NCBI GenBank assembly: GCA_900109895.1
Contig: FOBR01000020.1
Location: 1-64,000 of the forward strand
Direction of reading: 5' to 3'
Length of the DNA stretch: 64,000 nt
From: a bacterium A37T11
GTDB lineage: Bacteria; Bacteroidota; Bacteroidia; Sphingobacteriales; Sphingobacteriaceae
Positions 1-64,000 of this stretch are shown here, piece after piece. Positions within the stretch are counted from its first letter, which is position 1; every line of letters starts with the position of its first letter. The position numbers and the translations under genes were made by a program. A model generated the notes under the pieces. It searched no databases, was not told where the DNA came from, and saw only the letters and a list, made by a program, of their open reading frames with translations.

Positions 1-207
1 TTTCAGCTTGTCTGCAGGCTGCGCGACGACGCAAACCTGCGATACCTTTACAAAGGGCCTAAAACCGGCAAGAAAGGAAGGCCACCTGTATATGGAGGCA
101 AGGTGATTCACAAGCAAATTGATGAATCCTATTTTGAAACATTGACCACTGCAGACGGCTTGGTGTTGCAAACAGCCATTCTCAATTCAGTCACTGTCAT
201 GTCCTAA
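1..207 (+). pseudogene. DDE transposase fragment (IS4-like), cut at both ends
   Basis: The frame is open from the window edge and ends in TAA at 205-207, giving 68 residues. The segments RDDANLRYLYKGPKTGKKGR and a following GGKV are typical of the central part of IS4-type DDE transposases common in Bacteroidota; this is recognition from memory. Such enzymes are about 400 residues long and normally continue well past this point, so the 3' part is missing. The open frame stops right at a sequence beginning TGTCCTAAAAAAAGTAGACA, which looks like the terminus of an IS3-type element, so the transposase may have been cut by another insertion. The 5' part lies outside the window. I infer a dead remnant. 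Confidence 0.65.
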
Positions 208-240
208 AAAAAGTAGACACTTTTTATTGTTGTTGTTTAA

Positions 241-289
241 GATGTTGGAATGTGGGAAACTCCGGAGGAGTTTTCCATATTTCAACATC
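241..289. terminator. Bidirectional hairpin terminator
   Basis: GATGTTGGAATGTGGGAAAC and its near-complement pair over about 23 bases around a TCCGGA centre. A T-rich tract follows on the plus side (about 290-318). The hairpin lies 3' of both the transposase remnant and the TlpA-like gene, so it can end transcripts from either strand. Confidence 0.6.
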
Positions 290-317
290 CCCTTTTCTTT
301 TTTGCTTCTTTTTTCTT

Positions 318-1031
318 TTACAATAGTTCGGTAATATTGAAATAGTGTTCATTTCGGGGAGAACTCACAACAGGATTTAATAAAACGATGTTTTTTAAAT
401 CTACATCGGCCCGGTAAAAATCTCTTTTCTGGATAAGTTTATAGGTGGGATCCGTGAGGCTGTTCTGCACATTCAACGTAGTTATTTCAAATAATTCCGT
501 AATTCCTTGAAGTAATCCTTTCTTATTGATCCAAGCATAATGTGGTAAAATTCGGTGGGGAAACAAGCGATGTAAGGACGTATCCCCGGTCACCACCGGC
601 AATTCAAAATGCTTCCCTTGCTGTTTTTCGAACTTTTCAAGGAAAGGCAGCACTTCTTCCTCTTTTTGATAAGTGACCGACACGAACTGCACTTTATCGC
701 CAAATACTTTTTGCAGGCTGTCCATTTTGGGGATCATGGCGACGCAGGGGCTGCACCAGGTCGCCCAAAAGTCGATAATGAGCAGCTTGCCGCGGAAATC
801 AGAGAGCTTGGCCGTGCTGGTTTTATAGTTGTGGATGTTGCTGACAGTTATGTCAGGCACCTGCTGCCCTATCTGAATGCCGGTTGCCGTCAGGTCGATG
901 GTTTGGTTTTGCCCCAAGGCATTCAAACACATGAAAAAAGTAACTGCCAGCAGGCAGAGGATATAGGATTTAGCGGGTATTCGGTGCTTCAGTTTGGGCC
1001 ATAGTATGGCCATTGCGTATAAAACGTTCAT
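318..1031 (-). CDS. TlpA-like thioredoxin-fold protein, short form
   Basis: This is a periplasmic thiol-disulfide oxidoreductase or peroxiredoxin-like protein of the TlpA/AhpC-TSA group. An N-terminal hydrophobic segment (about residues 23-40, ILCLLAVTFFMCLNALG) acts as a signal peptide. The redox motif is WATWCSPC (CxxC, about residue 90), preceded by the usual GKLLIIDFW strand. The two other TlpA-like proteins in the window (24972..26273 and 32302..33642) are 433 and 446 residues long and carry a large C-terminal domain. This one is 237 residues and stops just after that second domain should begin, so it is probably 3'-truncated. Its stop lies beside a terminator and transposon debris. No SusC/SusD partner is adjacent. 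An earlier methionine-rich start may extend it slightly; the start at 1031 keeps the signal segment intact. Confidence 0.8.
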   Translation of the reverse strand: MNVLYAMAILWPKLKHRIPAKSYILCLLAVTFFMCLNALGQNQTIDLTATGIQIGQQVPDITVSNIHNYKTSTAKLSDFRGKLLIIDFWATWCSPCVAMIPKMDSLQKVFGDKVQFVSVTYQKEEEVLPFLEKFEKQQGKHFELPVVTGDTSLHRLFPHRILPHYAWINKKGLLQGITELFEITTLNVQNSLTDPTYKLIQKRDFYRADVDLKNIVLLNPVVSSPRNEHYFNITELL

Positions 1032-1246
1032 TCATTTGCTGTAAAAATTAGAAAATTGGGTGATTTAATCCAATGCCGGACGGCATCTAAAAGAGGGGGT
1101 GAAGGTCAGACAGGAGCCTTAACGATGTTCTTGAAAAGATTTTTGAGGGATTTACGTTGATTAGAAAGAACAAAACTACCCTGCTTCCAATTTTGGAATA
1201 GGATAACATCAGCTTGAAATGTGGTTTTGTAGTGTTTTTCCATCGT

Positions 1247-1319
1247 TTTGAGGTTTTAATTTTCACAAAAACCTCAAACCGGTGAGTGGCTAAAAACTCC
1301 CGTAGGAGCCAGGCCACTC
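1247..1319 (-). terminator. Stacked hairpins 3' of the RNA candidate
   Basis: Read on the minus strand, an outer repeat (1313-1319 with 1284-1290, GAGTGGC/GCCACTC) encloses CTCC-TACG-GGAG followed by TTTTT (1308 down to 1292). A second hairpin follows with an 11-bp stem (1268-1278 with 1247-1257). The arrangement is what an intrinsic terminator looks like and lies directly downstream of the structured RNA at 1329..1492. Confidence 0.5.
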
Positions 1320-1328
1320 TTGATAAAC

Positions 1329-1492
1329 CCGCACAAGTGGGCCGCTAGAGACGGTAAACGTCCGGAGACGAATCACTTCCAAGGAAGTCCCAAGGACAAA
1401 TCGCAAGTAGGCCTGGTACCCTATGGAAATCCATGGGGGTATCACCAGGCGCTCACTTGTTCCTCTGTCCTAAGTTCTCTAGTCTTGTGCGG
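1329..1492 (-). ncRNA. Structured RNA candidate, 6S-like
   Basis: A 164-nt stretch folds by eye into one long interrupted hairpin. The closing stem is 9 bp and perfect (1329-1337 with 1484-1492, CCGCACAAG/CTTGTGCGG). The next stem is 7 bp (1345-1351 with 1476-1482). A wide irregular bubble follows, then an apical stem near 1413-1450 (GCCTGGT/ACCAGGC plus ACCC/GGGT) around an inner small hairpin. A closing stem, a large central bubble and an apical arm are the hallmarks of 6S RNA, which binds RNA polymerase. The size is also close to known 6S RNAs. The strand is chosen because a good promoter (1588-1617) and a terminator (1247-1319) flank it on the minus strand. No homology search was possible. 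It could be another structured RNA or a long inverted repeat. Confidence 0.4.
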
Positions 1493-1587
1493 ATTTTGAG
1501 GCTCTTGTGAGCACCATAATATTTTAAATTAGATGCTTCAAATTTATCAATTCATATTTCAATTTTACATTTTGATCAATAACATTA

Positions 1588-1617
1588 CAAATATAAAAAA
1601 ATACTTTAGACATTCAA
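1588..1617 (-). promoter_or_regulatory. Bacteroidota-type promoter upstream of the RNA candidate
   Basis: Read on the minus strand, TTG (1617-1615) is separated by exactly 19 bases from TATATTTG (1595-1588), matching the Bacteroidota sigma consensus TTG-N19-TAnnTTTG. A transcript from here would start near 1582. A second -7-like TAAATTTG (1546-1539) lacks a -33 partner. Confidence 0.55.
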
Positions 1618-1637
1618 AATTTTTCTTTAGAATATCT

Positions 1638-1654
1638 AATCTAATTATTAGATT
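1638..1654. promoter_or_regulatory. Palindrome, possible operator
   Basis: AATCTAATTATTAGATT is a perfect dyad with a 5-base centre, 63 bases upstream of a small HTH-type gene. Such sites are typical operators of XRE-type regulators. Binding is inferred. Confidence 0.3.
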
Positions 1655-1717
1655 CTTGGCAATATAGCTGGTTGTAGGTAATTTTAACCATACAGTAATG
1701 AGATGTGAGGTGGTAAA

Positions 1718-1984
1718 TTGACGAATCTAGGAAAATATCTTTTTTTAAAATCAGCAAAAAAGGCAGCTATTTCTCGACGAACTGGCATAAGCGAAGCGAG
1801 GTTAAGTCTATTGTCTAATGATATAACTACTATTCTGACCGCAGAAGAAAGTTATTTAATTGCTCTCTCGCTAGATGTTGATCCTGGCGAACTTCAAAAT
1901 GCATTATTTGGAGAAGTCAAATTGAAGGCCATCGACGTACCGACGAAAATTGATAAGCCTGGTAAAGAAACTAAGAAAAAGTGA
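1718..1984 (+). CDS. Small XRE-like helix-turn-helix protein
   Basis: 88 residues. The N-terminal half reads as a Cro/C1-like HTH: AAISRRTGISEARLSLLSND fits the helix-turn-recognition helix, and AEESYLIALSLDVDPGEL fits the fourth and fifth helices, as in small XRE proteins that count from a TxxxI start. The C-terminus is a lysine-rich tail. The only sensible start is TTG at 1718, because the ATG at 1698 meets a stop after seven codons. A purine-rich GAGGTGG sits 10 bases before the TTG. It lies 140 bases upstream of a toxin-antitoxin pair but has no coding link with it. It is probably a DNA-binding regulator, possibly of its own promoter palindrome at 1638. It may be a leftover of a mobile element. 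Confidence 0.6.
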   Translation: MTNLGKYLFLKSAKKAAISRRTGISEARLSLLSNDITTILTAEESYLIALSLDVDPGELQNALFGEVKLKAIDVPTKIDKPGKETKKK

Positions 1985-2087
1985 TCGCATAGATCATTAA
2001 CACCAAGAACAAGGTCATAGCCCTTCATGAAAAAAAAGTGCTGGAAGTGCTAAGAAGGGGGAGAAATAATACATCGACGTCAAGGCA

Positions 2088-2118
2088 TTGTTTTTCTCAA
2101 CCCCTTTACGTAAATTTG
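2088..2118 (+). promoter_or_regulatory. Promoter of the toxin-antitoxin operon
   Basis: TTG (2088-2090), a 20-base spacer and TAAATTTG (2111-2118) match the Bacteroidota consensus. The ATG of the antitoxin begins at 2124, only five bases after the -7 element, so the transcript would start at or next to the start codon and be leaderless. Confidence 0.6.
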
Positions 2119-2123
2119 TCACT

Positions 2124-2339
2124 ATGGAAGCAGTACTTATTCATCCGAAAAATAAAGAGCAGTTGGCCGCAGTGAAAGCCTTTGCGAAGGCATTGAAGAT
2201 GGATTTTGAAACCAAAGTGGAAGAAAGTCCGTACAACCCAGAATTTGTACAACGAATCCTGAATGCCGATAAATCTGCAAAAATGGGCAATGTTACCAGA
2301 ATCAAAAATGCCAAAAATATATGGGCAGATATTCTGTAG
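2124..2339 (+). CDS. Antitoxin of a type II toxin-antitoxin pair
   Basis: 71 residues from the ATG at 2124. The sequence begins MEAVLIHPKNKEQLAAVKAF, with a short beta-strand followed by helices. This is the pattern of small Bacteroidota antitoxins (RelB/DUF2683-like) paired with RelE/YoeB toxins. The partner overlaps its 3' end by 19 bases in another frame, which is typical of translational coupling. The antitoxin should bind and neutralise the downstream mRNA-cleaving toxin, and the complex usually represses its own promoter. I chose 2124 rather than the upstream in-frame codon at 2088 because a promoter -7 element covers 2111-2118 and the family begins at this methionine. The C-terminal half (KIKNAKN region) probably wraps the toxin. 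Confidence 0.75.
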   Translation: MEAVLIHPKNKEQLAAVKAFAKALKMDFETKVEESPYNPEFVQRILNADKSAKMGNVTRIKNAKNIWADIL

Positions 2340-2602
2340 ACATTGAGAAAAAGGCAAAAAAGCAACTGGCTGAGCTTTACAAGTCGGGCATTAAAGCCGA
2401 TATAAGGAAAGTAGAAGCTATTATTTTGGAGTTAGAGGAACATCCAGAGACAGGAACAGGTAATCCCGAACAATTGAAATATGAACTATCAGGGTTCTGG
2501 TCGAGGCGCATCAATTCAAAGGATAGAATTTTCTACAAAATTAACGAGTTGGAAGTAGTTGTTACTGTATTGTCCGCTAAAGGACATTATGGTGATAGAT
2601 AA
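2321..2602 (+). CDS. YoeB/RelE-like mRNA interferase toxin
   Basis: 93 residues, matching the usual length of YoeB/Txe toxins. These enzymes bind the ribosomal A site and cut mRNA. Family features visible are the N-terminal YSVDIEKKAKKQLAEL helix, FWSRRINSKDRIFYKI (about residues 59-74, the conserved R-R-I-x-x-x-x-R-x-x-Y strand) and the C-terminal LSAKGHYGDR, where YoeB-type proteins carry the catalytic His-Tyr. The gene overlaps the antitoxin by 19 bases and has no promoter of its own, so it should be made only with its antitoxin. All expected catalytic positions appear present, so the toxin looks intact. Confidence 0.85.
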   Translation: MGRYSVDIEKKAKKQLAELYKSGIKADIRKVEAIILELEEHPETGTGNPEQLKYELSGFWSRRINSKDRIFYKINELEVVVTVLSAKGHYGDR

Positions 2603-2643
2603 GAAATTTTAGACGCCCTCAAAATTGAATTATAACATAATAG

Positions 2644-2762
2644 GGTGGTAAACCTCAAAGTGCGGCACGAGCAATGATTTTGATGCACTGTTGGTTGACT
2701 TCAAGAACGAATATGGACGAATTCTCAAAGAGAATAATGCCTTAGAAACAAAGATCACCTAA
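2644..2762 (+). pseudogene. Frameshifted 3' end of an unidentified gene
   Basis: One frame reads GGKPQSAARA and, after a one-base shift near 2672, another reads NDFDALLVDFKNEYGRILKE and continues to a TAA at 2760-2762. Together they look like the charged helical C-terminus of a larger protein. I cannot name it with confidence. No start or N-terminal part is present, so it is a remnant. Confidence 0.3.
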
Positions 2763-2877
2763 CTGAACAGGTGCTTTTTGCAGTACCACATGCCGTCTTT
2801 GTTTTAGTACATGACAGATTTGTATCAAATCCTTTCATCCATGTAGTACAGCATGCAGCCGTAGCCGTATAGGTTTT

Positions 2878-2943
2878 GCTAATAACAGTACTGTATTTTC
2901 GAAAAATAGTACTGTATTTTCGAAAAACAGTACTGTTATTAGC
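2878..2943. repeat. Inverted repeat enclosing 21-bp AGTACT-centred direct repeats
   Basis: The ends GCTAATAACAGTACTGT (2878-2894) and ACAGTACTGTTATTAGC (2927-2943) are perfect complements. Inside, AGTACT occurs at 2887, 2908 and 2929, exactly 21 bases apart, because the unit AGTACTGTATTTTCGAAAAA is repeated. Each spacer TATTTTCGAAAAATA is itself nearly palindromic. The spacing equals two helical turns, as in operator or recombinase-site arrays. Function unknown. Confidence 0.75.
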
Positions 2944-3213
2944 CTTTGGTTTAGTGATAGCGCCACTTGTATTACTACAACTGATCCATAGCGTAATGCT
3001 TAACACATTTGTGATACTCCTTTTATCAAATGTTGTATACAAAAAATCAAAAGCATCAGCGTTTTTTGCGAATAGCTTATTGCTTTTTGGCGTTGGTGTC
3101 CTTCATACGAGCTTTGTACTACCGTAAATTGAAATAACAGTGTATCTTATAAATTTTGGTGTACATCAAAACTTACATACACTACTGTAGTTTAGAGAAA
3201 CCCTGCTACAAAC

Positions 3214-3258
3214 AGCGAATGGTTGGCTACATGTGCCACATGTAGCCAACCATTCGCT
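3214..3258. repeat. Perfect 22-bp inverted repeat with a one-base loop
   Basis: Left arm 3214-3235 begins AGCGAATGGTTGGCTACATG; right arm 3237-3258 is its exact reverse complement; the single base at 3236 separates them. No T-run follows, so it is not a standard terminator. A palindrome this perfect is normally unstable, which suggests recent formation or a functional recombination or processing site. Confidence 0.85.
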
Positions 3259-3301
3259 TTAAGGTGTATTGATATTCGCGAATGCACTAAGGCAAACAAC
3301 T

Positions 3302-3338
3302 CATGCAGTACTGCAAACGACTCATACAGTACTTCAAA
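3302..3338. repeat. Second 21-bp repeat pair centred on AGTACT
   Basis: ACTCATGCAGTACTGCAAACG is followed at once by a second copy, ACTCATACAGTACTTCAAA. The AGTACT cores at 3307 and 3328 are 21 bases apart, the same spacing as in the cluster at 2887-2934. Confidence 0.7.
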
Positions 3339-3669
3339 AATGCCCTAATAAACCACTAGCTTCCCATTCCCAGGTTGAGGCATAAACAACGTTCAGCAAC
3401 GCATAAACTATACGGGCAGCGGCAAAGACTTCTGCGCACGTAGTAGTTGCTTCATCCGTACAAGTGGTTGCTTTTGCAGATTTTTTGATTGCTTCATCTG
3501 CAGAAGCAGGAACATGCTTAATTAGGGCTACTGTTTCTGCTCCGCCCTCTTCATTGATATCGGAAACTACAACTTTTGCTCCTTCTTTTGCGTATAGTTC
3601 GGCTACTGCACGTCCAATTCCTGATCCTCCCCCAGTGACGATAGCCACTTTATTTGCTAATAATCCCAT
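3334..3669 (-). pseudogene. Short-chain dehydrogenase, N-terminal piece only
   Basis: From the ATG at 3669 the protein starts as a classical SDR. A Rossmann segment [19 protein letters not shown] carries the TGxxxGxG NAD(P)-binding motif, and [11 protein letters not shown] holds the acidic residue that selects NAD. Recognisable similarity ends near residue 52. The remaining 60 residues are rich in A, T, E and C and do not resemble the rest of an SDR: no NNAG and no YxxxK catalytic motif. A functional SDR has about 250 residues. The unnatural tail comes from the repeat-rich segment 3334-3510. I read it as a dehydrogenase decapitated by rearrangement; an upstream extension to 3690 is possible but unlikely. 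Confidence 0.7.
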
Positions 3670-3874
3670 TTTTTTGTTTATTTTATGCAATGATTTAATG
3701 ATCTAACAAAAATAAGAGGTTTTTGATTGGAGATAAATGATATCGGTCACTGTTGGATGTGAAACTGGTCATGCAGGACTATATCATAATTCGCTCATCT
3801 TTTCTGTTTATTATAGCGAATAGCAGTATTTTTAAATAATTTTTGCAATTTTTGACGGACAGATCCATTTTTCC

Positions 3875-4405
3875 ATGAGCAATCATACCTGGCTAATTGA
3901 TGCCAACCGTTCATCTATCCGCTTTGAAGTAGTACATATGATCATTTCGAAGGTAAGTGGGTATTTTGGCGCATTTGAAGGCAGCCTGACCACCCCCAGT
4001 CCGGACAGCTTTGAGGCTGGTGAAATTTCATTGACCATACACGCCGGGAGTTTGACTACCAAAGAGGCTTTTCGCGATGACCACTTAAAATCGCAGGGGT
4101 TTCTGGATGCAGCCCACTATCCTGTTATCCGTTTTCAGTCGACTTCTTTCGCTAAAGCGCAGGACGGAACTTTTATCCTATCGGGAAATCTGACCATCAA
4201 GGACCGGGTAAAACACCTACAAATGACGGCTGTCTTATCCGGTGAAGGTCGTATTGAAGAGATGCCTGAGGCCTCATTTAGTATTCAGGCTATACTCAAC
4301 CGGAAAGATTTTGGCCTGACGTACGGTCCATTGATGGAAGCCGGTGGCATGATCATTTCGGATGAGATTAAGGTCTCTGCAGATATTATCATAACTAAAC
4401 AATAA
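3875..4405 (+). CDS. YceI family lipid-binding protein
   Basis: 176 residues with the family layout: TWLIDANRSSIRFEVVHMII at the start (WxxDxxHSxxxFxVxH-like), then a series of beta strands ending in KVSADIII. YceI proteins are beta-barrel lipocalin-like folds that bind polyisoprenoids or similar amphiphiles. No signal peptide is visible, so this copy is probably cytoplasmic, unlike E. coli YceI. KDFGLTYGPLMEAGGMIISD is the conserved C-terminal loop (usually FGxxW...G.vgdevxI). The gene is followed after 10 bases by the thioesterase gene, so the two are probably one operon. The ligand is unknown. Confidence 0.88.
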   Translation: MSNHTWLIDANRSSIRFEVVHMIISKVSGYFGAFEGSLTTPSPDSFEAGEISLTIHAGSLTTKEAFRDDHLKSQGFLDAAHYPVIRFQSTSFAKAQDGTFILSGNLTIKDRVKHLQMTAVLSGEGRIEEMPEASFSIQAILNRKDFGLTYGPLMEAGGMIISDEIKVSADIIITKQ

Positions 4406-4415
4406 ACATGTAAAT

Positions 4416-4976
4416 ATGGACAATTTCAAGACCATTTCTGAATCGAAAACCGTCATGACAGAATTAATGATTCCATCTTATTCTAACTTCGGGGGTAAGG
4501 TGCACGGGGGGGTGATCCTATCGCTCATGGATAAGGTGGCCTATGCTTGTGCGGCTAAACATGCGGAAACATATTGCGTGACGGCCTCCATTGACACTGT
4601 TGATTTCAGGGAACCCGTGGAAGTGGGTGAGATTGTCTCCCTACTGGCATCTGTCAACTATGTAGGGCGATCTTCACTGGTGATCGGCATTAAGGTGCTT
4701 TCTGAAAATATAAAAACCAAAACTGTGAAACATACCAATTCCAGCTACTTCTCGATGGTGGCGGTTGATGAGTTAACGCACAAGCCCGTACAAGTTCCAG
4801 GACTGATCCTGGAAAATGAAGTGGACATCCAACGTTTCATCACGGCCATGCACCGCAAGGAACTAAATAGGTACTACAGACAAGAGGGTGCCCGCATCAA
4901 GGCTGAATATCGCAACCCTGATTTTATGGAAATGCTCAAAAAGGAACGATGTCTCTTAAAAGCTGGCTTGGAGTGA
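4416..4976 (+). CDS. Acyl-CoA thioesterase, hotdog fold
   Basis: 186 residues. The hotdog domain occupies about residues 5-130: GKVHGGVILSLMDKVAYACA is the central hotdog helix with the catalytic acidic residue (MD), and VDFREPVEVGEIVSLLASVN and RSSLVIGIKV are core strands. Such YciA/acyl-CoA hydrolase-type enzymes cleave medium to long acyl-CoA to free acid and CoA in the cytosol. The C-terminal 50 residues form a charged helical extension (HRKELNRYYRQEGARIKAEY) found in Bacteroidota members. It lies 10 bases after the YceI gene and is closed by a strong terminator, so it is the last gene of a two-gene unit. Confidence 0.88.
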   Translation: MDNFKTISESKTVMTELMIPSYSNFGGKVHGGVILSLMDKVAYACAAKHAETYCVTASIDTVDFREPVEVGEIVSLLASVNYVGRSSLVIGIKVLSENIKTKTVKHTNSSYFSMVAVDELTHKPVQVPGLILENEVDIQRFITAMHRKELNRYYRQEGARIKAEYRNPDFMEMLKKERCLLKAGLE

Positions 4977-5009
4977 TTGGTTTATTTGATTAATAGCGTT
5001 TGTATTAAA

Positions 5010-5050
5010 AGATATCCACTTCCATTGGCAAGTGGATATCTTATTTTTTT
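5010..5050. terminator. Intrinsic terminator
   Basis: AGATATCCACTT (5010-5021) pairs perfectly with AAGTGGATATCT (5030-5041) around an 8-base loop and is followed by a T run on the plus strand. It ends the YceI-thioesterase unit and faces the discoidin lipoprotein gene. Confidence 0.85.
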
Positions 5051-5059
5051 AATTATCAT

Positions 5060-5089
5060 TTTAATAAGAATATATTTAATAAGAATATA
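5060..5089. repeat. 15-bp tandem duplication across a stop codon
   Basis: TTTAATAAGAATATA occurs twice head to tail (5060-5074 and 5075-5089). The stop codon of the minus-strand lipoprotein gene (5076-5078) lies inside it. It is probably a replication slippage event with no effect on the protein beyond its last residues. Confidence 0.8.
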
Positions 5090-6035
5090 CCACAAACTCT
5101 GCGAGGAATGTCAAATCTTGCAATCCCTCCAGCATTGTTATCCGTATATTCTTTAAATTTTGGGGCTCAATTGGATAGGACTGATAGCTTTTGTTGGCTG
5201 GATCAAACGTCAGGTTGTCGCCCAAAATGATCCAAGTTTTGCCATCCAAGCTGCCTTCCAATTTAAACTTGGTAAAGCCTCTAGAATTATTTTGTCGGGG
5301 TGCCATGGCTATTTTAGTCACATACGTTTCATTGATCATATCAAAGCTCAACCAATGCGGGAAAATAGTACTTGGTTCGGGATCATACCTGGAATGCCAT
5401 ATAGTATTAAGGTCTCCATCAAGTACTGCAGAAGCCAAACCGGTATTTTCTCCATTAAGCTGTTCGCTAGAGGCAGTAGCTATCCAGCCTTTCGTACTGG
5501 CAGGCCGTTCTTCCAGATGGGGTGCCACGAAAATGATAGTCTTTGTACTCGGATTTATAGGATAACCAGATGCATCGGTAATTGTAAATGCCAATAAATA
5601 GTCCTTATCAGAAGCAAAGGCTTCAGGATGATAGGTTAGCGTGCTGTACCCAGAATAAAGTTCACCTTTAGCAATGGTCAGTTCAAGGTTGTCAATATTA
5701 TATGAATCAGCCGGAAATAATTCATACGGCTCTTGTCCATTCGCTACACGAACCGCATTAAGACTATCTATAATCTGACCCGTGCTCTCAGACAAAGTGA
5801 TCTTTATATCGCCGGATGGATATCCTACCATTCCTAAACCAACATTGAACGGTAGCGTACGTTCTTCCAGATAGGGAAATATGGTTAAATTCTGGACTCC
5901 ATTATTTACTCGCGCGATAAAAACATTGGCCCCTTCTTTAGAATCGGTCAATTCCTCATATGCCGGTGTATCCTTGCCGCAGGCAAACATACTGAGGCCT
6001 AATAAAAACACTCCAAATTTATTTAGTATGTTCAT
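5076..6035 (-). CDS. Surface lipoprotein: DUF1735-like plus F5/8 type C (discoidin) domain
   Basis: 319 residues. The signal is lipoprotein-type (LGLSMFACGK, lipid-modified Cys at about residue 19). The middle part (about 35-165) matches DUF1735-like beta-sandwich domains of Bacteroidota surface proteins. The C-terminal part (about 180-319) is a discoidin/F5-8 type C carbohydrate-binding module: WIATASSEQLNG, AVLDGDLNTIWHSRY, PHWLSFDM, KIAMAPRQ and LEFVVYSY-like end motifs. It lies 25 bases after the SusD gene and is the last gene of the sigma-FecR-SusC-SusD operon. It is probably a surface glycan or glycoprotein-binding accessory that captures substrate for the transporter. No hydrolase is encoded here, so the locus may import material cut elsewhere. 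Confidence 0.85.
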   Translation of the reverse strand: MNILNKFGVFLLGLSMFACGKDTPAYEELTDSKEGANVFIARVNNGVQNLTIFPYLEERTLPFNVGLGMVGYPSGDIKITLSESTGQIIDSLNAVRVANGQEPYELFPADSYNIDNLELTIAKGELYSGYSTLTYHPEAFASDKDYLLAFTITDASGYPINPSTKTIIFVAPHLEERPASTKGWIATASSEQLNGENTGLASAVLDGDLNTIWHSRYDPEPSTIFPHWLSFDMINETYVTKIAMAPRQNNSRGFTKFKLEGSLDGKTWIILGDNLTFDPANKSYQSYPIEPQNLKNIRITMLEGLQDLTFLAEFVVYSY

Positions 6036-6060
6036 GATCTTTTACGTTAGGCTTTCTTTA

Positions 6061-7896
6061 TTAATATCCTGGAAATTGCACCAATTGTTTATTACGATCC
6101 ATTTCGTTTTGCCCATAAGGCATGAAATAATACCGCCGTTGCCAGGTAGTACGTGTGAAAGCTATGACTCTTGTGTGGAAGGCTGGGTCAGACAAACTAG
6201 TGCCTGCATCCATATTCATCCCATAAAAAGCCCCACCCTGATGAGAATCTGCCTGAGCGGGTATTTTCCAACGGCGGACGTCAAAATAGCGATGACCTTC
6301 AAAACAAAGCTCAATGCGTCGTTCCAAACGAATCTGCTTCCTCATTTCGCTTTGACTTAAGCCTGCGGCTAAAGCTGGCAAACCTGCGCGTGTACGCACG
6401 GCATTCAGATAGGTAAGAATAGCAGCATTGCCAGGATCACTTTCATTTAAGGCCTCCGCATAATTCAAATAAAGTTCCGCTAAACGGATCAACATAGCTG
6501 GACGGGAAACATTAACAGCAGGATCTATACTAAAAGTGGGATGAATATTTTTTCTGGCAGTGTATCCGGTTTTCGGCCAGTCCCTTGGTGCGCCTGCCTT
6601 TCCAGAAGTTCCCGTATTGAAAAATTCAACGCGGGCATTGTTAGCTCCTGTTTTGGCAACTGCTGGGTTTACAGAGCCATTAAATGTGATGTTTGCATAA
6701 AATCGCGGTTCCCTAGCTGTATACATTATATTGGTTCCGGCAACATAGTAAGAGCTTGCCTCAGTAACGTATTTGTCTTCTCTGTACATACTGTTTCCAT
6801 CAATAGACGTACCATCACTCATTCTGTAATCGTCTACAAGTTCTTGGGTAGCTGCTAATCCATTATATGCAGTTCCTTGGGTAGACCTCGGCGCAGTACT
6901 ACTTTCCCAATCCGTGATAGCTGAGGAAGGCCTCAACCATATTCCTTCACTTGACCAGCCATCCCAGTAGAGATTTCTTACTGAAAGGAATGCAGCGCGG
7001 AATGGATCAGCATTACTAACTTTAAATAGTTTTTTCCCTTGTCCCTCAGCAAGGTCGATGGCTTGTTTGGACGCTTGCGCAGCCGTTTGCCAACGGGAAG
7101 CATCATAAGACTGGTTAAACAATTGCTTTCCATCCAGGTTTCTAAAATCGGCCAATTCTGTATTCCCATTGTAGAGTGGGCTGGCATGGTACAATAATAT
7201 CTGCGATTTAACAGCCAATGCGATCATCTGATTAATACGTCCAACCTGTGTACCATCCACCGTAGTAGTTCCACCGATATAATGATCTACGGGAAGGTCC
7301 AAAATAGCTGAATCGATTTGACCGATCACAAAATTAACACATTCATCCCATGAACTGCGAGGGATTTGGAAGTCGTCTTCCGGTTCAGCCGGCTTAAGAG
7401 GAGCAATCACTACTGGGCCTAATTGTTTCATCATAAGCCAATAGTAGTAGGCTCTTAGGAACCGAGCATCTCCTTTATAATATTGAATGAGCTGAGAGCC
7501 ATTTTCAAGTGATTGTATTTCCTGGTTTCCATCAATACGTTCCAAAAAAATAGAGCAAAGTCGGATGCGTTCATACAAGGCCGTGAAATTGGATGGTGTA
7601 CCGTCAGCATTAATTGCCCCACTGTTAATGCCTGGATTTGTCCAGTTACTAGCGTCCATTTCGTCACTGGTAATGGAATACGTAAAGTTATATGGCTGAT
7701 CCCATATATCGGGTATATTGGTGAAGAGGCCTGCCCACCATCGTTCAGTCTGGCCACGATTAGCAAAAATTTCATCCACCGAAACAAGATTGTCGGGTTG
7801 TATATCAAAATAATCTTTACTACATCCTCCGGCCAATAATGTAACGATGGCCGCCGCAATAAAAAATGTGTTTTTTATGTGTGATTTCATGTTCAT
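6061..7896 (-). CDS. SusD/RagB outer-membrane substrate-binding lipoprotein
   Basis: 611 residues, within the SusD size range. Lipoprotein signal LLAGGCSKDYFDIQP near residue 25. Helical TPR-like features follow. ARFLRAYYYWLMMKQLGPV and IRLAELYLNYAEALNES are the two most typical SusD motifs, and RLERRIELCFEGHRYFDVRR is the conserved C-terminal segment. SusD sits as a lid on SusC and binds the incoming oligosaccharide or peptide at the cell surface. The gene begins six bases after the SusC stop and precedes the discoidin lipoprotein. The second in-frame ATG, two codons on, is an equally good start. The ligand cannot be told from sequence. Confidence 0.95.
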   Translation of the reverse strand: MNMKSHIKNTFFIAAAIVTLLAGGCSKDYFDIQPDNLVSVDEIFANRGQTERWWAGLFTNIPDIWDQPYNFTYSITSDEMDASNWTNPGINSGAINADGTPSNFTALYERIRLCSIFLERIDGNQEIQSLENGSQLIQYYKGDARFLRAYYYWLMMKQLGPVVIAPLKPAEPEDDFQIPRSSWDECVNFVIGQIDSAILDLPVDHYIGGTTTVDGTQVGRINQMIALAVKSQILLYHASPLYNGNTELADFRNLDGKQLFNQSYDASRWQTAAQASKQAIDLAEGQGKKLFKVSNADPFRAAFLSVRNLYWDGWSSEGIWLRPSSAITDWESSTAPRSTQGTAYNGLAATQELVDDYRMSDGTSIDGNSMYREDKYVTEASSYYVAGTNIMYTAREPRFYANITFNGSVNPAVAKTGANNARVEFFNTGTSGKAGAPRDWPKTGYTARKNIHPTFSIDPAVNVSRPAMLIRLAELYLNYAEALNESDPGNAAILTYLNAVRTRAGLPALAAGLSQSEMRKQIRLERRIELCFEGHRYFDVRRWKIPAQADSHQGGAFYGMNMDAGTSLSDPAFHTRVIAFTRTTWQRRYYFMPYGQNEMDRNKQLVQFPGY

Positions 7897-7902
7897 GACG
7901 AT

Positions 7903-10900
7903 TTATTGAAAGTTTGCACGAATACCAATGTTAAAGGTCGTAATGTTCGGGTATACCGCCCCACGACCGTCACCCAATTCGGGATCCCAAAATTTCCAAC
8001 GGGAAAACGTCAGTAGGTTGGTACCATTCACATAAATGCGCAATTTTTTGACGGCTATTTTATCCAGCAATTCTTTACCAGAAAATGTATAGCCAAACTC
8101 AGCCTGTTTTAAACGGATATAGTCAGCCCTTCTAACCCACCAATCGCTCGCATAATAGTTGGTTGTTTGGTCTTGATTAGTTGATAATCTTGGATAAAAA
8201 GGGTGTGGGTTTGGATTGTCGGGTGTCCAGCGGTCAAGAATTTGCTTGTACATATTGCCGTAGGTAGCTCCTTGTGAAAAAGGTGTGGTAGCGTAACCAC
8301 TGGCGTAACTGAAGTCTACTTGTCCCACCCCTTGAAAGAAAAGACTGAGATCAAACCCGGAAAATCCTCCTCCAAGACTAAGCCCATAAACAATTCTTGG
8401 AACATCCCCATAACCGATTGCCGTTTGGTCATAGCTGTTTATAATACCGTCCCCATTTAAGTCTTTATACTTAATGTCGCCAGGCCTGACATCTCCCGAT
8501 TGAGTGGCTGAATTGGTAATTTCATCCTCACTCTGAAAAAGACCATTTGAAATATACCCGAACCGTTGGCTTATAGGTTGTCCGATGCGATCAAGATAAG
8601 GGTATCTCCAGGATGGCAACCCGTCAAATACATCCAGGTTTTTGTTGTAATTAAAAGTTCCCCTGAAAGTAATAAAATTTTTATCGGTCCAATTTTTATT
8701 ATAGTCCAATGTCACATCGATACCTTTGTTGTTTGTTTTCCCGATGTTGTTATAAGGAATATTTCCTACAGTATACCCTGATGAATATGGAATAACATAA
8801 TTAGGAAGCAAAATACCACTTCGCTTTTCTTTAAAAAGCTCAACAACGAGCTGCAATTCATCGTGCATGAAATTAAGCTCAATTCCCAGATTCTGACGTT
8901 TGGAAGATTCCCAATGAACGTCCCCTCCAATGCGTGATTCGTTATAGCCTGTATAAGCACGTGTGGAACCAGGTTCTCCGAAAGTATAGCCTCCAGAATC
9001 GCCAATGGTAGTGAGGTATAGAAAGCGAAGGTCAGCATCGTTTACTGCAGCATTTCCAGATAAACCGTAGGTATACCTAAGCTTGAAGTGAGAAACAAAT
9101 TCATTAAGGGGTTTAAAAAACGCTTCATTTGACACGATCCAGCCCGCACCAATGGAAGGGAAAAAACCATAGCGCTTGCTGGGAATAAAATTGTCTGAGC
9201 CCGAGTAAGAAAAGTTTCCTTCCAAAAAATATCGGTCGTTATAACCATAGGTAGCCCTACCCACATAGTTTCGCTGTCTATATGGAATGGCGGCTTTATA
9301 AGTATCCACGCCATCCGATGCGTCACTGTAGTCAGATTGATTAACCAGAAACATGCCCGAGACATCGTGCAATCCAAACCTGTTGGAATAATTAAGGGCC
9401 GCTTCCGTATAAAATCGTCGAGTGCCATAACGGTTTAGGCTAAAACCCAATTCATTTGATCCTGCGGAAGAAATCTCCGTAATTAAGTTACCCTGGTCGT
9501 CTCTTCCGGTGGCATAATAGGTCTGCAAAGTCCGACTTCTTTTAAGGTCATTAAAGGTATTTACATCGAAGGCAAACATACCTGTAGCACTCAATCCATT
9601 TAATAGCATGCTGAGATCTTGGGTAACACGCAGATTAGACCGGACAACATTATTATATGAGTTAACCACACCAGATTGGGTCAAAGCCATGTAAGGGCTA
9701 AACAATGTGCCTGGCAATTGAGGCCACTGGCCGTTGGAATATTGGGGTGGAATGACATGCGGAGATGACGAAGTGGCCAAAGCAAATATTTCGTTCACAC
9801 CATATGCAGGTCTGTTTAAGTTGGTAATAAAACCATTTATACCTAAAGCCAATTTGGTAGTTTTGGTAATATTGACATCTACATTACTGGTGAAGTTGTA
9901 CCGATTAAGTTTTAATGTAGAATTATAGGTTTGGACTTTGTCCCTTTTAAAAAGACCTACTTCGCCAAAATATCCCGCTGAAATATAGTAAGTAGCATTC
10001 TCTGATCCACCATTCACATTCAAGGTAGCACGGTTATTGTTTCCAAAATCATTAAACATAACCTTATACCAGTCCACATTCGGATAGAGATCAGGGTCTT
10101 CTCCACTGGCGTGTTTGTCTATTTCTTCCTGAGTATACAACGGCTTGCGACCGCGCATAGTTAAGCCTTCATTGTACAAAGTCATAAAGGTTGGGCCGTC
10201 TATAAAGTCGGGTAATGCTGTAAACTTGGTAATGGCTTGATCAAATTCGGCGTTAACTTGAGGCTTTCCTGTCTTCCCCTTCTTAGTAACGATCAGAATA
10301 ACTCCATTTGCCCCCCTGGTACCGTATACAGCAGTGGCCGATGCATCCTTTAATACAGTAAAACTCTCTATATCTTCTGGGTCTATATTATTAATGGCTC
10401 TATCTGGCACACCATCCACTACTAATAATGGGGCTTGGGGACTAGAACCAAATGTCCCAACACCACGGATAAGTAGGTCCGCCCCATCGTTGCCAGGCCC
10501 GCCACCTCGCTGAGTCGCTACCACTCCGGCTAACCTGCCGGCAATGGCCGTGGTAAGATCACGCACCGGAGCTTTCAGGTCTGTGGGCTTTACTGTAGAC
10601 TGCGATCCGACTAGACTCTGCTTTTTTTGCGTTCCATAGGCCACGACCACAACCTCCTCTAATCCGGTTTGATCCTTTTCCAGTTGTACGTTTACAACTT
10701 CTTGTCCATTAATTGGGGCTTCCTTTTCGAAATAACCCACATATCGAAAAACCAGGGTAGATCCTTCGGGCACTACCAGGAAATACCGCCCATTGGCATC
10801 AGTCACAGTACCTATCGAAGATTTTCCCTTTACAAAGACACTCACTCCACTTAATACTTCGGATGAATCTTTTACCTGCCCACGTACTTCTACGTCCTTT

Positions 10901-11274
10901 TGAATAGGGACTAAATTTTTCTGCCTCTCTTGAACTTGAATAATTGTAATAGTACCATTCCGTATCCGATAGCTAAGCGGAGTGCCGCTTATTATCTTAT
11001 CCATTACCTTATCAATAGAAACTGATATAAAATCTAATGTCAAGGGTTTTATCGTTGATAAAAGTTCTTCATTATACAAGAACTGATAATTAGTTTGTTT
11101 TTTCACCTCTGAAAAAACAGTTTTAATGTCTTCGTTTTTTACATGCAGGGTAATCTGCTGCCCCTTGCCTACAGCATATACTCCTATTGTAAACACGAAA
11201 ATGCTAGCAATTGAAAGCTTCATAATCCTTGCTATTAAAAGTACGTTTAAGTTGCTTATACAAAATTTATTCAT
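7903..11274 (-). CDS. SusC/RagA TonB-dependent transporter with signalling (STN) domain
   Basis: 1123 residues. Order: signal peptide (about 15-38), STN secretin/TonB N-terminal domain (about 40-110, ITLHVKNEDIKTVFSEVKKQ), carboxypeptidase-regulatory-like beta domain (about 125-205), TonB-box region EEVVVVAYGTQKK, plug domain (VRDLTTAIAGRLAGV, LLVVDGVPD, FTVLKDASATAVYGTRGANG) and a 22-strand barrel ending in an aromatic residue (GIRANFQ). SusC forms the outer-membrane channel under the SusD lid. The STN domain is found in transporters that signal occupancy to a FecR anti-sigma factor, which is encoded directly upstream (11413..12582). All expected parts are present, so this locus looks functional. 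Confidence 0.96.
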   Translation of the reverse strand: MNKFCISNLNVLLIARIMKLSIASIFVFTIGVYAVGKGQQITLHVKNEDIKTVFSEVKKQTNYQFLYNEELLSTIKPLTLDFISVSIDKVMDKIISGTPLSYRIRNGTITIIQVQERQKNLVPIQKDVEVRGQVKDSSEVLSGVSVFVKGKSSIGTVTDANGRYFLVVPEGSTLVFRYVGYFEKEAPINGQEVVNVQLEKDQTGLEEVVVVAYGTQKKQSLVGSQSTVKPTDLKAPVRDLTTAIAGRLAGVVATQRGGGPGNDGADLLIRGVGTFGSSPQAPLLVVDGVPDRAINNIDPEDIESFTVLKDASATAVYGTRGANGVILIVTKKGKTGKPQVNAEFDQAITKFTALPDFIDGPTFMTLYNEGLTMRGRKPLYTQEEIDKHASGEDPDLYPNVDWYKVMFNDFGNNNRATLNVNGGSENATYYISAGYFGEVGLFKRDKVQTYNSTLKLNRYNFTSNVDVNITKTTKLALGINGFITNLNRPAYGVNEIFALATSSSPHVIPPQYSNGQWPQLPGTLFSPYMALTQSGVVNSYNNVVRSNLRVTQDLSMLLNGLSATGMFAFDVNTFNDLKRSRTLQTYYATGRDDQGNLITEISSAGSNELGFSLNRYGTRRFYTEAALNYSNRFGLHDVSGMFLVNQSDYSDASDGVDTYKAAIPYRQRNYVGRATYGYNDRYFLEGNFSYSGSDNFIPSKRYGFFPSIGAGWIVSNEAFFKPLNEFVSHFKLRYTYGLSGNAAVNDADLRFLYLTTIGDSGGYTFGEPGSTRAYTGYNESRIGGDVHWESSKRQNLGIELNFMHDELQLVVELFKEKRSGILLPNYVIPYSSGYTVGNIPYNNIGKTNNKGIDVTLDYNKNWTDKNFITFRGTFNYNKNLDVFDGLPSWRYPYLDRIGQPISQRFGYISNGLFQSEDEITNSATQSGDVRPGDIKYKDLNGDGIINSYDQTAIGYGDVPRIVYGLSLGGGFSGFDLSLFFQGVGQVDFSYASGYATTPFSQGATYGNMYKQILDRWTPDNPNPHPFYPRLSTNQDQTTNYYASDWWVRRADYIRLKQAEFGYTFSGKELLDKIAVKKLRIYVNGTNLLTFSRWKFWDPELGDGRGAVYPNITTFNIGIRANFQ

Positions 11275-11337
11275 ATTTTCGCAATGTTAGGGTTAATGTG
11301 ACATATTAAGATTTTCTTGTTGTGTAGCCCTCACTTC

Positions 11338-11366
11338 AAACCGGCGGTGTTCCACCACCCCGGTTT
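11338..11366. terminator. Intercistronic hairpin between FecR and SusC
   Basis: AAACCGG (11338-11344) pairs with CCGGTTT (11360-11366), with further GGTG/CACC pairing inside. No T run follows on the minus strand. It may partly separate the regulatory genes from the transport genes or stabilise the SusC message. Confidence 0.35.
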
Positions 11367-11412
11367 ATTGGCCTATTTGTGTTGATTTTATCTCATAATA
11401 CAATCCTTAAGA

Positions 11413-12582
11413 TTAAACATTTTTATCTCTTTTAACGATTACTTTCCTCCCTTCAATCTCAAAATCCAGATCACTTACGTCTTTCAACATCTCCAAAACT
11501 TCTCCCAAACTAACCTTTCTACTGATACTTCCACCGTACCTGCCTGCCAGAATTTTACCCTCATAGTGTACCTCAACTCCATACCATGCAGCCAACTCAT
11601 CCATAATCTTTTGTATTTCATCATGATCAAAATAAAATTGACCGTCTTTCCAGGCCATTACCTTATCCATGTTTGCGAATGATAAATTAATTCCTGTACC
11701 GCTAACAGCTGCTTGTTGGCCTGGAATTAAAACGCTTGAATTCCTTGCGTTGGTTACCTTAACAGATCCCTCCATAAGGGTAGTGGTAGTAACAGTTTCC
11801 GTTGATTTAGTATTGAACTTGGTGCCCAAAACCAATATTTCTCGCTGATTAGTAACAACTTTAAATGGCCTTCCGGCAGCGGATGCAATTTCAAAATAGG
11901 CTTCCCCCTCTAGAAACACCCTCCGTTCTTTTTGGGTAAAGCTCACTGGAAAACGTAGACTTGATAACGAATTTACCCAAACCCGGGTACCGTCGGATAA
12001 AATTAACTTATATAATCCTCCCCTCTCCACCTGAAGTGTATTAAAAATTTCCTGCGATGGCTGAAATTCTTCCTCCTTATTTTTATAATGGAGTTCTCCG
12101 TTCGCAACAACCACTCTTGAGCCTTCTTCTGTGAGGTGCCGGTTGTTAGAAAGTGAAATAGAGTTCCCATTGGAAAGGGTAAGTTTGGCGGTGCCATTAT
12201 TGGGGATCACATCATTTTTGTAACCATATCGGTTTTCTTTGACGATATCCTTGTCTTCAAAAAAATGCGCTGTCCATAAAAAAGATAGTACTCCGGCAAG
12301 CATAAGTGCGGCTGCATATCCAATCCATTTAATTTTTACCGTCTTTTTTTTTGCTTTTTGTCTTTTAAGTATTTTTCCCCAGGCTGCGTTCAAATCCAGC
12401 TCATTCATTTCCGACAGTCGTTGCTGAATTTCTGCGGTATCTTTATAGGCATTCAGTATCCTAAGCTTTTCAGGATCACTATCCAAAAGCTTTAGAAAAT
12501 GCGCTTCCTCCTCCACTGTAAATTCTTGGCGAAGGTAGCGAATTACCATAGCTGCGTAATCAAAAGCCTCTTTTTCGTTCAT
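11413..12582 (-). CDS. FecR-family anti-sigma factor
   Basis: 389 residues in the standard FecR layout: a cytoplasmic N-terminal sigma-binding part (about 1-80), one membrane span (WIGYAAALMLAGVLSFLW, about 86-103), and a periplasmic FecR domain with the conserved LILSDGTRVWVNSLSSLRFP and FLEGEAYFEI motifs, then DUF4974 at the C-terminus. The protein holds the ECF sigma factor inactive until the STN domain of the loaded SusC contacts it. It lies 71 bases after the sigma gene and 138 bases before SusC, all on the minus strand. There are no insertions relative to the family, unlike the second FecR in this window. Confidence 0.95.
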   Translation of the reverse strand: MNEKEAFDYAAMVIRYLRQEFTVEEEAHFLKLLDSDPEKLRILNAYKDTAEIQQRLSEMNELDLNAAWGKILKRQKAKKKTVKIKWIGYAAALMLAGVLSFLWTAHFFEDKDIVKENRYGYKNDVIPNNGTAKLTLSNGNSISLSNNRHLTEEGSRVVVANGELHYKNKEEEFQPSQEIFNTLQVERGGLYKLILSDGTRVWVNSLSSLRFPVSFTQKERRVFLEGEAYFEIASAAGRPFKVVTNQREILVLGTKFNTKSTETVTTTTLMEGSVKVTNARNSSVLIPGQQAAVSGTGINLSFANMDKVMAWKDGQFYFDHDEIQKIMDELAAWYGVEVHYEGKILAGRYGGSISRKVSLGEVLEMLKDVSDLDFEIEGRKVIVKRDKNV

Positions 12583-12653
12583 CTCCGGGTTTTCTACTCT
12601 TTTTATTACTAAGAAACCTGAGATTGCAAAGTGGGTGGAAAGAAATTAAAAAA

Positions 12654-13205
12654 TTATGAAAATAATGAGAGAAGCAACATAAAGGTGGCAGGTTTTAACA
12701 ATTCTTTCAAAAGTTGAAGTCCACGTTGTTTTTGACTTTTTACGGTATTTACACTGATTCCAAGTTCTTCTGCAATCTGGGGATTTTTAAGACCTTCCAA
12801 ATAGCCCATTTTTACAACAAGGGCACATCCGGACGGTAAAGATTGAATGGCTTTATGAATCTCACCGATAACTTCTGCATGAATCATAGAGTTCAGCGCA
12901 TAGGTGTTGTCTGTTAATGGAGGAAGATTATGTTGATGATATCGTGTCTTGACTTTTTCATGCCGCAATTTATTGAGGCAGGCATTTTTTACGGTGGTAT
13001 AAAGAAATGCTTTGACCGCATTTGGTTGAATATCTAAGTATGTTTCCTGTTCAAGGAAAGCTACAAAAGCATCCTGAACTACATCTTCAGCTTCGTCACT
13101 GTCCATTAAATACCGCTTCGCAAAATCACAAAGACGGGGGTAATAGATTCTAAACAGTCCTTCAGAATCCCCCATTGATTCTTTTGGTTCATCAATTCTC
13201 TCCAT
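12654..13205 (-). CDS. ECF RNA polymerase sigma factor
   Basis: 183 residues from the ATG at 13205. Region 2 is seen as LFRIYYPRLCDFAKRYLMDS and EAEDVVQDAFVAFLE, and region 4 as LPSGCALVVKMGYLEGLKNP followed by IAEELGISVNTVKSQKQRGL. This is a FecI/SigV-type sigma of Bacteroidota uptake loci. It should direct transcription of the downstream SusC-SusD operon when FecR releases it. An upstream in-frame start at 13268 would add 21 unlikely residues. The hydrophobic tail (FMLLLSLFS) is typical of these sigmas. The upstream gap to the divergent aminopeptidase is about 210 bases and must hold both promoters. Confidence 0.93.
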   Translation of the reverse strand: MERIDEPKESMGDSEGLFRIYYPRLCDFAKRYLMDSDEAEDVVQDAFVAFLEQETYLDIQPNAVKAFLYTTVKNACLNKLRHEKVKTRYHQHNLPPLTDNTYALNSMIHAEVIGEIHKAIQSLPSGCALVVKMGYLEGLKNPQIAEELGISVNTVKSQKQRGLQLLKELLKPATFMLLLSLFS

Positions 13206-13415
13206 AATTACCTTTTTAAAAAAAGTGCAACTTTTTAAAATAAGTACCCGGTTTATATAAGTTATCAATGGCCAGCATCAGCACTGTTTTGTTTAACATC
13301 CCACAGTACTGAAATCCTCACCAATATTAAAAGCTAAATTTTGAAAAAACAAATCATATAGCAACACAAACGGTTGTGTAATTTCTAAAAATACCTATTG
13401 CAACAAATTTTCAGC

Positions 13416-13423
13416 TATATTTG
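13416..13423 (+). promoter_or_regulatory. -7 promoter element of the aminopeptidase gene
   Basis: TATATTTG matches TAnnTTTG. A TTG occurs 15 bases upstream, closer than usual. Transcription would start near 13429, right at the first ATG (13430) and 24 bases before the ATG that begins the lipoprotein signal (13454). Confidence 0.4.
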
Positions 13424-13453
13424 CCTTCAATGTATCAATCCACCTCATACTTC

Positions 13454-16027
13454 ATGAAAAAAAGTGCATTTTTCAAGAGCATTTTGGCATTCATGACCCT
13501 TTTTTCCTGCCACAACGCCACGCAAACGTCCAATTTGCTTACCGAAGGCATTTCCAGTGAACTGGCTGCATTTCGCCGCGAACAACTTTCAGACATCCAT
13601 TACGAGCTTTCGTTCCATATTCCAGAGAATAAAGAAGATTCTATAGCAGCCCAGCTCGGGCTTAATGTAAACATCGCCAAAACCGGGGAGCCACTTTACC
13701 TGGATTTCCGCGAAAAGCCTTCTTTTTTGCACAGCCTGGAGGTTAATGGAAAAACGGTCGCTATAGACTTCCGGCAGGAACATTTGGTGATCCCGGAAGC
13801 AGCCTTGCAAAAAGGAAGGAACCATATCCATATTGGTTTCCGCGCAGGAGAACAATCCTTAAACCGCAACGAAGATTATTTGTATACACTACTGGTACCT
13901 GACCGGGCCCGTACCTTGTTCCCTTGCTTTGACCAGCCGGATTTGAAAGCCACCTATCAATTAACACTCACGGCTCCTAAAGAATGGCAAGTGTTGGCTG
14001 GTGGCGAAGTTACTGCTCAATTCACAGAGGGAAACCTAGCTACACACCATTTTGCACAAACAAAACTTATCCCCACCTATCTTTTTTCCTTTGTAGCCGG
14101 AAAATTTACCACCGCAACCAGCAGGGATACGGCAGGGTTTCCCATGAAACTGCTGTACCGGGAAACCAATACCGAAAAGATAAGCCAAAGTATACCGACT
14201 ATTTTTAAACAGCACCGCCAGGCCATTCAATTTTTGAAAGACTATACGGACTCGCCCTTTCCTTTCCCCAAGCTTGGTTATGCCGCTATCCCTAATTTTC
14301 AGTACGGGGGAATGGAACATGTAGGTGCTATCCAGTACCAGGAAGCAACCCTATTTCTGGACAATACGGCCACCGAAAGCCAGCAGCTTTCACGGGCGAA
14401 ACTCATTGCGCACGAAACCGCGCACATGTGGTTTGGTGATAAGGTGACCATGGAATGGTTCAATGATGTGTGGATGAAAGAAGTTTTTGCCAATTTTATG
14501 GCAGACAAGATTGTTAACCCGGCCTTCCCGGGTGTGAATCATGACTTGCTTTTCGTACTAAACCATTATCCATCTGCCTACAGCGAAGATCGCAGCAAGG
14601 GCAGCAACCCCATACGTCAACAACTGAACAACCTGAATAATGCCGGTTCATTGTATGGGAGCATCATCTATGACAAGGCCCCCATCATGATGCGCCAACT
14701 GGAACTGACCGTCGGAAAAGAACCTTTCAGAAAAGGCATTCAGGCTTATTTAAATAAATATGCCTACGGTAATGCCACCTGGAACGACCTCATGACCATT
14801 CTGGATGCCCAAACTCAGGTTAACCTCAAACCCTGGAGCGAAGTCTGGGTTAACCAACCCAGCCGACCCCTGATCAGCGATGCTATAAGCTATGAGCATA
14901 ACCGTATCCGCACTTTCAACATCTTTCAAAAAGCAGAAGACGGCAGCAAAAAGATATGGCCCCAGCAATTTAGTATTGGGTTAATATATCCCGACTCTGT
15001 ACACCGCATCGTTGTAAAACTTGAAGGCTCCACTCTTAGTTTAGCAAAAGCCATTGGGTTATCCAAACCCCTTTCAGTGATCTATAACTATGACGGCTTG
15101 GGTTATGGTGTGTTTCCAATGAAGTCAACAGACCTGACAGCCCTACCTGAAATTACCGATGACGTAGCCAGGGGTTATGCCTATATCAATAGCTTCGAGA
15201 GTGTATTAAATGGAAATATCGCACCCTTACCTGCTTTAGTGGCTTATCAGAAAAGCCTGCAGACAGAAAAAAATGAGCTGATCATCCGGCAAACCTGCTC
15301 CTATGCGAACACGGTTTTCTGGAACCTCCTGAGCCAGCATCAACGCGACAGTATACAGCCTCAATTGTCCAAACAGCTTTACCAAAGCCTGCAAACTAAT
15401 TTGCCGGCCAACATCAAGAAAACACTTTTCAGCCTATTTTGCGAACTCGCCTACACGGGGACGGAACGCGAACAGCTATATCTGATCTGGAATAAGAAAA
15501 TTTCTTTCAAAGGCCTTAAACTAAATGATGATGATTATACCGCCATTGCCATGCAATTGGCCATTTACCGCCATCCGAAAGCTAACCAAATTCTGAAAGA
15601 GGCTCAAGCTGTGCTCAGTAACCCGGACAAACAGCGGCGTTTTGCCTTCCTTTTGCCTTCATTATCAAATAATAAGACCGTCAGGGATCAGTTTTTCAAT
15701 GGCCTGGAGCAAGAAAAAAACCGGGAACACGAAGCTTGGGTGCTAGCTGCACTGAATAACATCTTTCATCCGCTGCGGCGGGATGATGCCACCAAACACC
15801 TTCAGCAATCCTTGGACTGGCTCGGTGATATTCAAAAAACAGGCGATATCTTCTTTCCAAAAGCCTGGCTCAATGCCACGGTGGGCAAATTTAATTCACA
15901 AGCAGCCTATCAAACGGTCACTCAGTTTTTGAAAGCACATCCGGATTATAATCCGGCCCTGAAGAATAAGATTTTGCAGGCAGCGGATTATCTGTACCGG
16001 GGGCAACAGCTGCACCTTTTGCAGTAA
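13454..16027 (+). CDS. M1-family metallo-aminopeptidase lipoprotein
   Basis: 857 residues from the ATG at 13454, chosen because MKKSAFFKSILAFMTLFSCH is a lipoprotein signal; an ATG at 13430 is also possible. The enzyme removes N-terminal residues from peptides. Visible features: the substrate-binding motif GGMEH (about 285-289, in place of GAMEN; the Gly-Met-Glu core is kept) and the zinc site HETAH (about 320-324) with the third ligand Glu at about 343 in WMKEVFANF. The N-terminal beta-sandwich and the C-terminal helical domain have the expected sizes. It is probably anchored to the periplasmic or outer membrane and feeds amino-acid uptake. Its last 110 bases overlap, on the opposite strand, the end of a small membrane protein gene. 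Confidence 0.93.
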   Translation: MKKSAFFKSILAFMTLFSCHNATQTSNLLTEGISSELAAFRREQLSDIHYELSFHIPENKEDSIAAQLGLNVNIAKTGEPLYLDFREKPSFLHSLEVNGKTVAIDFRQEHLVIPEAALQKGRNHIHIGFRAGEQSLNRNEDYLYTLLVPDRARTLFPCFDQPDLKATYQLTLTAPKEWQVLAGGEVTAQFTEGNLATHHFAQTKLIPTYLFSFVAGKFTTATSRDTAGFPMKLLYRETNTEKISQSIPTIFKQHRQAIQFLKDYTDSPFPFPKLGYAAIPNFQYGGMEHVGAIQYQEATLFLDNTATESQQLSRAKLIAHETAHMWFGDKVTMEWFNDVWMKEVFANFMADKIVNPAFPGVNHDLLFVLNHYPSAYSEDRSKGSNPIRQQLNNLNNAGSLYGSIIYDKAPIMMRQLELTVGKEPFRKGIQAYLNKYAYGNATWNDLMTILDAQTQVNLKPWSEVWVNQPSRPLISDAISYEHNRIRTFNIFQKAEDGSKKIWPQQFSIGLIYPDSVHRIVVKLEGSTLSLAKAIGLSKPLSVIYNYDGLGYGVFPMKSTDLTALPEITDDVARGYAYINSFESVLNGNIAPLPALVAYQKSLQTEKNELIIRQTCSYANTVFWNLLSQHQRDSIQPQLSKQLYQSLQTNLPANIKKTLFSLFCELAYTGTEREQLYLIWNKKISFKGLKLNDDDYTAIAMQLAIYRHPKANQILKEAQAVLSNPDKQRRFAFLLPSLSNNKTVRDQFFNGLEQEKNREHEAWVLAALNNIFHPLRRDDATKHLQQSLDWLGDIQKTGDIFFPKAWLNATVGKFNSQAAYQTVTQFLKAHPDYNPALKNKILQAADYLYRGQQLHLLQ

Positions 16028-16415
16028 ACAGAAACCATACACAAGTTACTGCCCACGCTGCCCAAAACAAGTAGCCCCCCAAGTGAAAATAGAACCGCAT
16101 AAGTTTGTGGGAAGTGCTGGTAAAATCCTGGTAGGTAAAATAGGCTCCCAATAGGCCAATCAGCAGGAATCCGAAAGCCACTAACCGTGTAATGATCCTT
16201 CCGGTAAGCTTTCGGAAAATAAACAGCATCGTGATGAGCATTAACTGAATGACGAAAAGGATGATCGCAGTTTGCCACCAAACCTTCAGCACCCCGTACT
16301 CACGGAATGCTACACTGATGCCTACACGACCGACGAAAGACATTTTGGAGAATAGGTACCCGGATAACGCCGAAAACAGCGCCTGTATCAGAATCAAAAA
16401 ACCACCTCGCCTCAT
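15918..16415 (-). CDS. Small four-helix membrane protein
   Basis: 165 residues from the ATG at 16415. Four hydrophobic spans are visible: about 6-24, 46-68, 78-97 and 115-140 (for example IITRLVAFGFLLIGLLGAYF). The C-terminal 25 residues are polar. I do not recognise a family. The start at 16415 overlaps the stop of the upstream lipoprotein gene as ATGA, which indicates translational coupling and supports it over the start five codons upstream. The 3' end runs 110 bases into the 3' end of the convergent aminopeptidase gene. The two-gene unit probably encodes an inner-membrane protein and its lipoprotein partner. Confidence 0.75.
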   Translation of the reverse strand: MRRGGFLILIQALFSALSGYLFSKMSFVGRVGISVAFREYGVLKVWWQTAIILFVIQLMLITMLFIFRKLTGRIITRLVAFGFLLIGLLGAYFTYQDFTSTSHKLMRFYFHLGGYLFWAAWAVTCVWFLFTAKGAAVAPGTDNPLPAKSYSSGPDYNPDVLSKTE

Positions 16416-16981
16416 TTTGAAACCTTCCAACCAGCATCGTTATCAAACTTCAGTGTATACGTCTTCCGTGTGAAAGAAGCATTGGCTCCTTTATTTTTTG
16501 AGGCAAATGGCGAAAACGCCGTTTCTTCCCTGGTTAACGTTACGGTCGCTTTCGCCTTGGTCCTTCCTGATTTTTGCACCTGAATGCCCTGACTATCGTC
16601 CAGCTTAAACACAAAAGTTTTCACGGTAGCCCTTTTATCATTCTTATCAATCACAAAAGGGATGGATTTATCCGTTAGCTCAATTAAGTAGGTAAAAGTA
16701 CTATCCGAAGATAAGAAACGCTTACGTTCCTTCAGCAATTCCATGGTCACAAAGCCTGCTTGTTGCAGCTTCTGATAATTGCTTAACATCCCGGCATCCT
16801 TCTTTTTGCTGAACTTTACTTCACCATAGCCTAAGTCTGCCGACTCGTAGACCGGATTCTCTTCCAGGTAGCTGCTCACCTCACTAAGTGCCACCCGGTC
16901 GCTGATCTCCTTGTTACTGCATGCCATGCACCATGCTACGGCCACGCATAAAAAACTTAGCTGAAATACCTTTTTAGACAT
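16412..16981 (-). CDS. Putative lipoprotein of unknown function
   Basis: 189 residues from the ATG at 16981 (an earlier ATG at 16993 would add four residues before the signal). The N-terminus is a lipoprotein signal: hydrophobic run, then CMACSNKE with the modified Cys near residue 22. The rest is soluble and rich in Lys, Thr and Ser, with beta-type patterning (FVFKLDDSQGIQVQKSGRTK, then YTLKFDNDAGWKVSK at the end). No named domain recognised. Its stop overlaps the start of the small membrane protein gene, so the two are co-translated. Confidence 0.75.
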   Translation of the reverse strand: MSKKVFQLSFLCVAVAWCMACSNKEISDRVALSEVSSYLEENPVYESADLGYGEVKFSKKKDAGMLSNYQKLQQAGFVTMELLKERKRFLSSDSTFTYLIELTDKSIPFVIDKNDKRATVKTFVFKLDDSQGIQVQKSGRTKAKATVTLTREETAFSPFASKNKGANASFTRKTYTLKFDNDAGWKVSK

Positions 16982-17022
16982 AACGATATTCAAAGTTTAA
17001 AACGTGGCAAAGGTAATAAAAA

Positions 17023-17568
17023 TTAAACCTCTAAATCACCATGCACCCCATCATGGATCTTTTTACCGGTTACTACCCCAGCGGCCATTTTTACAAGGGC
17101 AATTAAATCGCCATGTTCATTGTCCCAATAGTGTACTTCCAGTGGTTCAACGCGGATAAGGCTGATGGATGGATCATCTTTGCCATCAAACCAAATTGCT
17201 AGCGGCGCAGACCATAGCTCTGCTATCTTTTGTTTATCCTTGCTAACTTCACTGATCCCATACACATTTAAAAATCCTGACCTGGTACCACCCTGAAATA
17301 ACAAATGGACAAGCGCATCTTCCTTCAGTTCCTGATTTTTCTGGCTATCATCTTTACTCATAAACCAAAAATGCCCTGCATCATCAATTTGCAGTACTGA
17401 CATTGGCCTTACAGACAGTGGCACATCCGTTTTAATGTTACTGCAAAAGAAACATGATTTTGCTTTTTCTGCCAGCTCTTTCATCTTTTTCAGGGCTTCT
17501 TTGCCTGATAAATCTTTTTCATGGGCCAATTGTTCCTTTTCTTCCCGATCACTTTTCTGAATATCCAT
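17023..17568 (-). CDS. General stress protein 26-like, PNPOx-fold flavoprotein
   Basis: 181 residues from the ATG at 17568 (GTC-ATG context; another ATG two codons earlier exists). The pyridoxamine 5'-phosphate oxidase-like split-barrel spans about 35-165. VRPMSVLQIDDAGHFWFMS is the flavin-binding strand pair, followed by LVHLLFQGG and YGISEVSKDKQKIAELW. The SISLIRVEPLEVHYWD strand and a C-terminal GxKIHDGVHGDLEV tail are typical of Bacteroidota GSP26 proteins. They are induced by general stress; the substrate is unknown and many bind FMN or F420 without proven catalysis. The gene is alone, with its own promoter region upstream. Confidence 0.88.
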   Translation of the reverse strand: MDIQKSDREEKEQLAHEKDLSGKEALKKMKELAEKAKSCFFCSNIKTDVPLSVRPMSVLQIDDAGHFWFMSKDDSQKNQELKEDALVHLLFQGGTRSGFLNVYGISEVSKDKQKIAELWSAPLAIWFDGKDDPSISLIRVEPLEVHYWDNEHGDLIALVKMAAGVVTGKKIHDGVHGDLEV

Positions 17569-17664
17569 GGTCATTTATCGTTTTGTTTCTTTAATACAAG
17601 CAACGTATGGCGATTGTTTCAAACATTGCATGCTCAGTGATTATTCGGGAAAATATACTATATC

Positions 17665-17738
17665 ACTCAGCCGGTCATCTCACGGCGGGGAAAACCGCTG
17701 CGCTATTATCCCCATGCCGTTCGATTGACCGGCTGAGT
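17665..17738. repeat. Palindromic interspersed repeat, short copy
   Basis: A 74-base unit with 12-bp perfect terminal inverted repeats: CTCAGCCGGTCA (17666-17677) and TGACCGGCTGAG (17726-17737). Internal arms ACGGCGGGGA and TCCCCATGCCGT also pair, so the whole unit folds. A longer copy lies at 19134-19245. Together they bracket the Rpn-like nuclease gene. The AT-rich remainder of 17575-17996 shows no other feature. Confidence 0.85.
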
Positions 17739-17996
17739 TAATTTGGAGCAGGTACTTGAAATTAACATTAATTAAATATTAATATTGAAGCAGACGAATA
17801 CGGCCTTCCCCATTAAAATAGTCAATACCATTAAGCAATAGTTAGTCATTAAAATAAATATTTGATCAAATTATTTTTTATTTAAATCATTTTTACTATC
17901 TTTACTGCATAATACATTTAAACAACTATAATATTACAAGAAGTAATAATCATTATTTATGTTAATTAAATTATTTATCCCTCAAACAGTATAACA

Positions 17997-19001
17997 ATGA
18001 AATCAAAACAAGTACACAAAAAGAAGATAATACGGCCACATAAACCGCCCCGAAGGCAGGACGACAAATTACTCAAATCTGTTTTTGAGTATTGGTTCCC
18101 TTCGCTGTTGCGCTTTTTTTATCATGACGCCGATCAAATTTTTGACTTTGATAAAGGCATCGAGTTTTTAGACAAACAACTGCATCTCATTATACCTGAA
18201 CGCGAGCGAAGTAAGGGTGACCGGGAAGCAGATCTGTTGGCCAGAGTGTACTTAAAAGATGGTACTGAGCGTTGGGTCATATGTAATATCGAAATAGAAG
18301 CCAGCGGTGGTGTTTCCTTCTCTTTCCGCCTTTTTCAATACTGGTATCGATGCATTGATAAATTCAATGTACCAGCCATAACCATCGCCGTGTATACCGG
18401 CGATGAACGCCAGCCCCATCCTTCATCTTTTAGCACGAAGCTTTTAGATACCGAGGTGAACTTTAAATTCCGGGGCTTCCACATCTTTGAAAAAAGCGAT
18501 AAGGAACTTTTATCAATGGGTAACCCCTTTGCGTTGGTTATATTAGCAGCAAAAAAGGCTGCTCAATACGATTATCTGACCGATAAACAGCTTAACCGGG
18601 CACGGGTGCTTATCTTACAGGCCCTACGCAAAGCCGGATGGTATACTGTGGAGCAAATTGAAAGCTTTGCCTACTTTTTAACTCAATTTATTTTTGTACA
18701 AGATAAAGAAGAAAATCGTATATTTGACAGTGAACTCGAAAAAACATCGAAAGGAGAACTTAACATGGGAATCGTAGAAACAGTAAAAGAAATAGTCCGG
18801 GTAGAAGCCGAACAAAGAGGTGAGCGACGCGGCGAACGCCGAGGAGAACAGAAAGCCGAAGAAAAAAAGAATACAGAGTTTGTTACAAAACTATTACAAG
18901 CTAATAAATTTACCATTGCTGAAATTGCTAATTTTGCTACGGTAAATGAGGATTTTGTTAAAAAAATACAATCGTCTTTAGCCAAGCAACAGAAAAAATA
19001 A
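17997..19001 (+). CDS. Rpn/YhgA-like PD-(D/E)XK nuclease
   Basis: 334 residues. The N-terminal 250 residues match the Rpn family (recombination-promoting nuclease, formerly putative transposase YhgA). The catalytic pattern is Asp79 in READLLARV, then NIEIEA with Glu99 and Glu101, in place of the E-x-Q of the family. SFRLFQYWYRCIDKF and ITIAVYTGDERQPHP are further family segments. E. coli Rpn proteins are Ca-stimulated DNA endonucleases that raise RecA-independent recombination. Around residue 275 is a repetitive charged stretch (RGERRGERRGEQ) linking to a C-terminal HTH-like helix pair (FTIAEIANFATVNEDFVKKI). The gene is flanked by two copies of a folded palindromic repeat and ends at a terminator. 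It may move or amplify those repeats; that is inference. Confidence 0.82.
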   Translation: MKSKQVHKKKIIRPHKPPRRQDDKLLKSVFEYWFPSLLRFFYHDADQIFDFDKGIEFLDKQLHLIIPERERSKGDREADLLARVYLKDGTERWVICNIEIEASGGVSFSFRLFQYWYRCIDKFNVPAITIAVYTGDERQPHPSSFSTKLLDTEVNFKFRGFHIFEKSDKELLSMGNPFALVILAAKKAAQYDYLTDKQLNRARVLILQALRKAGWYTVEQIESFAYFLTQFIFVQDKEENRIFDSELEKTSKGELNMGIVETVKEIVRVEAEQRGERRGERRGEQKAEEKKNTEFVTKLLQANKFTIAEIANFATVNEDFVKKIQSSLAKQQKK

Positions 19002-19024
19002 GGCCGGTATACCTTATATATCTT

Positions 19025-19058
19025 AAAACCATTCGTTGTAAACCAGCGGGTGGTTTTT
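19025..19058 (+). terminator. Terminator of the Rpn-like gene
   Basis: AAAACCA near 19025 pairs with TGGTTTT near 19051, followed by T-rich sequence. Confidence 0.5.
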
Positions 19059-19133
19059 TGTTTTATAAGAAATTAGCGTTAATGCCAGTTCAAATATTCG
19101 GTCATCAATATTTTTTAACCAAGGTTCCAATAA

Positions 19134-19245
19134 CTCAGCCAGTCATCTCACGGCGGGGAAAACCGCTGCAGGAGCCTCGGTTCGCCTGCGGCTACCGGGG
19201 TCTCCTTCCGCTATTATCCCCATGCCGTTCGATTGACCGGCTGAG
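19134..19245. repeat. Palindromic interspersed repeat, long copy
   Basis: The same unit as 17665-17738: it begins CTCAGCCAGTCA (one change) and ends TGACCGGCTGAG, with identical internal arms. It carries an extra 40 bases inserted after CCGCTGC. The insert is itself a hairpin (GGAGCCTCGGT with ACCGGGGTCTCC). The two copies differ by an internal module, as seen in composite REP/BIME-type families. Confidence 0.85.
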
Positions 19246-19328
19246 GTAATTTTGAGTGAGATTAGAAATGGACCATAATTAAATTGACCCAATACCCTAA
19301 TATCATAATTAAAACCCATACCCCATCA

Positions 19329-19865
19329 TTAAATCAAGACGTATTTATTTACCCTCCCACCCCATACTTCCCCGGGGATGGTGCGGACGATTTTATTGCG
19401 CGGATGTTTGCTGAACAGAACGGCTATTTTTTTGGTCGGCACGACCACTTTATTTTTTAGCGCTTCGGCAATTTCATTTAACGTTCGAGGCTCTTTCATA
19501 AATTCTGTTTTTAATAATTCATCAATATATGGTGCCAATTTAATTCGTTGACCTTTGGGTGCATCCGATTTATACTTTTTGACGTTTTCTTTTAAATCCC
19601 GAATGCGTTTGGGCATCTGTTCATAGGTAGGTATTGGGAAGGTTGGATTTACCATTTCGTAATATTTGACACCGAAAAATTTCGCAAACTTTTCTATGTT
19701 ATCTATGCCTATATTGGTTTGGCCCAACTCTACTTTGGCAATATACGACTTGTCTGTTTTCATCTCCTCCGCAAATCTAAACTGAGAAATCCGATAAACC
19801 TCCCGATAACTCTTTAATATAGCTCCAAATTGAAGCCTGGCTGTTTTTTTTATTTCGATCTTCAA
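19329..19865 (-). CDS. XRE-family transcriptional regulator
   Basis: 178 residues. A Cro/C1-type HTH covers about 12-70: LKSYREVYRISQFRFAEEMK, then TDKSYIAKVELGQTNIGIDN as the recognition helix region. The C-terminal part is a second, helical domain ending in a basic strand (PRNKIVRTIPGEVWGGRVNK) that resembles the winged or effector domain of phage-like repressors, without a peptidase signature. It is flanked by the long palindromic repeat and, on the other side, by a good promoter pointing away. It may regulate itself or the adjacent promoter at 19899. Confidence 0.78.
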   Translation of the reverse strand: MKIEIKKTARLQFGAILKSYREVYRISQFRFAEEMKTDKSYIAKVELGQTNIGIDNIEKFAKFFGVKYYEMVNPTFPIPTYEQMPKRIRDLKENVKKYKSDAPKGQRIKLAPYIDELLKTEFMKEPRTLNEIAEALKNKVVVPTKKIAVLFSKHPRNKIVRTIPGEVWGGRVNKYVLI

Positions 19866-19898
19866 TACAAAAAAAATTAAAAATTAAACATTTTTCAC

Positions 19899-19928
19899 TT
19901 GACAGTGGTTTATTTTTTATTATCTTTG
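19899..19928 (+). promoter_or_regulatory. Bacteroidota-type promoter
   Basis: TTG (19899-19901), a spacer of exactly 19 bases, and TATCTTTG (19921-19928). Transcription would start near 19934, about 560 bases before the SusC gene at 20496, giving a very long leader or a separate small RNA. Confidence 0.65.
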
Positions 19929-20495
19929 CTTCATCGGTTTACAAAAGGTCAAAAGGCAAATCACAAAACCTGTTGTAAACCATAAAACATACCCGGCATG
20001 CCGGGATTTATAAGAGTCTTGTTATTGGAAACGGCAAAATTTCAACAACGCAAGACCATCAGGGAACACCATGCCCGATATTTTTGTATCTTTGCAAGAA
20101 TCGGGTTTGGCCCCTTTTGGAAGCTGCGTTAGGGTTCTTTGCCGTACCTCAATAACAGCGGAAGAAAGGGGCCTTCCCGTTTTTAGGAAGCCTTTTTCAC
20201 TCCGCAAGAGGCTCGTTACCACAACACTATATAATATGGCAAGAACGAGTACCCATTACCCATTTCCTTACCTCCTTAGCAGCAACTCGCGCGCTGCCTG
20301 TAGTTTCTGCGTTCTGCAGGATCCAATTAAAAACGTCATATCAGCCCCGGAGTAGTAAAATAAAGTCAAAAGCGTAAAGCGTAATGCTCTCCTATCTGCG
20401 TGCCGGTCGGTACATTTTTCCCGTGCACAGTGGTTGTTAATTGCTTTATGTCATTTCTTTAACTAACTGATTTTTAACAAAAATCCAACTAATAA
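19929..20495 (+). other. Long leader upstream of SusC, with palindrome and hairpin
   Basis: 567 bases without a convincing gene. It holds a 14-bp palindrome CCCGGCATGCCGGG near 20001, a second -7-like TATCTTTG (20087-20094), and a terminator-like hairpin at 20169-20196 (GGCCTTCC with GGAAGCC, then TTTTT). Short open frames across the strand have poor codon use. The arrangement fits an untranslated leader with premature termination, or a separate RNA of about 260 nt. No function can be assigned. Confidence 0.4.
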
Positions 20496-23400
20496 ATGAA
20501 TAATTTTTATTTAATGGAACACTATTGTCCCAATTTCTGGCTAAAAATACTGAAATTTTCGGGTATGTCACTCGTTTTTTCGATCGGCATACAACCTTTT
20601 GCTGGCGCGCGAGTGTCGCGGGTGTCCTATACTGGTTTCACACCCATTTTTGGGATGCCTCCTCAAGATACCTCAAAAAATTCCTTAAAAGACACCATCC
20701 AATTACAGGAGGTCACCGTGTCTACGGGCTATCAATCCATTCCTAAAGAACGGGCTACCGGGTCTTTTGTGTTTATCGATAGCGCGTTGTTTAACCGCAG
20801 CGTCAGCACAGATGTTCTTAGCCGCCTGAAAGGCGTAACTCCTTCCCTCCTCTTTGATGAGCGTTCGGGCACTCCCCGTCTCAGTATACGCGGCCGGGGC
20901 ACTATTTTCGCTAATGCCGCACCGCTAATTGTGGTAGATAATTTTCCCTACGAAGGGGATCTTTCTACCCTAAACCCGAATGATGTCGCCTCGGTTTCTA
21001 TTTTGCGGGACGCAGCAGCAGCAAGCATCTGGGGTGTGCGTGCCGGGAATGGCGTCATTGTCATTACTACCAAGCAAGGCCGCCTTAACCAGCCTATGCA
21101 GGTTACTGCACAAGCGAATACCACCCTGGGCGAAAAACCGGACCTCTTTTATCAGCAAAAGATTAGCCCGGCTGATTTGGTGGACGTCCACGAAATGCTG
21201 TACAAGGCTGGCTATTATAAGAGTTCTTTAAAGAACATGACCACCTTTCCGCTGGTGCCACCGGTGGCCAGCATCCTGAACGATGCCACGCTTTCTGAAA
21301 GCCAGCAACAGGCAGCCTTGGATGCCCTGCGAGGCAATGATCTCCGGCGGGATCTGAGCCGGTATTTTTACCAGCAACAGGTCAATCAACAATACGCCCT
21401 GCAATTGAAAGGCGGAGGCCAAACGCATACCTATTACCTGGCGGCCGGCTATGATCATGTCCGTGAGAACAAAGTGGGTAACACCCTGAACCGCTTTAAC
21501 CTCAGTACCCAGCACTCGTTTTTGCTGTTTAAAAAACTACAGGCTCAGACGGCACTATTCCTTACTCAACAACATCGAGAAATCAACAATACACTTAACC
21601 AATTCCTGCAACCCAGCAATGGCACAGCCGCCTACCCTTACCTGGCACTGAAGGATTCAGATGGTCATGAACTAGCCCAGCCACGTGATTTCAGCCCAAC
21701 TTTTATCAGTCAGGCCGAAAATAAGGGATTACTAAATTGGGAATATTATCCCTTGCAAGAACTAAAAGGCAACGACCAGCAAGCTAATAACTACACCGTC
21801 CGCATCAACAGCGCACTCACATATCCCCTCCTTCCGGGATTGAATGCCTCATTCCGGTATCAGTATGAGCAGCAAAACGGCCGGGAAGAACAGCTTTATT
21901 CGCAAACTTCATACTATACCCGCAACCTGATTAACCGGTATACCGTAATATCTGCATCCGGCAACAAAAATAACCTTCCCTTAGGGGCGATATTTGACAA
22001 CAGCCAAAGCTGGATGAGAGCCTATAACCTGCGACCGCAATTGACCTATGATTTTACCAATGACCAGGATGCGGTCAATTTGCTGGCAGGCTTTGAAGCA
22101 CGTGAATTGAAGACAGAAACCAGGCAGGCCCGGCTGTATGGCTACGAGCCAGCCAATGGAACGGCCATTCCTGTTAATATGGATAGTCTCTACCGGCAAT
22201 ATCCGGGCAGCGGTACTCAAAAGATCTCTGCGTTAAAAGACCAAAACCCAGGCGGCACGATAGAACGGTACCGCTCCTGGTTCTTTAACGGAGCTTACAC
22301 CTACCTGCAACGATACGTGGTTTCAGGTAGCGCACGTATCGACCAGACCAACCTATTTGGTGTCCAGGCTAACCAACGTACCATCCCATTGTGGTCGGCC
22401 GGCATTAAGTGGCGCATCGATCAGGAAAGCTGGTATAAGGTGAAAAACTTACCCGAGTTGGCCTTTCGGGCCACCTACGGTTATAACGGCAATTTTGACC
22501 AGACAGCCACCGCATTTATAACCGCCACCTATAATACCAATGAATATAGCCTGCGGGAAGCCCGGTTAAGTGGCCTGCCCAACCCGGAACTACGGGGCGA
22601 ACGGAATGCGGTGCTCAACCTGGGGATGGATTTCTCGCTGGTCAAGGGATCTTTGTCCGGAAGTTTGGATTATTATCACCGTAAGGGCAAAGACCTTATT
22701 GGCGAAGCCCCTATTGATGCCAGTACTGGCCGCACCACCTTTCGGGGCAATGTAGCTGCCATGAGCGGACACGGCTGGGATGTAACGCTTAATGGGCGAC
22801 TGATGTTGGGGGCATTCAGCTGGAATAGCCAGGCATTTGCCAGCTTCACGCAGGATGAGGTGACCCACTACGAGACGAAAACCACGAATTACTTTAATGA
22901 CCCCAGTATTGGTGGCCAAAACCTATTTTTGAACCCCATTGAAGGCAAACCCCTGTTTTCGGTATATAGCTACCGCTGGGCAGGGCTTGACCCGCAAACG
23001 GGTGCCCCACGTGGTTACCTGGAGGGCCAGCCCAGCACTGATTATACCGCCATCTCCAATGCACAGGACCTGCGCTACCATGGCCGGGCCTTGCCCGCTT
23101 GGATTGGCTCTTGGCGAAATGATTTAGACTACCGTCAATGGAGCCTTTCAGTTAACATCAGCTATAAACTGGGTTTTTATTTCCGTAGGCCATCGTCTAC
23201 CAATGGCAGCCTGCTTAGTCAGGGCAGTGCCGGCCATGCCGACTTTGCCAAACGGTGGCAGAAACCAGGCGACGAAGCATTTACGCAGGTGCCTGCCTGG
23301 ATCTATCCGGTCAATTATGGGGCTGATAACTTTTATACCTACTCAGAAATCCTGGTAGAAAAAGGCGACCACATCCGACTGCAGGATGTAAGACTCAGTT

Positions 23401-23567
23401 ACCATTTGAAGAAATGGCAACTTTTTGTGTATGCCAATAACCTGGGCATCCTTTGGAGGGCCAATAAACACGGTATTGACCCTGACTACAACGCATTGGT
23501 AAACCTGGGGACCGTAGCCCTACCCACCCCGCGTAGTTATGCTGTGGGCTTAACTACCTCCTTTTAA
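20496..23567 (+). CDS. SusC-like TonB-dependent transporter without N-terminal extension domains
   Basis: 1023 residues. The N-terminus has a hydrophobic signal (SLVFSIGIQPFAGA) and then goes directly to the TonB-box/plug (TIQLQEVTVSTGYQSIPKER, LIVVDNFPYEG, VSILRDAAAASIWGVRAGNG). The carboxypeptidase-like and STN domains of ordinary SusC proteins are absent. KERATGSF marks the subfamily that occurs with SusD and TlpA; the same motif is in the SusC at 35114..38698. The barrel ends with a short aromatic tail (GLTTSF). It is the first gene of a SusC-SusD-TlpA operon. Without STN it cannot use FecR signalling, so control is probably at transcription, possibly through the long leader. The substrate is unknown. 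Confidence 0.93.
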   Translation: MNNFYLMEHYCPNFWLKILKFSGMSLVFSIGIQPFAGARVSRVSYTGFTPIFGMPPQDTSKNSLKDTIQLQEVTVSTGYQSIPKERATGSFVFIDSALFNRSVSTDVLSRLKGVTPSLLFDERSGTPRLSIRGRGTIFANAAPLIVVDNFPYEGDLSTLNPNDVASVSILRDAAAASIWGVRAGNGVIVITTKQGRLNQPMQVTAQANTTLGEKPDLFYQQKISPADLVDVHEMLYKAGYYKSSLKNMTTFPLVPPVASILNDATLSESQQQAALDALRGNDLRRDLSRYFYQQQVNQQYALQLKGGGQTHTYYLAAGYDHVRENKVGNTLNRFNLSTQHSFLLFKKLQAQTALFLTQQHREINNTLNQFLQPSNGTAAYPYLALKDSDGHELAQPRDFSPTFISQAENKGLLNWEYYPLQELKGNDQQANNYTVRINSALTYPLLPGLNASFRYQYEQQNGREEQLYSQTSYYTRNLINRYTVISASGNKNNLPLGAIFDNSQSWMRAYNLRPQLTYDFTNDQDAVNLLAGFEARELKTETRQARLYGYEPANGTAIPVNMDSLYRQYPGSGTQKISALKDQNPGGTIERYRSWFFNGAYTYLQRYVVSGSARIDQTNLFGVQANQRTIPLWSAGIKWRIDQESWYKVKNLPELAFRATYGYNGNFDQTATAFITATYNTNEYSLREARLSGLPNPELRGERNAVLNLGMDFSLVKGSLSGSLDYYHRKGKDLIGEAPIDASTGRTTFRGNVAAMSGHGWDVTLNGRLMLGAFSWNSQAFASFTQDEVTHYETKTTNYFNDPSIGGQNLFLNPIEGKPLFSVYSYRWAGLDPQTGAPRGYLEGQPSTDYTAISNAQDLRYHGRALPAWIGSWRNDLDYRQWSLSVNISYKLGFYFRRPSSTNGSLLSQGSAGHADFAKRWQKPGDEAFTQVPAWIYPVNYGADNFYTYSEILVEKGDHIRLQDVRLSYHLKKWQLFVYANNLGILWRANKHGIDPDYNALVNLGTVALPTPRSYAVGLTTSF

Positions 23568-23585
23568 ATTAAATCGGAAATTAAT

Positions 23586-24953
23586 ATGAACAACTATTAC
23601 GTACACCCAAAACTCCTGTTAGCCCTGCTCTTTTTGCTGTCTGCTTGTGGTAAGGACTGGCTTGACGCCAAACGCAACCTGAATACGGTGGTGCCCGTAT
23701 CCTTAAGCGATTTAGAAGCCGTATTAAATACCTCTTATGGACCCTCGATGGCCAGTGATTATACGGGGATGATGTTAGCATCTGCTGATGATTATATTTC
23801 AGCAGAAACAAACCTCACCAATGTGCGCATCCGTAACATTTATACATGGCAGGCTATTATTTATGATGGTACCAATACAACTATTCAGGAATGGGACAAC
23901 AGTTATCAACAAGTGTTGTCGGCAAATGTAGTATTGGAAACGTTGGAAAAAATTAACCGTACTATGGCAAATGCTAGCCAATGGGATCAGGTGAAAGGCG
24001 GGGCCTTGTTTTTCCGCAGCAAAGCCTTCTTCAACTTACTTCAGCTATTTTCCAAGCCTTACCAATCTGAATCAGCAGCTCAAGATGCCGGGGTTCCCCT
24101 GCGATTAACATCTGATCCCAATATAAAAAGTAACCGCCAATCCGTGGCTGAAGGGTATACGCAAGTGATCGCCGATCTGAAAGAAGCCGCGGTAAGGTTA
24201 AACCTACTGCCCGTGCAGAAAATATTGCCTGGTAGGCAAACAGCTTTTGCACTGCTTGCACGCTGTTTCCTTAGCATGCGGGATTATGAGCAGGCCACCC
24301 TATATGCCGATTCTGCCTTACAAATCCAGTCAGATCTCTTAGATTATAATCAGCTAACTACTGCCAGTGATGCTGATTTTCCCATAGCTTATTCTAACAA
24401 AGAAGTGATTTTGAATAGTGTGTTGGAGCCAGCATATCGGCCTACAATATTTGTTTTTTGCCAAACTAACCCTGAGTTAAAGGCCTTATATCAAGAAGGT
24501 GATCTACGCAAAAACCTATTTTTTACCAGTGACGAAAAATTTAGGGGTAATTATACAGGTACTGATACACGCTTTAATGGTTTGGCTGTGGATGAGCTAT
24601 ATCTCATCCGGGCAGAGGGTTATGCCAGGTCAGGAAAGTTAGGACCAGCTCTTTCAGACCTCAATTATTTGCTGCAGAACCGATATATTACGGAAACTTT
24701 CGTTCCACTTACGGCAGAAAGCACGCCAGATATCATCGACCGCATTCTGCTGGAACGCCGAAAAGAACTGGCTTTCCGTGGCCTGCGGTGGAGTGATCTG
24801 AGACGACTAAATCTGGAAATAGGTCATGAAGTGACGCTGCAACGTTCGTTGGCAGGCGAGACTTTTAAACTGCCACCCAATGATGCACGCTATACCTTTC
24901 CTATACCCGAATATGTAATCCGAGATGCTGGATTAAGCCAGAATATCCGTTAA
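23586..24953 (+). CDS. SusD-like lipoprotein partner
   Basis: 455 residues, shorter than the SusD at 6061 but typical for partners of KERATGSF-type SusC. Lipoprotein signal LLALLFLLSACGKDWLDAK, Cys near residue 20. SusD motifs are visible as FFRSKAFFNLLQLFSKPYQS, FALLARCFLSMRDYEQATLY, VDELYLIRAEGYARSGKL and ILLERRKELAFRGLRWSDL. It starts 18 bases after the SusC stop and should form the lid of that transporter. It is closely related to the SusD at 33724. Ligand specificity cannot be read from the sequence. Confidence 0.92.
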   Translation: MNNYYVHPKLLLALLFLLSACGKDWLDAKRNLNTVVPVSLSDLEAVLNTSYGPSMASDYTGMMLASADDYISAETNLTNVRIRNIYTWQAIIYDGTNTTIQEWDNSYQQVLSANVVLETLEKINRTMANASQWDQVKGGALFFRSKAFFNLLQLFSKPYQSESAAQDAGVPLRLTSDPNIKSNRQSVAEGYTQVIADLKEAAVRLNLLPVQKILPGRQTAFALLARCFLSMRDYEQATLYADSALQIQSDLLDYNQLTTASDADFPIAYSNKEVILNSVLEPAYRPTIFVFCQTNPELKALYQEGDLRKNLFFTSDEKFRGNYTGTDTRFNGLAVDELYLIRAEGYARSGKLGPALSDLNYLLQNRYITETFVPLTAESTPDIIDRILLERRKELAFRGLRWSDLRRLNLEIGHEVTLQRSLAGETFKLPPNDARYTFPIPEYVIRDAGLSQNIR

Positions 24954-24971
24954 CCCCAATCTGTTTAAAAA

Positions 24972-26273
24972 ATGAAAACCCATATACCTTTATTTTTTCT
25001 CTTATTGCTTGGCATAACTACAAAGAGCGTTCAAGGCCAATACCTGGATACCGGGCAAGTCTTTCCGGTTAAATCATTCCCAATCCAGCAATACAAAACC
25101 TCCAATCTGGATTTCAACAATCTGCGAGGCAAATTGGTTATCCTTGATTTTTGGGACATCGGCTGCGCTGCCTGCATCCACAGCATGCCCAAAATGGAAG
25201 CCCTTCAACAACAGTTTGGCGATCAGGTGCAAGTTATCCTGGTCACCGAAGATAGTCAGGAGAAGGTGGATGGCATGAAAAAGCGGTCAAAGATCTTGCG
25301 GGAAACCAGTTTGCCGTTTATCATCGGCGATACCGCCATTATTAAGCGATTTGCTGTATATTCTTTGCCTACACATGTATGGATCAGTCCCGATGGGCAC
25401 ATTTCACAAATTACCAATGGCTATAACAGCACCCCTGACGTCATTCAGAACTACCTGAAGGGAAAGCGCGTTGCGCTCCATGTCAAAAAAGAGTATCCAG
25501 ATTTTGATCGCACCGTGCCTTTATGGCTGGAAGGAGGTGGGCGTCACGTGAACCGCATACAATACTTTTCATACATTAGTACGCGAATTGATGCAAAAGG
25601 CGGTTTTCTCAGTGCGGCAAAAGATCAGCCGAGTGGAAAGCTGACCCATATACAGGCCATCAATGTCACTCCACTTGAATTATACCAACTGGCGTATGGA
25701 CAAACTACATTGAATAATCCTTTTGCTGAAGGCAGTACTTGTATCATTGAACTTCAAAATCCCACTCCATTCGTCCGTCCAGCTGGTAGAGAGAATTTTA
25801 GTCAGTGGTTAGATGAAAACAGCCATTGCTATGAACTGAAGGTGCCTGAACGGTTGTCGAACCAAATTTTCTCGATGATGCAGCAAGATCTGGCACATTA
25901 CTTTGGAATTAAAGGCAGCGTTGAAAAGGAAAAACGGAACTGTTTTATACTTCGCAGAAATAACAAAAGCCTTCACATCCTAACCGCTGGCGGGAAACCC
26001 ATGTTTGGCACCCGGTCGCTAACCTCAGACAAAGCGATCATACAAAATAGTGGCATGTGGGCATTAAAAGATATGATTCGCTCGTTGCTTCAGGACAATC
26101 AATTACCTACGCTCCCCATTATTGATGATTTAAATTTTACGAATAACATAGACCTATTGTTAAGCAATAAACTGAATAGTTTGGAGCAATTGCAAAAAGA
26201 ATTGGATTCTTATGGCATTGGCTTGTCCGAAGAAGAAGCTGAAATACCTGTGTTAATTCTTAAGGATATCTAA
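24972..26273 (+). CDS. TlpA-like thioredoxin-fold protein with large C-terminal domain
   Basis: 433 residues. Signal peptide at about 5-22, then a thioredoxin fold with the redox motif WDIGCAACIHSMPKMEALQQ (CAAC, about residue 63). The cis-Pro region appears as SLPTHVWISPDG, and the fold ends near 165. The C-terminal 260 residues form a separate domain of mixed strands. It recurs in the TlpA at 32302 and may be of the TIGR03435 type; I recognise the arrangement, not a function. It is the third gene of a SusC-SusD-TlpA operon (18 bases after SusD). It acts in the periplasm and probably reduces or forms disulfides in the imported or a surface substrate. It faces the MauE/small secreted protein operon across a shared terminator. 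Confidence 0.88.
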   Translation: MKTHIPLFFLLLLGITTKSVQGQYLDTGQVFPVKSFPIQQYKTSNLDFNNLRGKLVILDFWDIGCAACIHSMPKMEALQQQFGDQVQVILVTEDSQEKVDGMKKRSKILRETSLPFIIGDTAIIKRFAVYSLPTHVWISPDGHISQITNGYNSTPDVIQNYLKGKRVALHVKKEYPDFDRTVPLWLEGGGRHVNRIQYFSYISTRIDAKGGFLSAAKDQPSGKLTHIQAINVTPLELYQLAYGQTTLNNPFAEGSTCIIELQNPTPFVRPAGRENFSQWLDENSHCYELKVPERLSNQIFSMMQQDLAHYFGIKGSVEKEKRNCFILRRNNKSLHILTAGGKPMFGTRSLTSDKAIIQNSGMWALKDMIRSLLQDNQLPTLPIIDDLNFTNNIDLLLSNKLNSLEQLQKELDSYGIGLSEEEAEIPVLILKDI

Positions 26274-26287
26274 AACGGGTAGCATGC

Positions 26288-26331
26288 AAAAAGGCCAACA
26301 GTTTCCCGAATTGGGTTACTGTTGACCTTTA
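26288..26331. terminator. Bidirectional terminator
   Basis: AAGGCCAACAGT (26291-26302) pairs with ACTGTTGACCTT (26318-26329), with one wobble pair. It lies between the convergent TlpA gene and the small secreted protein gene. Confidence 0.75.
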
Positions 26332-26357
26332 AGAATGCCAAATAAAAGTGGAGTATC

Positions 26358-26585
26358 TTAATACCTATCGCCTTTTATTACATTACCTGTGCGTTCTCCG
26401 TCCGCATTGTACTCAAACGCGCAATTATTGTCGTTATCCAGAGTACATCTGGCTGTGCCCACAACAGCATCGCCATTGGAATACAACCAATAATTACCTT
26501 GTTTGCTGTGTGCATGGGCAAACGTTCCGATGAGTGTGAGTGCAAAGGCTCCCAGAGCCCCGGCACTGAAAAGTTTCCTTCTCAT
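26358..26585 (-). CDS. Small secreted protein with one cysteine pair (DUF6520-like)
   Basis: 75 residues. The signal peptide is LFSAGALGAFALTLIGTFAHA; cleavage after AHA would leave a mature peptide of about 50 residues. The only cysteines sit in ARCTLDNDNNCAF (C-x7-C), enough for one small disulfide loop. It resembles the DUF6520 group of short exported Bacteroidota proteins, often found near MauE-like proteins; that is recognition from memory. It is the last gene of a Crp/Fnr - MauE - small protein series on the minus strand, 44 bases after the MauE gene. Function unknown. The cysteine pair and the redox-type neighbours suggest it is oxidised after export. Confidence 0.8.
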   Translation of the reverse strand: MRRKLFSAGALGAFALTLIGTFAHAHSKQGNYWLYSNGDAVVGTARCTLDNDNNCAFEYNADGERTGNVIKGDRY

Positions 26586-26629
26586 TTTTTTTGTGAATTG
26601 ATTTTTTAAATAAAGTTTGTAAAAATTAG

Positions 26630-27175
26630 TTAAACGCCCTCTTTTTCGGAAGCTTCAGGCTTTGCTTCATCTATTGCAACAGATATCTTTAGAACACGTT
26701 GTTCTTTACTTTCCAATCGTATCGTAATCACCAGTAAGATCAGTACACCTATATTTAATAGTAAATTATACGTCCAGTTCCAGTATTTCATCAGTCCCAG
26801 GCAGGTGCATGTTTCCCTTTCCGTGAAAACAAGGATGTAGGCTATATATAGGGTAAACACGCTTATACTGCCCAAATACAAAAGCAGGGCTGGTCTGCTT
26901 AATTCGGGTATGAAAAACCCGTAGATTAGCATGATGCATATAGCGAAACAAAACAACGGGATGGTATATGCCAAAAAAGTCGATGCTACGGATGGTATAA
27001 ATGGTGCATTCTCCAAACCAGACTGGTAGGCATTAATCTCCCAAAGTTTAATACCGCCTGCAAAGGTGTATATCGCCACCAACACAATGGTCAGTATTCC
27101 GCGGGTAAATGAGATATCGCTTCGTTTTTCGTCTGTTCTTGCTTTCATTTTCCTTTTTGCATCGTTCAACATCAC
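26630..27175 (-). CDS. MauE/DoxX-like membrane protein
   Basis: 181 residues with four spans (about 25-45, 68-88, 95-115 and 136-156), such as GILTIVLVAIYTFAGGIKLW and LLLNIGVLILLVITIRL. The motif ERETCTCLGLMKYW places a Cys-x-Cys in the loop before the last span, as in MauE-type proteins. MauE of methylamine dehydrogenase operons is required for correct disulfide formation in the exported enzyme. Here the neighbours are a small two-cysteine secreted protein and, convergently, a TlpA. I infer a redox role in maturing the small protein. It is co-directional with the Crp/Fnr gene, 42 bases upstream. Confidence 0.82.
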   Translation of the reverse strand: MMLNDAKRKMKARTDEKRSDISFTRGILTIVLVAIYTFAGGIKLWEINAYQSGLENAPFIPSVASTFLAYTIPLFCFAICIMLIYGFFIPELSRPALLLYLGSISVFTLYIAYILVFTERETCTCLGLMKYWNWTYNLLLNIGVLILLVITIRLESKEQRVLKISVAIDEAKPEASEKEGV

Positions 27176-27217
27176 AAAAGTACCTACCTCTAAATAAGCC
27201 GTCGGGTTCCCGGGAAC

Positions 27218-27874
27218 CTATTTAAACTTTCTTTTTCTTTTTTGGGGCTGGGGCCTTTTTGCTTGGTGGCGCGCGGCCATTTTTGGGTTGCGGGCGCGTT
27301 TGACGGTGGTTTCAGATACGTTGAGGTATTCGGCGCGTTCCTTGATGGTGAGCACGCCATCCAATTCTTTGCAAAGCAACATAAAGGCCTTACACCGTTC
27401 CAGTTCATTTTCCTTTAGCAGCAGGGCATTGTGCACGGCTAGTTGTTTCAACCGTTTCTCCCGCCATACATCGGTCAGGATGTCTACTTCTTTGATGGTT
27501 TCTTTACTAGATTTCAGCGCATCCACCGGGATCTGGAGCACTACGGTATTTCGCAGGGCGATGATATCCATACCTATTTTATGATCCGTATACAGATTAC
27601 GGGTAGTCAGCATACAGTTACTCCCGGTCGCGATGCGGTGAATGCGCCGGTTACCCCGATCGTCCAGGCTCACGCCGGCCAGCATGCCTTCCACGACGAT
27701 ATATCCAAAGGCGTCTTCACTGCCTTCTTCATACAGGATGGTATTTTTAAGCAGCGTGGGCAACAGCGTAAATTCGTCGTTCAGCCAGTCGCGGTTACTT
27801 TTGGTCAGGGGGCTATGCCCTTGCCAAAAGTTGTACACATACTGCGTAGCTTCTTGAAAGTTGAAGTTTTTCAT
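27218..27874 (-). CDS. Crp/Fnr-type transcriptional regulator
   Basis: 218 residues. The N-terminal cyclic-nucleotide-binding fold is seen in KNTILYEEGSEDAFGYIVVE, and CMLTTRNLYTDHKIG lies at the effector pocket. A dimerisation helix follows (about 135-170). The HTH is LTIKERAEYLNVSETTVKRA, and the tail is unusually basic and unstructured (PQPQKRKRKFK), longer than in the family and possibly a DNA-contacting extension. No [4Fe-4S] cysteines are seen, so an Fnr-type oxygen sensor is unlikely. The gene is first of the minus-strand series with MauE and the small secreted protein and probably controls it. Confidence 0.85.
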   Translation of the reverse strand: MKNFNFQEATQYVYNFWQGHSPLTKSNRDWLNDEFTLLPTLLKNTILYEEGSEDAFGYIVVEGMLAGVSLDDRGNRRIHRIATGSNCMLTTRNLYTDHKIGMDIIALRNTVVLQIPVDALKSSKETIKEVDILTDVWREKRLKQLAVHNALLLKENELERCKAFMLLCKELDGVLTIKERAEYLNVSETTVKRARNPKMAARHQAKRPQPQKRKRKFK

Positions 27875-27920
27875 TTCATTTTATTTAAGGTGAATAGCGT
27901 GTTTAGTCCTTATTAAATGG

Positions 27921-27952
27921 CCCGGTCATCCTGATTTATCGGGATGACCGGG
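27921..27952 (-). terminator. Hairpin terminator
   Basis: CCCGGTCATCC (27921-27931) pairs perfectly with GGATGACCGGG (27942-27952). It lies downstream of the three-gene unit that starts at 29463 and upstream of the Crp/Fnr gene. Confidence 0.7.
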
Positions 27953-28095
27953 ACCACTTTTTCATGGGTTAACTTTTCATATACGTCCTCCTTTCATTAT
28001 TATCACCCTATCCGGAGTCCACCAAACGCCGTTTTGGGTAATGATTTTTGTATTCATCAGGCTTGCACAATCCATCCCAGGGCTGATCGCCTGAT

Positions 28096-28293
28096 TTATT
28101 TTTGGGCCTCTTCCTCCGCTTCTTCCTCCTGCTCTTCTTCGTCACTTATGCTGTCCAGCAGCCCGAGGAGCAGTGCCAGGTACTGCGCTCCCTGCACTAT
28201 TTTTGACGGTAGTTTAATTGGTGCCGTGATAATGACCTGGGCTACGACTGAGAGCCCTTTTTTGATTTTTTGAAAGATGTTTTCTTTAGGCAT
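28096..28293 (-). CDS. Small protein with acidic coiled tail, unknown
   Basis: 65 residues. A basic N-terminus (MPKENIFQKIKKGL) leads to a moderately hydrophobic middle (VVAQVIITAPIKLP and YLALLLGLLDSI) and a strongly acidic tail (SDEEEQEEEAEEEAQK). It is the third gene of a tight unit, with its start inside the end of the DUF5675-like gene (8-base overlap). Size, amphipathic middle and position after a DUF5675-like protein would suit a holin-like or adapter protein; this is speculative. The acidic tail is encoded by a run of GAG/GAA codons. Confidence 0.6.
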   Translation of the reverse strand: MPKENIFQKIKKGLSVVAQVIITAPIKLPSKIVQGAQYLALLLGLLDSISDEEEQEEEAEEEAQK

Positions 28294-28711
28294 GAGACGT
28301 TAGATTTGAGCTATGAGACGTGATTAACAAATAAACCTCCTCCTTCTTATTCAACACCGGGTACACCACTGCCTTGAGTCTTTCCAAAGCGATCCGGCTG
28401 TACAACCCTTTTCCAGGGCCGGTCAGCGTGGTGACCGGGGCGATACAGCCTTTCAGGTCATCCAGGGCGGAGTTGCCGGGGTGGATCAGGATGGCTTCCC
28501 GGCCGGGGACGTTCATGATGCCTATTTGGTCGCCGTGTTTGTGGTAGCGTCCGCGGATCAATCGGTAACGCCCTTCGGGAATGCAGCTGATCATGCGTTT
28601 GTTGTTGCGCCAGGGCAATTCAATGGTGGAGCAAATGGGTTTGCCCTGCAAGGAGAGCACCCCATTTGTTCCTTCCGAAGCGTAGGTCCGGAATAGATGC
28701 AGCGTCATCAT
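28286..28711 (-). CDS. DUF5675-like protein
   Basis: 141 residues. The recognisable core is ICSTIELPWRNNKRMISCIP, EGRYRLIRGRYHKHGD and NVPGREAILIHPGNSALDDL followed by KGCI. This is the pattern of DUF5675, a family found in phages and in bacterial chromosomes near secretion or lysis genes; no activity is proven. The ILIHPGN...GCI spacing of His and Cys resembles the catalytic layout of L,D-transpeptidase-like folds, which is a suggestion only. The last 12 residues (ITSHSSNLTSHA) come from a repeat-type sequence. The start overlaps the upstream stop by four bases (ATGA). Confidence 0.72.
   Translation of the reverse strand: MMTLHLFRTYASEGTNGVLSLQGKPICSTIELPWRNNKRMISCIPEGRYRLIRGRYHKHGDQIGIMNVPGREAILIHPGNSALDDLKGCIAPVTTLTGPGKGLYSRIALERLKAVVYPVLNKKEEVYLLITSHSSNLTSHA
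28291..28325. repeat. Intergenic-type repeat forming a protein C-terminus
   Basis: ATGAGACGT occurs at 28292-28300 and 28313-28321, 21 bases apart, around TAGATTTGAGCT. Sequences of this kind (TCTCAAATCTAACGTCTCA) are a familiar intergenic repeat of Bacteroidota genomes. Here it encodes the end of the DUF5675-like protein and includes the start of the next gene. Confidence 0.6.
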
Positions 28712-29463
28712 TCGCCGTTCACGTCTAAGATAACCAATACATTAAACGCTCCGTTCTGCAGGGGGTAGGTCTTGGTATTGACCTGCTGGTAGAAGGCAAT
28801 GCCAAAAAGCAGAAAGATCGGCGTTGTCGCTGCTGCGGTCATCGCTATATCCAGTACGGTAGCTGCTGCCAATACATCCCCTACGGCAAAGAGCGCACTC
28901 TCCACCTTGACCAGCTCCTTGGCGTCTCCCGCAAAATCAAGCGTCAGGCCGGCGGCGGTAAACTGAAAATGCGTGGCGCCACTCGGCAGCGCCATGCCGG
29001 TTTTGGGGTCAAAGGCCTCCACGCTCACCTGCAGGGCACCTGTTGCCCGGTCGATGCTGCTGGTCAAGTTCACATACAATGTGTTGCTCAGTTGCGAGGC
29101 ATTGTTGAAGTTAAAGCCCTTCAGCAGCGGCGTGTTTGCCCCCAGCACCTGCCGCTGGCCACGGTCATTGACCGTATCGGCCTTGACCACCTTCACCATG
29201 CGGCCACTGAGCCGGTTGGACATCCGCACATCGCTTTGCTGCGTGGTAACCGGCCTTAAGGCATCGCGCATCTGTTTGGCCGACTTCACGGCCAGCCCAA
29301 ATTCGGCTCCGTTTTCGCGGGTTCGTTGAAACTTTGGGTCAGTCGCGATTCGCTGGGCATCTACGCCGCCAGCCATCCGGGCCTGATACCCATTCCTGTC
29401 TTTGTAAAAGGACAAATCACCAATCCGTCCTTTAAATTTGATCATACTGTCTTGTTTTGCCAT
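28708..29463 (-). CDS. DUF6266-like protein of unknown function
   Basis: 251 residues. The start, IKFKGRIGDLSFYKDRNGYQ, followed by RIATDPKFQRTRENGAEFG, recurs at the head of many Bacteroidota proteins of about 220-260 residues (DUF6266-like, from memory). The middle (about 70-215) is rich in Thr, Ala and Gly beta strands, and the end is strand-like (YPLQNGAFNVLVILDVNGE). No signal peptide or membrane span is visible, apart from a moderately hydrophobic stretch near 195-225 (TAAATTPIFLLFGIAFYQQV). It is the first gene of a three-gene unit with the DUF5675-like and the small acidic protein. A strong purine-rich site (GAAAGGAGAA) precedes the start. Role unknown. Confidence 0.65.
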   Translation of the reverse strand: MAKQDSMIKFKGRIGDLSFYKDRNGYQARMAGGVDAQRIATDPKFQRTRENGAEFGLAVKSAKQMRDALRPVTTQQSDVRMSNRLSGRMVKVVKADTVNDRGQRQVLGANTPLLKGFNFNNASQLSNTLYVNLTSSIDRATGALQVSVEAFDPKTGMALPSGATHFQFTAAGLTLDFAGDAKELVKVESALFAVGDVLAAATVLDIAMTAAATTPIFLLFGIAFYQQVNTKTYPLQNGAFNVLVILDVNGE

Positions 29464-29638
29464 GTGGATATTCTCCTTTCATTAACAATGGCACAAAGGT
29501 GAATACAATATTCACATCAACCTAATTTTCAACTACTTAATGGCTATATTTGGGTAGATATGGCTACAATTAATACCCAAAGTCCTGCTCAAGTTCATTT
29601 GTCCCAATTTGTCCCTTAAACCTTGAAACACTATTTTT

Positions 29639-29646
29639 TATATTTG
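29639..29646 (+). promoter_or_regulatory. -7 promoter element before the 11-bp repeat array
   Basis: TATATTTG matches TAnnTTTG. The TTG upstream is 14 rather than 19 bases away, so the -33 part is weak. A transcript would start near 29652 and run through the repeat array into the small gene at 29838. Confidence 0.4.
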
Positions 29647-29683
29647 CAAAGCACGCCATCCCTGTGCAGCCTTCGTCGTGCTC

Positions 29684-29749
29684 AAGTAGTGCCTAAGTAC
29701 TGGTGAAGTACTGGTAGTGTACTGTTGGTGTATTAAGGCTGTACAATGG
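29684..29749 (+). repeat. Array of six 11-bp units with a GTA core
   Basis: Units of exactly 11 bases follow each other: AAGTAGTGCCT, AAGTACTGGTG, AAGTACTGGTA, GTGTACTGTTG, GTGTATTAAGG, CTGTACAATGG. Each keeps GTA at positions 3-5. The period is one helical turn, so the cores face the same side of the DNA. The array lies just downstream of a -7 element and 89 bases before a small gene. The surrounding non-coding region 29464-29837 shows no other feature. Confidence 0.7.
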
Positions 29750-29837
29750 GCGACTATCTATTCACTAGTTTTGGACTGCCTGGGGCCGCCACCACGGTTA
29801 CGGGCAGGCCGCTTACCTTTAATGCATGTAATAATTT

Positions 29838-30044
29838 ATGATACCACACATTATTGTCGATATCGCCCTGCTGCAACTGGTTACAGGAAAAGGGCCCAAA
29901 CAATGCCGGAGGGATCTGAAGGAGATGAAGGAAAAACTAAACAAAGAAAAACATCAGTATGTAACCCTCCGGGAGTATTCCCGCTTTTCCGGCATCCCGC
30001 TGGAGGAATTGGTGGAGCTGCGCACCGCTAAAAAACGGCCCTGA
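29838..30044 (+). CDS. Small helical protein, unknown
   Basis: 68 residues, mostly helical: IIVDIALLQLVTGKGPKQCR, RDLKEMKEKLNKEKHQYVTL, then REYSRFSGIPLEELVELR, which reads like the helix-turn-helix at the end of small excisionase-type or MerR-like proteins (Y.TLREY.R.SGI.LEEL). It may therefore bind DNA. An 11-bp repeat array lies upstream and a strong terminator directly after the stop, so it is a self-contained unit transcribed away from the DUF6266-DUF5675 unit. Confidence 0.6.
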   Translation: MIPHIIVDIALLQLVTGKGPKQCRRDLKEMKEKLNKEKHQYVTLREYSRFSGIPLEELVELRTAKKRP

Positions 30045-30050
30045 TCAACC

Positions 30051-30093
30051 GGGCTGCCGCCTTGCCTCCCGGCAGGCGGCAGCCCCTTTTTTG
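30051..30093 (+). terminator. Strong intrinsic terminator
   Basis: GGGCTGCCGCC (30051-30061) pairs perfectly with GGCGGCAGCCC (30075-30085), followed by a T run. Confidence 0.85.
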
Positions 30094-30222
30094 TTACGGT
30101 ATTCAAAGAACTTTATCAGCGCCCACAGGCCACTGATACACAAAAGACTGCAATACTGCACCGCTGGTCAAGCTGCAACCCTTTGCAAAGTGGCAGCCCC
30201 TGTAAAAAAGTGGAATAAAAGC

Positions 30223-30252
30223 TTGATTATTAACTACTCTTTTTTATATTTG
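30223..30252 (+). promoter_or_regulatory. Bacteroidota-type promoter
   Basis: TTG (30223-30225), a 19-base spacer and TATATTTG (30245-30252): a perfect match to the consensus. It serves the small gene at 30293. Confidence 0.7.
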
Positions 30253-30292
30253 ACAAAGAAAAGATGAAAATAAACCATTTAAGGAAAATAGC

Positions 30293-30520
30293 ATGCAGCC
30301 CCCACCGCACGAACTGCTTGACACACCCATCCAGCAATTAAAAACCGCCAGCGAAGCCTTTAAACTCCGCTCCAAGCAACTAGGCTTCGCCACCATCCGG
30401 GAAATTACAGCCAGCGACAAAGCAGCCCTGCACCAGCACCCGCATTTTGACTACGGCTGGTACACGGAATTATTACGGTTGTTAAAGAAATATGAACTGG
30501 TAGGAATGATGAATAGATAG
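30293..30520 (+). CDS. Small protein resembling an RNA polymerase alpha C-terminal domain
   Basis: 75 residues. After a short Pro-rich start come LDTPIQQLKTASEAFKLRSK, LGFATIREITASDKAALHQH and the tail FDYGWYTELLRLLKKYELVG. The spacing follows the helix-hairpin-helix pattern of the alpha-subunit CTD (L.xF.TxR.I..... .. .F....ELL..L). Such free-standing copies occur in Bacteroidota; function unproven, DNA binding is plausible. A perfect promoter precedes it, and a small hairpin (GACACC-TTCA-GGTGTC, 30532-30547) follows the stop. The gene lies near the repeat-array gene, and the two may be related in role. Confidence 0.6.
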   Translation: MQPPPHELLDTPIQQLKTASEAFKLRSKQLGFATIREITASDKAALHQHPHFDYGWYTELLRLLKKYELVGMMNR

Positions 30521-30620
30521 GAAGGGAAACCGACACCTTCAGGTGTCCTCGAGCTTAGTAAAGGATGAGTGTGGAGATAAGCAGGTAGCAAACTATCCAG
30601 AAAGCTTTATGCTTTCCGCT

Positions 30621-31715
30621 TCAAACCATCCCATCAATCACATTCACCATCAATAGCAACTTCCCCCGAATCACCCTCAGATCCGTACTATTTCGTTTAT
30701 ACGCATTCGCCCGAAAACTATCATACGCCATCTGGCCCCGTTCTTTACTCCCAAAATGTTGGATCAAAAAACGATACAACTGCCCGGGCTTCACATCCAA
30801 ATACCATTTGGTTTTAATCTTGAGCGAATGGTACAAAGCAATCTGCGGGGCCGTCAAGTCCTCCTGGAAAAAGTCTTCTGCATGCTGGTCAGCCAGCAAT
30901 TGCCGCTCCTGTTCATCCAGAAATGTGACCAGTCCCATAGCGCTTTGCACGCCCCGGGCCAGTAGCTCCTGTATCGGGGGGAGTCGGGGTTCATAAGCCT
31001 GTTGCTCCATGACGGGCATACGAAGTAGGTTGTTAAGCTGCGCTGCATATTGGGCCAGTTGTTCATGGGCATAGGTATTTTTTTCAACTTGCTGGTCGAG
31101 GCGGTTCATGCAATACAGGTAAAATTCGGCGGGGTTGAGGTTTTGAAGGAAGAGTTCTTTGATCAGCGATTCCGTTAGGTCCTCGTTGTTGGCCTCCGTT
31201 AACTGACGTTCATTCCAGGCCATGAGTTCCTTGGCCAGTTCGTTTAGAAAACGGCATTTCCCCAAAGATATGCGTTCGATAGGCAACCCGGAACATTGAA
31301 ATACTTGGCTGATGACTTGGAACAAGTCCTTATCTATCCCGGCATCCGGAAGCATGGTCGACCATTGTTGCAGAAATAGGGCGTTTTCATGAATGAATAG
31401 TAATGCCTGGAATACCGGAATATATTCCATCAGGTCCAGGTAACGGTAATAACGCATTTCCAGTTCAACCATTAACTCATTTAGAAACACAAGCGCCCAA
31501 TGGTCGGTGGCTTCTTCATAAAGATCCTGCATGCGGTCACGCAGGTCACGAAAGATTTGCTGGAAATAAGGCTGCAGGATGGTTATTTCCCGGCCTGGGA
31601 TCACCCGCCGGAATGTTTGTTTCAGGCGGGTGATCTCTTGTTGGGTTTGTTTGGCTATCTCAATGCTATAGGGCTGGCTACTTATATCAAAAAGGGTATC
31701 TAGCTCGTATTTCAT
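30621..31715 (-). CDS. Conserved helical protein of unknown function
   Basis: 364 residues from the ATG at 31715; an in-frame ATG at 31901 would add 62 residues. The shorter start is preferred because the extra residues overlap the subtilase remnant (31864..32175) and look unlike the rest. The protein is almost all helix, with few strands and no signal or membrane segment. Segments such as IPVFQALLFIHENALFLQQW and LTAPQIALYHSLKIKTKWYL, and a C-terminal basic helix (RANAYKRNSTDLRVIRGKLL), recall the layout of RteC-type regulators of Bacteroides transposons, but the match is weak. It has no visible partner and is transcribed alone toward the small genes. Confidence 0.6.
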   Translation of the reverse strand: MKYELDTLFDISSQPYSIEIAKQTQQEITRLKQTFRRVIPGREITILQPYFQQIFRDLRDRMQDLYEEATDHWALVFLNELMVELEMRYYRYLDLMEYIPVFQALLFIHENALFLQQWSTMLPDAGIDKDLFQVISQVFQCSGLPIERISLGKCRFLNELAKELMAWNERQLTEANNEDLTESLIKELFLQNLNPAEFYLYCMNRLDQQVEKNTYAHEQLAQYAAQLNNLLRMPVMEQQAYEPRLPPIQELLARGVQSAMGLVTFLDEQERQLLADQHAEDFFQEDLTAPQIALYHSLKIKTKWYLDVKPGQLYRFLIQHFGSKERGQMAYDSFRANAYKRNSTDLRVIRGKLLLMVNVIDGMV

Positions 31716-31863
31716 TTGTGGCTTATCTTTTGGTACGTGAACCATCCCAATAAACTTATCGGGGTTAACTCCACGCGGGGAATGCGAAAAATAGTTCTCA
31801 TTGTGTATGTAGGACATGAATTGTTTGAACTCATCAACATTTGTATTATTATCCGATAATAAC

Positions 31864-32175
31864 TTAGAAATGTACGCCAAGTTTGATGGCTTTGTAGGCA
31901 TTTACTACCCCGCCGGTGACGCAGTGGTCAACAAACTTGGTAGATTTGATAACTGATCGTAGAATGATTTCCTGTAACTGTGGTACCGTTAGTTTGGGAT
32001 AATAAGACCAGATCAGTGCAGCCAAACCAAAAACGACCGGGGCAGCCATACTGGTGCCATCCAGCCGTACGTACGTATTTTTTGGTGCCGTAGACCGATT
32101 GCGCACGCCGAGGGCAAATACATCCACTGTGATGGCTTTGAGGTTTCTGTTCATGGAAGTTCTTTTAATGTCCAA
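31864..32175 (-). pseudogene. Subtilase (S8) C-terminal fragment
   Basis: 103 residues. VRLDGTSMAAPVVFGLAALI is the catalytic-serine motif of subtilisin-like serine peptidases (GTSMAAP), followed by the usual helix YYPKLTVPQLQEIILRSV. The catalytic Asp and His regions are missing, because only the last third of the domain remains. ITVDVFALGVRNRSTAPKNT just before it is the strand leading to the serine. No start or signal peptide is seen, so this is a decayed gene rather than a small enzyme. Confidence 0.78.
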
Positions 32176-32301
32176 GTATGTTACGGGGTAAAGTATGTGA
32201 GCAAAGGCTAGTGAGGTGTTGGCAATTAGTCCTACCCTCAGTCATTTCTCAACAAACTTGCGCTATAGTAAATTGCTGATTTCAAATTTCAGTTATACAT
32301 T

Positions 32302-33642
32302 TTAATTTATAACCGTCGGTTCTCCTGGTTTTTTATCCGAAACAATGACGCAATCCAGTTCGCGGTTTTCGACGGTCAGGTCTAATCCTTTGCCATGCAG
32401 AAATGCGGTTAACTTGTCTTTATCGGTAAAATCAAATCCAACCGGAAAATCGATGTCCAATTCTTGTTTTAAACCCGAATCATCTATCACCTTGACGGTC
32501 TTAAATATCCAATAACTTAAAGGATTTACAATGGATTGAATGCTCATTTTATGCACGTACACCGAAATGTGATTTTTAGTAGCAGTGTGATATGACCAAA
32601 GATTTTCCTCGACTTCTGTTGCTGATGTTCGCTTAGTATAGCTTTTGGAAATATTCTTATTCGTCCTGACAATTAAACAAGGAAACATAGCTTTCCCCTT
32701 ACGCAGGGAAAAATTGAAGGCGTGGTCTAAATCTTCACCTAAGCTCTTTTGATACAATTGATCTAATTTTTTAAAATCCTGCGCTATAGGCTGTATGTTC
32801 AAATCATATAAAAATAAATTTGAAGTGGAGTTTGGATCATCAGAAATATTAAAAACCGAATCCTTTGTATCGTATTTAATTTGCGGATTTCCTTTAAAAA
32901 ATGATGGATGGGCCCGGGCATATGCCCCGATAAGGGAAAAATATTCATCTTCGCCAATGATCTGTTCTTTATCATTGTATTTTGGCCCTATGACGAGTCC
33001 TTCAAAAGGAAATGAATCATATTTCATCAAGGTGGAATTAACCAATACTCCTGTTCTTTTTTCTTCATCCACGTAGGAAATTAATGGGACATTTCGGTTC
33101 CAAAAATCATTCTTTAATGGAAAGTTAACCTTTTTACCATCTAATAATGCTTGAACGTTTTCTTTGGTAATTTGATCAGATCTGGTAATGGCTAATATTT
33201 TTCCATCCGGGCTGATGATTACCTCATGGGGTTCTGCCCGATGCGGGAATAAATTGCAAATAACCGAATCATATAAGCTAATAGGTAATGTAACATTATA
33301 CCCCAATCTCTTTTTTATGTTAGCAAATATTGCATTAACCCTTTCCGAATTATCAGTCTGCGAAGAATTAACCAGGATAATCTGTATTTTATCCTTAAAA
33401 TAGTCTTGCAGTTCCTGCATGTGTGAAAACAAATTGATGCAAGTCGTGCAGCCTGAAAACCAGTAGTCCAGAATAACAATTTTGCCTTTCATCTCGTTCA
33501 TTGAAAGGCTACTTTTTGGGTAGTTTATGACAGATGGAAAGATATAGTCGGGCATGTTTTGTCCGATCTTTATAGCTTTCGACTGGCTATGAGTGGTGAC
33601 ACTTAACAAAATTAAAATACCTAGTGCAAAAAAATTCTTCAT
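32302..33642 (-). CDS. TlpA-like thioredoxin-fold protein, third gene of a SusC-SusD-TlpA locus
   Basis: 446 residues, the minus-strand counterpart of the protein at 24972. Signal peptide (LGILILLSVTTHSQS) at about 5-19, then a thioredoxin fold with WFSGCTTCINLFSHMQELQD (CTTC) and the matching DSVICNLFPHRAEPHEVIIS segment. The C-terminal half is the same large domain as in the paralogue, with a longer charged middle. It lies 81 bases after the SusD stop on the same strand. The redox motif is CTTC here, CAAC in the first paralogue and CSPC in the short protein at 318, so the three probably differ in redox potential. Confidence 0.87.
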   Translation of the reverse strand: MKNFFALGILILLSVTTHSQSKAIKIGQNMPDYIFPSVINYPKSSLSMNEMKGKIVILDYWFSGCTTCINLFSHMQELQDYFKDKIQIILVNSSQTDNSERVNAIFANIKKRLGYNVTLPISLYDSVICNLFPHRAEPHEVIISPDGKILAITRSDQITKENVQALLDGKKVNFPLKNDFWNRNVPLISYVDEEKRTGVLVNSTLMKYDSFPFEGLVIGPKYNDKEQIIGEDEYFSLIGAYARAHPSFFKGNPQIKYDTKDSVFNISDDPNSTSNLFLYDLNIQPIAQDFKKLDQLYQKSLGEDLDHAFNFSLRKGKAMFPCLIVRTNKNISKSYTKRTSATEVEENLWSYHTATKNHISVYVHKMSIQSIVNPLSYWIFKTVKVIDDSGLKQELDIDFPVGFDFTDKDKLTAFLHGKGLDLTVENRELDCVIVSDKKPGEPTVIN

Positions 33643-33723
33643 TTTTAATTCTTTATGGTTAGCAATACCTGAAAGAGGCTATTATTGTAAATAGCACTCT
33701 TCCGGGTAATTAAGTTGTAAATG

Positions 33724-35103
33724 CTAATACGGATTTTGTTCAATGCCGGAAAGTTGAATAATGTCATCAGGAATGGGGATAGCATAGCGGGGTGAATTTG
33801 GAGGCAACGTGTAAGTCGTACCATTCACTATTCGTTTCAACGTAATATTTGCGCCTTCCAAATTTAATCGTTTTACGTCCATCCAACGAAGACCTCGAAA
33901 TACTAATTCCTTGCGACGTTCTTGTAAAATCAGATTAATAGCCTGTTGCTGATCAGTCACTAAATGGCTCGCGTAAGGCACACTATTTGAATACCTGTTT
34001 TTTAATAAAGCATCTAAATCTTTCATGGCAGATACTAAATTCCCCTTTCGGGCAAAGGCTTCTGCCCTGATTAAATACATTTCGTCGGTGGCTATACCGT
34101 CAAAACCCGTACCAGGGAAACCGGCATATGAAGCATTATAGGAATAAGTATCATCCAAATTATGAATGTAAAATAGGGACTTGCGCAGATCATTTGTGTC
34201 ATACAACCGGATGAATACTGTATCCATGAGCGCACCAAAATAATAAGCCGAAACATTAAATCCATGCATACTATAAAATTTTAATTCCGGAACCAAAAAT
34301 TGTGGAAATGGAGATGCAAAATCTGTTATAGAATTATAATCTAACAGGGTTGAATTAACGTACAAACAAGAGTCGGCATATAATCCGCTGTTTTCATAAT
34401 CCCGCATGCTCAAATAGGTACGTGCTAACATGCCGTAAGCAGCGGCTTTGGTAGGTCTTAATACGTGAATGGATTGATCCGGTAGAAGTGTAGTAGCAGT
34501 CTTTAAATCTTTTATAATTAGCTGATAAGTTTCTTCCACGGAACTTCTGGATGTTTTTTGATTAAAATCGGTGGTTAACCGTAAAGGTAATCCTAAATCA
34601 GTTGCCGCACTGCTTGCATCATATCCTTTGGCAAAAGCAAAAATCAATTCCAGGAACATTCTTGCCCGGTGAAACAACGCTTGTCCTTTAATGTCATTTG
34701 CCCGCATTTGTTCATCTGGACTAATATTAAATTTATCCATATAACCCAGTACCGTATTGGCATAATAAATATAAGCATAGGCTAAAGACCAATCGTTAGT
34801 GCCATCGCCACTATTAGGTGTGGCTAGCTCAAAAATATTACTGTTTTTCCAGGTATAAAAATTTTTTGACGCTTCTCCATAAAGAGCATTAAAACTAGTG
34901 TTGGTCAAATAATAATCGTCACAGGCATCATCGGTGGAGCCTACGCCATAGTAAGGTAGACTTTGGTTGTCAAGTATGGATTGTAAATCCGTTAAATTGC
35001 CGGGCAAGGCGTAACTTTCATTTGACTTCACATCCAAGTATTTTTTACAGGATTGCAAAGAAATAATCAGCAGTGGACAAATTATGATGAATAGTTTTTT
35101 CAT
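33724..35103 (-). CDS. SusD-like lipoprotein partner
   Basis: 459 residues from the ATG at 35103, which begins MKKLFIIICPLLIISLQSCK, a good lipoprotein signal; an upstream start at 35127 would precede it with eight residues overlapping the SusC gene. Motifs as in its paralogue at 23586: LFHRARMFLELIFAFAKGYD, YGMLARTYLSMRDYENSGLY, TDEMYLIRAEAFARKGNLVS and ILQERRKELVFRGLRWMDVK. It should form the surface lid of the SusC encoded just upstream. The C-terminus (IPDDIIQLSGIEQNPY) is typical. Confidence 0.92.
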   Translation of the reverse strand: MKKLFIIICPLLIISLQSCKKYLDVKSNESYALPGNLTDLQSILDNQSLPYYGVGSTDDACDDYYLTNTSFNALYGEASKNFYTWKNSNIFELATPNSGDGTNDWSLAYAYIYYANTVLGYMDKFNISPDEQMRANDIKGQALFHRARMFLELIFAFAKGYDASSAATDLGLPLRLTTDFNQKTSRSSVEETYQLIIKDLKTATTLLPDQSIHVLRPTKAAAYGMLARTYLSMRDYENSGLYADSCLYVNSTLLDYNSITDFASPFPQFLVPELKFYSMHGFNVSAYYFGALMDTVFIRLYDTNDLRKSLFYIHNLDDTYSYNASYAGFPGTGFDGIATDEMYLIRAEAFARKGNLVSAMKDLDALLKNRYSNSVPYASHLVTDQQQAINLILQERRKELVFRGLRWMDVKRLNLEGANITLKRIVNGTTYTLPPNSPRYAIPIPDDIIQLSGIEQNPY

Positions 35104-35113
35104 TATTTTAAAT

Positions 35114-38100
35114 TTAAAAGGATGCATTTAAACCAATTGCAAAAACTTTGGATGGCTTTAAACTTCCAAATGTTCGTTGATAGTCAGGATCGATATTGGC
35201 TTTATTGGCTTTCCAAATAATTCCTAAGTTTTGGGCATTCGCATATACATTCAACGTGTTAATACCCATATGGCTTAACCAAGATGGGCTTACGGAATAA
35301 GTTAAACGAATGTAGTTTAACCGGATATTGTCTCCTTTGTCCACTAAAATATTTGAATTGTTATAAAAACTATCCCGATTACCATTTAACGGATACACTA
35401 AAGAAGGGACATTGGTGTGCGCTTCATCACCCGGTTGCTGCCATCTTTTTGCATAGTCTGAACTGCCATTCCCACTAGTGGAAAGATCTGAATATTTGAT
35501 GGAGGGTCGGCGAAAATAATATCCAAATTTGTAAAGAAGATTAACGGTAAGGCTAATACGATTCCACTCTACCGTATTTCCGATAGCTCCAAAATAGGTA
35601 GGGCTGGCAGGGCCGTTGTATACCGCATTCCGATTGGAGCTTTGCCTTATTCCATAATAGTCTGTACTTACTTGTCCATTTAGGTATCCTTGCGGGTCGC
35701 CAGTTTGTGGATTTAAGCCAGCCCATTGGTAGGAATACACACCGTAAACAGCGTTCTTTCCACCATGAGATAATACAGCCGCTCCTACTATCCCCCCCAA
35801 AGTAGTATCTGTAGTCGTATAAGCTATGACCCGGTCTTTATACCAACTCATATTCCAGGACGTTGTCCACGAAATAGGCCCTGTCATGTTTTTGGTTACT
35901 AGCTGCACATCGATGCCGTTGCCAGCGGTTGATGCTGTATTTTGTTTTTGGTAAGGAACAGGAATATTCGTGTAATCCACCGCTACATTCCCATACAGGT
36001 CAGAAGTCTCTTTGTGGTAGTATTCAACCGAACCCGAGATCACTTGGTTTTTGGTAGCGAAGTCAATGCCGATGTTCGTTTGCCCTACATTTTCCCATCG
36101 TAAATCCGGATTATCATAACTTACAAAGTGTGACCAAGGAGTGCCTAGATTAGAATTGGCATAAGGAGCATAAATAATAGTAGTCACACCTACCGCATCT
36201 GGGATGATGTTACCGCTATAACCATAGGTTGCCCGTAGTTTTAAATAAGGAAAAAGCGAAAATGTGTAGAACTTCTCTTTGGAAATATCCCAGCTTAACC
36301 CAGATGACCACAAAGGTTTCCATTTATTATTGATAGTCGCACCAAAGATATTAGACCCGTCTTTCCGCATACTGGCAGATAGGGTGTATTTATCGGCATA
36401 GGTATAAGCCGCATTAGCTAATGCTGAGACAAATCGAGTAGTCGTCTTATAAACTGATGTACCATAAGGAATATAGCCAGAAAATTGACTGATGATCGTA
36501 GGATAAGGATTTACATAATCAACAGCTACATTAGAGTACGTATTGGGATCAAAGCCATAGATTCTATCACCAAAAATGTCTGTTACAGCAGATCTTATTT
36601 CCCCGGCTGCCAGCGCAGTGATGCTATTTTTACCCCAGGATTTATCTAAACTTAATTGTCCTCTAACTTGATTTGACTCCAAGGAATTTTCACTTATGTC
36701 TTCAATATTCCCCATGGGGACCGCATAAACAGGCAAGGCTCCATTTGGAAGTTGAGTGTAAGTATTTATTAGGCCACGTGTGTAATAACTTTGCAGATCG
36801 TTCATCGTACTTCCATTTGACTTTTGCTTCTCATACTGGTAATTAAAACTGACGCGAAGAAAGGATGTGAGCTGATAGGCCAGGGAAGTATTTAAGGTAA
36901 TGTCTATTTGCTTGCCATCGGTAGTTGTATGTTTATAATCTTCCAGGGGATAATATTTCCAGTCTAATAGCTTACCCTGACCCAAGGTATCCAAAAAAGG
37001 TTGCCTGTATTTGTAGATAGGTAAATCGTTACCGTCATCATCCGCTAAGCGGGTATAAACTGGCACATAGGTATAGCCATTCCCTCCAATACCATTATAA
37101 CCCGGCCTTCCATTGGTACTATTATTCTGCGTAAGGTTTATTCCTGCCGTTAATTCCAGATTTTTTACCGGTTTAAAAACATTGAAAGAGGATAAATTAA
37201 TGCGCTGTGAGCCTGCATTCAGGTTATCGACATTTTTATCATAACCGGCCGCGAGGTTATAGGCTATGTTATTCGTACCTCCATTCACATTTAATGCATA
37301 CTGTTGGTTTACACCCTGTCGATACAGGTATTTATCGAAGTCATCCCTTACATCATATTGTTTCAGATTATTGATCTGTGCATTGACCTCATTCGCCAAT
37401 GTAGGATTATCCCTTGCTTTGATCAAAAGTTCTACCACGGGTGATAATGAAGGTCGAGAATATATATCATTTTCATTAGATTTGTAATATCCATTATTAA
37501 ACAAAGTCTTTTCAAAATCAATAAAGTCTGATGAGGAGATTTGTGGAATATCGAAAAGGTTTGGCTTGGTGATGATACTTGTGTTGGCATTAACCGTCAC
37601 TTGTATCTTTTGCCCGAAATTACCATGCTTAGTAGTAATGACGATGACCCCGTTGCCTGCCCGGGCACCCCAGATACTTGCCGCAGCCGCATCTTTTAAA
37701 ATGGTAATGTCTTTAACATTATTTGGATTTAGGTTGCTTAGGTCACCGTCATAAGGGAAATTATCCACAACAATTAATGGATCTCTTTGACCAGATATGG
37801 TGCTGATTCCCCTGATGGTAATGCCTGTTGTTCCTGTACCAATCTGTTTTCTATCCACATTGAGACCACTGGCAATGCCTTCCAACCGGTCTAAAATGTT
37901 TGTCCCGACCTGCTCGTTGAATTTCTTTTCGTCGATGTAATCAAATGAACCAGTTGCCCGCTCTTTGGCGAACTTTTGGTAACCGGTGTTTACGGTAACT
38001 TGGGCTTCTTCTAACGTGGAGGTGGTGCGGCTTAGAATAATCGTGCTGAGGTGATCGGAAATGGGTACCTCACGCGTGGTGTAACCAAGGTAGGAAATTT

Positions 38101-38698
38101 GGAGGATGGCGTCGTTTTCGACGCCTCTGAGCGTAAATTCGCCGTTTTTGTCGGTGAAGGTAGCCCGGTTCTTTCCTTTCACGCGGACGGTTGCGTTTTC
38201 TAAGGGATTGCCCAAGGAATCGGTGACGCGGCCGGTAATTATTTGCTGGGCTGCACCCTCAGATTTCTCGTCGCTGCGCTCGCTCGAAATAACGAGGGCG
38301 CCACGGATAGCGTCTCGGGTATTCTCCAAAATCGATTTCTCCCGAATCACAATGATCTTTCCGTCCAACTCATACGTTAAAGGTAGGCCTTGCAGAAGTT
38401 GTTCTACTGCGGTTTCAAGCGTGGCGTCTTTGAGTTGTACCGTGATTTTACGGTCGCTCTTGAGGTTTTCGGGCAGCCAGAGGTATTGGTAGCCGGTCTG
38501 CTGGTTGATGAGGGTCAGGGCATTTTCTATGGTCATCTGCTGGCGTTCGATGCTGACGCGTTGAGCATATACCCCGGCCCGGATCTGCAAAAGACCGATG
38601 ATCATAAAGGCGAGTGTTGTATTAAACCACATAAATCCTGTTTTAAGCCAATGGCTTGCAGGGTGGCAAGAACGATGGATTGTATCGTTTTTGTTCAT
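35114..38698 (-). CDS. SusC-like transporter with STN domain and repeat-derived insertion
   Basis: 1194 residues. Signal region (about 22-45), STN domain (about 48-120), carboxypeptidase-regulatory-like domain (about 153-225), TonB box/plug with VNTGYQKFAKERATGSFDYI, LIVVDNFPYDG and ITILKDAAAASIWGARAGNG, and barrel. It belongs to the same KERATGSF subfamily as 20496 but keeps the N-terminal domains. Between STN and the next domain lie about 16 extra residues (SSERSDEKSEG) that the SusC at 7903 lacks. Their DNA (38258-38297) matches a common Bacteroidota intergenic repeat. The STN domain links this transporter to the FecR at 38894, but the sigma factor of the locus appears broken. Confidence 0.93.
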   Translation of the reverse strand: MNKNDTIHRSCHPASHWLKTGFMWFNTTLAFMIIGLLQIRAGVYAQRVSIERQQMTIENALTLINQQTGYQYLWLPENLKSDRKITVQLKDATLETAVEQLLQGLPLTYELDGKIIVIREKSILENTRDAIRGALVISSERSDEKSEGAAQQIITGRVTDSLGNPLENATVRVKGKNRATFTDKNGEFTLRGVENDAILQISYLGYTTREVPISDHLSTIILSRTTSTLEEAQVTVNTGYQKFAKERATGSFDYIDEKKFNEQVGTNILDRLEGIASGLNVDRKQIGTGTTGITIRGISTISGQRDPLIVVDNFPYDGDLSNLNPNNVKDITILKDAAAASIWGARAGNGVIVITTKHGNFGQKIQVTVNANTSIITKPNLFDIPQISSSDFIDFEKTLFNNGYYKSNENDIYSRPSLSPVVELLIKARDNPTLANEVNAQINNLKQYDVRDDFDKYLYRQGVNQQYALNVNGGTNNIAYNLAAGYDKNVDNLNAGSQRINLSSFNVFKPVKNLELTAGINLTQNNSTNGRPGYNGIGGNGYTYVPVYTRLADDDGNDLPIYKYRQPFLDTLGQGKLLDWKYYPLEDYKHTTTDGKQIDITLNTSLAYQLTSFLRVSFNYQYEKQKSNGSTMNDLQSYYTRGLINTYTQLPNGALPVYAVPMGNIEDISENSLESNQVRGQLSLDKSWGKNSITALAAGEIRSAVTDIFGDRIYGFDPNTYSNVAVDYVNPYPTIISQFSGYIPYGTSVYKTTTRFVSALANAAYTYADKYTLSASMRKDGSNIFGATINNKWKPLWSSGLSWDISKEKFYTFSLFPYLKLRATYGYSGNIIPDAVGVTTIIYAPYANSNLGTPWSHFVSYDNPDLRWENVGQTNIGIDFATKNQVISGSVEYYHKETSDLYGNVAVDYTNIPVPYQKQNTASTAGNGIDVQLVTKNMTGPISWTTSWNMSWYKDRVIAYTTTDTTLGGIVGAAVLSHGGKNAVYGVYSYQWAGLNPQTGDPQGYLNGQVSTDYYGIRQSSNRNAVYNGPASPTYFGAIGNTVEWNRISLTVNLLYKFGYYFRRPSIKYSDLSTSGNGSSDYAKRWQQPGDEAHTNVPSLVYPLNGNRDSFYNNSNILVDKGDNIRLNYIRLTYSVSPSWLSHMGINTLNVYANAQNLGIIWKANKANIDPDYQRTFGSLKPSKVFAIGLNASF
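38258..38297. repeat. Intergenic-type repeat inside the SusC gene
   Basis: Plus strand reads CTCAGATTTCTCGTCGCTGC and then GCTCGCTCGAAATAACGAG, which is the well-known Bacteroidota interspersed repeat normally found between genes (AGATTTCTCGTCGCT..CGCTCGAAATGACG). It is in frame and adds about 13-16 residues to SusC. Confidence 0.7.
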
Positions 38699-38893
38699 AA
38701 AAATGCTAAATTTGCATGTCTGGTTAATGATTCGAATAATTACACGTTGTTAGGGGATTGACCAGCTTGTGGATCAGGGGCGCGGCAAACGCTCCTGTTC
38801 TTTTTTTAGCCGATACTTCCTTTTTCGGTTGTTGCTTGTCCTATTTTGCCATTTTATATTTTTAGTGAAACCTTCTTGTTAGTTACTCCGTAT

Positions 38894-40156
38894 TTATTTT
38901 TTCTTTATGGTTAATCGTTTTCCGGTTATGGTGAACTTTAAGCCTGCCTTTTCAAAGATCCGAAGGATGGTTGACAGGTTTTCCTGCCGGTTGATGATAC
39001 CTGATACGGGTGCTTGCTTTAGGGCCTCATCGGTGAAGATGACGTTGAGGTCATACCAGCGGGCTATTTGCTGCATGGCGCCACCCAGATTTTCGCCAGT
39101 GAACCGGAATTCGTTGTTTTTCCAAGCGATAGATTTTTGGATGTCGGTTTTTGTTTTTGTGAAGTTATCTGCTTTAAGGATACTTTGTTCGCCGGGTTTT
39201 AGGACAAATCCGTCATTCCTCCCCCTCCCATCGCTCGACACCTGAACAGCGCCCGTGACGAGGGTTGTTTTGACGGATGGCTCATAGGAATTGATATTGA
39301 ACTCCGTGCCGAGAACGGTGGTTTGTTGATTCCGGCTCTTCACTATAAATGGAGCATTTGATTTACGATTTACGAGGTACGATTTACGATTATCCTGCAT
39401 GGCGCCGATTGAAGGATTGTTATTTACTTCGAAGTAGGCTTCGCCTTCCAAATAGACTTCTCTGCTATCGCCGCTGAAGCGGCTTGGGTACTTCAACGTA
39501 CTGGCAGCATTTAACCAGACTTTGGTGCCGTCGCTTAATATTATTTGGTATTGCCCCCCCTTCGGGGTGGTTAACGTTAAAGAAGTGGGCAGAGATCCTT
39601 CGGCTCCCCCTTGCTCTTTCCCACGCTCACCGCTCAGGATGACGTTCTGGACGGGATTCCCGTTGCTGTATTTAATGTCTTGGTCATTGACAACGATTCC
39701 GCTTTGCGCTGAATCTAAGGCTATTTTAGTGCCGTCGGCCAGGGTCAGGGTGGCTTGGTTGTAGCCGGGGGCAACATCCTGAACTGGGAGGTTGCTGCGA
39801 TTGAAATAGATTGCAGTGGCTATTGCTGCTAGCAGTATTGGTAGAATGAGGTAACTATATTTTCTATATAAAAGGCGTTGCTTAATAGATGGGCGTAAGG
39901 TTTGTGTGGTGGGTTTGGTGTGGGTTTGGGCAGCGGTGGCGGCCATAATGCGCTGATAAAGTGCTGTGGCTTGTTCCGGTGTCCTATTGGCTACCTCGGG
40001 GCTGTCCATGAGTAGGCTGGCGTGCTGGGCTATAGCCGCTTCCCATTCATCCAGGTGGTGGCCGCTTTCGATGTATTGCAACACCTGCTGTGCTTCCGCG
40101 GCATCGCAGTGGTTATCCTGGAATTTCCTGAAAAGTGCTACAAGCTGTGCGTCCAT
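38894..40156 (-). CDS. FecR-family anti-sigma factor with repeat-derived insertions
   Basis: 420 residues, against 389 for the other FecR here. Membrane span SYLILPILLAAIATAIYF (about 101-118), then FecR motifs IILSDGTKVWLNAASTLKYP and EVYLEGEAYFEV, and DUF4974 with the NLSTILRIFEKAGLKF end. Three stretches have no counterpart in the 11413 protein: residues 172-189 (SGERGKEQGGAEGS), 252-267 (MQDNRKSYLVNRKS) and 308-316 (DGRGRNDG). The DNA of the first two is repeat-type sequence (39588-39652 and 39360-39393). The reading frame stays open. It probably still folds, but its partner sigma factor (41803..42390) carries a stop codon. Confidence 0.92.
   Translation of the reverse strand: MDAQLVALFRKFQDNHCDAAEAQQVLQYIESGHHLDEWEAAIAQHASLLMDSPEVANRTPEQATALYQRIMAATAAQTHTKPTTQTLRPSIKQRLLYRKYSYLILPILLAAIATAIYFNRSNLPVQDVAPGYNQATLTLADGTKIALDSAQSGIVVNDQDIKYSNGNPVQNVILSGERGKEQGGAEGSLPTSLTLTTPKGGQYQIILSDGTKVWLNAASTLKYPSRFSGDSREVYLEGEAYFEVNNNPSIGAMQDNRKSYLVNRKSNAPFIVKSRNQQTTVLGTEFNINSYEPSVKTTLVTGAVQVSSDGRGRNDGFVLKPGEQSILKADNFTKTKTDIQKSIAWKNNEFRFTGENLGGAMQQIARWYDLNVIFTDEALKQAPVSGIINRQENLSTILRIFEKAGLKFTITGKRLTIKKK
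39360..39393. repeat. Intergenic-type repeat inside FecR (second insertion)
   Basis: GATTTACGATTTACGAGGTA continues with CGATTTACGATTA, a repeated TTACGA unit typical of Bacteroidota intergenic DNA. It encodes the in-frame extra residues DNRKSYLVNRKS. Confidence 0.65.
39588..39652. repeat. Intergenic-type repeat inside FecR (first insertion)
   Basis: AGATCCTTCGGCTCCCCCTT followed later by CGCTCAGGATGACG are the two ends of the widespread repeat AGATCCTTCG...CGCTCAGGATGACG. It encodes SGERGKEQGGAEGS in frame. Confidence 0.7.
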
Positions 40157-40235
40157 TTCCGTGTCTTTGTAAGCTAATACAAATAAGCACTACCCGGTAA
40201 CTATGCGGACGTGAAGTTTTTTTAAAATAATGTTT

Positions 40236-41780
40236 TTAGCTCTGTAGTTCTTCTACCTTAAAATCGGCTACTGCTTTCTTTTCGGATGAAAAATTAATGC
40301 CTATAGCAACTTTTTTGCGGGGGTCTAATTGGTATACTTTTAAATAATCGCGGTCAAAAATCTGCTGAATAGCGGTATTCGCCGATTTTTCAAGCTTAAA
40401 CTCGATGCCATAGATGGTGGTGGCAGTCTTAACGACAATATCTATACGGCCAAGGGCATTGTGAACCTCGCTTTCCATATGAATGCCAAGCAGGTCAAAC
40501 GTGTTTTGGATAATACCATGATATAAGGCCTCGTTATGGCCTTTCCAAAGTGGGTTAGGTATTTTAATAAATAAGGTGTCAATTATTTTGATCACTTTCG
40601 GTATGTCACCCATTGAAAATGCCATTTTTAGGGACATTACCGTGGGTTGAATATTTGCAACATCTTCATTGCTGTAGGCAGCCGTTAGGTAACTGAGCAT
40701 GCTTTGCTCCACTTCGCGGTTTGGATAACCCAGATTAAATATTGCTTGTTCCTCATCAAAGCTTTTGATGGTGAGAAATCCTGCCTGGTACAACATCGTC
40801 ACGGGATTGATAGTATCCACAAATGACTCTTCCATTGCATCGGCTCCCACCAGAATGTCTTCCCTGCCAAACAAGTATCGTTCAGGATGTTTCCGTACAG
40901 CCGTGACTAGGAAGGTAGGCATGCCTGTATTGATCCAGTAATTGCGGAATGTTCCTTGGGTATCCATCAGGTTCAGAATAGAAAAGGGGTTATACAACGT
41001 TTCTGTACCGCCCCAGGAGTACCCATTGTACCAGGATTTTATTTTTTCAAGCACATCCGGGTTCTTTTCCTGCATCGCGCTGATCTCTTCTTCAAAATTG
41101 CTTTCCAATTCTTTCTGTGTAATACCTACTAAGGTTGTATAATTGGGGTGCAGGGAAATGTCTTTAATGTTATTTAATTCTGAAAAGATCCCAACCCGGC
41201 TGAAACGGCTAACGCCGGTAATCATCAGCAGCTGGATGTAGTCATCAGAGTCTTTTAGTACCGAATAAAAAATACGAAATATCTCTTTGTTTTCCAGTAC
41301 TTTATCTTGGTTGTCAAGGTAGTCTATTATCGGCTTATCGTATTCATCAACAAGGATCACGACAGGTGCATCAGCAGCAGCTTTTTCGATCAGTTCCCTG
41401 AATTTTTCTTTCAGGTGGATTTTCTCTAGCACCAATCCTAAATCACTAGCAATGATATCCAATTCATCGTTCAACGCTTTATATAGACCAGCACCCTGGT
41501 AATTAATCAAACTGACCCGCAGATGGATCACGGGGTGTTTTTGCTCCCAGTTCCACTGATCAGCAATCCAAAGCCCTTCAAATAGCTCCTTACTGCCAGA
41601 AAATAACTCCTTGATGGTGTTTAATAGCAGTGATTTTCCAAATCTGCGAGGTCGGCTCAGGAAGTAATATTTGCCTGATGTCACCAGTTGGTGAATGTTT
41701 TCTGTTTTATCCACTAACATATATCCATCTTCGCGGATTTTCCGGAAACTCTGCAAACCGATGGGATATTTTCTGTTCAT
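40236..41780 (-). CDS. AAA-ATPase-like plus PD-(D/E)XK nuclease protein (DUF1703 type)
   Basis: 514 residues. The N-terminal AAA-ATPase-like domain (about 1-280) begins with the usual PIGLQSFRKIREDGYMLVDK and has the Walker A variant RPRRFGKSLLLNTIKELF and a Walker B-like VILVDEYDKPIIDYL. The C-terminal PD-(D/E)XK nuclease part (about 410-500) shows GRIDIVV then GIEFKLEKS (D...E-x-K). These genes occur in many copies in Bacteroidota genomes and behave as selfish or defence-like elements; the role is unproven. It lies between the sigma gene and FecR, which normally adjoin, so it has been inserted into that regulatory pair. No terminal repeats were recognised at its edges. Confidence 0.88.
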   Translation of the reverse strand: MNRKYPIGLQSFRKIREDGYMLVDKTENIHQLVTSGKYYFLSRPRRFGKSLLLNTIKELFSGSKELFEGLWIADQWNWEQKHPVIHLRVSLINYQGAGLYKALNDELDIIASDLGLVLEKIHLKEKFRELIEKAAADAPVVILVDEYDKPIIDYLDNQDKVLENKEIFRIFYSVLKDSDDYIQLLMITGVSRFSRVGIFSELNNIKDISLHPNYTTLVGITQKELESNFEEEISAMQEKNPDVLEKIKSWYNGYSWGGTETLYNPFSILNLMDTQGTFRNYWINTGMPTFLVTAVRKHPERYLFGREDILVGADAMEESFVDTINPVTMLYQAGFLTIKSFDEEQAIFNLGYPNREVEQSMLSYLTAAYSNEDVANIQPTVMSLKMAFSMGDIPKVIKIIDTLFIKIPNPLWKGHNEALYHGIIQNTFDLLGIHMESEVHNALGRIDIVVKTATTIYGIEFKLEKSANTAIQQIFDRDYLKVYQLDPRKKVAIGINFSSEKKAVADFKVEELQS

Positions 41781-41802
41781 GCCCCAAAGTTAGGGAAAAT
41801 AT

Positions 41803-42390
41803 TTAAGAGAAAAATAGGGCGGCCATCAGCAAAAGCAGGCCATTACGGGTGCGCATGTATTTACGGATGATGTCCCAGGCTTTTACCATCTGATTATTGA
41901 TGGTGCTTTCGCTGATACCCAGTTCAATGGCAGCTTGCTGGTGGGTGAGGCCTTCTACCTGGCATTTTTCAAACACGGCTCTGCACCGCTCGGGTAGTTG
42001 GTCCAGCGCCTCGGCATAAAGTGCGCTGCTTTCTTTAAAGTCCAGGAGCAGTTCGGTGCTGTTTTCATCCAGCACGACCGACCGCCTGATTTCATCCATA
42101 ATACGGGTTTCACGGCTGGCCCTGCCTAATAGATTTAATAGATTATGGCGGGCAATGGTATATAGATAGGGTTTAAACGGCTGTTGCGGGTCCAGGTGAT
42201 CGCGGTTTTCCCATATCTTTTGGAAATCTTGCACCACATCTTCAGAAAGCTCCCGCGACTTCGCTGTTTTCTGGATAAAATAGAGCAATTAATCTGCAAA
42301 GCGCCAGTAAAGTGCACCCAGCGCTTCTGACTGCCCAGCTTTTAGCTGTTCCAACAACTCGTTTTCAGGTATTTCAGGCCGGCTGGACAT
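41803..42390 (-). pseudogene. ECF sigma factor with in-frame nonsense codon
   Basis: Starting at the ATG 42390-42388, 33 codons encode a normal ECF N-terminus (NELLEQLKAGQSEALGALYW then RFAD), after which TAA (42291-42289) interrupts the frame. The same frame then continues for 161 codons with LLYFIQKTAKSRELSEDVVQ (region 2) and LPERCRAVFEKCQVEGLTHQ plus AAIELGISESTINNQMVKAW (region 4). A single base change CAA to TAA would explain it. VVQDFQKIW also looks one residue short compared with the usual VVQDxFQKIW. Restart at the TTG next to the stop would remove the first helix of region 2. It probably no longer serves the FecR at 38894. Confidence 0.8.
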
Positions 42391-42461
42391 GTGACTGCTT
42401 TATTTTTAGCAAATAAGCAAAGAAATTTGCACATTTACAAGAGCTTGGTGAAATATCCTGA

Positions 42462-43136
42462 TCAGCCATCGAATTTGTATCCCATACCATAGGTGGTTTT
42501 GATGTAATCTTTGCTACTGGCATGTTTGAGCTTTTGCCGCAAGTTACGCATATGTACATAGACCGTATCAAAATTGTCTGCCTGGTCAAAATGATCACCC
42601 CACAAGTGTTCGGCAATGGCTGACTTGCTAACAACCCGGTGCTTATTTACCACAAAATAGACTAACAGCTCGTATTCCTTACGGGTTAGGATGATCTGTT
42701 CCTTTTTATAAAATAACAACTTGGCCATCGGTTCGATGATGAAATCATCAAAGCAGATCTGCTCAGCACCTTTTAATATTTTCCGCCGGTATATGGCGTT
42801 GATACGGGCATTTAGCTCTTCCAGATGACAGGGTTTGGTTAAGTAGTCATCTGCACCTAAATGAAACCCCGCCAACTTATCTGCTAATGAATTCTTGGCA
42901 GACAAAATCAAAATGCCGGTTTCTACCTGTTTGGATCGGATGGTAGGAATAAGATCCATGCCTGAACCATCCGGAAGGCTGATATCCAATACGACGATGT
43001 CATAAAAATAGGTATGCAGCTTTTCTTCTGCCAGACGGAAGGTGGCCGCTTGTTCACACACAAAATTAAGGGAAGAGAAATAATCTTCCATTACTTTCAG
43101 CGTCGCAGTCTCATCCTCTACAAATAATAGTTTCAT
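42462..43136 (-). CDS. OmpR-type response regulator
   Basis: 224 residues. The receiver domain holds Asp51 in DIVVLDISLPDGSG, the acidic pocket LFVEDE, and the switch segment ILILSAKNS with Lys of TKP near residue 105. The C-terminal winged helix (about 130-224) is OmpR/PhoB type, with LTRKEYELLVYFVVNKHRVV and the end DYIKTTYGMGYKFDG. It is a complete two-component output. No histidine kinase gene adjoins it in the window: upstream is a plus-strand iron-type cluster, downstream the broken sigma factor. It is therefore an orphan or is paired elsewhere. It could regulate the divergent gene at 43290 through the 150-base gap; inferred only. Confidence 0.92.
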   Translation of the reverse strand: MKLLFVEDETATLKVMEDYFSSLNFVCEQAATFRLAEEKLHTYFYDIVVLDISLPDGSGMDLIPTIRSKQVETGILILSAKNSLADKLAGFHLGADDYLTKPCHLEELNARINAIYRRKILKGAEQICFDDFIIEPMAKLLFYKKEQIILTRKEYELLVYFVVNKHRVVSKSAIAEHLWGDHFDQADNFDTVYVHMRNLRQKLKHASSKDYIKTTYGMGYKFDG

Positions 43137-43289
43137 TAATAGGCTTTTTTAAAGAGTGTTAACTTTATTTTACAAAACTTTAGAATTTCTTTAGAATTCA
43201 ACCCAATCTTTGCGGCAAGATTACCACTTATTTAGACTTAATACAAATATTGGGTTAATTATTTTTTAGACAATAAAACAATACAACAA

Positions 43290-44510
43290 ATGAAAATTAA
43301 TTTTTTAAAAAGTTCTTTTTTACTCGCAATGGCTGTGTCAGGGCTGGCTTCCTGTAGCGATGATGATGATAAGGTAGGTCCGGAAGTAACTCCACTTCGC
43401 TCCAAGATCGATTACTCAAAACTTACGGATAACATGCCTTATGATGCTACCAACACGTTATTTGTGGATGCTTCAGGCAATTCAACAATAGACTTAACCA
43501 CTGGAAATTTTCGTTACCGGGTTTTCCAGGGTATTAACACCTACGGCGGTCTTTGGAAAACGCAACTGGTAGACGGCAATGTGTTAAAAAACATGTTTAA
43601 AAATACGGGTAGCCCTTTCACCGCTCTCAGCAACCCTGCTCCTGCCGATTTTGCAGCATTGAACGCCTCTGGCGTCCAGTTGCGCAATGTGACGGCTTCA
43701 TCCTGGTCCGCAGCGGATGCTGAGGCTGTACGTACTAAAATTGAAGCGGACATGACCGCGCTAGGAACCATCAGTGCTAATGCAGATGTGCCTGCTGCAA
43801 AAGGCACGGCAGGTTATGTATTGAATGCCGCGAACGCAAAAACCTTGGTAGACGCCAAAGGTTTTGAATTAACACAGCTTATTCAAAAAGGGTTAATTGG
43901 CTCTTTTAGTCTTGACTACATCAGCAATGTATTGCTGAACAAAGGCCTGGATGCAGACAATACTACGTTGCTACCAGGTAAGAATTATACCCAATTAGAG
44001 CAGAATTGGGATGAAGCGTATGCATCATTAACGCTCAGCCCCGTCTATCTTGCCGGTTCGACCGATGCGGTGAGGGGAACTACAGAATCGTTTCTGGGTT
44101 CATACGTTTGGGAATACGGTAAACCTGCAACCGACGCCACTTACAACTACACAAAGGTACATGCAGCCTTTTTGAAAGGCCGCGCTGCTATTGTGAACAA
44201 TGATAAGGCTGAACTTAAGAATCAAGCAGAAATTATACGGAATACTTTGGAAAAAGCAGTTATTGGTGCTGCTTTGGGTTATTTGGGGAAATGGAAAACT
44301 GGTACAGATGATGGCACCAGGGCACACGCCATGGGCGAAGGTCTAGGATTTATCTATTCCTTGCGGTTTACTACCCTAAGTGGTGGCACAACGGCCTTCT
44401 CTGAAGGCATACTAAATGACTTGGTGGGTTCTGCCGGAGGCTTTTGGGACCTGACCAATGACAAGATCAATGCTGCGGATGCGGCAATCAGAACCAAATT
44501 TGGCCGATAA
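43290..44510 (+). CDS. DUF4856 lipoprotein
   Basis: 406 residues. Lipoprotein signal LLAMAVSGLASCSDDDD, Cys near residue 22, with the poly-acid stretch common after such signals. The body matches DUF4856: YSKLTDNMPYDATNTLFVDA, then the helical pattern WDEAYASLTLSPVYLAGSTD, FLGSYVWEYGKPATDATYNY and ARAHAMGEGLGFIYSLRF. Family members lie with imelysin and TonB receptors, pointing to iron acquisition, but the biochemistry is unknown. It is first of a four-gene series and is separated from the imelysin gene by 94 bases containing a hairpin. Confidence 0.88.
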   Translation: MKINFLKSSFLLAMAVSGLASCSDDDDKVGPEVTPLRSKIDYSKLTDNMPYDATNTLFVDASGNSTIDLTTGNFRYRVFQGINTYGGLWKTQLVDGNVLKNMFKNTGSPFTALSNPAPADFAALNASGVQLRNVTASSWSAADAEAVRTKIEADMTALGTISANADVPAAKGTAGYVLNAANAKTLVDAKGFELTQLIQKGLIGSFSLDYISNVLLNKGLDADNTTLLPGKNYTQLEQNWDEAYASLTLSPVYLAGSTDAVRGTTESFLGSYVWEYGKPATDATYNYTKVHAAFLKGRAAIVNNDKAELKNQAEIIRNTLEKAVIGAALGYLGKWKTGTDDGTRAHAMGEGLGFIYSLRFTTLSGGTTAFSEGILNDLVGSAGGFWDLTNDKINAADAAIRTKFGR

Positions 44511-44532
44511 ATAGTATTGTGCATTTTTTTGG

Positions 44533-44572
44533 ATTGGATGGTTGATTTGCAGTAGCAAAACAACCATCCAAT
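44533..44572 (+). terminator. Hairpin between DUF4856 and imelysin genes
   Basis: ATTGGATGGTTG (44533-44544) pairs perfectly with CAACCATCCAAT (44561-44572), followed by TTCTTATTT. It could act as an attenuator within the operon. Confidence 0.6.
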
Positions 44573-44604
44573 TTCTTATTTAAGAAATTTAGAAAGATAA
44601 TTGT

Positions 44605-45753
44605 ATGAATTTAGCATCAGGGTTCAGAAAAGCAGGAAGCCTTTTCGTGATTATTTTAACCATCTATGCCTGCTCCAAAAAGGACGGCACCAGCAAGCAG
44701 GAGGAAGAGAAACCCGGTGTAGACCGTAAGGCCCTGCTTACCTACCTGGCCGATGATCTCATTATTCCTTCCTATACCAATTTTAAGACAAGTTTTGGAC
44801 AATTACTGGCAAAAAGCGACGCGTTTACCACCTCGCCCACCTTGTCCTCCTTAACCGAACTAAGAGAAGCTTGGGTAAATGCTTATATTTCCTGGCAAAA
44901 GATTGAATTGATTGATGTAGGGCCAGCCCAGGAACAAAATATTCGTTCATTTTTTAACATATATCCTACCAATGTAAGCAATATACAATCGGGTATCGCT
45001 AGCGGGAATACCGATTTTAATTTACCTGCTACCTACGCGCAACAGGGCTTTCCGGCAATAGATTTTCTGCTTAATGGTCTTGCCGGTACAGACCCGGAAA
45101 TATTGACCTTTTACACGAACGCCCCGGATGCGGTAAAGCGGATAGCTTACTTAAAAAAAATTACGGAGCAGATGAATACGGTATTTACCAAAGTATATGA
45201 TCCGTGGGTTACTGGCACCTACCGGGAAACATTTACCAGCCGCACGGGTACTGATGCTAGTTCATCATTAGCTATACTGGTTAATGGTTATGTTCTTAAC
45301 TATGAGCGCTACATTAGGTCGGGTAAATTTGGTATCCCATCCGGCGCCATGATGAATGGCGTGGTGGCTGCCGAGAAAGTAGAGGCCCTGTATAAAAAGA
45401 ATATTTCATTGACGTTGGCCAAAACGGCATTTCAGGCTTCCATTGACTTTTTCAATGGAAAGAGCGTGAAAAATGGAACAGAAGGTCTTTCTTTTAAATC
45501 CTATTTAGATGCCGTGGATGCAAAAGACAGCCAAACCGGGGTAAAATTATCCAAAACCATTGCCGATCAGTTTGCGGCTACCAACGTGAAGCTGGACTTA
45601 TTGTCTGAAAATTTGAATGAAGAAGTTAAAAACAATAACCAGAAAATGATCGATGTTTATACAGAGATGCAAAAATCGGTACGCATGCTAAAGGTAGATA
45701 TGACCTCGGCAATGAGTATTGTCATCACCTATACGGATAATGACGGTGACTAA
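44605..45753 (+). CDS. Imelysin-like lipoprotein
   Basis: 382 residues. Lipoprotein signal ending IYACSKKDGTS. Imelysin (peptidase M75, insulin-cleaving membrane protease fold) features are LREAWVNAYISWQKIELIDV, RSFFNIYPTNVSNIQSGIAS and QQGFPAIDFLLNG. In active-type imelysins the last motif is GxHxxE; here it reads GFPAIDF, so the His and Glu are missing and peptidase activity is unlikely. Imelysin-like proteins bind haem or iron at the surface. The gene overlaps the start of the HTTM protein gene by 14 bases, which supports one operon. Confidence 0.9.
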   Translation: MNLASGFRKAGSLFVIILTIYACSKKDGTSKQEEEKPGVDRKALLTYLADDLIIPSYTNFKTSFGQLLAKSDAFTTSPTLSSLTELREAWVNAYISWQKIELIDVGPAQEQNIRSFFNIYPTNVSNIQSGIASGNTDFNLPATYAQQGFPAIDFLLNGLAGTDPEILTFYTNAPDAVKRIAYLKKITEQMNTVFTKVYDPWVTGTYRETFTSRTGTDASSSLAILVNGYVLNYERYIRSGKFGIPSGAMMNGVVAAEKVEALYKKNISLTLAKTAFQASIDFFNGKSVKNGTEGLSFKSYLDAVDAKDSQTGVKLSKTIADQFAATNVKLDLLSENLNEEVKNNNQKMIDVYTEMQKSVRMLKVDMTSAMSIVITYTDNDGD

Positions 45754-47083
45754 ACGGACTTCTATTGCTCCCCTGGCCGTATACCGCATCGCCATTGGAC
45801 TGATGCTCTTCTTGAGCATTGTGCGCTTTTGGGCTAAGGGGTGGATTTCGCAGTTATACATCGTTCCGCATTATTTTTTCCCATTTTATGGTTTTGAATT
45901 TGTCAAACCATTGGGCATATACACGTATGGCATTTTTGCCTTGTGTGCCATAGCAGCCTTACTGGTTGCTATTGGCCTTTTTTACCGGGTGGCATCCGTT
46001 GTCCTGTTTCTCAGTTTTACTTACATTGAGCTGATGGATAAGAGCACCTATCTGAACCATTACTATTTCATGAGCCTGGTGCTGTTCATGCTGCTGTTTT
46101 TACCTGCTCATCGTTATTTTTCAGTAGATGCCTGGCGAAATAAAAAATTGTTGGCAGACCAAGTTCCAAGATGGAATTTGGACATGCTTAAATTGTTGTT
46201 AGTTATACTCTATTTCTATGCCGGCCTGGCCAAAATAAACAGCGATTGGCTAGGGCATGCCCTTCCGCTTAAAATTTGGTTGCCAGCCCGCAACGACCTT
46301 CCGTTGATTGGCTGGTTATTTAACTATCAGGCTACTGCGTTTGTTTTTAGCTGGTTTGGATGCATCTATGATCTGTCTATCGGATTTTTACTATGGAATA
46401 AACGGACGCGACCCTTTGCATACCTGGCAGTGATTGTGTTTCATGGAATGACGGCGGTTTTATTTCCGATTGGCATGTTTCCCTACGTGATGATGGTGGC
46501 CTCCCTCATCTTTTTTTCTGCAGCCTTTCATTTGCGCATCATTGGCTTTCTGAACCGCTTTTTTAAATGCCCGGATACGTTTATTCGTCCAAAGAGGCCT
46601 TATACCTATTCGAATGGTGTGCAAAAAGTTTTACTTACTGGGTTTTCCTTTTTTTTTCTGGTACAATTGTTACTGCCCTTTCGGTATTGGCTTTATCCTG
46701 GAGAGCTTTTCTGGACAGAACAAGGCTTCCGGTTTTCCTGGCGGGTGATGCTTATAGAAAAAGCGGGTTATGCCCAATTTACTGTTAAAGAAGCGAATGG
46801 TAAAGCCATCGTGGCAGATAATTCAAAATTTTTAACGGTACTGCAGGAGAAAATGATGAGTACGCAGCCCGATATGATCTTGCAGTATGCCCATTTGCTC
46901 CGTGACCATTATGCGAAACACGGTTTCCGGTCGCCGGAGGTTTATGTGGAGGACTATGTGGTGCTAAACGGTCGCCGCGGAAGAATGTTCATTGATCTCC
47001 ATACGGATTTGGCAAAAGAACAGGAGTCTTTTAAAGCCAAATCCTGGATTTTACCCTTAAACGATGAAATTAAAGGTTTTTAG
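45740..47083 (+). CDS. HTTM-domain membrane protein
   Basis: 447 residues from the ATG at 45740. The gene belongs to the HTTM (horizontally transferred transmembrane) group related to vitamin K-dependent gamma-carboxylase. Many spans are visible, for example FALCAIAALLVAIGLFYRVA and LLLVILYFYAGLAKINSDWL, the latter a family motif. The C-terminal third (about 345-447) is a soluble domain with LLIEKAGYAQFTVKEANGKA. Such proteins sit beside imelysin and TonB receptors in Bacteroidota and their role in iron uptake is unresolved. The end overlaps the TonB receptor start by 20 bases. Confidence 0.88.
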   Translation: MTVTKRTSIAPLAVYRIAIGLMLFLSIVRFWAKGWISQLYIVPHYFFPFYGFEFVKPLGIYTYGIFALCAIAALLVAIGLFYRVASVVLFLSFTYIELMDKSTYLNHYYFMSLVLFMLLFLPAHRYFSVDAWRNKKLLADQVPRWNLDMLKLLLVILYFYAGLAKINSDWLGHALPLKIWLPARNDLPLIGWLFNYQATAFVFSWFGCIYDLSIGFLLWNKRTRPFAYLAVIVFHGMTAVLFPIGMFPYVMMVASLIFFSAAFHLRIIGFLNRFFKCPDTFIRPKRPYTYSNGVQKVLLTGFSFFFLVQLLLPFRYWLYPGELFWTEQGFRFSWRVMLIEKAGYAQFTVKEANGKAIVADNSKFLTVLQEKMMSTQPDMILQYAHLLRDHYAKHGFRSPEVYVEDYVVLNGRRGRMFIDLHTDLAKEQESFKAKSWILPLNDEIKGF

Positions 47084-49484
47084 TTTGTTATGTTGCCTGC
47101 TTCCGGCTATAGGTTGGGCACAGTATTCATTGGTTGGAATTGTCCGGTCCGGATTGGATAGTGCGGTAATAAGAAATGGAACGGTTTATTTAAGCGATAA
47201 CAAAAGTATTACGCATACGGACGAAAATGGCCAGTTCCTGTTTAAAGGCATTGAAAGCGGAAATTATACAGTATTGGTGCGATCCATGGGTTTTGCCGAT
47301 GCGAAGGCTAACGTATATGTACGAAATGGTAATGCAACTTGTGAGTTGTTTCTTTACCGCACAGTCCAGGTTTTGGACGAAGTGCTGGTGGAAGAGAAAA
47401 AAGCGAAGTTCGGTTTTGCTCATTTGAAAGCGATTGAAGATTTGGGTATTTATGAAGGTAAAAAATCGGAAGTCATTTTTCCTGACCAGCTGGTAGCCAA
47501 CCTGGCCACCAACAATGCCCGGCAGGTATATGCCAGGGTGGCGGGCCTGAATATTTGGGAAAATGACAACGCCGGCATTCAGTTGAGTATTGGCGGAAGG
47601 GGATTAGACCCAAACCGGAGTTCCAATTTTAATACCCGTCAGAATGGTTGCGATATCAGCGCTGATGCATTGGGCTATCCGGAAAGTTATTATACGCCAC
47701 CTACTGAAGCAGTATCTCAGATCCAGATAGTGCGGGGGGCAGCATCCTTACAATATGGTACTCAATTTGGGGGTTTGGTCAATTTTATAATGCGCCCCCC
47801 TGTTACGGATAAAAAAATAGCCCTGACCATCCGGCAGACTAGCGGCTCGTATGGTTTTTACAATACCTTTACAAGTGCCAGTGGCACAGCAAATAAACTG
47901 AGTTATTACACTTATTTCCAATACAAAAAAGGAAATGGGTTTCGGGGAAATGCAGACTTTAATGCGTACTCAGGCTATGCCAATATCAAATATCAACTTA
48001 CTACAAAGACTAAAATAGGCTTTGACTACACACACATGAACTATTTGGCACACCAGCCCGGTGGTTTGTCAGACGACATGTTTAAACAAGACCCTACTCA
48101 AAGCAATCGGTACCGCAATTGGTTTGATGTGAATTGGAATTTGTATGCCCTGCATGTGGACCATAAGTTTAACGCTGCTAATGAGGTGAATATGCGCGTG
48201 TTTGGCTTAGCTGCACACCGGTATACGGTGGGTTTTAGGCCCAACCGGGTAGCTACAGTGGATCTTGGAACGGAACCAAGGGACTTGATTAGAGGCGATT
48301 TTGACAATTGGGGGGTGGAAGGCCGTTATTTAAAGCGCTATCAAATCTTAAACAAACCCATGACATTGCTGGTCGGAACCCGCTTTTATCATGGGTTTAA
48401 CCACAGCGTTCAGGGCAACGGATCGACCGGTAAAGATGCTGACTTTCATTTTGTGGATCCTGAAACGTATATACGGAACGATTATACGTTTCCAAACCGG
48501 AATGTTTCCTTATTTGCCGAACAAATTATTCAGTTGAGCGATCAATGGTCTGTGGTACCGGGTGTGCGGTATGAGTTTATCAATACCCGGGCCAAGGGTT
48601 TTACATCGGATATTTCTTACGACTTGGCAGGGAACATTATCTCAAATGAACGGTTGCCTAACAGCCGGCAAAATAAGCGTGATTTCTTACTGGCGGGCTT
48701 AGGCGTTAGTTATAAACCGGCACACACCATTAGCCTTTATGGTAATTTGTCGCAAAACTACCGCTCAGTGACCTTTAGTGATATGTATACGACCAACCCC
48801 TCTTCAAAAATTGACCCCAACTTAACCGATGAAAAGGGATTCTCGTTGGATATTGGCGTACGGAGTGAACATACCTCCATTTATAACTACGACGTGAGTG
48901 CCTTTTACCTAAACTATGATAATCGGATTGGCGATTCGCAGCAATCTGACTCGGACGATCGTATCTATCAATTCCGCACAAATATCGGTCAGGCCGTGAT
49001 CATGGGCATTGAATCTTATGGCGAGGCAGATGTTTACCGGCTTTTAAAACCAAAGGATGAGCGTTGGAGTGCAGTGATCTTTGCCAATGCTGCGTTAATC
49101 AAGTCGGAATACCGGAAAAGTGCAATCCCCGGGGTCCAGGGCAATGAGGTGGAGTTTGTTCCGGGGATTAATCTAAAATCAGGGTTCCGGTTAGGTTATA
49201 AACAGGTTAAAGCATCGTTTCAGTATACGCATTTATCCGACCAGTATTCTGACGCAACGAATGCCATTGATGGAGGTTTGGCCGCTGTAGTGGGGCTGAT
49301 ACCGGCTTATACCATTATGGACGTAAGCATGTCCTATGAATATAAACGCTATAAGCTGGAAGGGAGCATCAACAACGTGGGGAATGCTTATTATTATACG
49401 CGCCGTGCCACTGGTTATCCGGGGCCGGGCATCTTGCCATCCGATAATCGCACTTTTTATCTGACACTGCAAGTAAAAATTTAG
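47064..49484 (+). CDS. TonB-dependent receptor, FecA/siderophore type
   Basis: 806 residues. Signal (about 5-19) followed by a carboxypeptidase-regulatory-like domain (about 22-100), plug (LVANLATNNARQVYARVAGL, RGAASLQYGTQFGGLVNFIM) and barrel with the conserved TonB-type C-terminal strand ending in a Phe-like aromatic run (NRTFYLTLQVKI). The plug resembles FecA and other iron-citrate receptors, with the loop NRSSNFNTRQNGCDISADAL. It is last in the DUF4856-imelysin-HTTM series, and the cluster layout suggests iron or haem uptake. No Fur box was sought reliably. The gene overlaps its predecessor, so it is co-translated. Confidence 0.93.
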   Translation: MKLKVFSLLCCLLPAIGWAQYSLVGIVRSGLDSAVIRNGTVYLSDNKSITHTDENGQFLFKGIESGNYTVLVRSMGFADAKANVYVRNGNATCELFLYRTVQVLDEVLVEEKKAKFGFAHLKAIEDLGIYEGKKSEVIFPDQLVANLATNNARQVYARVAGLNIWENDNAGIQLSIGGRGLDPNRSSNFNTRQNGCDISADALGYPESYYTPPTEAVSQIQIVRGAASLQYGTQFGGLVNFIMRPPVTDKKIALTIRQTSGSYGFYNTFTSASGTANKLSYYTYFQYKKGNGFRGNADFNAYSGYANIKYQLTTKTKIGFDYTHMNYLAHQPGGLSDDMFKQDPTQSNRYRNWFDVNWNLYALHVDHKFNAANEVNMRVFGLAAHRYTVGFRPNRVATVDLGTEPRDLIRGDFDNWGVEGRYLKRYQILNKPMTLLVGTRFYHGFNHSVQGNGSTGKDADFHFVDPETYIRNDYTFPNRNVSLFAEQIIQLSDQWSVVPGVRYEFINTRAKGFTSDISYDLAGNIISNERLPNSRQNKRDFLLAGLGVSYKPAHTISLYGNLSQNYRSVTFSDMYTTNPSSKIDPNLTDEKGFSLDIGVRSEHTSIYNYDVSAFYLNYDNRIGDSQQSDSDDRIYQFRTNIGQAVIMGIESYGEADVYRLLKPKDERWSAVIFANAALIKSEYRKSAIPGVQGNEVEFVPGINLKSGFRLGYKQVKASFQYTHLSDQYSDATNAIDGGLAAVVGLIPAYTIMDVSMSYEYKRYKLEGSINNVGNAYYYTRRATGYPGPGILPSDNRTFYLTLQVKI

Positions 49485-49489
49485 GCCTT

Positions 49490-49537
49490 CCGGCAAACAT
49501 TTTTTGCTATCTTGCTTGCCGGTTTACCAAACCGGCC
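49490..49537 (+). other. Overlapping hairpins between TonB receptor and gluconate genes
   Basis: CCGGCAA (49490-49496) can pair with TTGCCGG (49516-49522), and CCGGTTT (49519-49525) with AAACCGG (49529-49535). The two are mutually exclusive. A T run sits in the first loop. Likely end of the iron cluster, or an attenuator for gluconokinase. Confidence 0.4.
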
Positions 49538-49558
49538 TGAAATCATTTTAGCAAACGA

Positions 49559-51055
49559 ATGCAATACATCATCGGCGTAGACATCGGCACTTCATCTACA
49601 AAAGCGGTTGCTTTTGACCTGAATGGCGTGAGCATTGCCGAACACAGCATCAGTTACCCCATTTTAACGCCAGCACCCACGCATTACGAGCAGGATCCCG
49701 AACAGCTATATCAGGCGGTTCTGTCCACGCTGGCTGAGGTGGCTGGCACAATCAATCAGCTGGAAGGTGCTGCCATTGCCGGGGTGGCTTTCAGCAGCGC
49801 GATGCATGGGCTAATAGCCTTGGATGAAGCGGGACTGCCCCTGACCAATTGCATTGTTTGGACGGATACCCGCAGTGAATCGTTTGCGGCTACTTTAAAA
49901 GGAATCCCTTTGGGAAAAGATATATACCGAAAGACGGGGACCCCAATACATCCGATGTCTCCCCTCTGTAAATTAGGCTGGATGCGGGAGCATATGATCC
50001 CAGTGTTCAGTGCCGCGCATAAATTTGTTGGAATCAAAGAATATGTGCTTTACAGACTGTTTAGCAAGTATGTGATTGACCTGTCAGTTGCTTCTGCTAC
50101 CGGCTTGCTGGATATATATGCGCAGCAGTGGTACGCCCCTGCGCTGGAGCTGGCAGGAATCAAGCCTGAACAGCTGTCTGAGCTGGTTCAGGCTACCTAT
50201 ATGCTTAAAGGATTGGCAAGCGAAGTGGCCAAGCGGCTGCAAATACCCGCTGATACACCTTTTGTAGTGGGTGGCAGTGACGGCTGCCTGGCGAATCTGG
50301 GTGTTCAGGCTATTAAACCCGGCATTGCTGCGGTGACGATTGGCACGAGTGGAGCGATCCGGGTGGTTACAGAAATGGCCCTTTCAGATCCGAAGGAACG
50401 TCTGTTTAGCTACATCCTGACACCGGAGCACTATGTAATAGGGGGTGCTGTCAATAATGGAGGCGTCATTAGGAGCTGGTTCCGTCAAAACTTTTTACTG
50501 CCGGAAGCAGAGCTTGCGGATGGATCGCATGCTTATGACCGCCTGGACATGGAGGCTGCTTCTGCTGAGGCGGGGTCTGATGGCCTTGTTTTTTTGCCAT
50601 ACTTAACGGGTGAGCGCGCTCCTCATTGGAATGCGCATGCGAAGGGCGTCTATTTTGGCATCCAACTGCACCATACGCGTGCGCATTTTGCCAGGGCGAT
50701 GATGGAGGGTGTGCTGTTTGGGATATATGGTGTAGGCAAGGCGCTGGAAGAAATTACGGGGCCCATCGTTAAGATCAACGCAAGCGGGGGCTTTGCCAAG
50801 TCGGCTTTTTGGCTGCAAATGCTGGCAGACGTTTTCAATAAACAGGTAGTGGTCAAAGAAAGTGTGGAGAGCTCGGCTTTGGGGGCGGCGATTATTGGGA
50901 TGCATGCTTTGGGGCTGATCGATGACCTTATACTGCCTGAAGGGTTTGTTCCTTCGTCTGAGACTTACGTGCCTAATATTGAAAAACATGAACAATACGT
51001 AAAAAACTACGCAGTTTTTGAGCGCATATATGATAAATTGAAAGAAGAATTTTAG
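49559..51055 (+). CDS. gntK: Gluconokinase, FGGY family
   Basis: 498 residues, normal for FGGY carbohydrate kinases. GVDIGTSSTKAVAFDLNG is the phosphate-binding loop; FSSAMHGLIALDEAGLPL and IVWTDTRS are sugar-site segments; AAVTIGTSGAIRVV and ASGGFAKSAFWLQMLADVFN are the second ATP-binding part. The enzyme phosphorylates gluconate to 6-phosphogluconate. The substrate is inferred from the gluconate permease gene ten bases downstream; on sequence alone it could also be a xylulokinase. The 6-phosphogluconate dehydrogenase and a regulator that often join this pair are not present in the window. Confidence 0.87.
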   Translation: MQYIIGVDIGTSSTKAVAFDLNGVSIAEHSISYPILTPAPTHYEQDPEQLYQAVLSTLAEVAGTINQLEGAAIAGVAFSSAMHGLIALDEAGLPLTNCIVWTDTRSESFAATLKGIPLGKDIYRKTGTPIHPMSPLCKLGWMREHMIPVFSAAHKFVGIKEYVLYRLFSKYVIDLSVASATGLLDIYAQQWYAPALELAGIKPEQLSELVQATYMLKGLASEVAKRLQIPADTPFVVGGSDGCLANLGVQAIKPGIAAVTIGTSGAIRVVTEMALSDPKERLFSYILTPEHYVIGGAVNNGGVIRSWFRQNFLLPEAELADGSHAYDRLDMEAASAEAGSDGLVFLPYLTGERAPHWNAHAKGVYFGIQLHHTRAHFARAMMEGVLFGIYGVGKALEEITGPIVKINASGGFAKSAFWLQMLADVFNKQVVVKESVESSALGAAIIGMHALGLIDDLILPEGFVPSSETYVPNIEKHEQYVKNYAVFERIYDKLKEEF

Positions 51056-51064
51056 CCTATACGT

Positions 51065-52381
51065 ATGCCATTGTTCATTATTATTTGCGGGGTACTCCTG
51101 TTGTTGCTACTGGTGATCGTATTAAAAATAAATACGGTAATATCGCTGATCATAACAGCCATTGCGGTGGGTGCAGCCCAAGGCATGAAGGGCGACGCCA
51201 TTCTGAAATCGGTGGAAGAAGGGGTGGGTAGTACGATGGGGCAGCTGGCACTGATCCTGGCTTTTGGAGCTATGCTGGGCAAGTTGATCGCTGATGGAGG
51301 GGGTGCACAACGCATTACATCGGGCCTAAGCAAGGCCTTTGGTATTAAAAACCTGCAATGGGCGATGGTATTGACTGGATTTTTGGTGGGCATCCCGCTA
51401 TTTTATAATGTCGGCTTTGTGGTGCTGGTGCCTTTTGTGTTTATGGTTTGTGCTACGAGTAAGCTTCCATTGCTTTATGTAGGCATTCCATTACTGGCCG
51501 CCTTATCGGTTACCCATGGGTACTTGCCTCCTCACCCCGGCCCAACGTCCATTGTCATGCTTTATAAAGCAGACATGGGGCTGACGATGTTTTATGGAGC
51601 ACTGGTTGCCATCCCGGCGATCATCATCAGCGGCCCGCTCTTTGCCCGGACATTGGGAGACATTAAAACCCATCCACCCAAAAATCTGTTTGAAGCACCC
51701 ATCCGCCCAGAAGCAGATCTTCCGGGTTTTGGCATTAGTGTATTTACGGGGCTGTTTCCGGTAATGCTGATTGCGCTGGCTACTATCGGTGATGCCTGGC
51801 TGCCAAAGGGATCGGTAGTACTGCATACGTGTCACTTTTTAGGAAATCCGGTATTGGCGCTGTTGCTGGCTTCGTTACTGGCCATGTATACCATGGGTAT
51901 ACGCCAGGGCAAACGGCTTAAGGATTTGCTCGAACCGATGGAGGATGCGCTGCGAAGTGTCACCATGATCCTATTCATTATCGGCAGCGCAGGTGCTTTT
52001 AAGCAAGTGCTAACCGATAGCGGTGTGGCTGATTATATTTCGGTGCTGACGAAAGATCTGCCGTTATCGCCACTGATTCTGGTATGGGCCATCGCAGCCG
52101 TTATCCGGGTAGCACTTGGTTCTGCCACCGTGGCAGCGCTAACAACGGCTGGCATTGCCGGACCGATCATTGCAGCTACACATGTCAGTCCGGAACTCAT
52201 GGTGCTGGCTACGGGTGCCGGTAGCCTGATGTTTTCACATGTGAATGACCCGGGCTTTTGGATGTTTAAGGAATACTTTGGCCTTAGCATACGTGACACC
52301 GTCCGTTCATGGTCTGTGATGGAAACACTGGTTTCAGTGATAGGATTGTTGGGGGTGTTGCTTCTGAATTTGTTTATTTAA
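51065..52381 (+). CDS. gntP: Gluconate:H+ symporter, GntP family
   Basis: 438 residues with about 12 to 14 spans. GntP-family motifs are GDAILKSVEEGVGSTMGQLA, GAMLGKLIADGGGAQRIT and HPGPTSIVMLYKADMGLTMF (the HPGP loop), and LMFSHVNDPGFWMFKEYF near the end. These proteins import gluconate with protons. The gene starts ten bases after gluconokinase, forming a short uptake-and-phosphorylation operon feeding the pentose phosphate pathway. Confidence 0.93.
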   Translation: MPLFIIICGVLLLLLLVIVLKINTVISLIITAIAVGAAQGMKGDAILKSVEEGVGSTMGQLALILAFGAMLGKLIADGGGAQRITSGLSKAFGIKNLQWAMVLTGFLVGIPLFYNVGFVVLVPFVFMVCATSKLPLLYVGIPLLAALSVTHGYLPPHPGPTSIVMLYKADMGLTMFYGALVAIPAIIISGPLFARTLGDIKTHPPKNLFEAPIRPEADLPGFGISVFTGLFPVMLIALATIGDAWLPKGSVVLHTCHFLGNPVLALLLASLLAMYTMGIRQGKRLKDLLEPMEDALRSVTMILFIIGSAGAFKQVLTDSGVADYISVLTKDLPLSPLILVWAIAAVIRVALGSATVAALTTAGIAGPIIAATHVSPELMVLATGAGSLMFSHVNDPGFWMFKEYFGLSIRDTVRSWSVMETLVSVIGLLGVLLLNLFI

Positions 52382-52449
52382 TATAACTCAGGTAATTGTT
52401 TCATGTAATTCGTTTCAGATGGAAATGAAATCGTTTTGAATGATTATTA

Positions 52450-52490
52450 ATGAATGAATGACGACACCCCAAATACCATCATTCATTCAT
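52450..52490. terminator. Hairpin between convergent genes
   Basis: ATGAATGAATGA (52450-52461) is fully complementary to TCATTCATTCAT (52479-52490). No T run follows. It lies between gntP (plus) and the YbjQ-like gene (minus). Confidence 0.5.
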
Positions 52491-52502
52491 CAATTGAAAA
52501 AA

Positions 52503-52835
52503 CTACTGCGTAATTTCTTCTAAAACTACTGCCGTGCCGCTGGCAGTCACCATAAGCATACTGCCCCCACTGCCCACGGTTTCATAGTCGAGGTCGACAC
52601 CTACAATGGCATTTGCACCAATAGAGGCCGCATATTCTTGCATTTCAAAGACGGCTGTGTCTTTGGCCTCCCGAAGGACTTTTTCATATGATCCGGACCT
52701 TCCGCCCACAAAATCGCTGATGCTGGCAAAAATATCTCTAAAGAAGTTGGCCCCAATGATGGTTTCCCCTGTGACCAGGCCGATGTACTTTATTATTTTT
52801 TTCCCTTCAATATTGGGAGTGGTTGTAATGATCAT
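52503..52835 (-). CDS. YbjQ-like protein (UPF0145)
   Basis: 110 residues, the standard length. The family signature is visible: [20 protein letters not shown], then [20 protein letters not shown] and [20 protein letters not shown]. YbjQ folds are small oligomeric alpha-beta proteins related to heavy-metal-binding domains; the function is unproven. It stands alone between the gluconate operon and an MFS gene. Confidence 0.92.
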
Positions 52836-52892
52836 ACCGCTTGTTTTTTATTATTCAGACTACCAAACAGGTTAATTGTTACTTATAGCCAA

Positions 52893-54131
52893 TTATGATG
52901 GCGTGGCTGCCGACTTTTTTGCCACAAGTTTTGCTACCTGGAAAATCACATAAATGCCTACGATGGATATACCGCTCAGGACGTAGGCCACCTTATCATA
53001 ATGCTCCAAGGGGGCTGCTTTATGTGCCTGGACAACGATGAGGCCAGCGATGGACGCCGCTATCCCACCCGAGATTTGCTGGATAGATGAATTGATACTC
53101 ATGAAGGCCCCGCGATCTTCCTGTTCTGGTACGGCACTGACCAGCGCCATGGCAGGCACCATACGGCTCATGATACCCATCATGAGCAATACATTATACC
53201 CTATGGCCATCCAGAGAGGAGTTTCTCCCAGCTGTGTATAAACTAAACATACGATGATCATCCAAACGCTGGCAATCGTAAAAATAATGGCTTTGTTTAT
53301 TTTATCGCTTAGCCGCCCGATTAGCGGCATCAAGAATAGGGCACAGACGCCTGACACCAGGAACAGCAATGGGAGTTGTGCCGGTGAGATCTTCAGGTTG
53401 TTTACAGCAAAGGCGCTTCCAAATGGAAACATCATGAACGCCCCCAGGGAAAGTAGCGCGGTGGATATAAAACCGATGTAGTAATTGTTTTTAACCAAGG
53501 TATGCCACAGATGTCTGAGCACGGTCTTATTCTGCTGTAGGGAGAGGTGCCCCGTTATGGGCTGTAGCTTGAACACGATCAACAAACTTATGAGGCAGGC
53601 CAGGATGGCCACGAGCAGAAACGGCGCACTCCAATCCCAACGGTTGGCCAGAAACAGACCAATGGGTACGCCCAATACCTGACTTGCTCCAAATCCCATC
53701 TGCATAAAACCCATGACCCGCCCTCGTTGTTCCAGGCTGAAAAGGTCGGTAATAATGGCCAATGAAATGGAACCGATGACTCCGCCAAAGATGCCTGTCA
53801 GGATGCGTGCTGCCACCAGCTGATAGTAGGAATGCGACAGTCCGCATAGAAAGGTTCCAACAATAAAACCCGTGTAGAAAAATAGCAAAAGTTTTTTTCG
53901 GTCAAAACGGTCGGCAAATCCAGCTGTGAGCAACCCTGACAGTCCCGCACTATAAGCATAGGCCGATACGGCTGTACCAAATTGGGACGGGGAAAGCGAT
54001 AGTGACTTCATCATGAAGTCGCCTAGTGGCGACATGACCATGAAATCCAATATAACGGTAAACTGCGTAATGGCCAAGATGAAAATCTGCAGTTTTTGGT
54101 TGCCTGTAAAAGAGGTTGATTTTTTATCCAT
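52893..54131 (-). CDS. MFS transporter, drug/sugar exporter type
   Basis: 412 residues, 12 spans. The loop between spans 2 and 3 reads GFADRFDRKKLLLFFYTGFI (the MFS G-x-x-x-D-R-x-G-R motif), and RVMGFMQMGFGASQVLGVPI fits span 5 of the AraJ/arabinose-efflux subfamily. A second conserved loop is IGRLSDKINKAIIFTIASVW. Substrate unknown; drug-like or sugar export by proton antiport is the usual role. No regulator adjoins it. The start is divergent from topB, 88 bases away. Confidence 0.9.
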   Translation of the reverse strand: MDKKSTSFTGNQKLQIFILAITQFTVILDFMVMSPLGDFMMKSLSLSPSQFGTAVSAYAYSAGLSGLLTAGFADRFDRKKLLLFFYTGFIVGTFLCGLSHSYYQLVAARILTGIFGGVIGSISLAIITDLFSLEQRGRVMGFMQMGFGASQVLGVPIGLFLANRWDWSAPFLLVAILACLISLLIVFKLQPITGHLSLQQNKTVLRHLWHTLVKNNYYIGFISTALLSLGAFMMFPFGSAFAVNNLKISPAQLPLLFLVSGVCALFLMPLIGRLSDKINKAIIFTIASVWMIIVCLVYTQLGETPLWMAIGYNVLLMMGIMSRMVPAMALVSAVPEQEDRGAFMSINSSIQQISGGIAASIAGLIVVQAHKAAPLEHYDKVAYVLSGISIVGIYVIFQVAKLVAKKSAATPS

Positions 54132-54219
54132 TGTTAAGCGCCAAACTTAGTTAAAATGGAAAGAATTTCCAAAGCTTGTCCCTTTTCACGAAATTCGCTG
54201 CCGTCCATAAAAAGAAAGA

Positions 54220-56355
54220 ATGAAGGTTTGTATAGCAGAAAAACCCAGTGTTGCCAAAGATATTGCCCAGGTCATCGGTGCTACCGCCCGTATGGATGGG
54301 TATTATGAGGGTAATGGCTATCAGGTAACGTGGACCTTTGGACATTTGTGCACGCTGAAAGAACCACACGACTACGTGCCAGAATGGAAGTCCTGGCGAT
54401 TAGAACTACTGCCTATCATTCCTACAAATTTTGGCATCAAGCTGATCCAAAACAAAGGCATTGAAAAGCAATTTGCTATAATTGAGCGGCTCATTGCTGG
54501 TTGTGAAGAAGTGATTAACTGTGGTGATGCCGGCCAGGAAGGAGAGCTCATTCAACGGTGGGTATTGCTCAAAGCCCATTGCAAGGTTCCGGTAAAGCGG
54601 TTATGGATCTCTTCTCTGACCGAATCGGCCATCCGCGATGGCTTTCTAAAACTAAAACCCGCTGAAGACTACCTGCACCTTTACTCTGCTGGCAGCGCCC
54701 GTGCCATCGGAGACTGGCTACTGGGAATCAATGCCACTAGGCTTTTTACAACCAAATTTGGGGCTTATAAAACCGTATTGTCTATTGGGAGGGTACAAAC
54801 TCCAACCCTGGCCATGCTGGTACAGCGACAGAAAGAGATCAATGCTTTTAAGCCCGAAGAATATTGGGAGCTAAAGACGACCTACCGTGATACCGTTTTC
54901 ACCGCCAATATAGACAGGCTTAAGTTGGCCGAAAGAGCCCAAAAAGGATTGGAGTACTTAAAAAAGTATCCTATTGAAATTGTTTCATTTGATACTAAGG
55001 AGGGAAAAGAAAAAAATCCGCGCTTATTTGACCTGACCTCCCTGCAGGTGGAGGCTAATAAAAAATATGCCTTTTCGGCAGACCAGACGCTAAAATACAT
55101 TCAAAGCCTTTATGAAAAAAAACTGGTGACATACCCGCGTGTGGATACCACTTACCTGTCTGAGGACTTATTTGAACAGGTGCCTGCTATCCTAAAAAGC
55201 ATGACCTTTTATGCGGAGCTGACTGCACCGGTTTTGGCAGCCTCCATTCAAAAGTCAAAACAAGTGTTTGACAATTCGAAGGTGACTGACCATCATGCCA
55301 TCATACCAACAGAAATCTTGCCTGGAGCGCTTCCACTGGATGAAAAAAGGATCTACGACCTGGTTGCCCGACGTTTTATTGCTGTATTTTATCCAGAATG
55401 TAAAGTAGCCAACACACTGGTAGAAGCTAAGGTGGGAGAAATCCCATTTAAGGCGACAGGCAAACAGATCCTTGAACCTGGTTGGCGTGTGCTATATCCT
55501 AAGGAAAAAAAAGAAGGAAAAGAAGAACAGGAAGAACAGGAGATCCCCCTATTTGTGGCTGGCGAAAGTGGCCCGCATGATCCTTTTATCCATCAGGGTA
55601 AAACGACTGCTCCCAAGCCTTATTCTGAAGCGACGCTTTTGCGGGCCATGGAAACCGCAGGTAAACAAGTGGATGACGAGGAACTACGCGAGTTATTAAA
55701 AGATAATGGTATTGGCAGACCGTCTACCCGGGCAAATATCATCGAAACGCTGTTCAGGAGAAAATATATTGAAAAGCGGAAGCGGAACCTATTTGCCACG
55801 CAAACGGGTATTGACCTCATCGATACGATCAAAGATGAACTACTTAAAAGCCCTGAACTGACAGGTGCCTGGGAACGAAAACTCCGCCTAATGGAAAAGG
55901 GAAACTATGACTCGGATGTTTTCAAGAAGGAATTGATCGATATGGTAATTACATTGACTCAGGAAGTAAAAACGAGTCAGTACAAAGCAATAACTTCTGC
56001 CCCCCGACCAGCAAATATACCAGACGTAACTGCTCAGCAAAAGCCCAAAATCCGAAAATCGAAAAGCCCCGATGGTGAAAAAATGGCTCAAATTGTAGGT
56101 ATTATTTGTCCTAAGTGCGGAAACAACCAGGTGGTAAAAGGGAAAACCGCTTATGGATGCCCTGATCACCGTGGCTGCGGATTTTTAATTCCTTTTGAGG
56201 CTTTTGGAAAAAAACTTTCGGAAAAACAAATCGCCGACTTGCTGGTGAAAAAGAAAACTGGCCGCATCAAGGGGTTTATCAGACCCGAGGAAAGCCAAAA
56301 ACAGGATGGTTACTTGACGTTAGATGATTCTTTCAGACTAACACTAATCAGATAG
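54220..56355 (+). CDS. topB: DNA topoisomerase III
   Basis: 711 residues. Toprim domain at the start (MKVCIAEKPSVAKDIAQVIG, Glu in GDAGQEGELIQRWVLLK as the metal site), then the type IA core with the active-site Tyr in LVTYPRVDTTYLSEDL (about residue 308), DNA gate segment GIGRPSTRANIIETLFRR and KYIEKRKRNLFATQTGIDLI. A C-terminal Cys cluster (ICPKCGNNQVVKGKTAYGCP) provides a zinc finger, followed by a basic end. It relaxes underwound DNA and decatenates it. Plasmid-like copies of topB in mobile elements usually have different lengths, and this one has the size of chromosomal Bacteroidota TopB, so it is a housekeeping gene. Confidence 0.95.
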   Translation: MKVCIAEKPSVAKDIAQVIGATARMDGYYEGNGYQVTWTFGHLCTLKEPHDYVPEWKSWRLELLPIIPTNFGIKLIQNKGIEKQFAIIERLIAGCEEVINCGDAGQEGELIQRWVLLKAHCKVPVKRLWISSLTESAIRDGFLKLKPAEDYLHLYSAGSARAIGDWLLGINATRLFTTKFGAYKTVLSIGRVQTPTLAMLVQRQKEINAFKPEEYWELKTTYRDTVFTANIDRLKLAERAQKGLEYLKKYPIEIVSFDTKEGKEKNPRLFDLTSLQVEANKKYAFSADQTLKYIQSLYEKKLVTYPRVDTTYLSEDLFEQVPAILKSMTFYAELTAPVLAASIQKSKQVFDNSKVTDHHAIIPTEILPGALPLDEKRIYDLVARRFIAVFYPECKVANTLVEAKVGEIPFKATGKQILEPGWRVLYPKEKKEGKEEQEEQEIPLFVAGESGPHDPFIHQGKTTAPKPYSEATLLRAMETAGKQVDDEELRELLKDNGIGRPSTRANIIETLFRRKYIEKRKRNLFATQTGIDLIDTIKDELLKSPELTGAWERKLRLMEKGNYDSDVFKKELIDMVITLTQEVKTSQYKAITSAPRPANIPDVTAQQKPKIRKSKSPDGEKMAQIVGIICPKCGNNQVVKGKTAYGCPDHRGCGFLIPFEAFGKKLSEKQIADLLVKKKTGRIKGFIRPEESQKQDGYLTLDDSFRLTLIR

Positions 56356-56514
56356 CATCCCTTTTAAGAAATCAGTTCCGAAATAAAATACCGCCAGCCA
56401 AATAAGGCCTTTGATCAGAAAGAAAAGGAACCCGACGAGCCCGATACGCTTTAGCCAGCGCTTAAACTTATTTTGCTGTTCGGGTGTTTCCTGTGGTGCT
56501 GACGTTTCGGCCAT
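56344..56514 (-). CDS. Small membrane protein, 56 residues
   Basis: An open frame from ATG 56514-56512 to TAG 56346-56344. The N-terminus is polar (MAETSAPQETPEQQNKFK), followed by RWLKRIGLVGFLFFLIKGLI and WLAVFYFGTDFLKG, one hydrophobic span near 26-46. The pattern of a positive hinge then a single span is typical of small conserved Bacteroidota membrane proteins. The last codons overlap the end of topB by 12 bases on the opposite strand. It has normal codon use, so it is a likely gene. Function unknown. Confidence 0.7.
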   Translation of the reverse strand: MAETSAPQETPEQQNKFKRWLKRIGLVGFLFFLIKGLIWLAVFYFGTDFLKGMLSD

Positions 56515-56556
56515 AATACAAAAATAATAAAAATATTAAATTGATTAACTTTGGGG

Positions 56557-56979
56557 ATGGAACTATTTCAGGAATATATTACGTTGCCTGCTAAATCAAG
56601 AGGTTTTCACCTTATAACCAATCAGATTAATGCTAGCTTGGGGTCTATAAGACATTGGCAAAAGGGCATCTGCCATGTTTTCATTCAGCACACTTCTGCT
56701 TCCCTGACCATTAATGAAAATGCCGACCCCACAGTGCGGGTGGATTTTGAAATGTATTTTAATAAGGCGGTCCCGGAAGACGATCCCGACTATCGGCACG
56801 ATGATGAGGGTTCTGATGATATGCCTGCACATATCAAGTCTTCACTGATGGGTGCTTCCATCTCCATTCCCATCAGCCATGGCCGGTTGGCGTTGGGTAC
56901 CTGGCAGGGCGTCTATTTATGTGAACACCGAAATAGAGGAGGCAGCAGGCGGTTAGTTATAACTGCCTGGGGAAGCTAA
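56557..56979 (+). CDS. YjbQ-family protein (UPF0047)
   Basis: 140 residues from the ATG at about 56557. Family signature: ICHVFIQHTSASLTINENAD and then PTVRVDFEMYF, AHIKSSLMGASISIPISHGR and the end GVYLCEHRNRGGSRRLVITA. The His and Glu/Asp residues around HTSASL and NENAD, and CEHR, form the metal and active site. E. coli YjbQ has weak thiamine phosphate synthase activity, which may be a side activity. The gene is alone between topB and the acyl-CoA dehydrogenase. Confidence 0.93.
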   Translation: MELFQEYITLPAKSRGFHLITNQINASLGSIRHWQKGICHVFIQHTSASLTINENADPTVRVDFEMYFNKAVPEDDPDYRHDDEGSDDMPAHIKSSLMGASISIPISHGRLALGTWQGVYLCEHRNRGGSRRLVITAWGS

Positions 56980-57113
56980 CCAACCGCTTATTTATATTAA
57001 TTCTAGGAAACTTGACATTTATCTTGTAGATTTGTTTTTTTCCCTGTCAGCAATTGAAATTATTTAGCTGATTGTAGGCTAAAATAATTTTTAATTACAA
57101 ATTGCTTATTTCC

Positions 57114-58637
57114 ATGTTTGATTCATCTGTGCTACAAGCCCCCCCCAGACCAGTCGATTTTTCTGGATATATTAAGGATTTTGAGGCGATGCTGCACACC
57201 TTGTTCCACGAAAAGGAAAATATAAACACACTAAGCCTGGAAAGGGGATTGCCACCATGGGTACGCACCGAAATTATGTCGCATGTGCCGCTTTCAGTAG
57301 CTATTCCAACAGAATTTGGTGGTCGTGGTGCAATTGTGAAAGAATGCTTGGCTATGCTGGCAGCTGCTTCCTATGAATCGTTGCCTTTATCGCTGACCTT
57401 TGGCATTAACATCGCCCTATTTCTCGAGCCAGTGGCCAAATATGCCCAGGAGTCGGTCAAAGCCGGCATTTTTGAGCGTTTTATAAATGAACAGGCGTTG
57501 GGAGGCCTGATGATCACCGAACCGGATTATGGTAGTGATGCGCTCAATATGAAAACGGTGAATAGGGAGTTTGAAAATACCTACCATATTAAAGGCACCA
57601 AACACTGGCAAGGACTCACTGGACTGGCTGATTTTTGGATCATCGCATCCAGAAAGGCCCTTGAGGGAGGGGACCTGAACCGTGACATCGATTTTTTCAT
57701 TTGCGACACCAGCCAAAAAAACCAGCAAGTACAGGTAACAGAAGTATTTGACAGTTTGGGCTTATATATGATCCCTTATGGCCGCAATGAACTAGACCTG
57801 GAAGTCCCGAAGTCGTTTAAACTCCAACCAGAATCAACGGGCATAAAGATGATGCTCGACATCCTGCACCGGAGCAGGCTTCAATTCCCTGGGATGGGGA
57901 TGGGTTTCATTAAACGGATGCTGGATGAGGCTATATACCATTGTGATAATAGGCTGGTGGGTGGAAACAAGCTGCTTTCTATGGATCAGATCCAATTTCA
58001 GCTATCCCGCATTCAATCTGCATACACGATCTGTTCGGCCATGTGTGCCAAAAGCAGCCAAATGAGTGGGATTGATCACAACTTGGCGATGATGGGCCTT
58101 GAAGCAAACAGCATGAAAGCACTGGTCACTGATCTGATGCATGAGTCTGCGCAGTTGCTGGTGCAGATGTCTGGTGCAAACGGCTACCGCATCAGCCATA
58201 TTGGGGGCCGGGGCATAATGGACAGCCGGCCTTTTCAAATTTTCGAGGGATCTAACGAAATGCTTTACCATCAAATAGCTGAAACGATGCTACGTTTGAT
58301 GAAAAAAGAAAAGGAAACCCAATTGTTTAGGTTTCTTAAAACCCATCCACTTACCACCGTTGCTTGCGAACATTTCAAAAATGATCTTAGCTTTGAGATC
58401 AATACTGCCTTGGCTCCTCGCAAGCTTATCGATCTTGGCAAGGTGCTGGCACGAATTATCGCTATAGGCAATGTGCTGGAGCTACAGGAAAAGGGTTTCA
58501 GACAAGACCTTGTTCAAAACTGCATGACTACGGTTAGGCAAGAAATAACCAGCCTTATCCGGTGCTTTGGCTTTGAAAATGGTGTACAGGTAATCCATGA
58601 TTATGACGAGCAGAGCTCCTGGATCTCCTTTTCTTAA
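57114..58637 (+). CDS. Acyl-CoA dehydrogenase family protein
   Basis: 507 residues from the ATG at 57114 (the upstream start at 57102 is a non-ATG codon). The FAD-binding fold is visible: LGGLMITEPDYGSDALNMKT (the AxTEPxxGSD motif), HIKGTKHWQGLTGLADFWII, and the C-terminal GANGYRISHIGGRGIMDSRP with FQIFEGSNEMLYHQIAETML (EGTNEI-type motif, here EGSNEM). It oxidises an acyl-CoA to an enoyl-CoA. It is longer than the usual 380 residues, with a C-terminal extension of about 100 residues. Substrate unknown. The gene ends at a bidirectional terminator shared with fabF. A TAGATTTG -7 element (57027-57034) lies upstream. Confidence 0.88.
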   Translation: MFDSSVLQAPPRPVDFSGYIKDFEAMLHTLFHEKENINTLSLERGLPPWVRTEIMSHVPLSVAIPTEFGGRGAIVKECLAMLAAASYESLPLSLTFGINIALFLEPVAKYAQESVKAGIFERFINEQALGGLMITEPDYGSDALNMKTVNREFENTYHIKGTKHWQGLTGLADFWIIASRKALEGGDLNRDIDFFICDTSQKNQQVQVTEVFDSLGLYMIPYGRNELDLEVPKSFKLQPESTGIKMMLDILHRSRLQFPGMGMGFIKRMLDEAIYHCDNRLVGGNKLLSMDQIQFQLSRIQSAYTICSAMCAKSSQMSGIDHNLAMMGLEANSMKALVTDLMHESAQLLVQMSGANGYRISHIGGRGIMDSRPFQIFEGSNEMLYHQIAETMLRLMKKEKETQLFRFLKTHPLTTVACEHFKNDLSFEINTALAPRKLIDLGKVLARIIAIGNVLELQEKGFRQDLVQNCMTTVRQEITSLIRCFGFENGVQVIHDYDEQSSWISFS

Positions 58638-58641
58638 GCAC

Positions 58642-58686
58642 AAAAGCGGAAAGCTTAAAAAAATTTTTTTTAAGCTTTCCGCTTTT
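58642..58686. terminator. Bidirectional terminator between acyl-CoA dehydrogenase and fabF
   Basis: AAAAGCGGAAAGCTTAAAAA is followed by its perfect complement TTTTTAAGCTTTCCGCTTTT. Both sides carry A or T runs, so it works on either strand. The fabF stop codon (58685-58687) touches its edge. Confidence 0.9.
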
Positions 58687-59929
58687 AGGCTTTAAGCTTC
58701 TTAAAAATTACTATCGCATTGTGGCCTCCAAATCCGAAGGCATTACTCATCGCAGCTTCTACTTTTCTTTCCTCAGCGGTATTTATAACAATGTGCAGAT
58801 CTTTGGGAATGGCAGGATCCAGTTCTTGTACGTTGGTAGTGGGCGGAATGATCTGATGATTGATAGCCAGGATGGACAAAATGGCTTCAATAGCTCCTGC
58901 CGCCCCTAAGAGATGGCCCGTCATGGACTTAGTAGCACTTATGCTTAAGTTTTCCGTCGATTTAAACACCTTTTTAACGGCGTTGACCTCACTCAGGTCA
59001 CCTATAGCGGTAGAGGTAGCATGCATATTGATGTAGTCAATCTGTCCGGGATCCAGTTGGGCTTCTTCCAGTGCCAGCTGCATCGCTTTTGCAGCACCCA
59101 GTCCTTCCGGATGCGGAGAAGAGATGTGATAGGCATCGGCTGTCATTGCTGCACCTACCAGCTCTGCGTATATTTTAGCCCCCCGCTGTTTGGCATGCTC
59201 ATACTCTTCCAGGATGAGGGCTCCTGCACCTTCTCCCATTACAAACCCATCCCGTTGTATATCAAAAGGCCGACTAGCGTGTGTAGGATCGTCATTGCGG
59301 GTAGACATGGCTTTCATTGCTGCAAAGCCCCCTACAGAAGCTGAAGTAATGGGAGCTTCAGAGCCGCCGGTTACAAAGATCTTGGCTTTGCCCAAACGGA
59401 TATAATTAAAGGCATCCATCATAGCTGTATTAGATGTGGCGCAAGCGGATACCGTGGTGTAGTTGATGCCTCTCAGGTTAAATTTCATTGAAATTAATCC
59501 AGAGGCCATATTGGCAATCAACTTAGGAACAAAAAATGGATTAAAACGGGGGGAATAATTACCAGTTACATAATTGGTAACTTCGCTCTCAAATGTTTCC
59601 ATGCCACCCTGACCACTGCCCCAGATGACTCCTATATCAAATGGATCTATTTTCTCCAGATCTATACCTGCATCTTCCATTGCCTGTGCGGCAGCATGCA
59701 ACGCAAACTGGGTAAAGGGGTCAGACTTCTTAATTTCATTGTGGGTCAAATAACGTTGCGGTTGGAAATTTTTCACCTCACAGGCGATGCGTGTACGAAA
59801 TTTTTCGGCATTAAAATGCGTTATCGGGCCTGCACCGCCCACCCCATGAATGCTATTATCCCAAAATTCCTGTACGGTATGGCCTGTAGGTGCTAAGACC
59901 CCCATACCTGTTATCACCACTCTTTTCAT
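58685..59929 (-). CDS. fabF: Beta-ketoacyl-ACP synthase II-like enzyme
   Basis: 414 residues, the normal FabF length. The catalytic triad is complete: Cys163 in TTVSACATSNTAMMDA, His303 in NMHATSTAIGD and His339 in KSMTGHLLGAAGA. PFDIQRDGFVMGEGAGALIL is the conserved FabF segment, with the Phe gate residue just before. It condenses acyl-ACP with malonyl-ACP in fatty acid elongation. No acyl carrier protein gene adjoins it, unlike the usual acpP-fabF pair, so this may be a second KAS II used for a special lipid; fabF is the closest name. Confidence 0.93.
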   Translation of the reverse strand: MKRVVITGMGVLAPTGHTVQEFWDNSIHGVGGAGPITHFNAEKFRTRIACEVKNFQPQRYLTHNEIKKSDPFTQFALHAAAQAMEDAGIDLEKIDPFDIGVIWGSGQGGMETFESEVTNYVTGNYSPRFNPFFVPKLIANMASGLISMKFNLRGINYTTVSACATSNTAMMDAFNYIRLGKAKIFVTGGSEAPITSASVGGFAAMKAMSTRNDDPTHASRPFDIQRDGFVMGEGAGALILEEYEHAKQRGAKIYAELVGAAMTADAYHISSPHPEGLGAAKAMQLALEEAQLDPGQIDYINMHATSTAIGDLSEVNAVKKVFKSTENLSISATKSMTGHLLGAAGAIEAILSILAINHQIIPPTTNVQELDPAIPKDLHIVINTAEERKVEAAMSNAFGFGGHNAIVIFKKLKA

Positions 59930-59988
59930 TGATTGTTTTAAATTCTAAAAATCCGGCAAAAATAGGTCAATTGCCAAGACAAACCAAA

Positions 59989-60804
59989 TTAATAACGCAC
60001 CATCTTCAGACTACCCAGATTTTCAATGGGATAATACCCTCGTGCGATACGTTCATCCTCATCGCAGGCCTCCACATCCTGGGGCAGGGTATGTTGGCTA
60101 TAGCGTGTCCAGGTATTGCAGTCCACCCAAAACTGCTGGGGTTGGGTAGAGGATATTGGAATGAATCCGGTAGCTTTATATGAACTGCCATCGGACCAGG
60201 TCTTATCTAAATAGGTCATAATATCGCCGGGCGCAAAATCTCTGCTAAAATGCACTATTAGTTTGCTGAGGCCACCCACAATTAACAGATCCGCACGATG
60301 GCAAAAACGAAGTAATTCGAAAGAACGGTAATTATCTGACTTGTCGTTCATGCGTCTCCCTCCGCTAAAAACGGCAACGGATACAAGTTCTCCATTAGTA
60401 AAGAGGCCATACCGGTATTTTCCAGGCAATGGGACGTGAAGGTGGTAATCTTGCTGGAACTCCATGGCCATTTTTTTGCTTATTCGGGCGGCAACAGTCT
60501 GACGGGCAGAAATCTTTTGACCTTTTCCAAACAAGGCGCTCAATCGGTGATTGATCTGTTTATTTTTGTTCTGGCATAGATCTTCATCCAAATGGATGAT
60601 TCGTGTGGCCTTTAAAGAATCAGGTGGTGTCCAATGTTTCCGATGTAAAATTAACAAATAAAATACAAGGATTGTGGAATGTTGTTTAATGTTAACTAAG
60701 AAGACAGTAGGGCTAATCTCCTCAACCTGGCAACGAAAACCAACTATTTTTTCCAGTTGCTGCGTAAAATTTGACAATATGGGGGGAATTTGCCTTTTTA
60801 TCAT
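59989..60804 (-). CDS. Protein with a phage homing-endonuclease-type C-terminal domain
   Basis: 271 residues from the ATG at 60804 (an in-frame ATG at 60831 adds nine residues). The C-terminal half has YRYGLFTNGELVSVAVFSGG, SFELLRFCHRADLLIVGGLS, KLIVHFSRDFAPGDIMTYLD and KTWSDGSSYKATGFIPIS. This sequence of motifs matches the domain that follows the nuclease in phage homing endonucleases of the SegE-like group (LRFC...VGGxSKL..Y.D..WSxG..Y...GF). The N-terminal half is not a recognisable nuclease, so this is a chromosomal, possibly domesticated relative. It is also close in size to conserved Bacteroidota proteins of unknown role. Divergent from the serine hydrolase gene, 77 bases away. Confidence 0.55.
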   Translation of the reverse strand: MIKRQIPPILSNFTQQLEKIVGFRCQVEEISPTVFLVNIKQHSTILVFYLLILHRKHWTPPDSLKATRIIHLDEDLCQNKNKQINHRLSALFGKGQKISARQTVAARISKKMAMEFQQDYHLHVPLPGKYRYGLFTNGELVSVAVFSGGRRMNDKSDNYRSFELLRFCHRADLLIVGGLSKLIVHFSRDFAPGDIMTYLDKTWSDGSSYKATGFIPISSTQPQQFWVDCNTWTRYSQHTLPQDVEACDEDERIARGYYPIENLGSLKMVRY

Positions 60805-60881
60805 GTTCAAAGTTAGGAAAATTTTATACATGTCATAGATTCACAAAAAATGTCAGTATATTCGTAGACATAACGTGTGTG

Positions 60882-62669
60882 ATGAAAATATTGTTTAAAA
60901 AATACACAGCCTTTTTTTTGTTATTCCTTTTTGGAATCGTTTTTTCCTATGCTCAACCGGGTGTTATTGCTAAATCTTCGGCCACTTCGGTGCTTCCAGT
61001 GCTGCTTAATAATGAACACGGTATCATTCCGCTAAAATCATTAAATACCCGCAAGATCGCCTTATTGAATTTGCGGGCCGACACCAGCTTTTCCGTGTGG
61101 TTGGGAAAATATGCAAACATTCGGCCATTTAATAGTCTTACGGATACGGCGGCATTGGCTGATTTGGATGAGTCGCTGAAATTTTTTAATACGTTGGTTA
61201 TTTCGTTGGATGCGTCACAATTGAATTCTTCGCTTATTCATTTTATACGCATGAAGGCTGTAGGTAGCGCGGTGATTGTTGCCGCCTTTGGCCCTTTAGA
61301 TCAATTGGCCCTACTGGATGAGGTCTCGGTACCCATCATCTGGTGTTCTACGGATACGAATGCAGGATCCCTTGAAACCGCAGAAATCATCTTCGGAGGG
61401 ATTGCTGCTCAGTCTCGCTTAGCAAAAACCGTATCTCACCGATACCTGGCTGGCGGAGGATTTAGTACACAAAAAACGCGTATTGGTTATGGTGTTCCAA
61501 AAGATGTGGGTATTAATGGGTCTAAATTAACTTCTCGGATCGATGCGATAGCAGAGGAAGCAATTAAGGGGAAAGCGGCCCCGGGATGTGTGGTGATGGT
61601 TGTTAAAAATGGGGTGGTTATTTTTGAAAAAGCCTACGGGTATCATACCTACGGGCACGACAGGCTTACCCGCACAGATGACCTTTTTGATTTGGCATCG
61701 GTCACTAAGATCACCGTTACGACACCCACAATTATGCGCTTGACAGAACAAGGCAGGGTGGATTTGAATAAAACGATGGGCTATTATTTGTTGCAGGCGC
61801 AGCATACCAATAAAAACAATGTAATATTACGAAATGTGATGCTGCATGAGGCAGGATTTACGCCATTTATCCCTTTTTATAATGACTTGAAACCTGAGGA
61901 CCACCGCAGCGACTCATCAGCAGCTTACCCGGTTAAGGTAGCTGACAGATATTATCTGCGCAAAGATTATTACGAAAAGATCATGTGGCCGGCCATGTTG
62001 CAATCGCCCATAACGCCACCCGGAAAATATGTGTACAGCGATTTGAGCATGTACGTGATGAAAGAAGTGGCCGAACATCAAACTTCTATCCCTATTCAAC
62101 AATACATTCAGGAAGAATTTTACAAACCACTGGGCATGAAAACAGCCGGATACTTGCCCTTGCGACGATTTCCGAAAGATCGGATAGTCCCGACGGAAGA
62201 TGACAAAACATTCAGGGGGTCGTTATTGCAGGGATATGTGCATGATCAGGGAGCCGCTATGGCTGGTGGGATAGCCGGGCATGCCGGCAATTTTGCTACC
62301 GCCAATGACCTTGCTATCTATGCTCAGCTGTTACTTAATAGAGGTACATATGGTGGTGAAAGCTACTTCAAGCCCGAAACCGTTGATTTATTTACCTCAA
62401 GGCAATCGGCCACCAGCCGAAGGGGTCTTGGTTTTGACCGGTGGGATCCGGATCCCGCTAAAGAATATCCTTCCAAACTGGCTTCACCAGCTACTTATGG
62501 CCATACTGGATATACCGGAACTTGTATATGGATAGATCCGCAAAATCAGCTAACCTATATCTTCCTTTCTAACCGCGTTAACCCGGATGTAAGCCCTTTC
62601 CTCTCTAAACTAAATATAAGGCCAAGGATTGAGGACGCGATTTACGAAGCAATTAAAGAAGGATTGTAA
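60882..62669 (+). CDS. Serine hydrolase (beta-lactamase fold) with a GH3-like N-terminal region
   Basis: 595 residues from the ATG at 60882, which gives the signal MKILFKKYTAFFLLFLFGIV. The first 210 residues contain LNNEHGIIPLKSLNTRKIAL and other segments like the C-terminal domain of family 3 glycoside hydrolases. Residues about 225-595 are a class C/esterase beta-lactamase fold: SVTK in DLASVTKITVTTP as the active-site SxxK, a YSDLSMY loop for the YxN, and YGHTGYTG for the HTG-type end. Bacteroidota encode fusions of a GH3 N-acetylglucosaminidase with a beta-lactamase fold; here the catalytic GH3 N-terminal domain is absent. Probably a periplasmic wall-peptide hydrolase. Confidence 0.85.
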   Translation: MKILFKKYTAFFLLFLFGIVFSYAQPGVIAKSSATSVLPVLLNNEHGIIPLKSLNTRKIALLNLRADTSFSVWLGKYANIRPFNSLTDTAALADLDESLKFFNTLVISLDASQLNSSLIHFIRMKAVGSAVIVAAFGPLDQLALLDEVSVPIIWCSTDTNAGSLETAEIIFGGIAAQSRLAKTVSHRYLAGGGFSTQKTRIGYGVPKDVGINGSKLTSRIDAIAEEAIKGKAAPGCVVMVVKNGVVIFEKAYGYHTYGHDRLTRTDDLFDLASVTKITVTTPTIMRLTEQGRVDLNKTMGYYLLQAQHTNKNNVILRNVMLHEAGFTPFIPFYNDLKPEDHRSDSSAAYPVKVADRYYLRKDYYEKIMWPAMLQSPITPPGKYVYSDLSMYVMKEVAEHQTSIPIQQYIQEEFYKPLGMKTAGYLPLRRFPKDRIVPTEDDKTFRGSLLQGYVHDQGAAMAGGIAGHAGNFATANDLAIYAQLLLNRGTYGGESYFKPETVDLFTSRQSATSRRGLGFDRWDPDPAKEYPSKLASPATYGHTGYTGTCIWIDPQNQLTYIFLSNRVNPDVSPFLSKLNIRPRIEDAIYEAIKEGL

Positions 62670-62777
62670 AATTTCAGCCGTAGAGAAGTCTTTGTGATGA
62701 ACCTTGACAAGGGTTTAACAATACTTTTAATATAATTTCCGTACTTTGCAGCCAGAGAGAGAACCCATATTGGTCTA

Positions 62778-63917
62778 ATGAAAATAGGAATTGTTTGTTA
62801 TCCTACCTTTGGAGGTAGTGGTGTGGTGGCGACTGAACTGGGCAAGGCTTTGGCCGCTAATGGCCATCAGGTTCATTTTATTACGTATAGCCAGCCAGCC
62901 CGGCTTGATTTTTTTTCAGCCAACTTATTTTACCACGAAGTCACAATATCAAAATACCCGCTATTTGATTTCCCACCCTATGAGGTAGCTTTGGCCAGTA
63001 AAATGGTGGAGGTGGCCCGCTTTGAAAAGCTGGATCTGCTGCATGTGCATTATGCCATACCACATGCTTCTGCCGCACTGATGGCTAAACAGATTCTGGC
63101 TACTTATGGCATCAACATTCCCATCATCACCACCTTGCACGGTACGGATATTACATTGGTGGGCAAAGACCCGAGCTATAACCCAGTGGTGACTTACTCC
63201 ATCAACATGTCGGATGGTGTGACGGCTGTATCCCAAAACCTCAAAGACGACACCTATAATCATTTTGACATAAAGAGGGACATTAGGGTGATCCCTAATT
63301 TTGTAGATTTTTCACGTTTTAGCTTACAGCCTCGTGAACATTTTAAGAAGGCGATCGCACCAGGGGATGAGCGTATCCTGATCCATACATCCAATTTTAG
63401 ACGTGTAAAAAGAACGTCAGATGTGATCCGTATCTTCCAAAAGATTCAGGAAAAGATCCCTTCCAAATTACTGATGGTAGGTGATGGGCCTGAGCGGGCA
63501 AATACGGAGCAGCTATGCCGTGACTTGGATTGTTGTATGGATGTGCGTTACTTGGGAAAACAGGACGCCATTGAAGAGATCCTCTCAGTTTCTGACCTAT
63601 TCCTGATGCCGTCTGAATCTGAGAGCTTTGGCTTGGCAGCTTTGGAAGCTATGGCCTGTAAGGTTCCGGTCATTTCATCGAATGCGGGTGGCTTACCTGA
63701 GTTGAATGTGGATGGGGTGACAGGTTTCCTGGATGAAGTAGGTGATATTGACAATATGGCGGCTCATGCTATTTATATATTGGAAGATAATGAACGCCTG
63801 GCAAAATTTAAACAAGCAGCGTTAGACCGAGCCAAAAATTTTGAGCTCAGCCTCATCCTTCCACTCTATGAAGAGTATTATCAGGAAGTGATAGACCGGG
63901 TGGGCGTGATCAGCTAA
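62778..63917 (+). CDS. bshA: N-acetyl-alpha-D-glucosaminyl L-malate synthase
   Basis: 379 residues, the normal length of BshA, a GT4 glycosyltransferase that joins UDP-GlcNAc to L-malate in the first step of bacillithiol synthesis. The start [20 protein letters not shown] is diagnostic of BshA (KIGIxCxPxxGGSGVVAxELG). The C-terminal donor site is [20 protein letters not shown] plus [20 protein letters not shown]. It implies that the organism makes bacillithiol as its low-molecular-weight thiol. Other bsh genes are not in this window. The preceding gap of 108 bases holds no obvious terminator. Confidence 0.95.
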
Positions 63918-63938
63918 GATCCGCAGATCCCGGTTAAT

Positions 63939-64000
63939 TTACTTCCAGATCATTTTTTGCAGGTAACTTGGGAAAAGGCGCATGTGGCTCACGCTGGTAC
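63939..64000 (-). CDS. 3' end of an unidentified gene (partial)
   Basis: An open frame enters from the right edge on the minus strand and stops with TAA at 63941-63939. The visible C-terminus reads TSVSHMRLFPSYLQKMIWK. The length is too small to identify. Confidence 0.3.
   Translation of the reverse strand, partial: TSVSHMRLFPSYLQKMIWK

Follow-up and report, generated by a model that had tools for sequence, protein, structure and literature searches.

A FecI-like ECF sigma factor gene, probably a young pseudogene, at a FecR-SusC-SusD-TlpA locus of a Sphingobacteriaceae bacterium

The window analysed here is a stretch of 64,000 nucleotides (contig FOBR01000020.1) from the draft genome of the Sphingobacteriaceae bacterium A37T11. 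Its minus strand carries a SusC/SusD locus together with an ECF sigma factor gene that is interrupted by a stop codon. The features on which our argument rests are the following, in the order in which they are read on that strand:

41803..42390 (-), disrupted ECF sigma-70 gene, 195 codons including an internal TAA, plus the terminal TAA; regions 2 and 4 recognised by Pfam
42289..42291 (-), premature in-frame stop TAA, codon 34 of the reading frame from the ATG at 42390
41803..42288 (-), downstream open frame of 161 aa from a TTG, a possible restart product without the N-terminus (from the frame and Pfam)
42223..42228 (-), junction Asp55|Phe56, one codon shorter than in the other aligned ECFs (region 2.2 helix)
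41785..41792 (-), TAACTTTG, a candidate promoter element immediately ahead of the start codon of the AAA gene (from the sequence and the promoter consensus)
40236..41780 (-), AAA-ATPase_like (PF09820) plus PDDEXK_9 (PF08011) gene, 514 aa, between ECF and FecR (domain search)
38894..40156 (-), FecR-type anti-sigma factor/sigma regulator (domain search and sequence comparison)
35114..38698 (-), SusC/RagA TonB-linked receptor with an STN signalling domain, intact (domain search)
33724..35127 (-), SusD-like lipoprotein, intact (domain search)
32302..33642 (-), TlpA/thioredoxin-like protein, intact (domain search)
31864..32175 (-), subtilase fragment (Peptidase_S8, profile positions 199-273 of 288; domain search)

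The structural genes downstream of the ECF gene are all open, and the FecR, FecR_C, STN and Plug domains of a surface-signalling system follow it on the same strand. The locus shares with FecI-FecR-FecA cell-surface signalling in E. coli (PMC9249621), and with the Bacteroidota ECF/FecR/SusC counterparts, an ECF sigma factor, a FecR with a cytoplasmic N-terminus and an STN-bearing TonB receptor within one locus; it differs from them in that the sigma gene is broken and that an AAA/nuclease gene splits ECF from FecR. In all ten relative loci that we mapped, the order is ECF, FecR, SusC, SusD, with no AAA gene, and the only exception to direct adjacency that we read is a locus (L036) in which 1.65 kb without a clear gene separates ECF from FecR. 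A preliminary description of this DNA had implied that ECF and FecR are adjacent here, which the 514-aa AAA-ATPase_like/PDDEXK_9 gene between them contradicts. Because none of the ten relative loci has this gene between ECF and FecR, it is probably an insertion.

Some further features surround these genes. The subtilase fragment behind TlpA is probably a remnant. Directly upstream of the ECF gene, on the same strand, lies an OmpR-type response regulator (42462-43136), flanked on its other side by a DUF4856 gene of opposite orientation; among the annotated neighbours of this regulator we found no histidine kinase. Further along (45719-47083), a protein with HTTM and vitamin K-dependent gamma-carboxylase lumenal domains adjoins imelysin and TonB receptor genes. 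In one relative locus (L038 of G065, 5594-7868), two genes between FecR and SusC resemble, by eye, an IS21-type transposase pair.

From the ATG at 42390 the ECF gene opens with the N-terminus MSSRPEIPENELLEQLKAGQSEALGALYWRFAD, and sense codons run up to Asp33, where they are followed by the TAA at 42291-42289. Past this stop the same frame runs on without interruption for 161 codons (LLYFIQKTAKSRELSEDVVQD...), up to the natural stop TAA at 41805-41803. In a search of the bacterium's own genome, both halves form one continuous match of 195 aa with a single TAA inside. With the stop masked as X, Pfam recognises region 2 (PF04542) at 34.6 bits and region 4 (PF08281) at 51.9 bits, and in the downstream frame alone it still finds them at 32 and 50 bits. 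A stop-free stretch of this length arose in only 0.1% of composition shuffles, which contained 7.6 stops on average. Given the continuous match, the recognisable regions and the shuffles, the open frame of the remainder is not due to chance. In the alignment column of the stop, the residue in close relatives is Q, K or R in most cases, and internal stops are absent from them. The preliminary description, which had reported a FecR/SusC-type ECF gene with an in-frame TAA after Asp33 and the same frame running on through regions 2 and 4, is thus borne out by sequence, frame and Pfam alike, and the relatives are intact. An altered genetic code can be ruled out: TAA is the ordinary stop of the ECF, AAA, FecR, SusC and TlpA genes, and therefore the premature TAA does not code for an amino acid.

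The same description took the remainder of the gene to be intact, and here the alignment speaks against it. One codon has been lost between Asp55 (42228-42226) and Phe56 (42225-42223), so that the strongly conserved region 2.2 helix, VVQD-FQKIW in the window as compared with VVQDVFIKIW or VVHDTFIKVW in relatives, is one residue short. No other ECF spanning this helix shows the gap, among the aligned paralogues from the same genome and relatives from the Sphingobacteriaceae. The gene therefore carries two lesions in total, the TAA and an in-frame codon deletion. Regions 2.1-2.2 of sigma factors bind the RNA polymerase core, and for this reason the loss of a residue within the 2.2 helix is expected to be harmful.

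The nearest relatives of this ECF, in Pedobacter and other Sphingobacteriaceae, are at most 57% identical to it. Within its own genome the best paralogues reach only 36-38%; we found no close stand-in and no other member of its subfamily. Its best NCBIfam match is TIGR02985 (Sig70_bacteroi1), over residues 25-178, yet it stays under the cut-off of 126.4: the stop-masked sequence scores 124.2 and the product of a restart at the TTG (42288) 117.5, unlike an intact relative (L020, G169), which passes with 128.1.

The damage does not look old. The terminal branch leading to the window ECF (0.91) is not unusually long when compared with those of other lone lineages (0.73-1.4), and the sequence deviates at only three otherwise invariant positions, the same as intact rows of the alignment. 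In this frame 4.2% of single substitutions produce a stop, so that damage limited to a single stop and a single in-frame deletion, without any frameshift, suggests that few neutral changes have accumulated so far. With no frameshift, a branch within the range of others and only three invariant positions changed, the inactivation is probably young, and we therefore agree with the earlier view that the mutation looks recent, the frame being otherwise open.

Which regulator the locus would have lost can be judged from FecR. In E. coli, FecR uses its N-terminal residues 9-59 to bind FecI specifically and activate it (PMC9249621). In the window FecR, residues ~1-80 find their best matches in FecRs of other species whose genes neighbour members of the window ECF's own subfamily. 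The N-terminal domain also falls among these FecRs in a tree, with low branch support, and a tree joining it to the FecR group of its own genome is rejected (p-AU 2.7e-5). Across 44 FecRs, distances between ECFs correlate more closely with those between FecR N-termini (Spearman 0.43) than with those between the C-terminal parts (0.25). Judged by these comparisons, the window ECF looks cognate to the local FecR. Residues ~90-420 of this FecR are much closer to the FecRs of other loci in its own genome, and the full-length tree groups it with them (support 97/87). This suggests a mosaic protein, with a sigma-binding N-terminus of the Pedobacter-type subfamily and a periplasmic part like that of the genome's other FecRs; the mosaic is suggested rather than proven, since a C-terminal tree placing this part with the ECF subfamily is not rejected (p-AU 0.14). 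The earlier proposal that the locus is deprived of its specific activator appears reasonable, given that the FecR N-terminus seems to belong with this ECF and that no close paralogue was found.

The gene inserted between ECF and FecR belongs to a family with several copies in this genome. Its N-terminal PF09820 domain (190.3 bits) and C-terminal PF08011 domain (53.0 bits) both score above their cut-offs. The TAACTTTG at 41785..41792 resembles the Bacteroidota -7 promoter element, and similar sequences precede most of the other copies; no terminator-like site was found between the AAA gene and FecR on the minus strand. In this genome the PF09820 genes number 14, counting complete and partial ones, besides one short fragment. 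In five cases the same strand carries an ECF gene or an ECF remnant within 200 bp downstream of the AAA gene:

C17:202476-204071, AAA gene next to an ECF or its remnant
C19:119362-120936, AAA gene next to an ECF or its remnant
C19:128134-129747, AAA gene next to an ECF or its remnant
C28:160048-161649, AAA gene next to an ECF or its remnant
C27:44846-46012, AAA gene next to an ECF or its remnant

Together with the window copy, which sits 22 bp downstream of its ECF, this makes six ECF-adjacent genes out of 14, against ~0.5 expected at random placement (P ~7e-6, a rough value, computed after the pattern had been seen and with duplicated loci that are not independent). The family is rare among 301 genomes of the bacterial family, and the surroundings of AAA genes in other genomes of the family and class, 36 stretches in all, show no such close arrangement: an ECF gene occurs in two of the 36, in neither case as a close neighbour on the same strand. 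We therefore rejected the idea that the AAA gene is a standing partner of ECFs, and the neighbourhood is specific to this lineage among the genomes checked. The same two-domain make-up is found in the DUF1703-type proteins that are expanded in Cardinium cCpun (PMC6387759); like those, the genes are multi-copy here, but their proximity to ECF genes has no close parallel in the other genomes checked. A shortened AAA gene at C19:106675-108095 is flanked on either side by 117-nt direct repeats (L137 6676-6792 and 7980-8096), which are 98% identical and cover the beginning of its promoter region. We considered whether the window gene is likewise an element with terminal repeats and discarded the idea, as it has no flanking direct repeats, unlike that copy.

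The genome in which these events took place (5.09 Mb in 60 contigs, 97.5% complete) gives 84 ECF matches, a few of which are pieces of one gene, so that there are roughly 80 ECF genes. At least three others are clearly broken:

C15:271233-271741 (L012), ECF in two frames, truncated
C28:159647-159954 (L014), ECF in two frames, truncated
C24:6727-7286 (L016), ECF with a frameshift

Further partial matches lie at C27:39.7 kb, C52:2.4 kb and C24:289.5 kb. The three copies listed have broken frames, as does the window copy, but by frameshift or truncation, whereas the latter carries a stop and an in-frame deletion. The C24 frameshift, too, falls in region 2.2, but it is a different lesion. A recurrent or programmed interruption of ECF genes was also considered and rejected, since the TAA codons at C19:85487 and C39:20080 proved to be natural gene ends. 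In another SusC locus (C15:390960-393743, L142), SusD and TlpA are each split into two frames. The loss of single ECF genes is thus ordinary in this genome.

In our view, with a probability of roughly 85%, a FecI-like (Bacteroidota-type) ECF sigma factor gene has here become a young pseudogene, and the FecR-SusC-SusD-TlpA genes are left without a specific sigma factor. In that case functional sigma factor would not be produced, TonB/STN-FecR signalling from the window SusC would lack its specific output, and the four genes would be silent or would depend for their transcription on other promoters, such as the putative promoter of the inserted AAA/nuclease gene. The cause would probably be a relaxed need for one of ~80 ECF/SusC systems. 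Two alternatives would spare the sigma factor. That the genome truly encodes an intact ECF, hidden by a sequencing or assembly error, is made conceivable by the draft state of the assembly, in 60 contigs, and by the single codon that stands between the frame and openness; but consensus errors do not typically take the form of a substitution to TAA, the independent codon deletion would remain, and the neighbours over 8 kb (AAA, FecR, SusC, SusD and TlpA) are all open, so that we hold such an error to be very improbable. We give just as little credence to a functional product arising from a restart at the TTG or from read-through. The 161 open codons and the recognisable regions 2 and 4 would allow for it, but the TTG lies inside region 2.1 and a restart there, while keeping profile positions 12-70 of 71, would do away with the N-terminal 34 codons, that is, everything before region 2.1 and part of 2.1 itself. 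Read-through must contend with TAA being a general stop here. Both products would retain the region 2.2 deletion, which makes a rescue of function unlikely, and both fall below the TIGR02985 cut-off that the intact relative passes.

A further scenario concerns the order of events and is a variant of the pseudogene explanation, so that the two are not exclusive. The insertion of the AAA/nuclease gene may have split ECF from FecR and left the ECF already an orphan, its decay coming later; the SusC locus may then run from the AAA promoter, and there would have been no recent loss of regulation. Among the ten relative loci mapped and the window, only the latter has the AAA gene in this position, and the promoter-like sequence ahead of that gene, with no terminator-like site before FecR on the minus strand, is compatible with such a history. 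So is a second ECF/FecR pair of the same genome, split by an AAA_14 gene (C24:234831-236339, L264 6832-8340; DUF4143 below cut-off). The ECF of this pair (C24:235-236 kb), however, is intact although it is separated from its FecR, and we regard the orphan-first order as possible but rather unlikely. Considerably more doubtful is a wider proposal, in which AAA/nuclease genes would in this lineage favour the heads of ECF-FecR-SusC loci as places of insertion and, together with the exchange of sigma/anti-sigma-domain modules between SusC loci that a mosaic FecR evokes, would repeatedly rewire or kill surface signalling, the window ECF being one outcome.

In sum, the broken ECF gene of the window is ordinary decay of one of ~80 such regulators; only two aspects deserve a second look, the apparently mosaic FecR and the AAA/nuclease neighbours, the latter being mildly unusual. 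Taken alone, the finding has small significance: it adds another inactivated regulator to those of a genome in which SusC/SusD systems are in large surplus. Should the structural genes still be expressed, the locus would be a small natural experiment on how a SusC locus fares without its sigma factor. The presence of AAA/nuclease genes at ECF loci, along with the putatively mosaic FecR, offers a testable lead on how Bacteroidota may reshuffle the regulation of their uptake systems.
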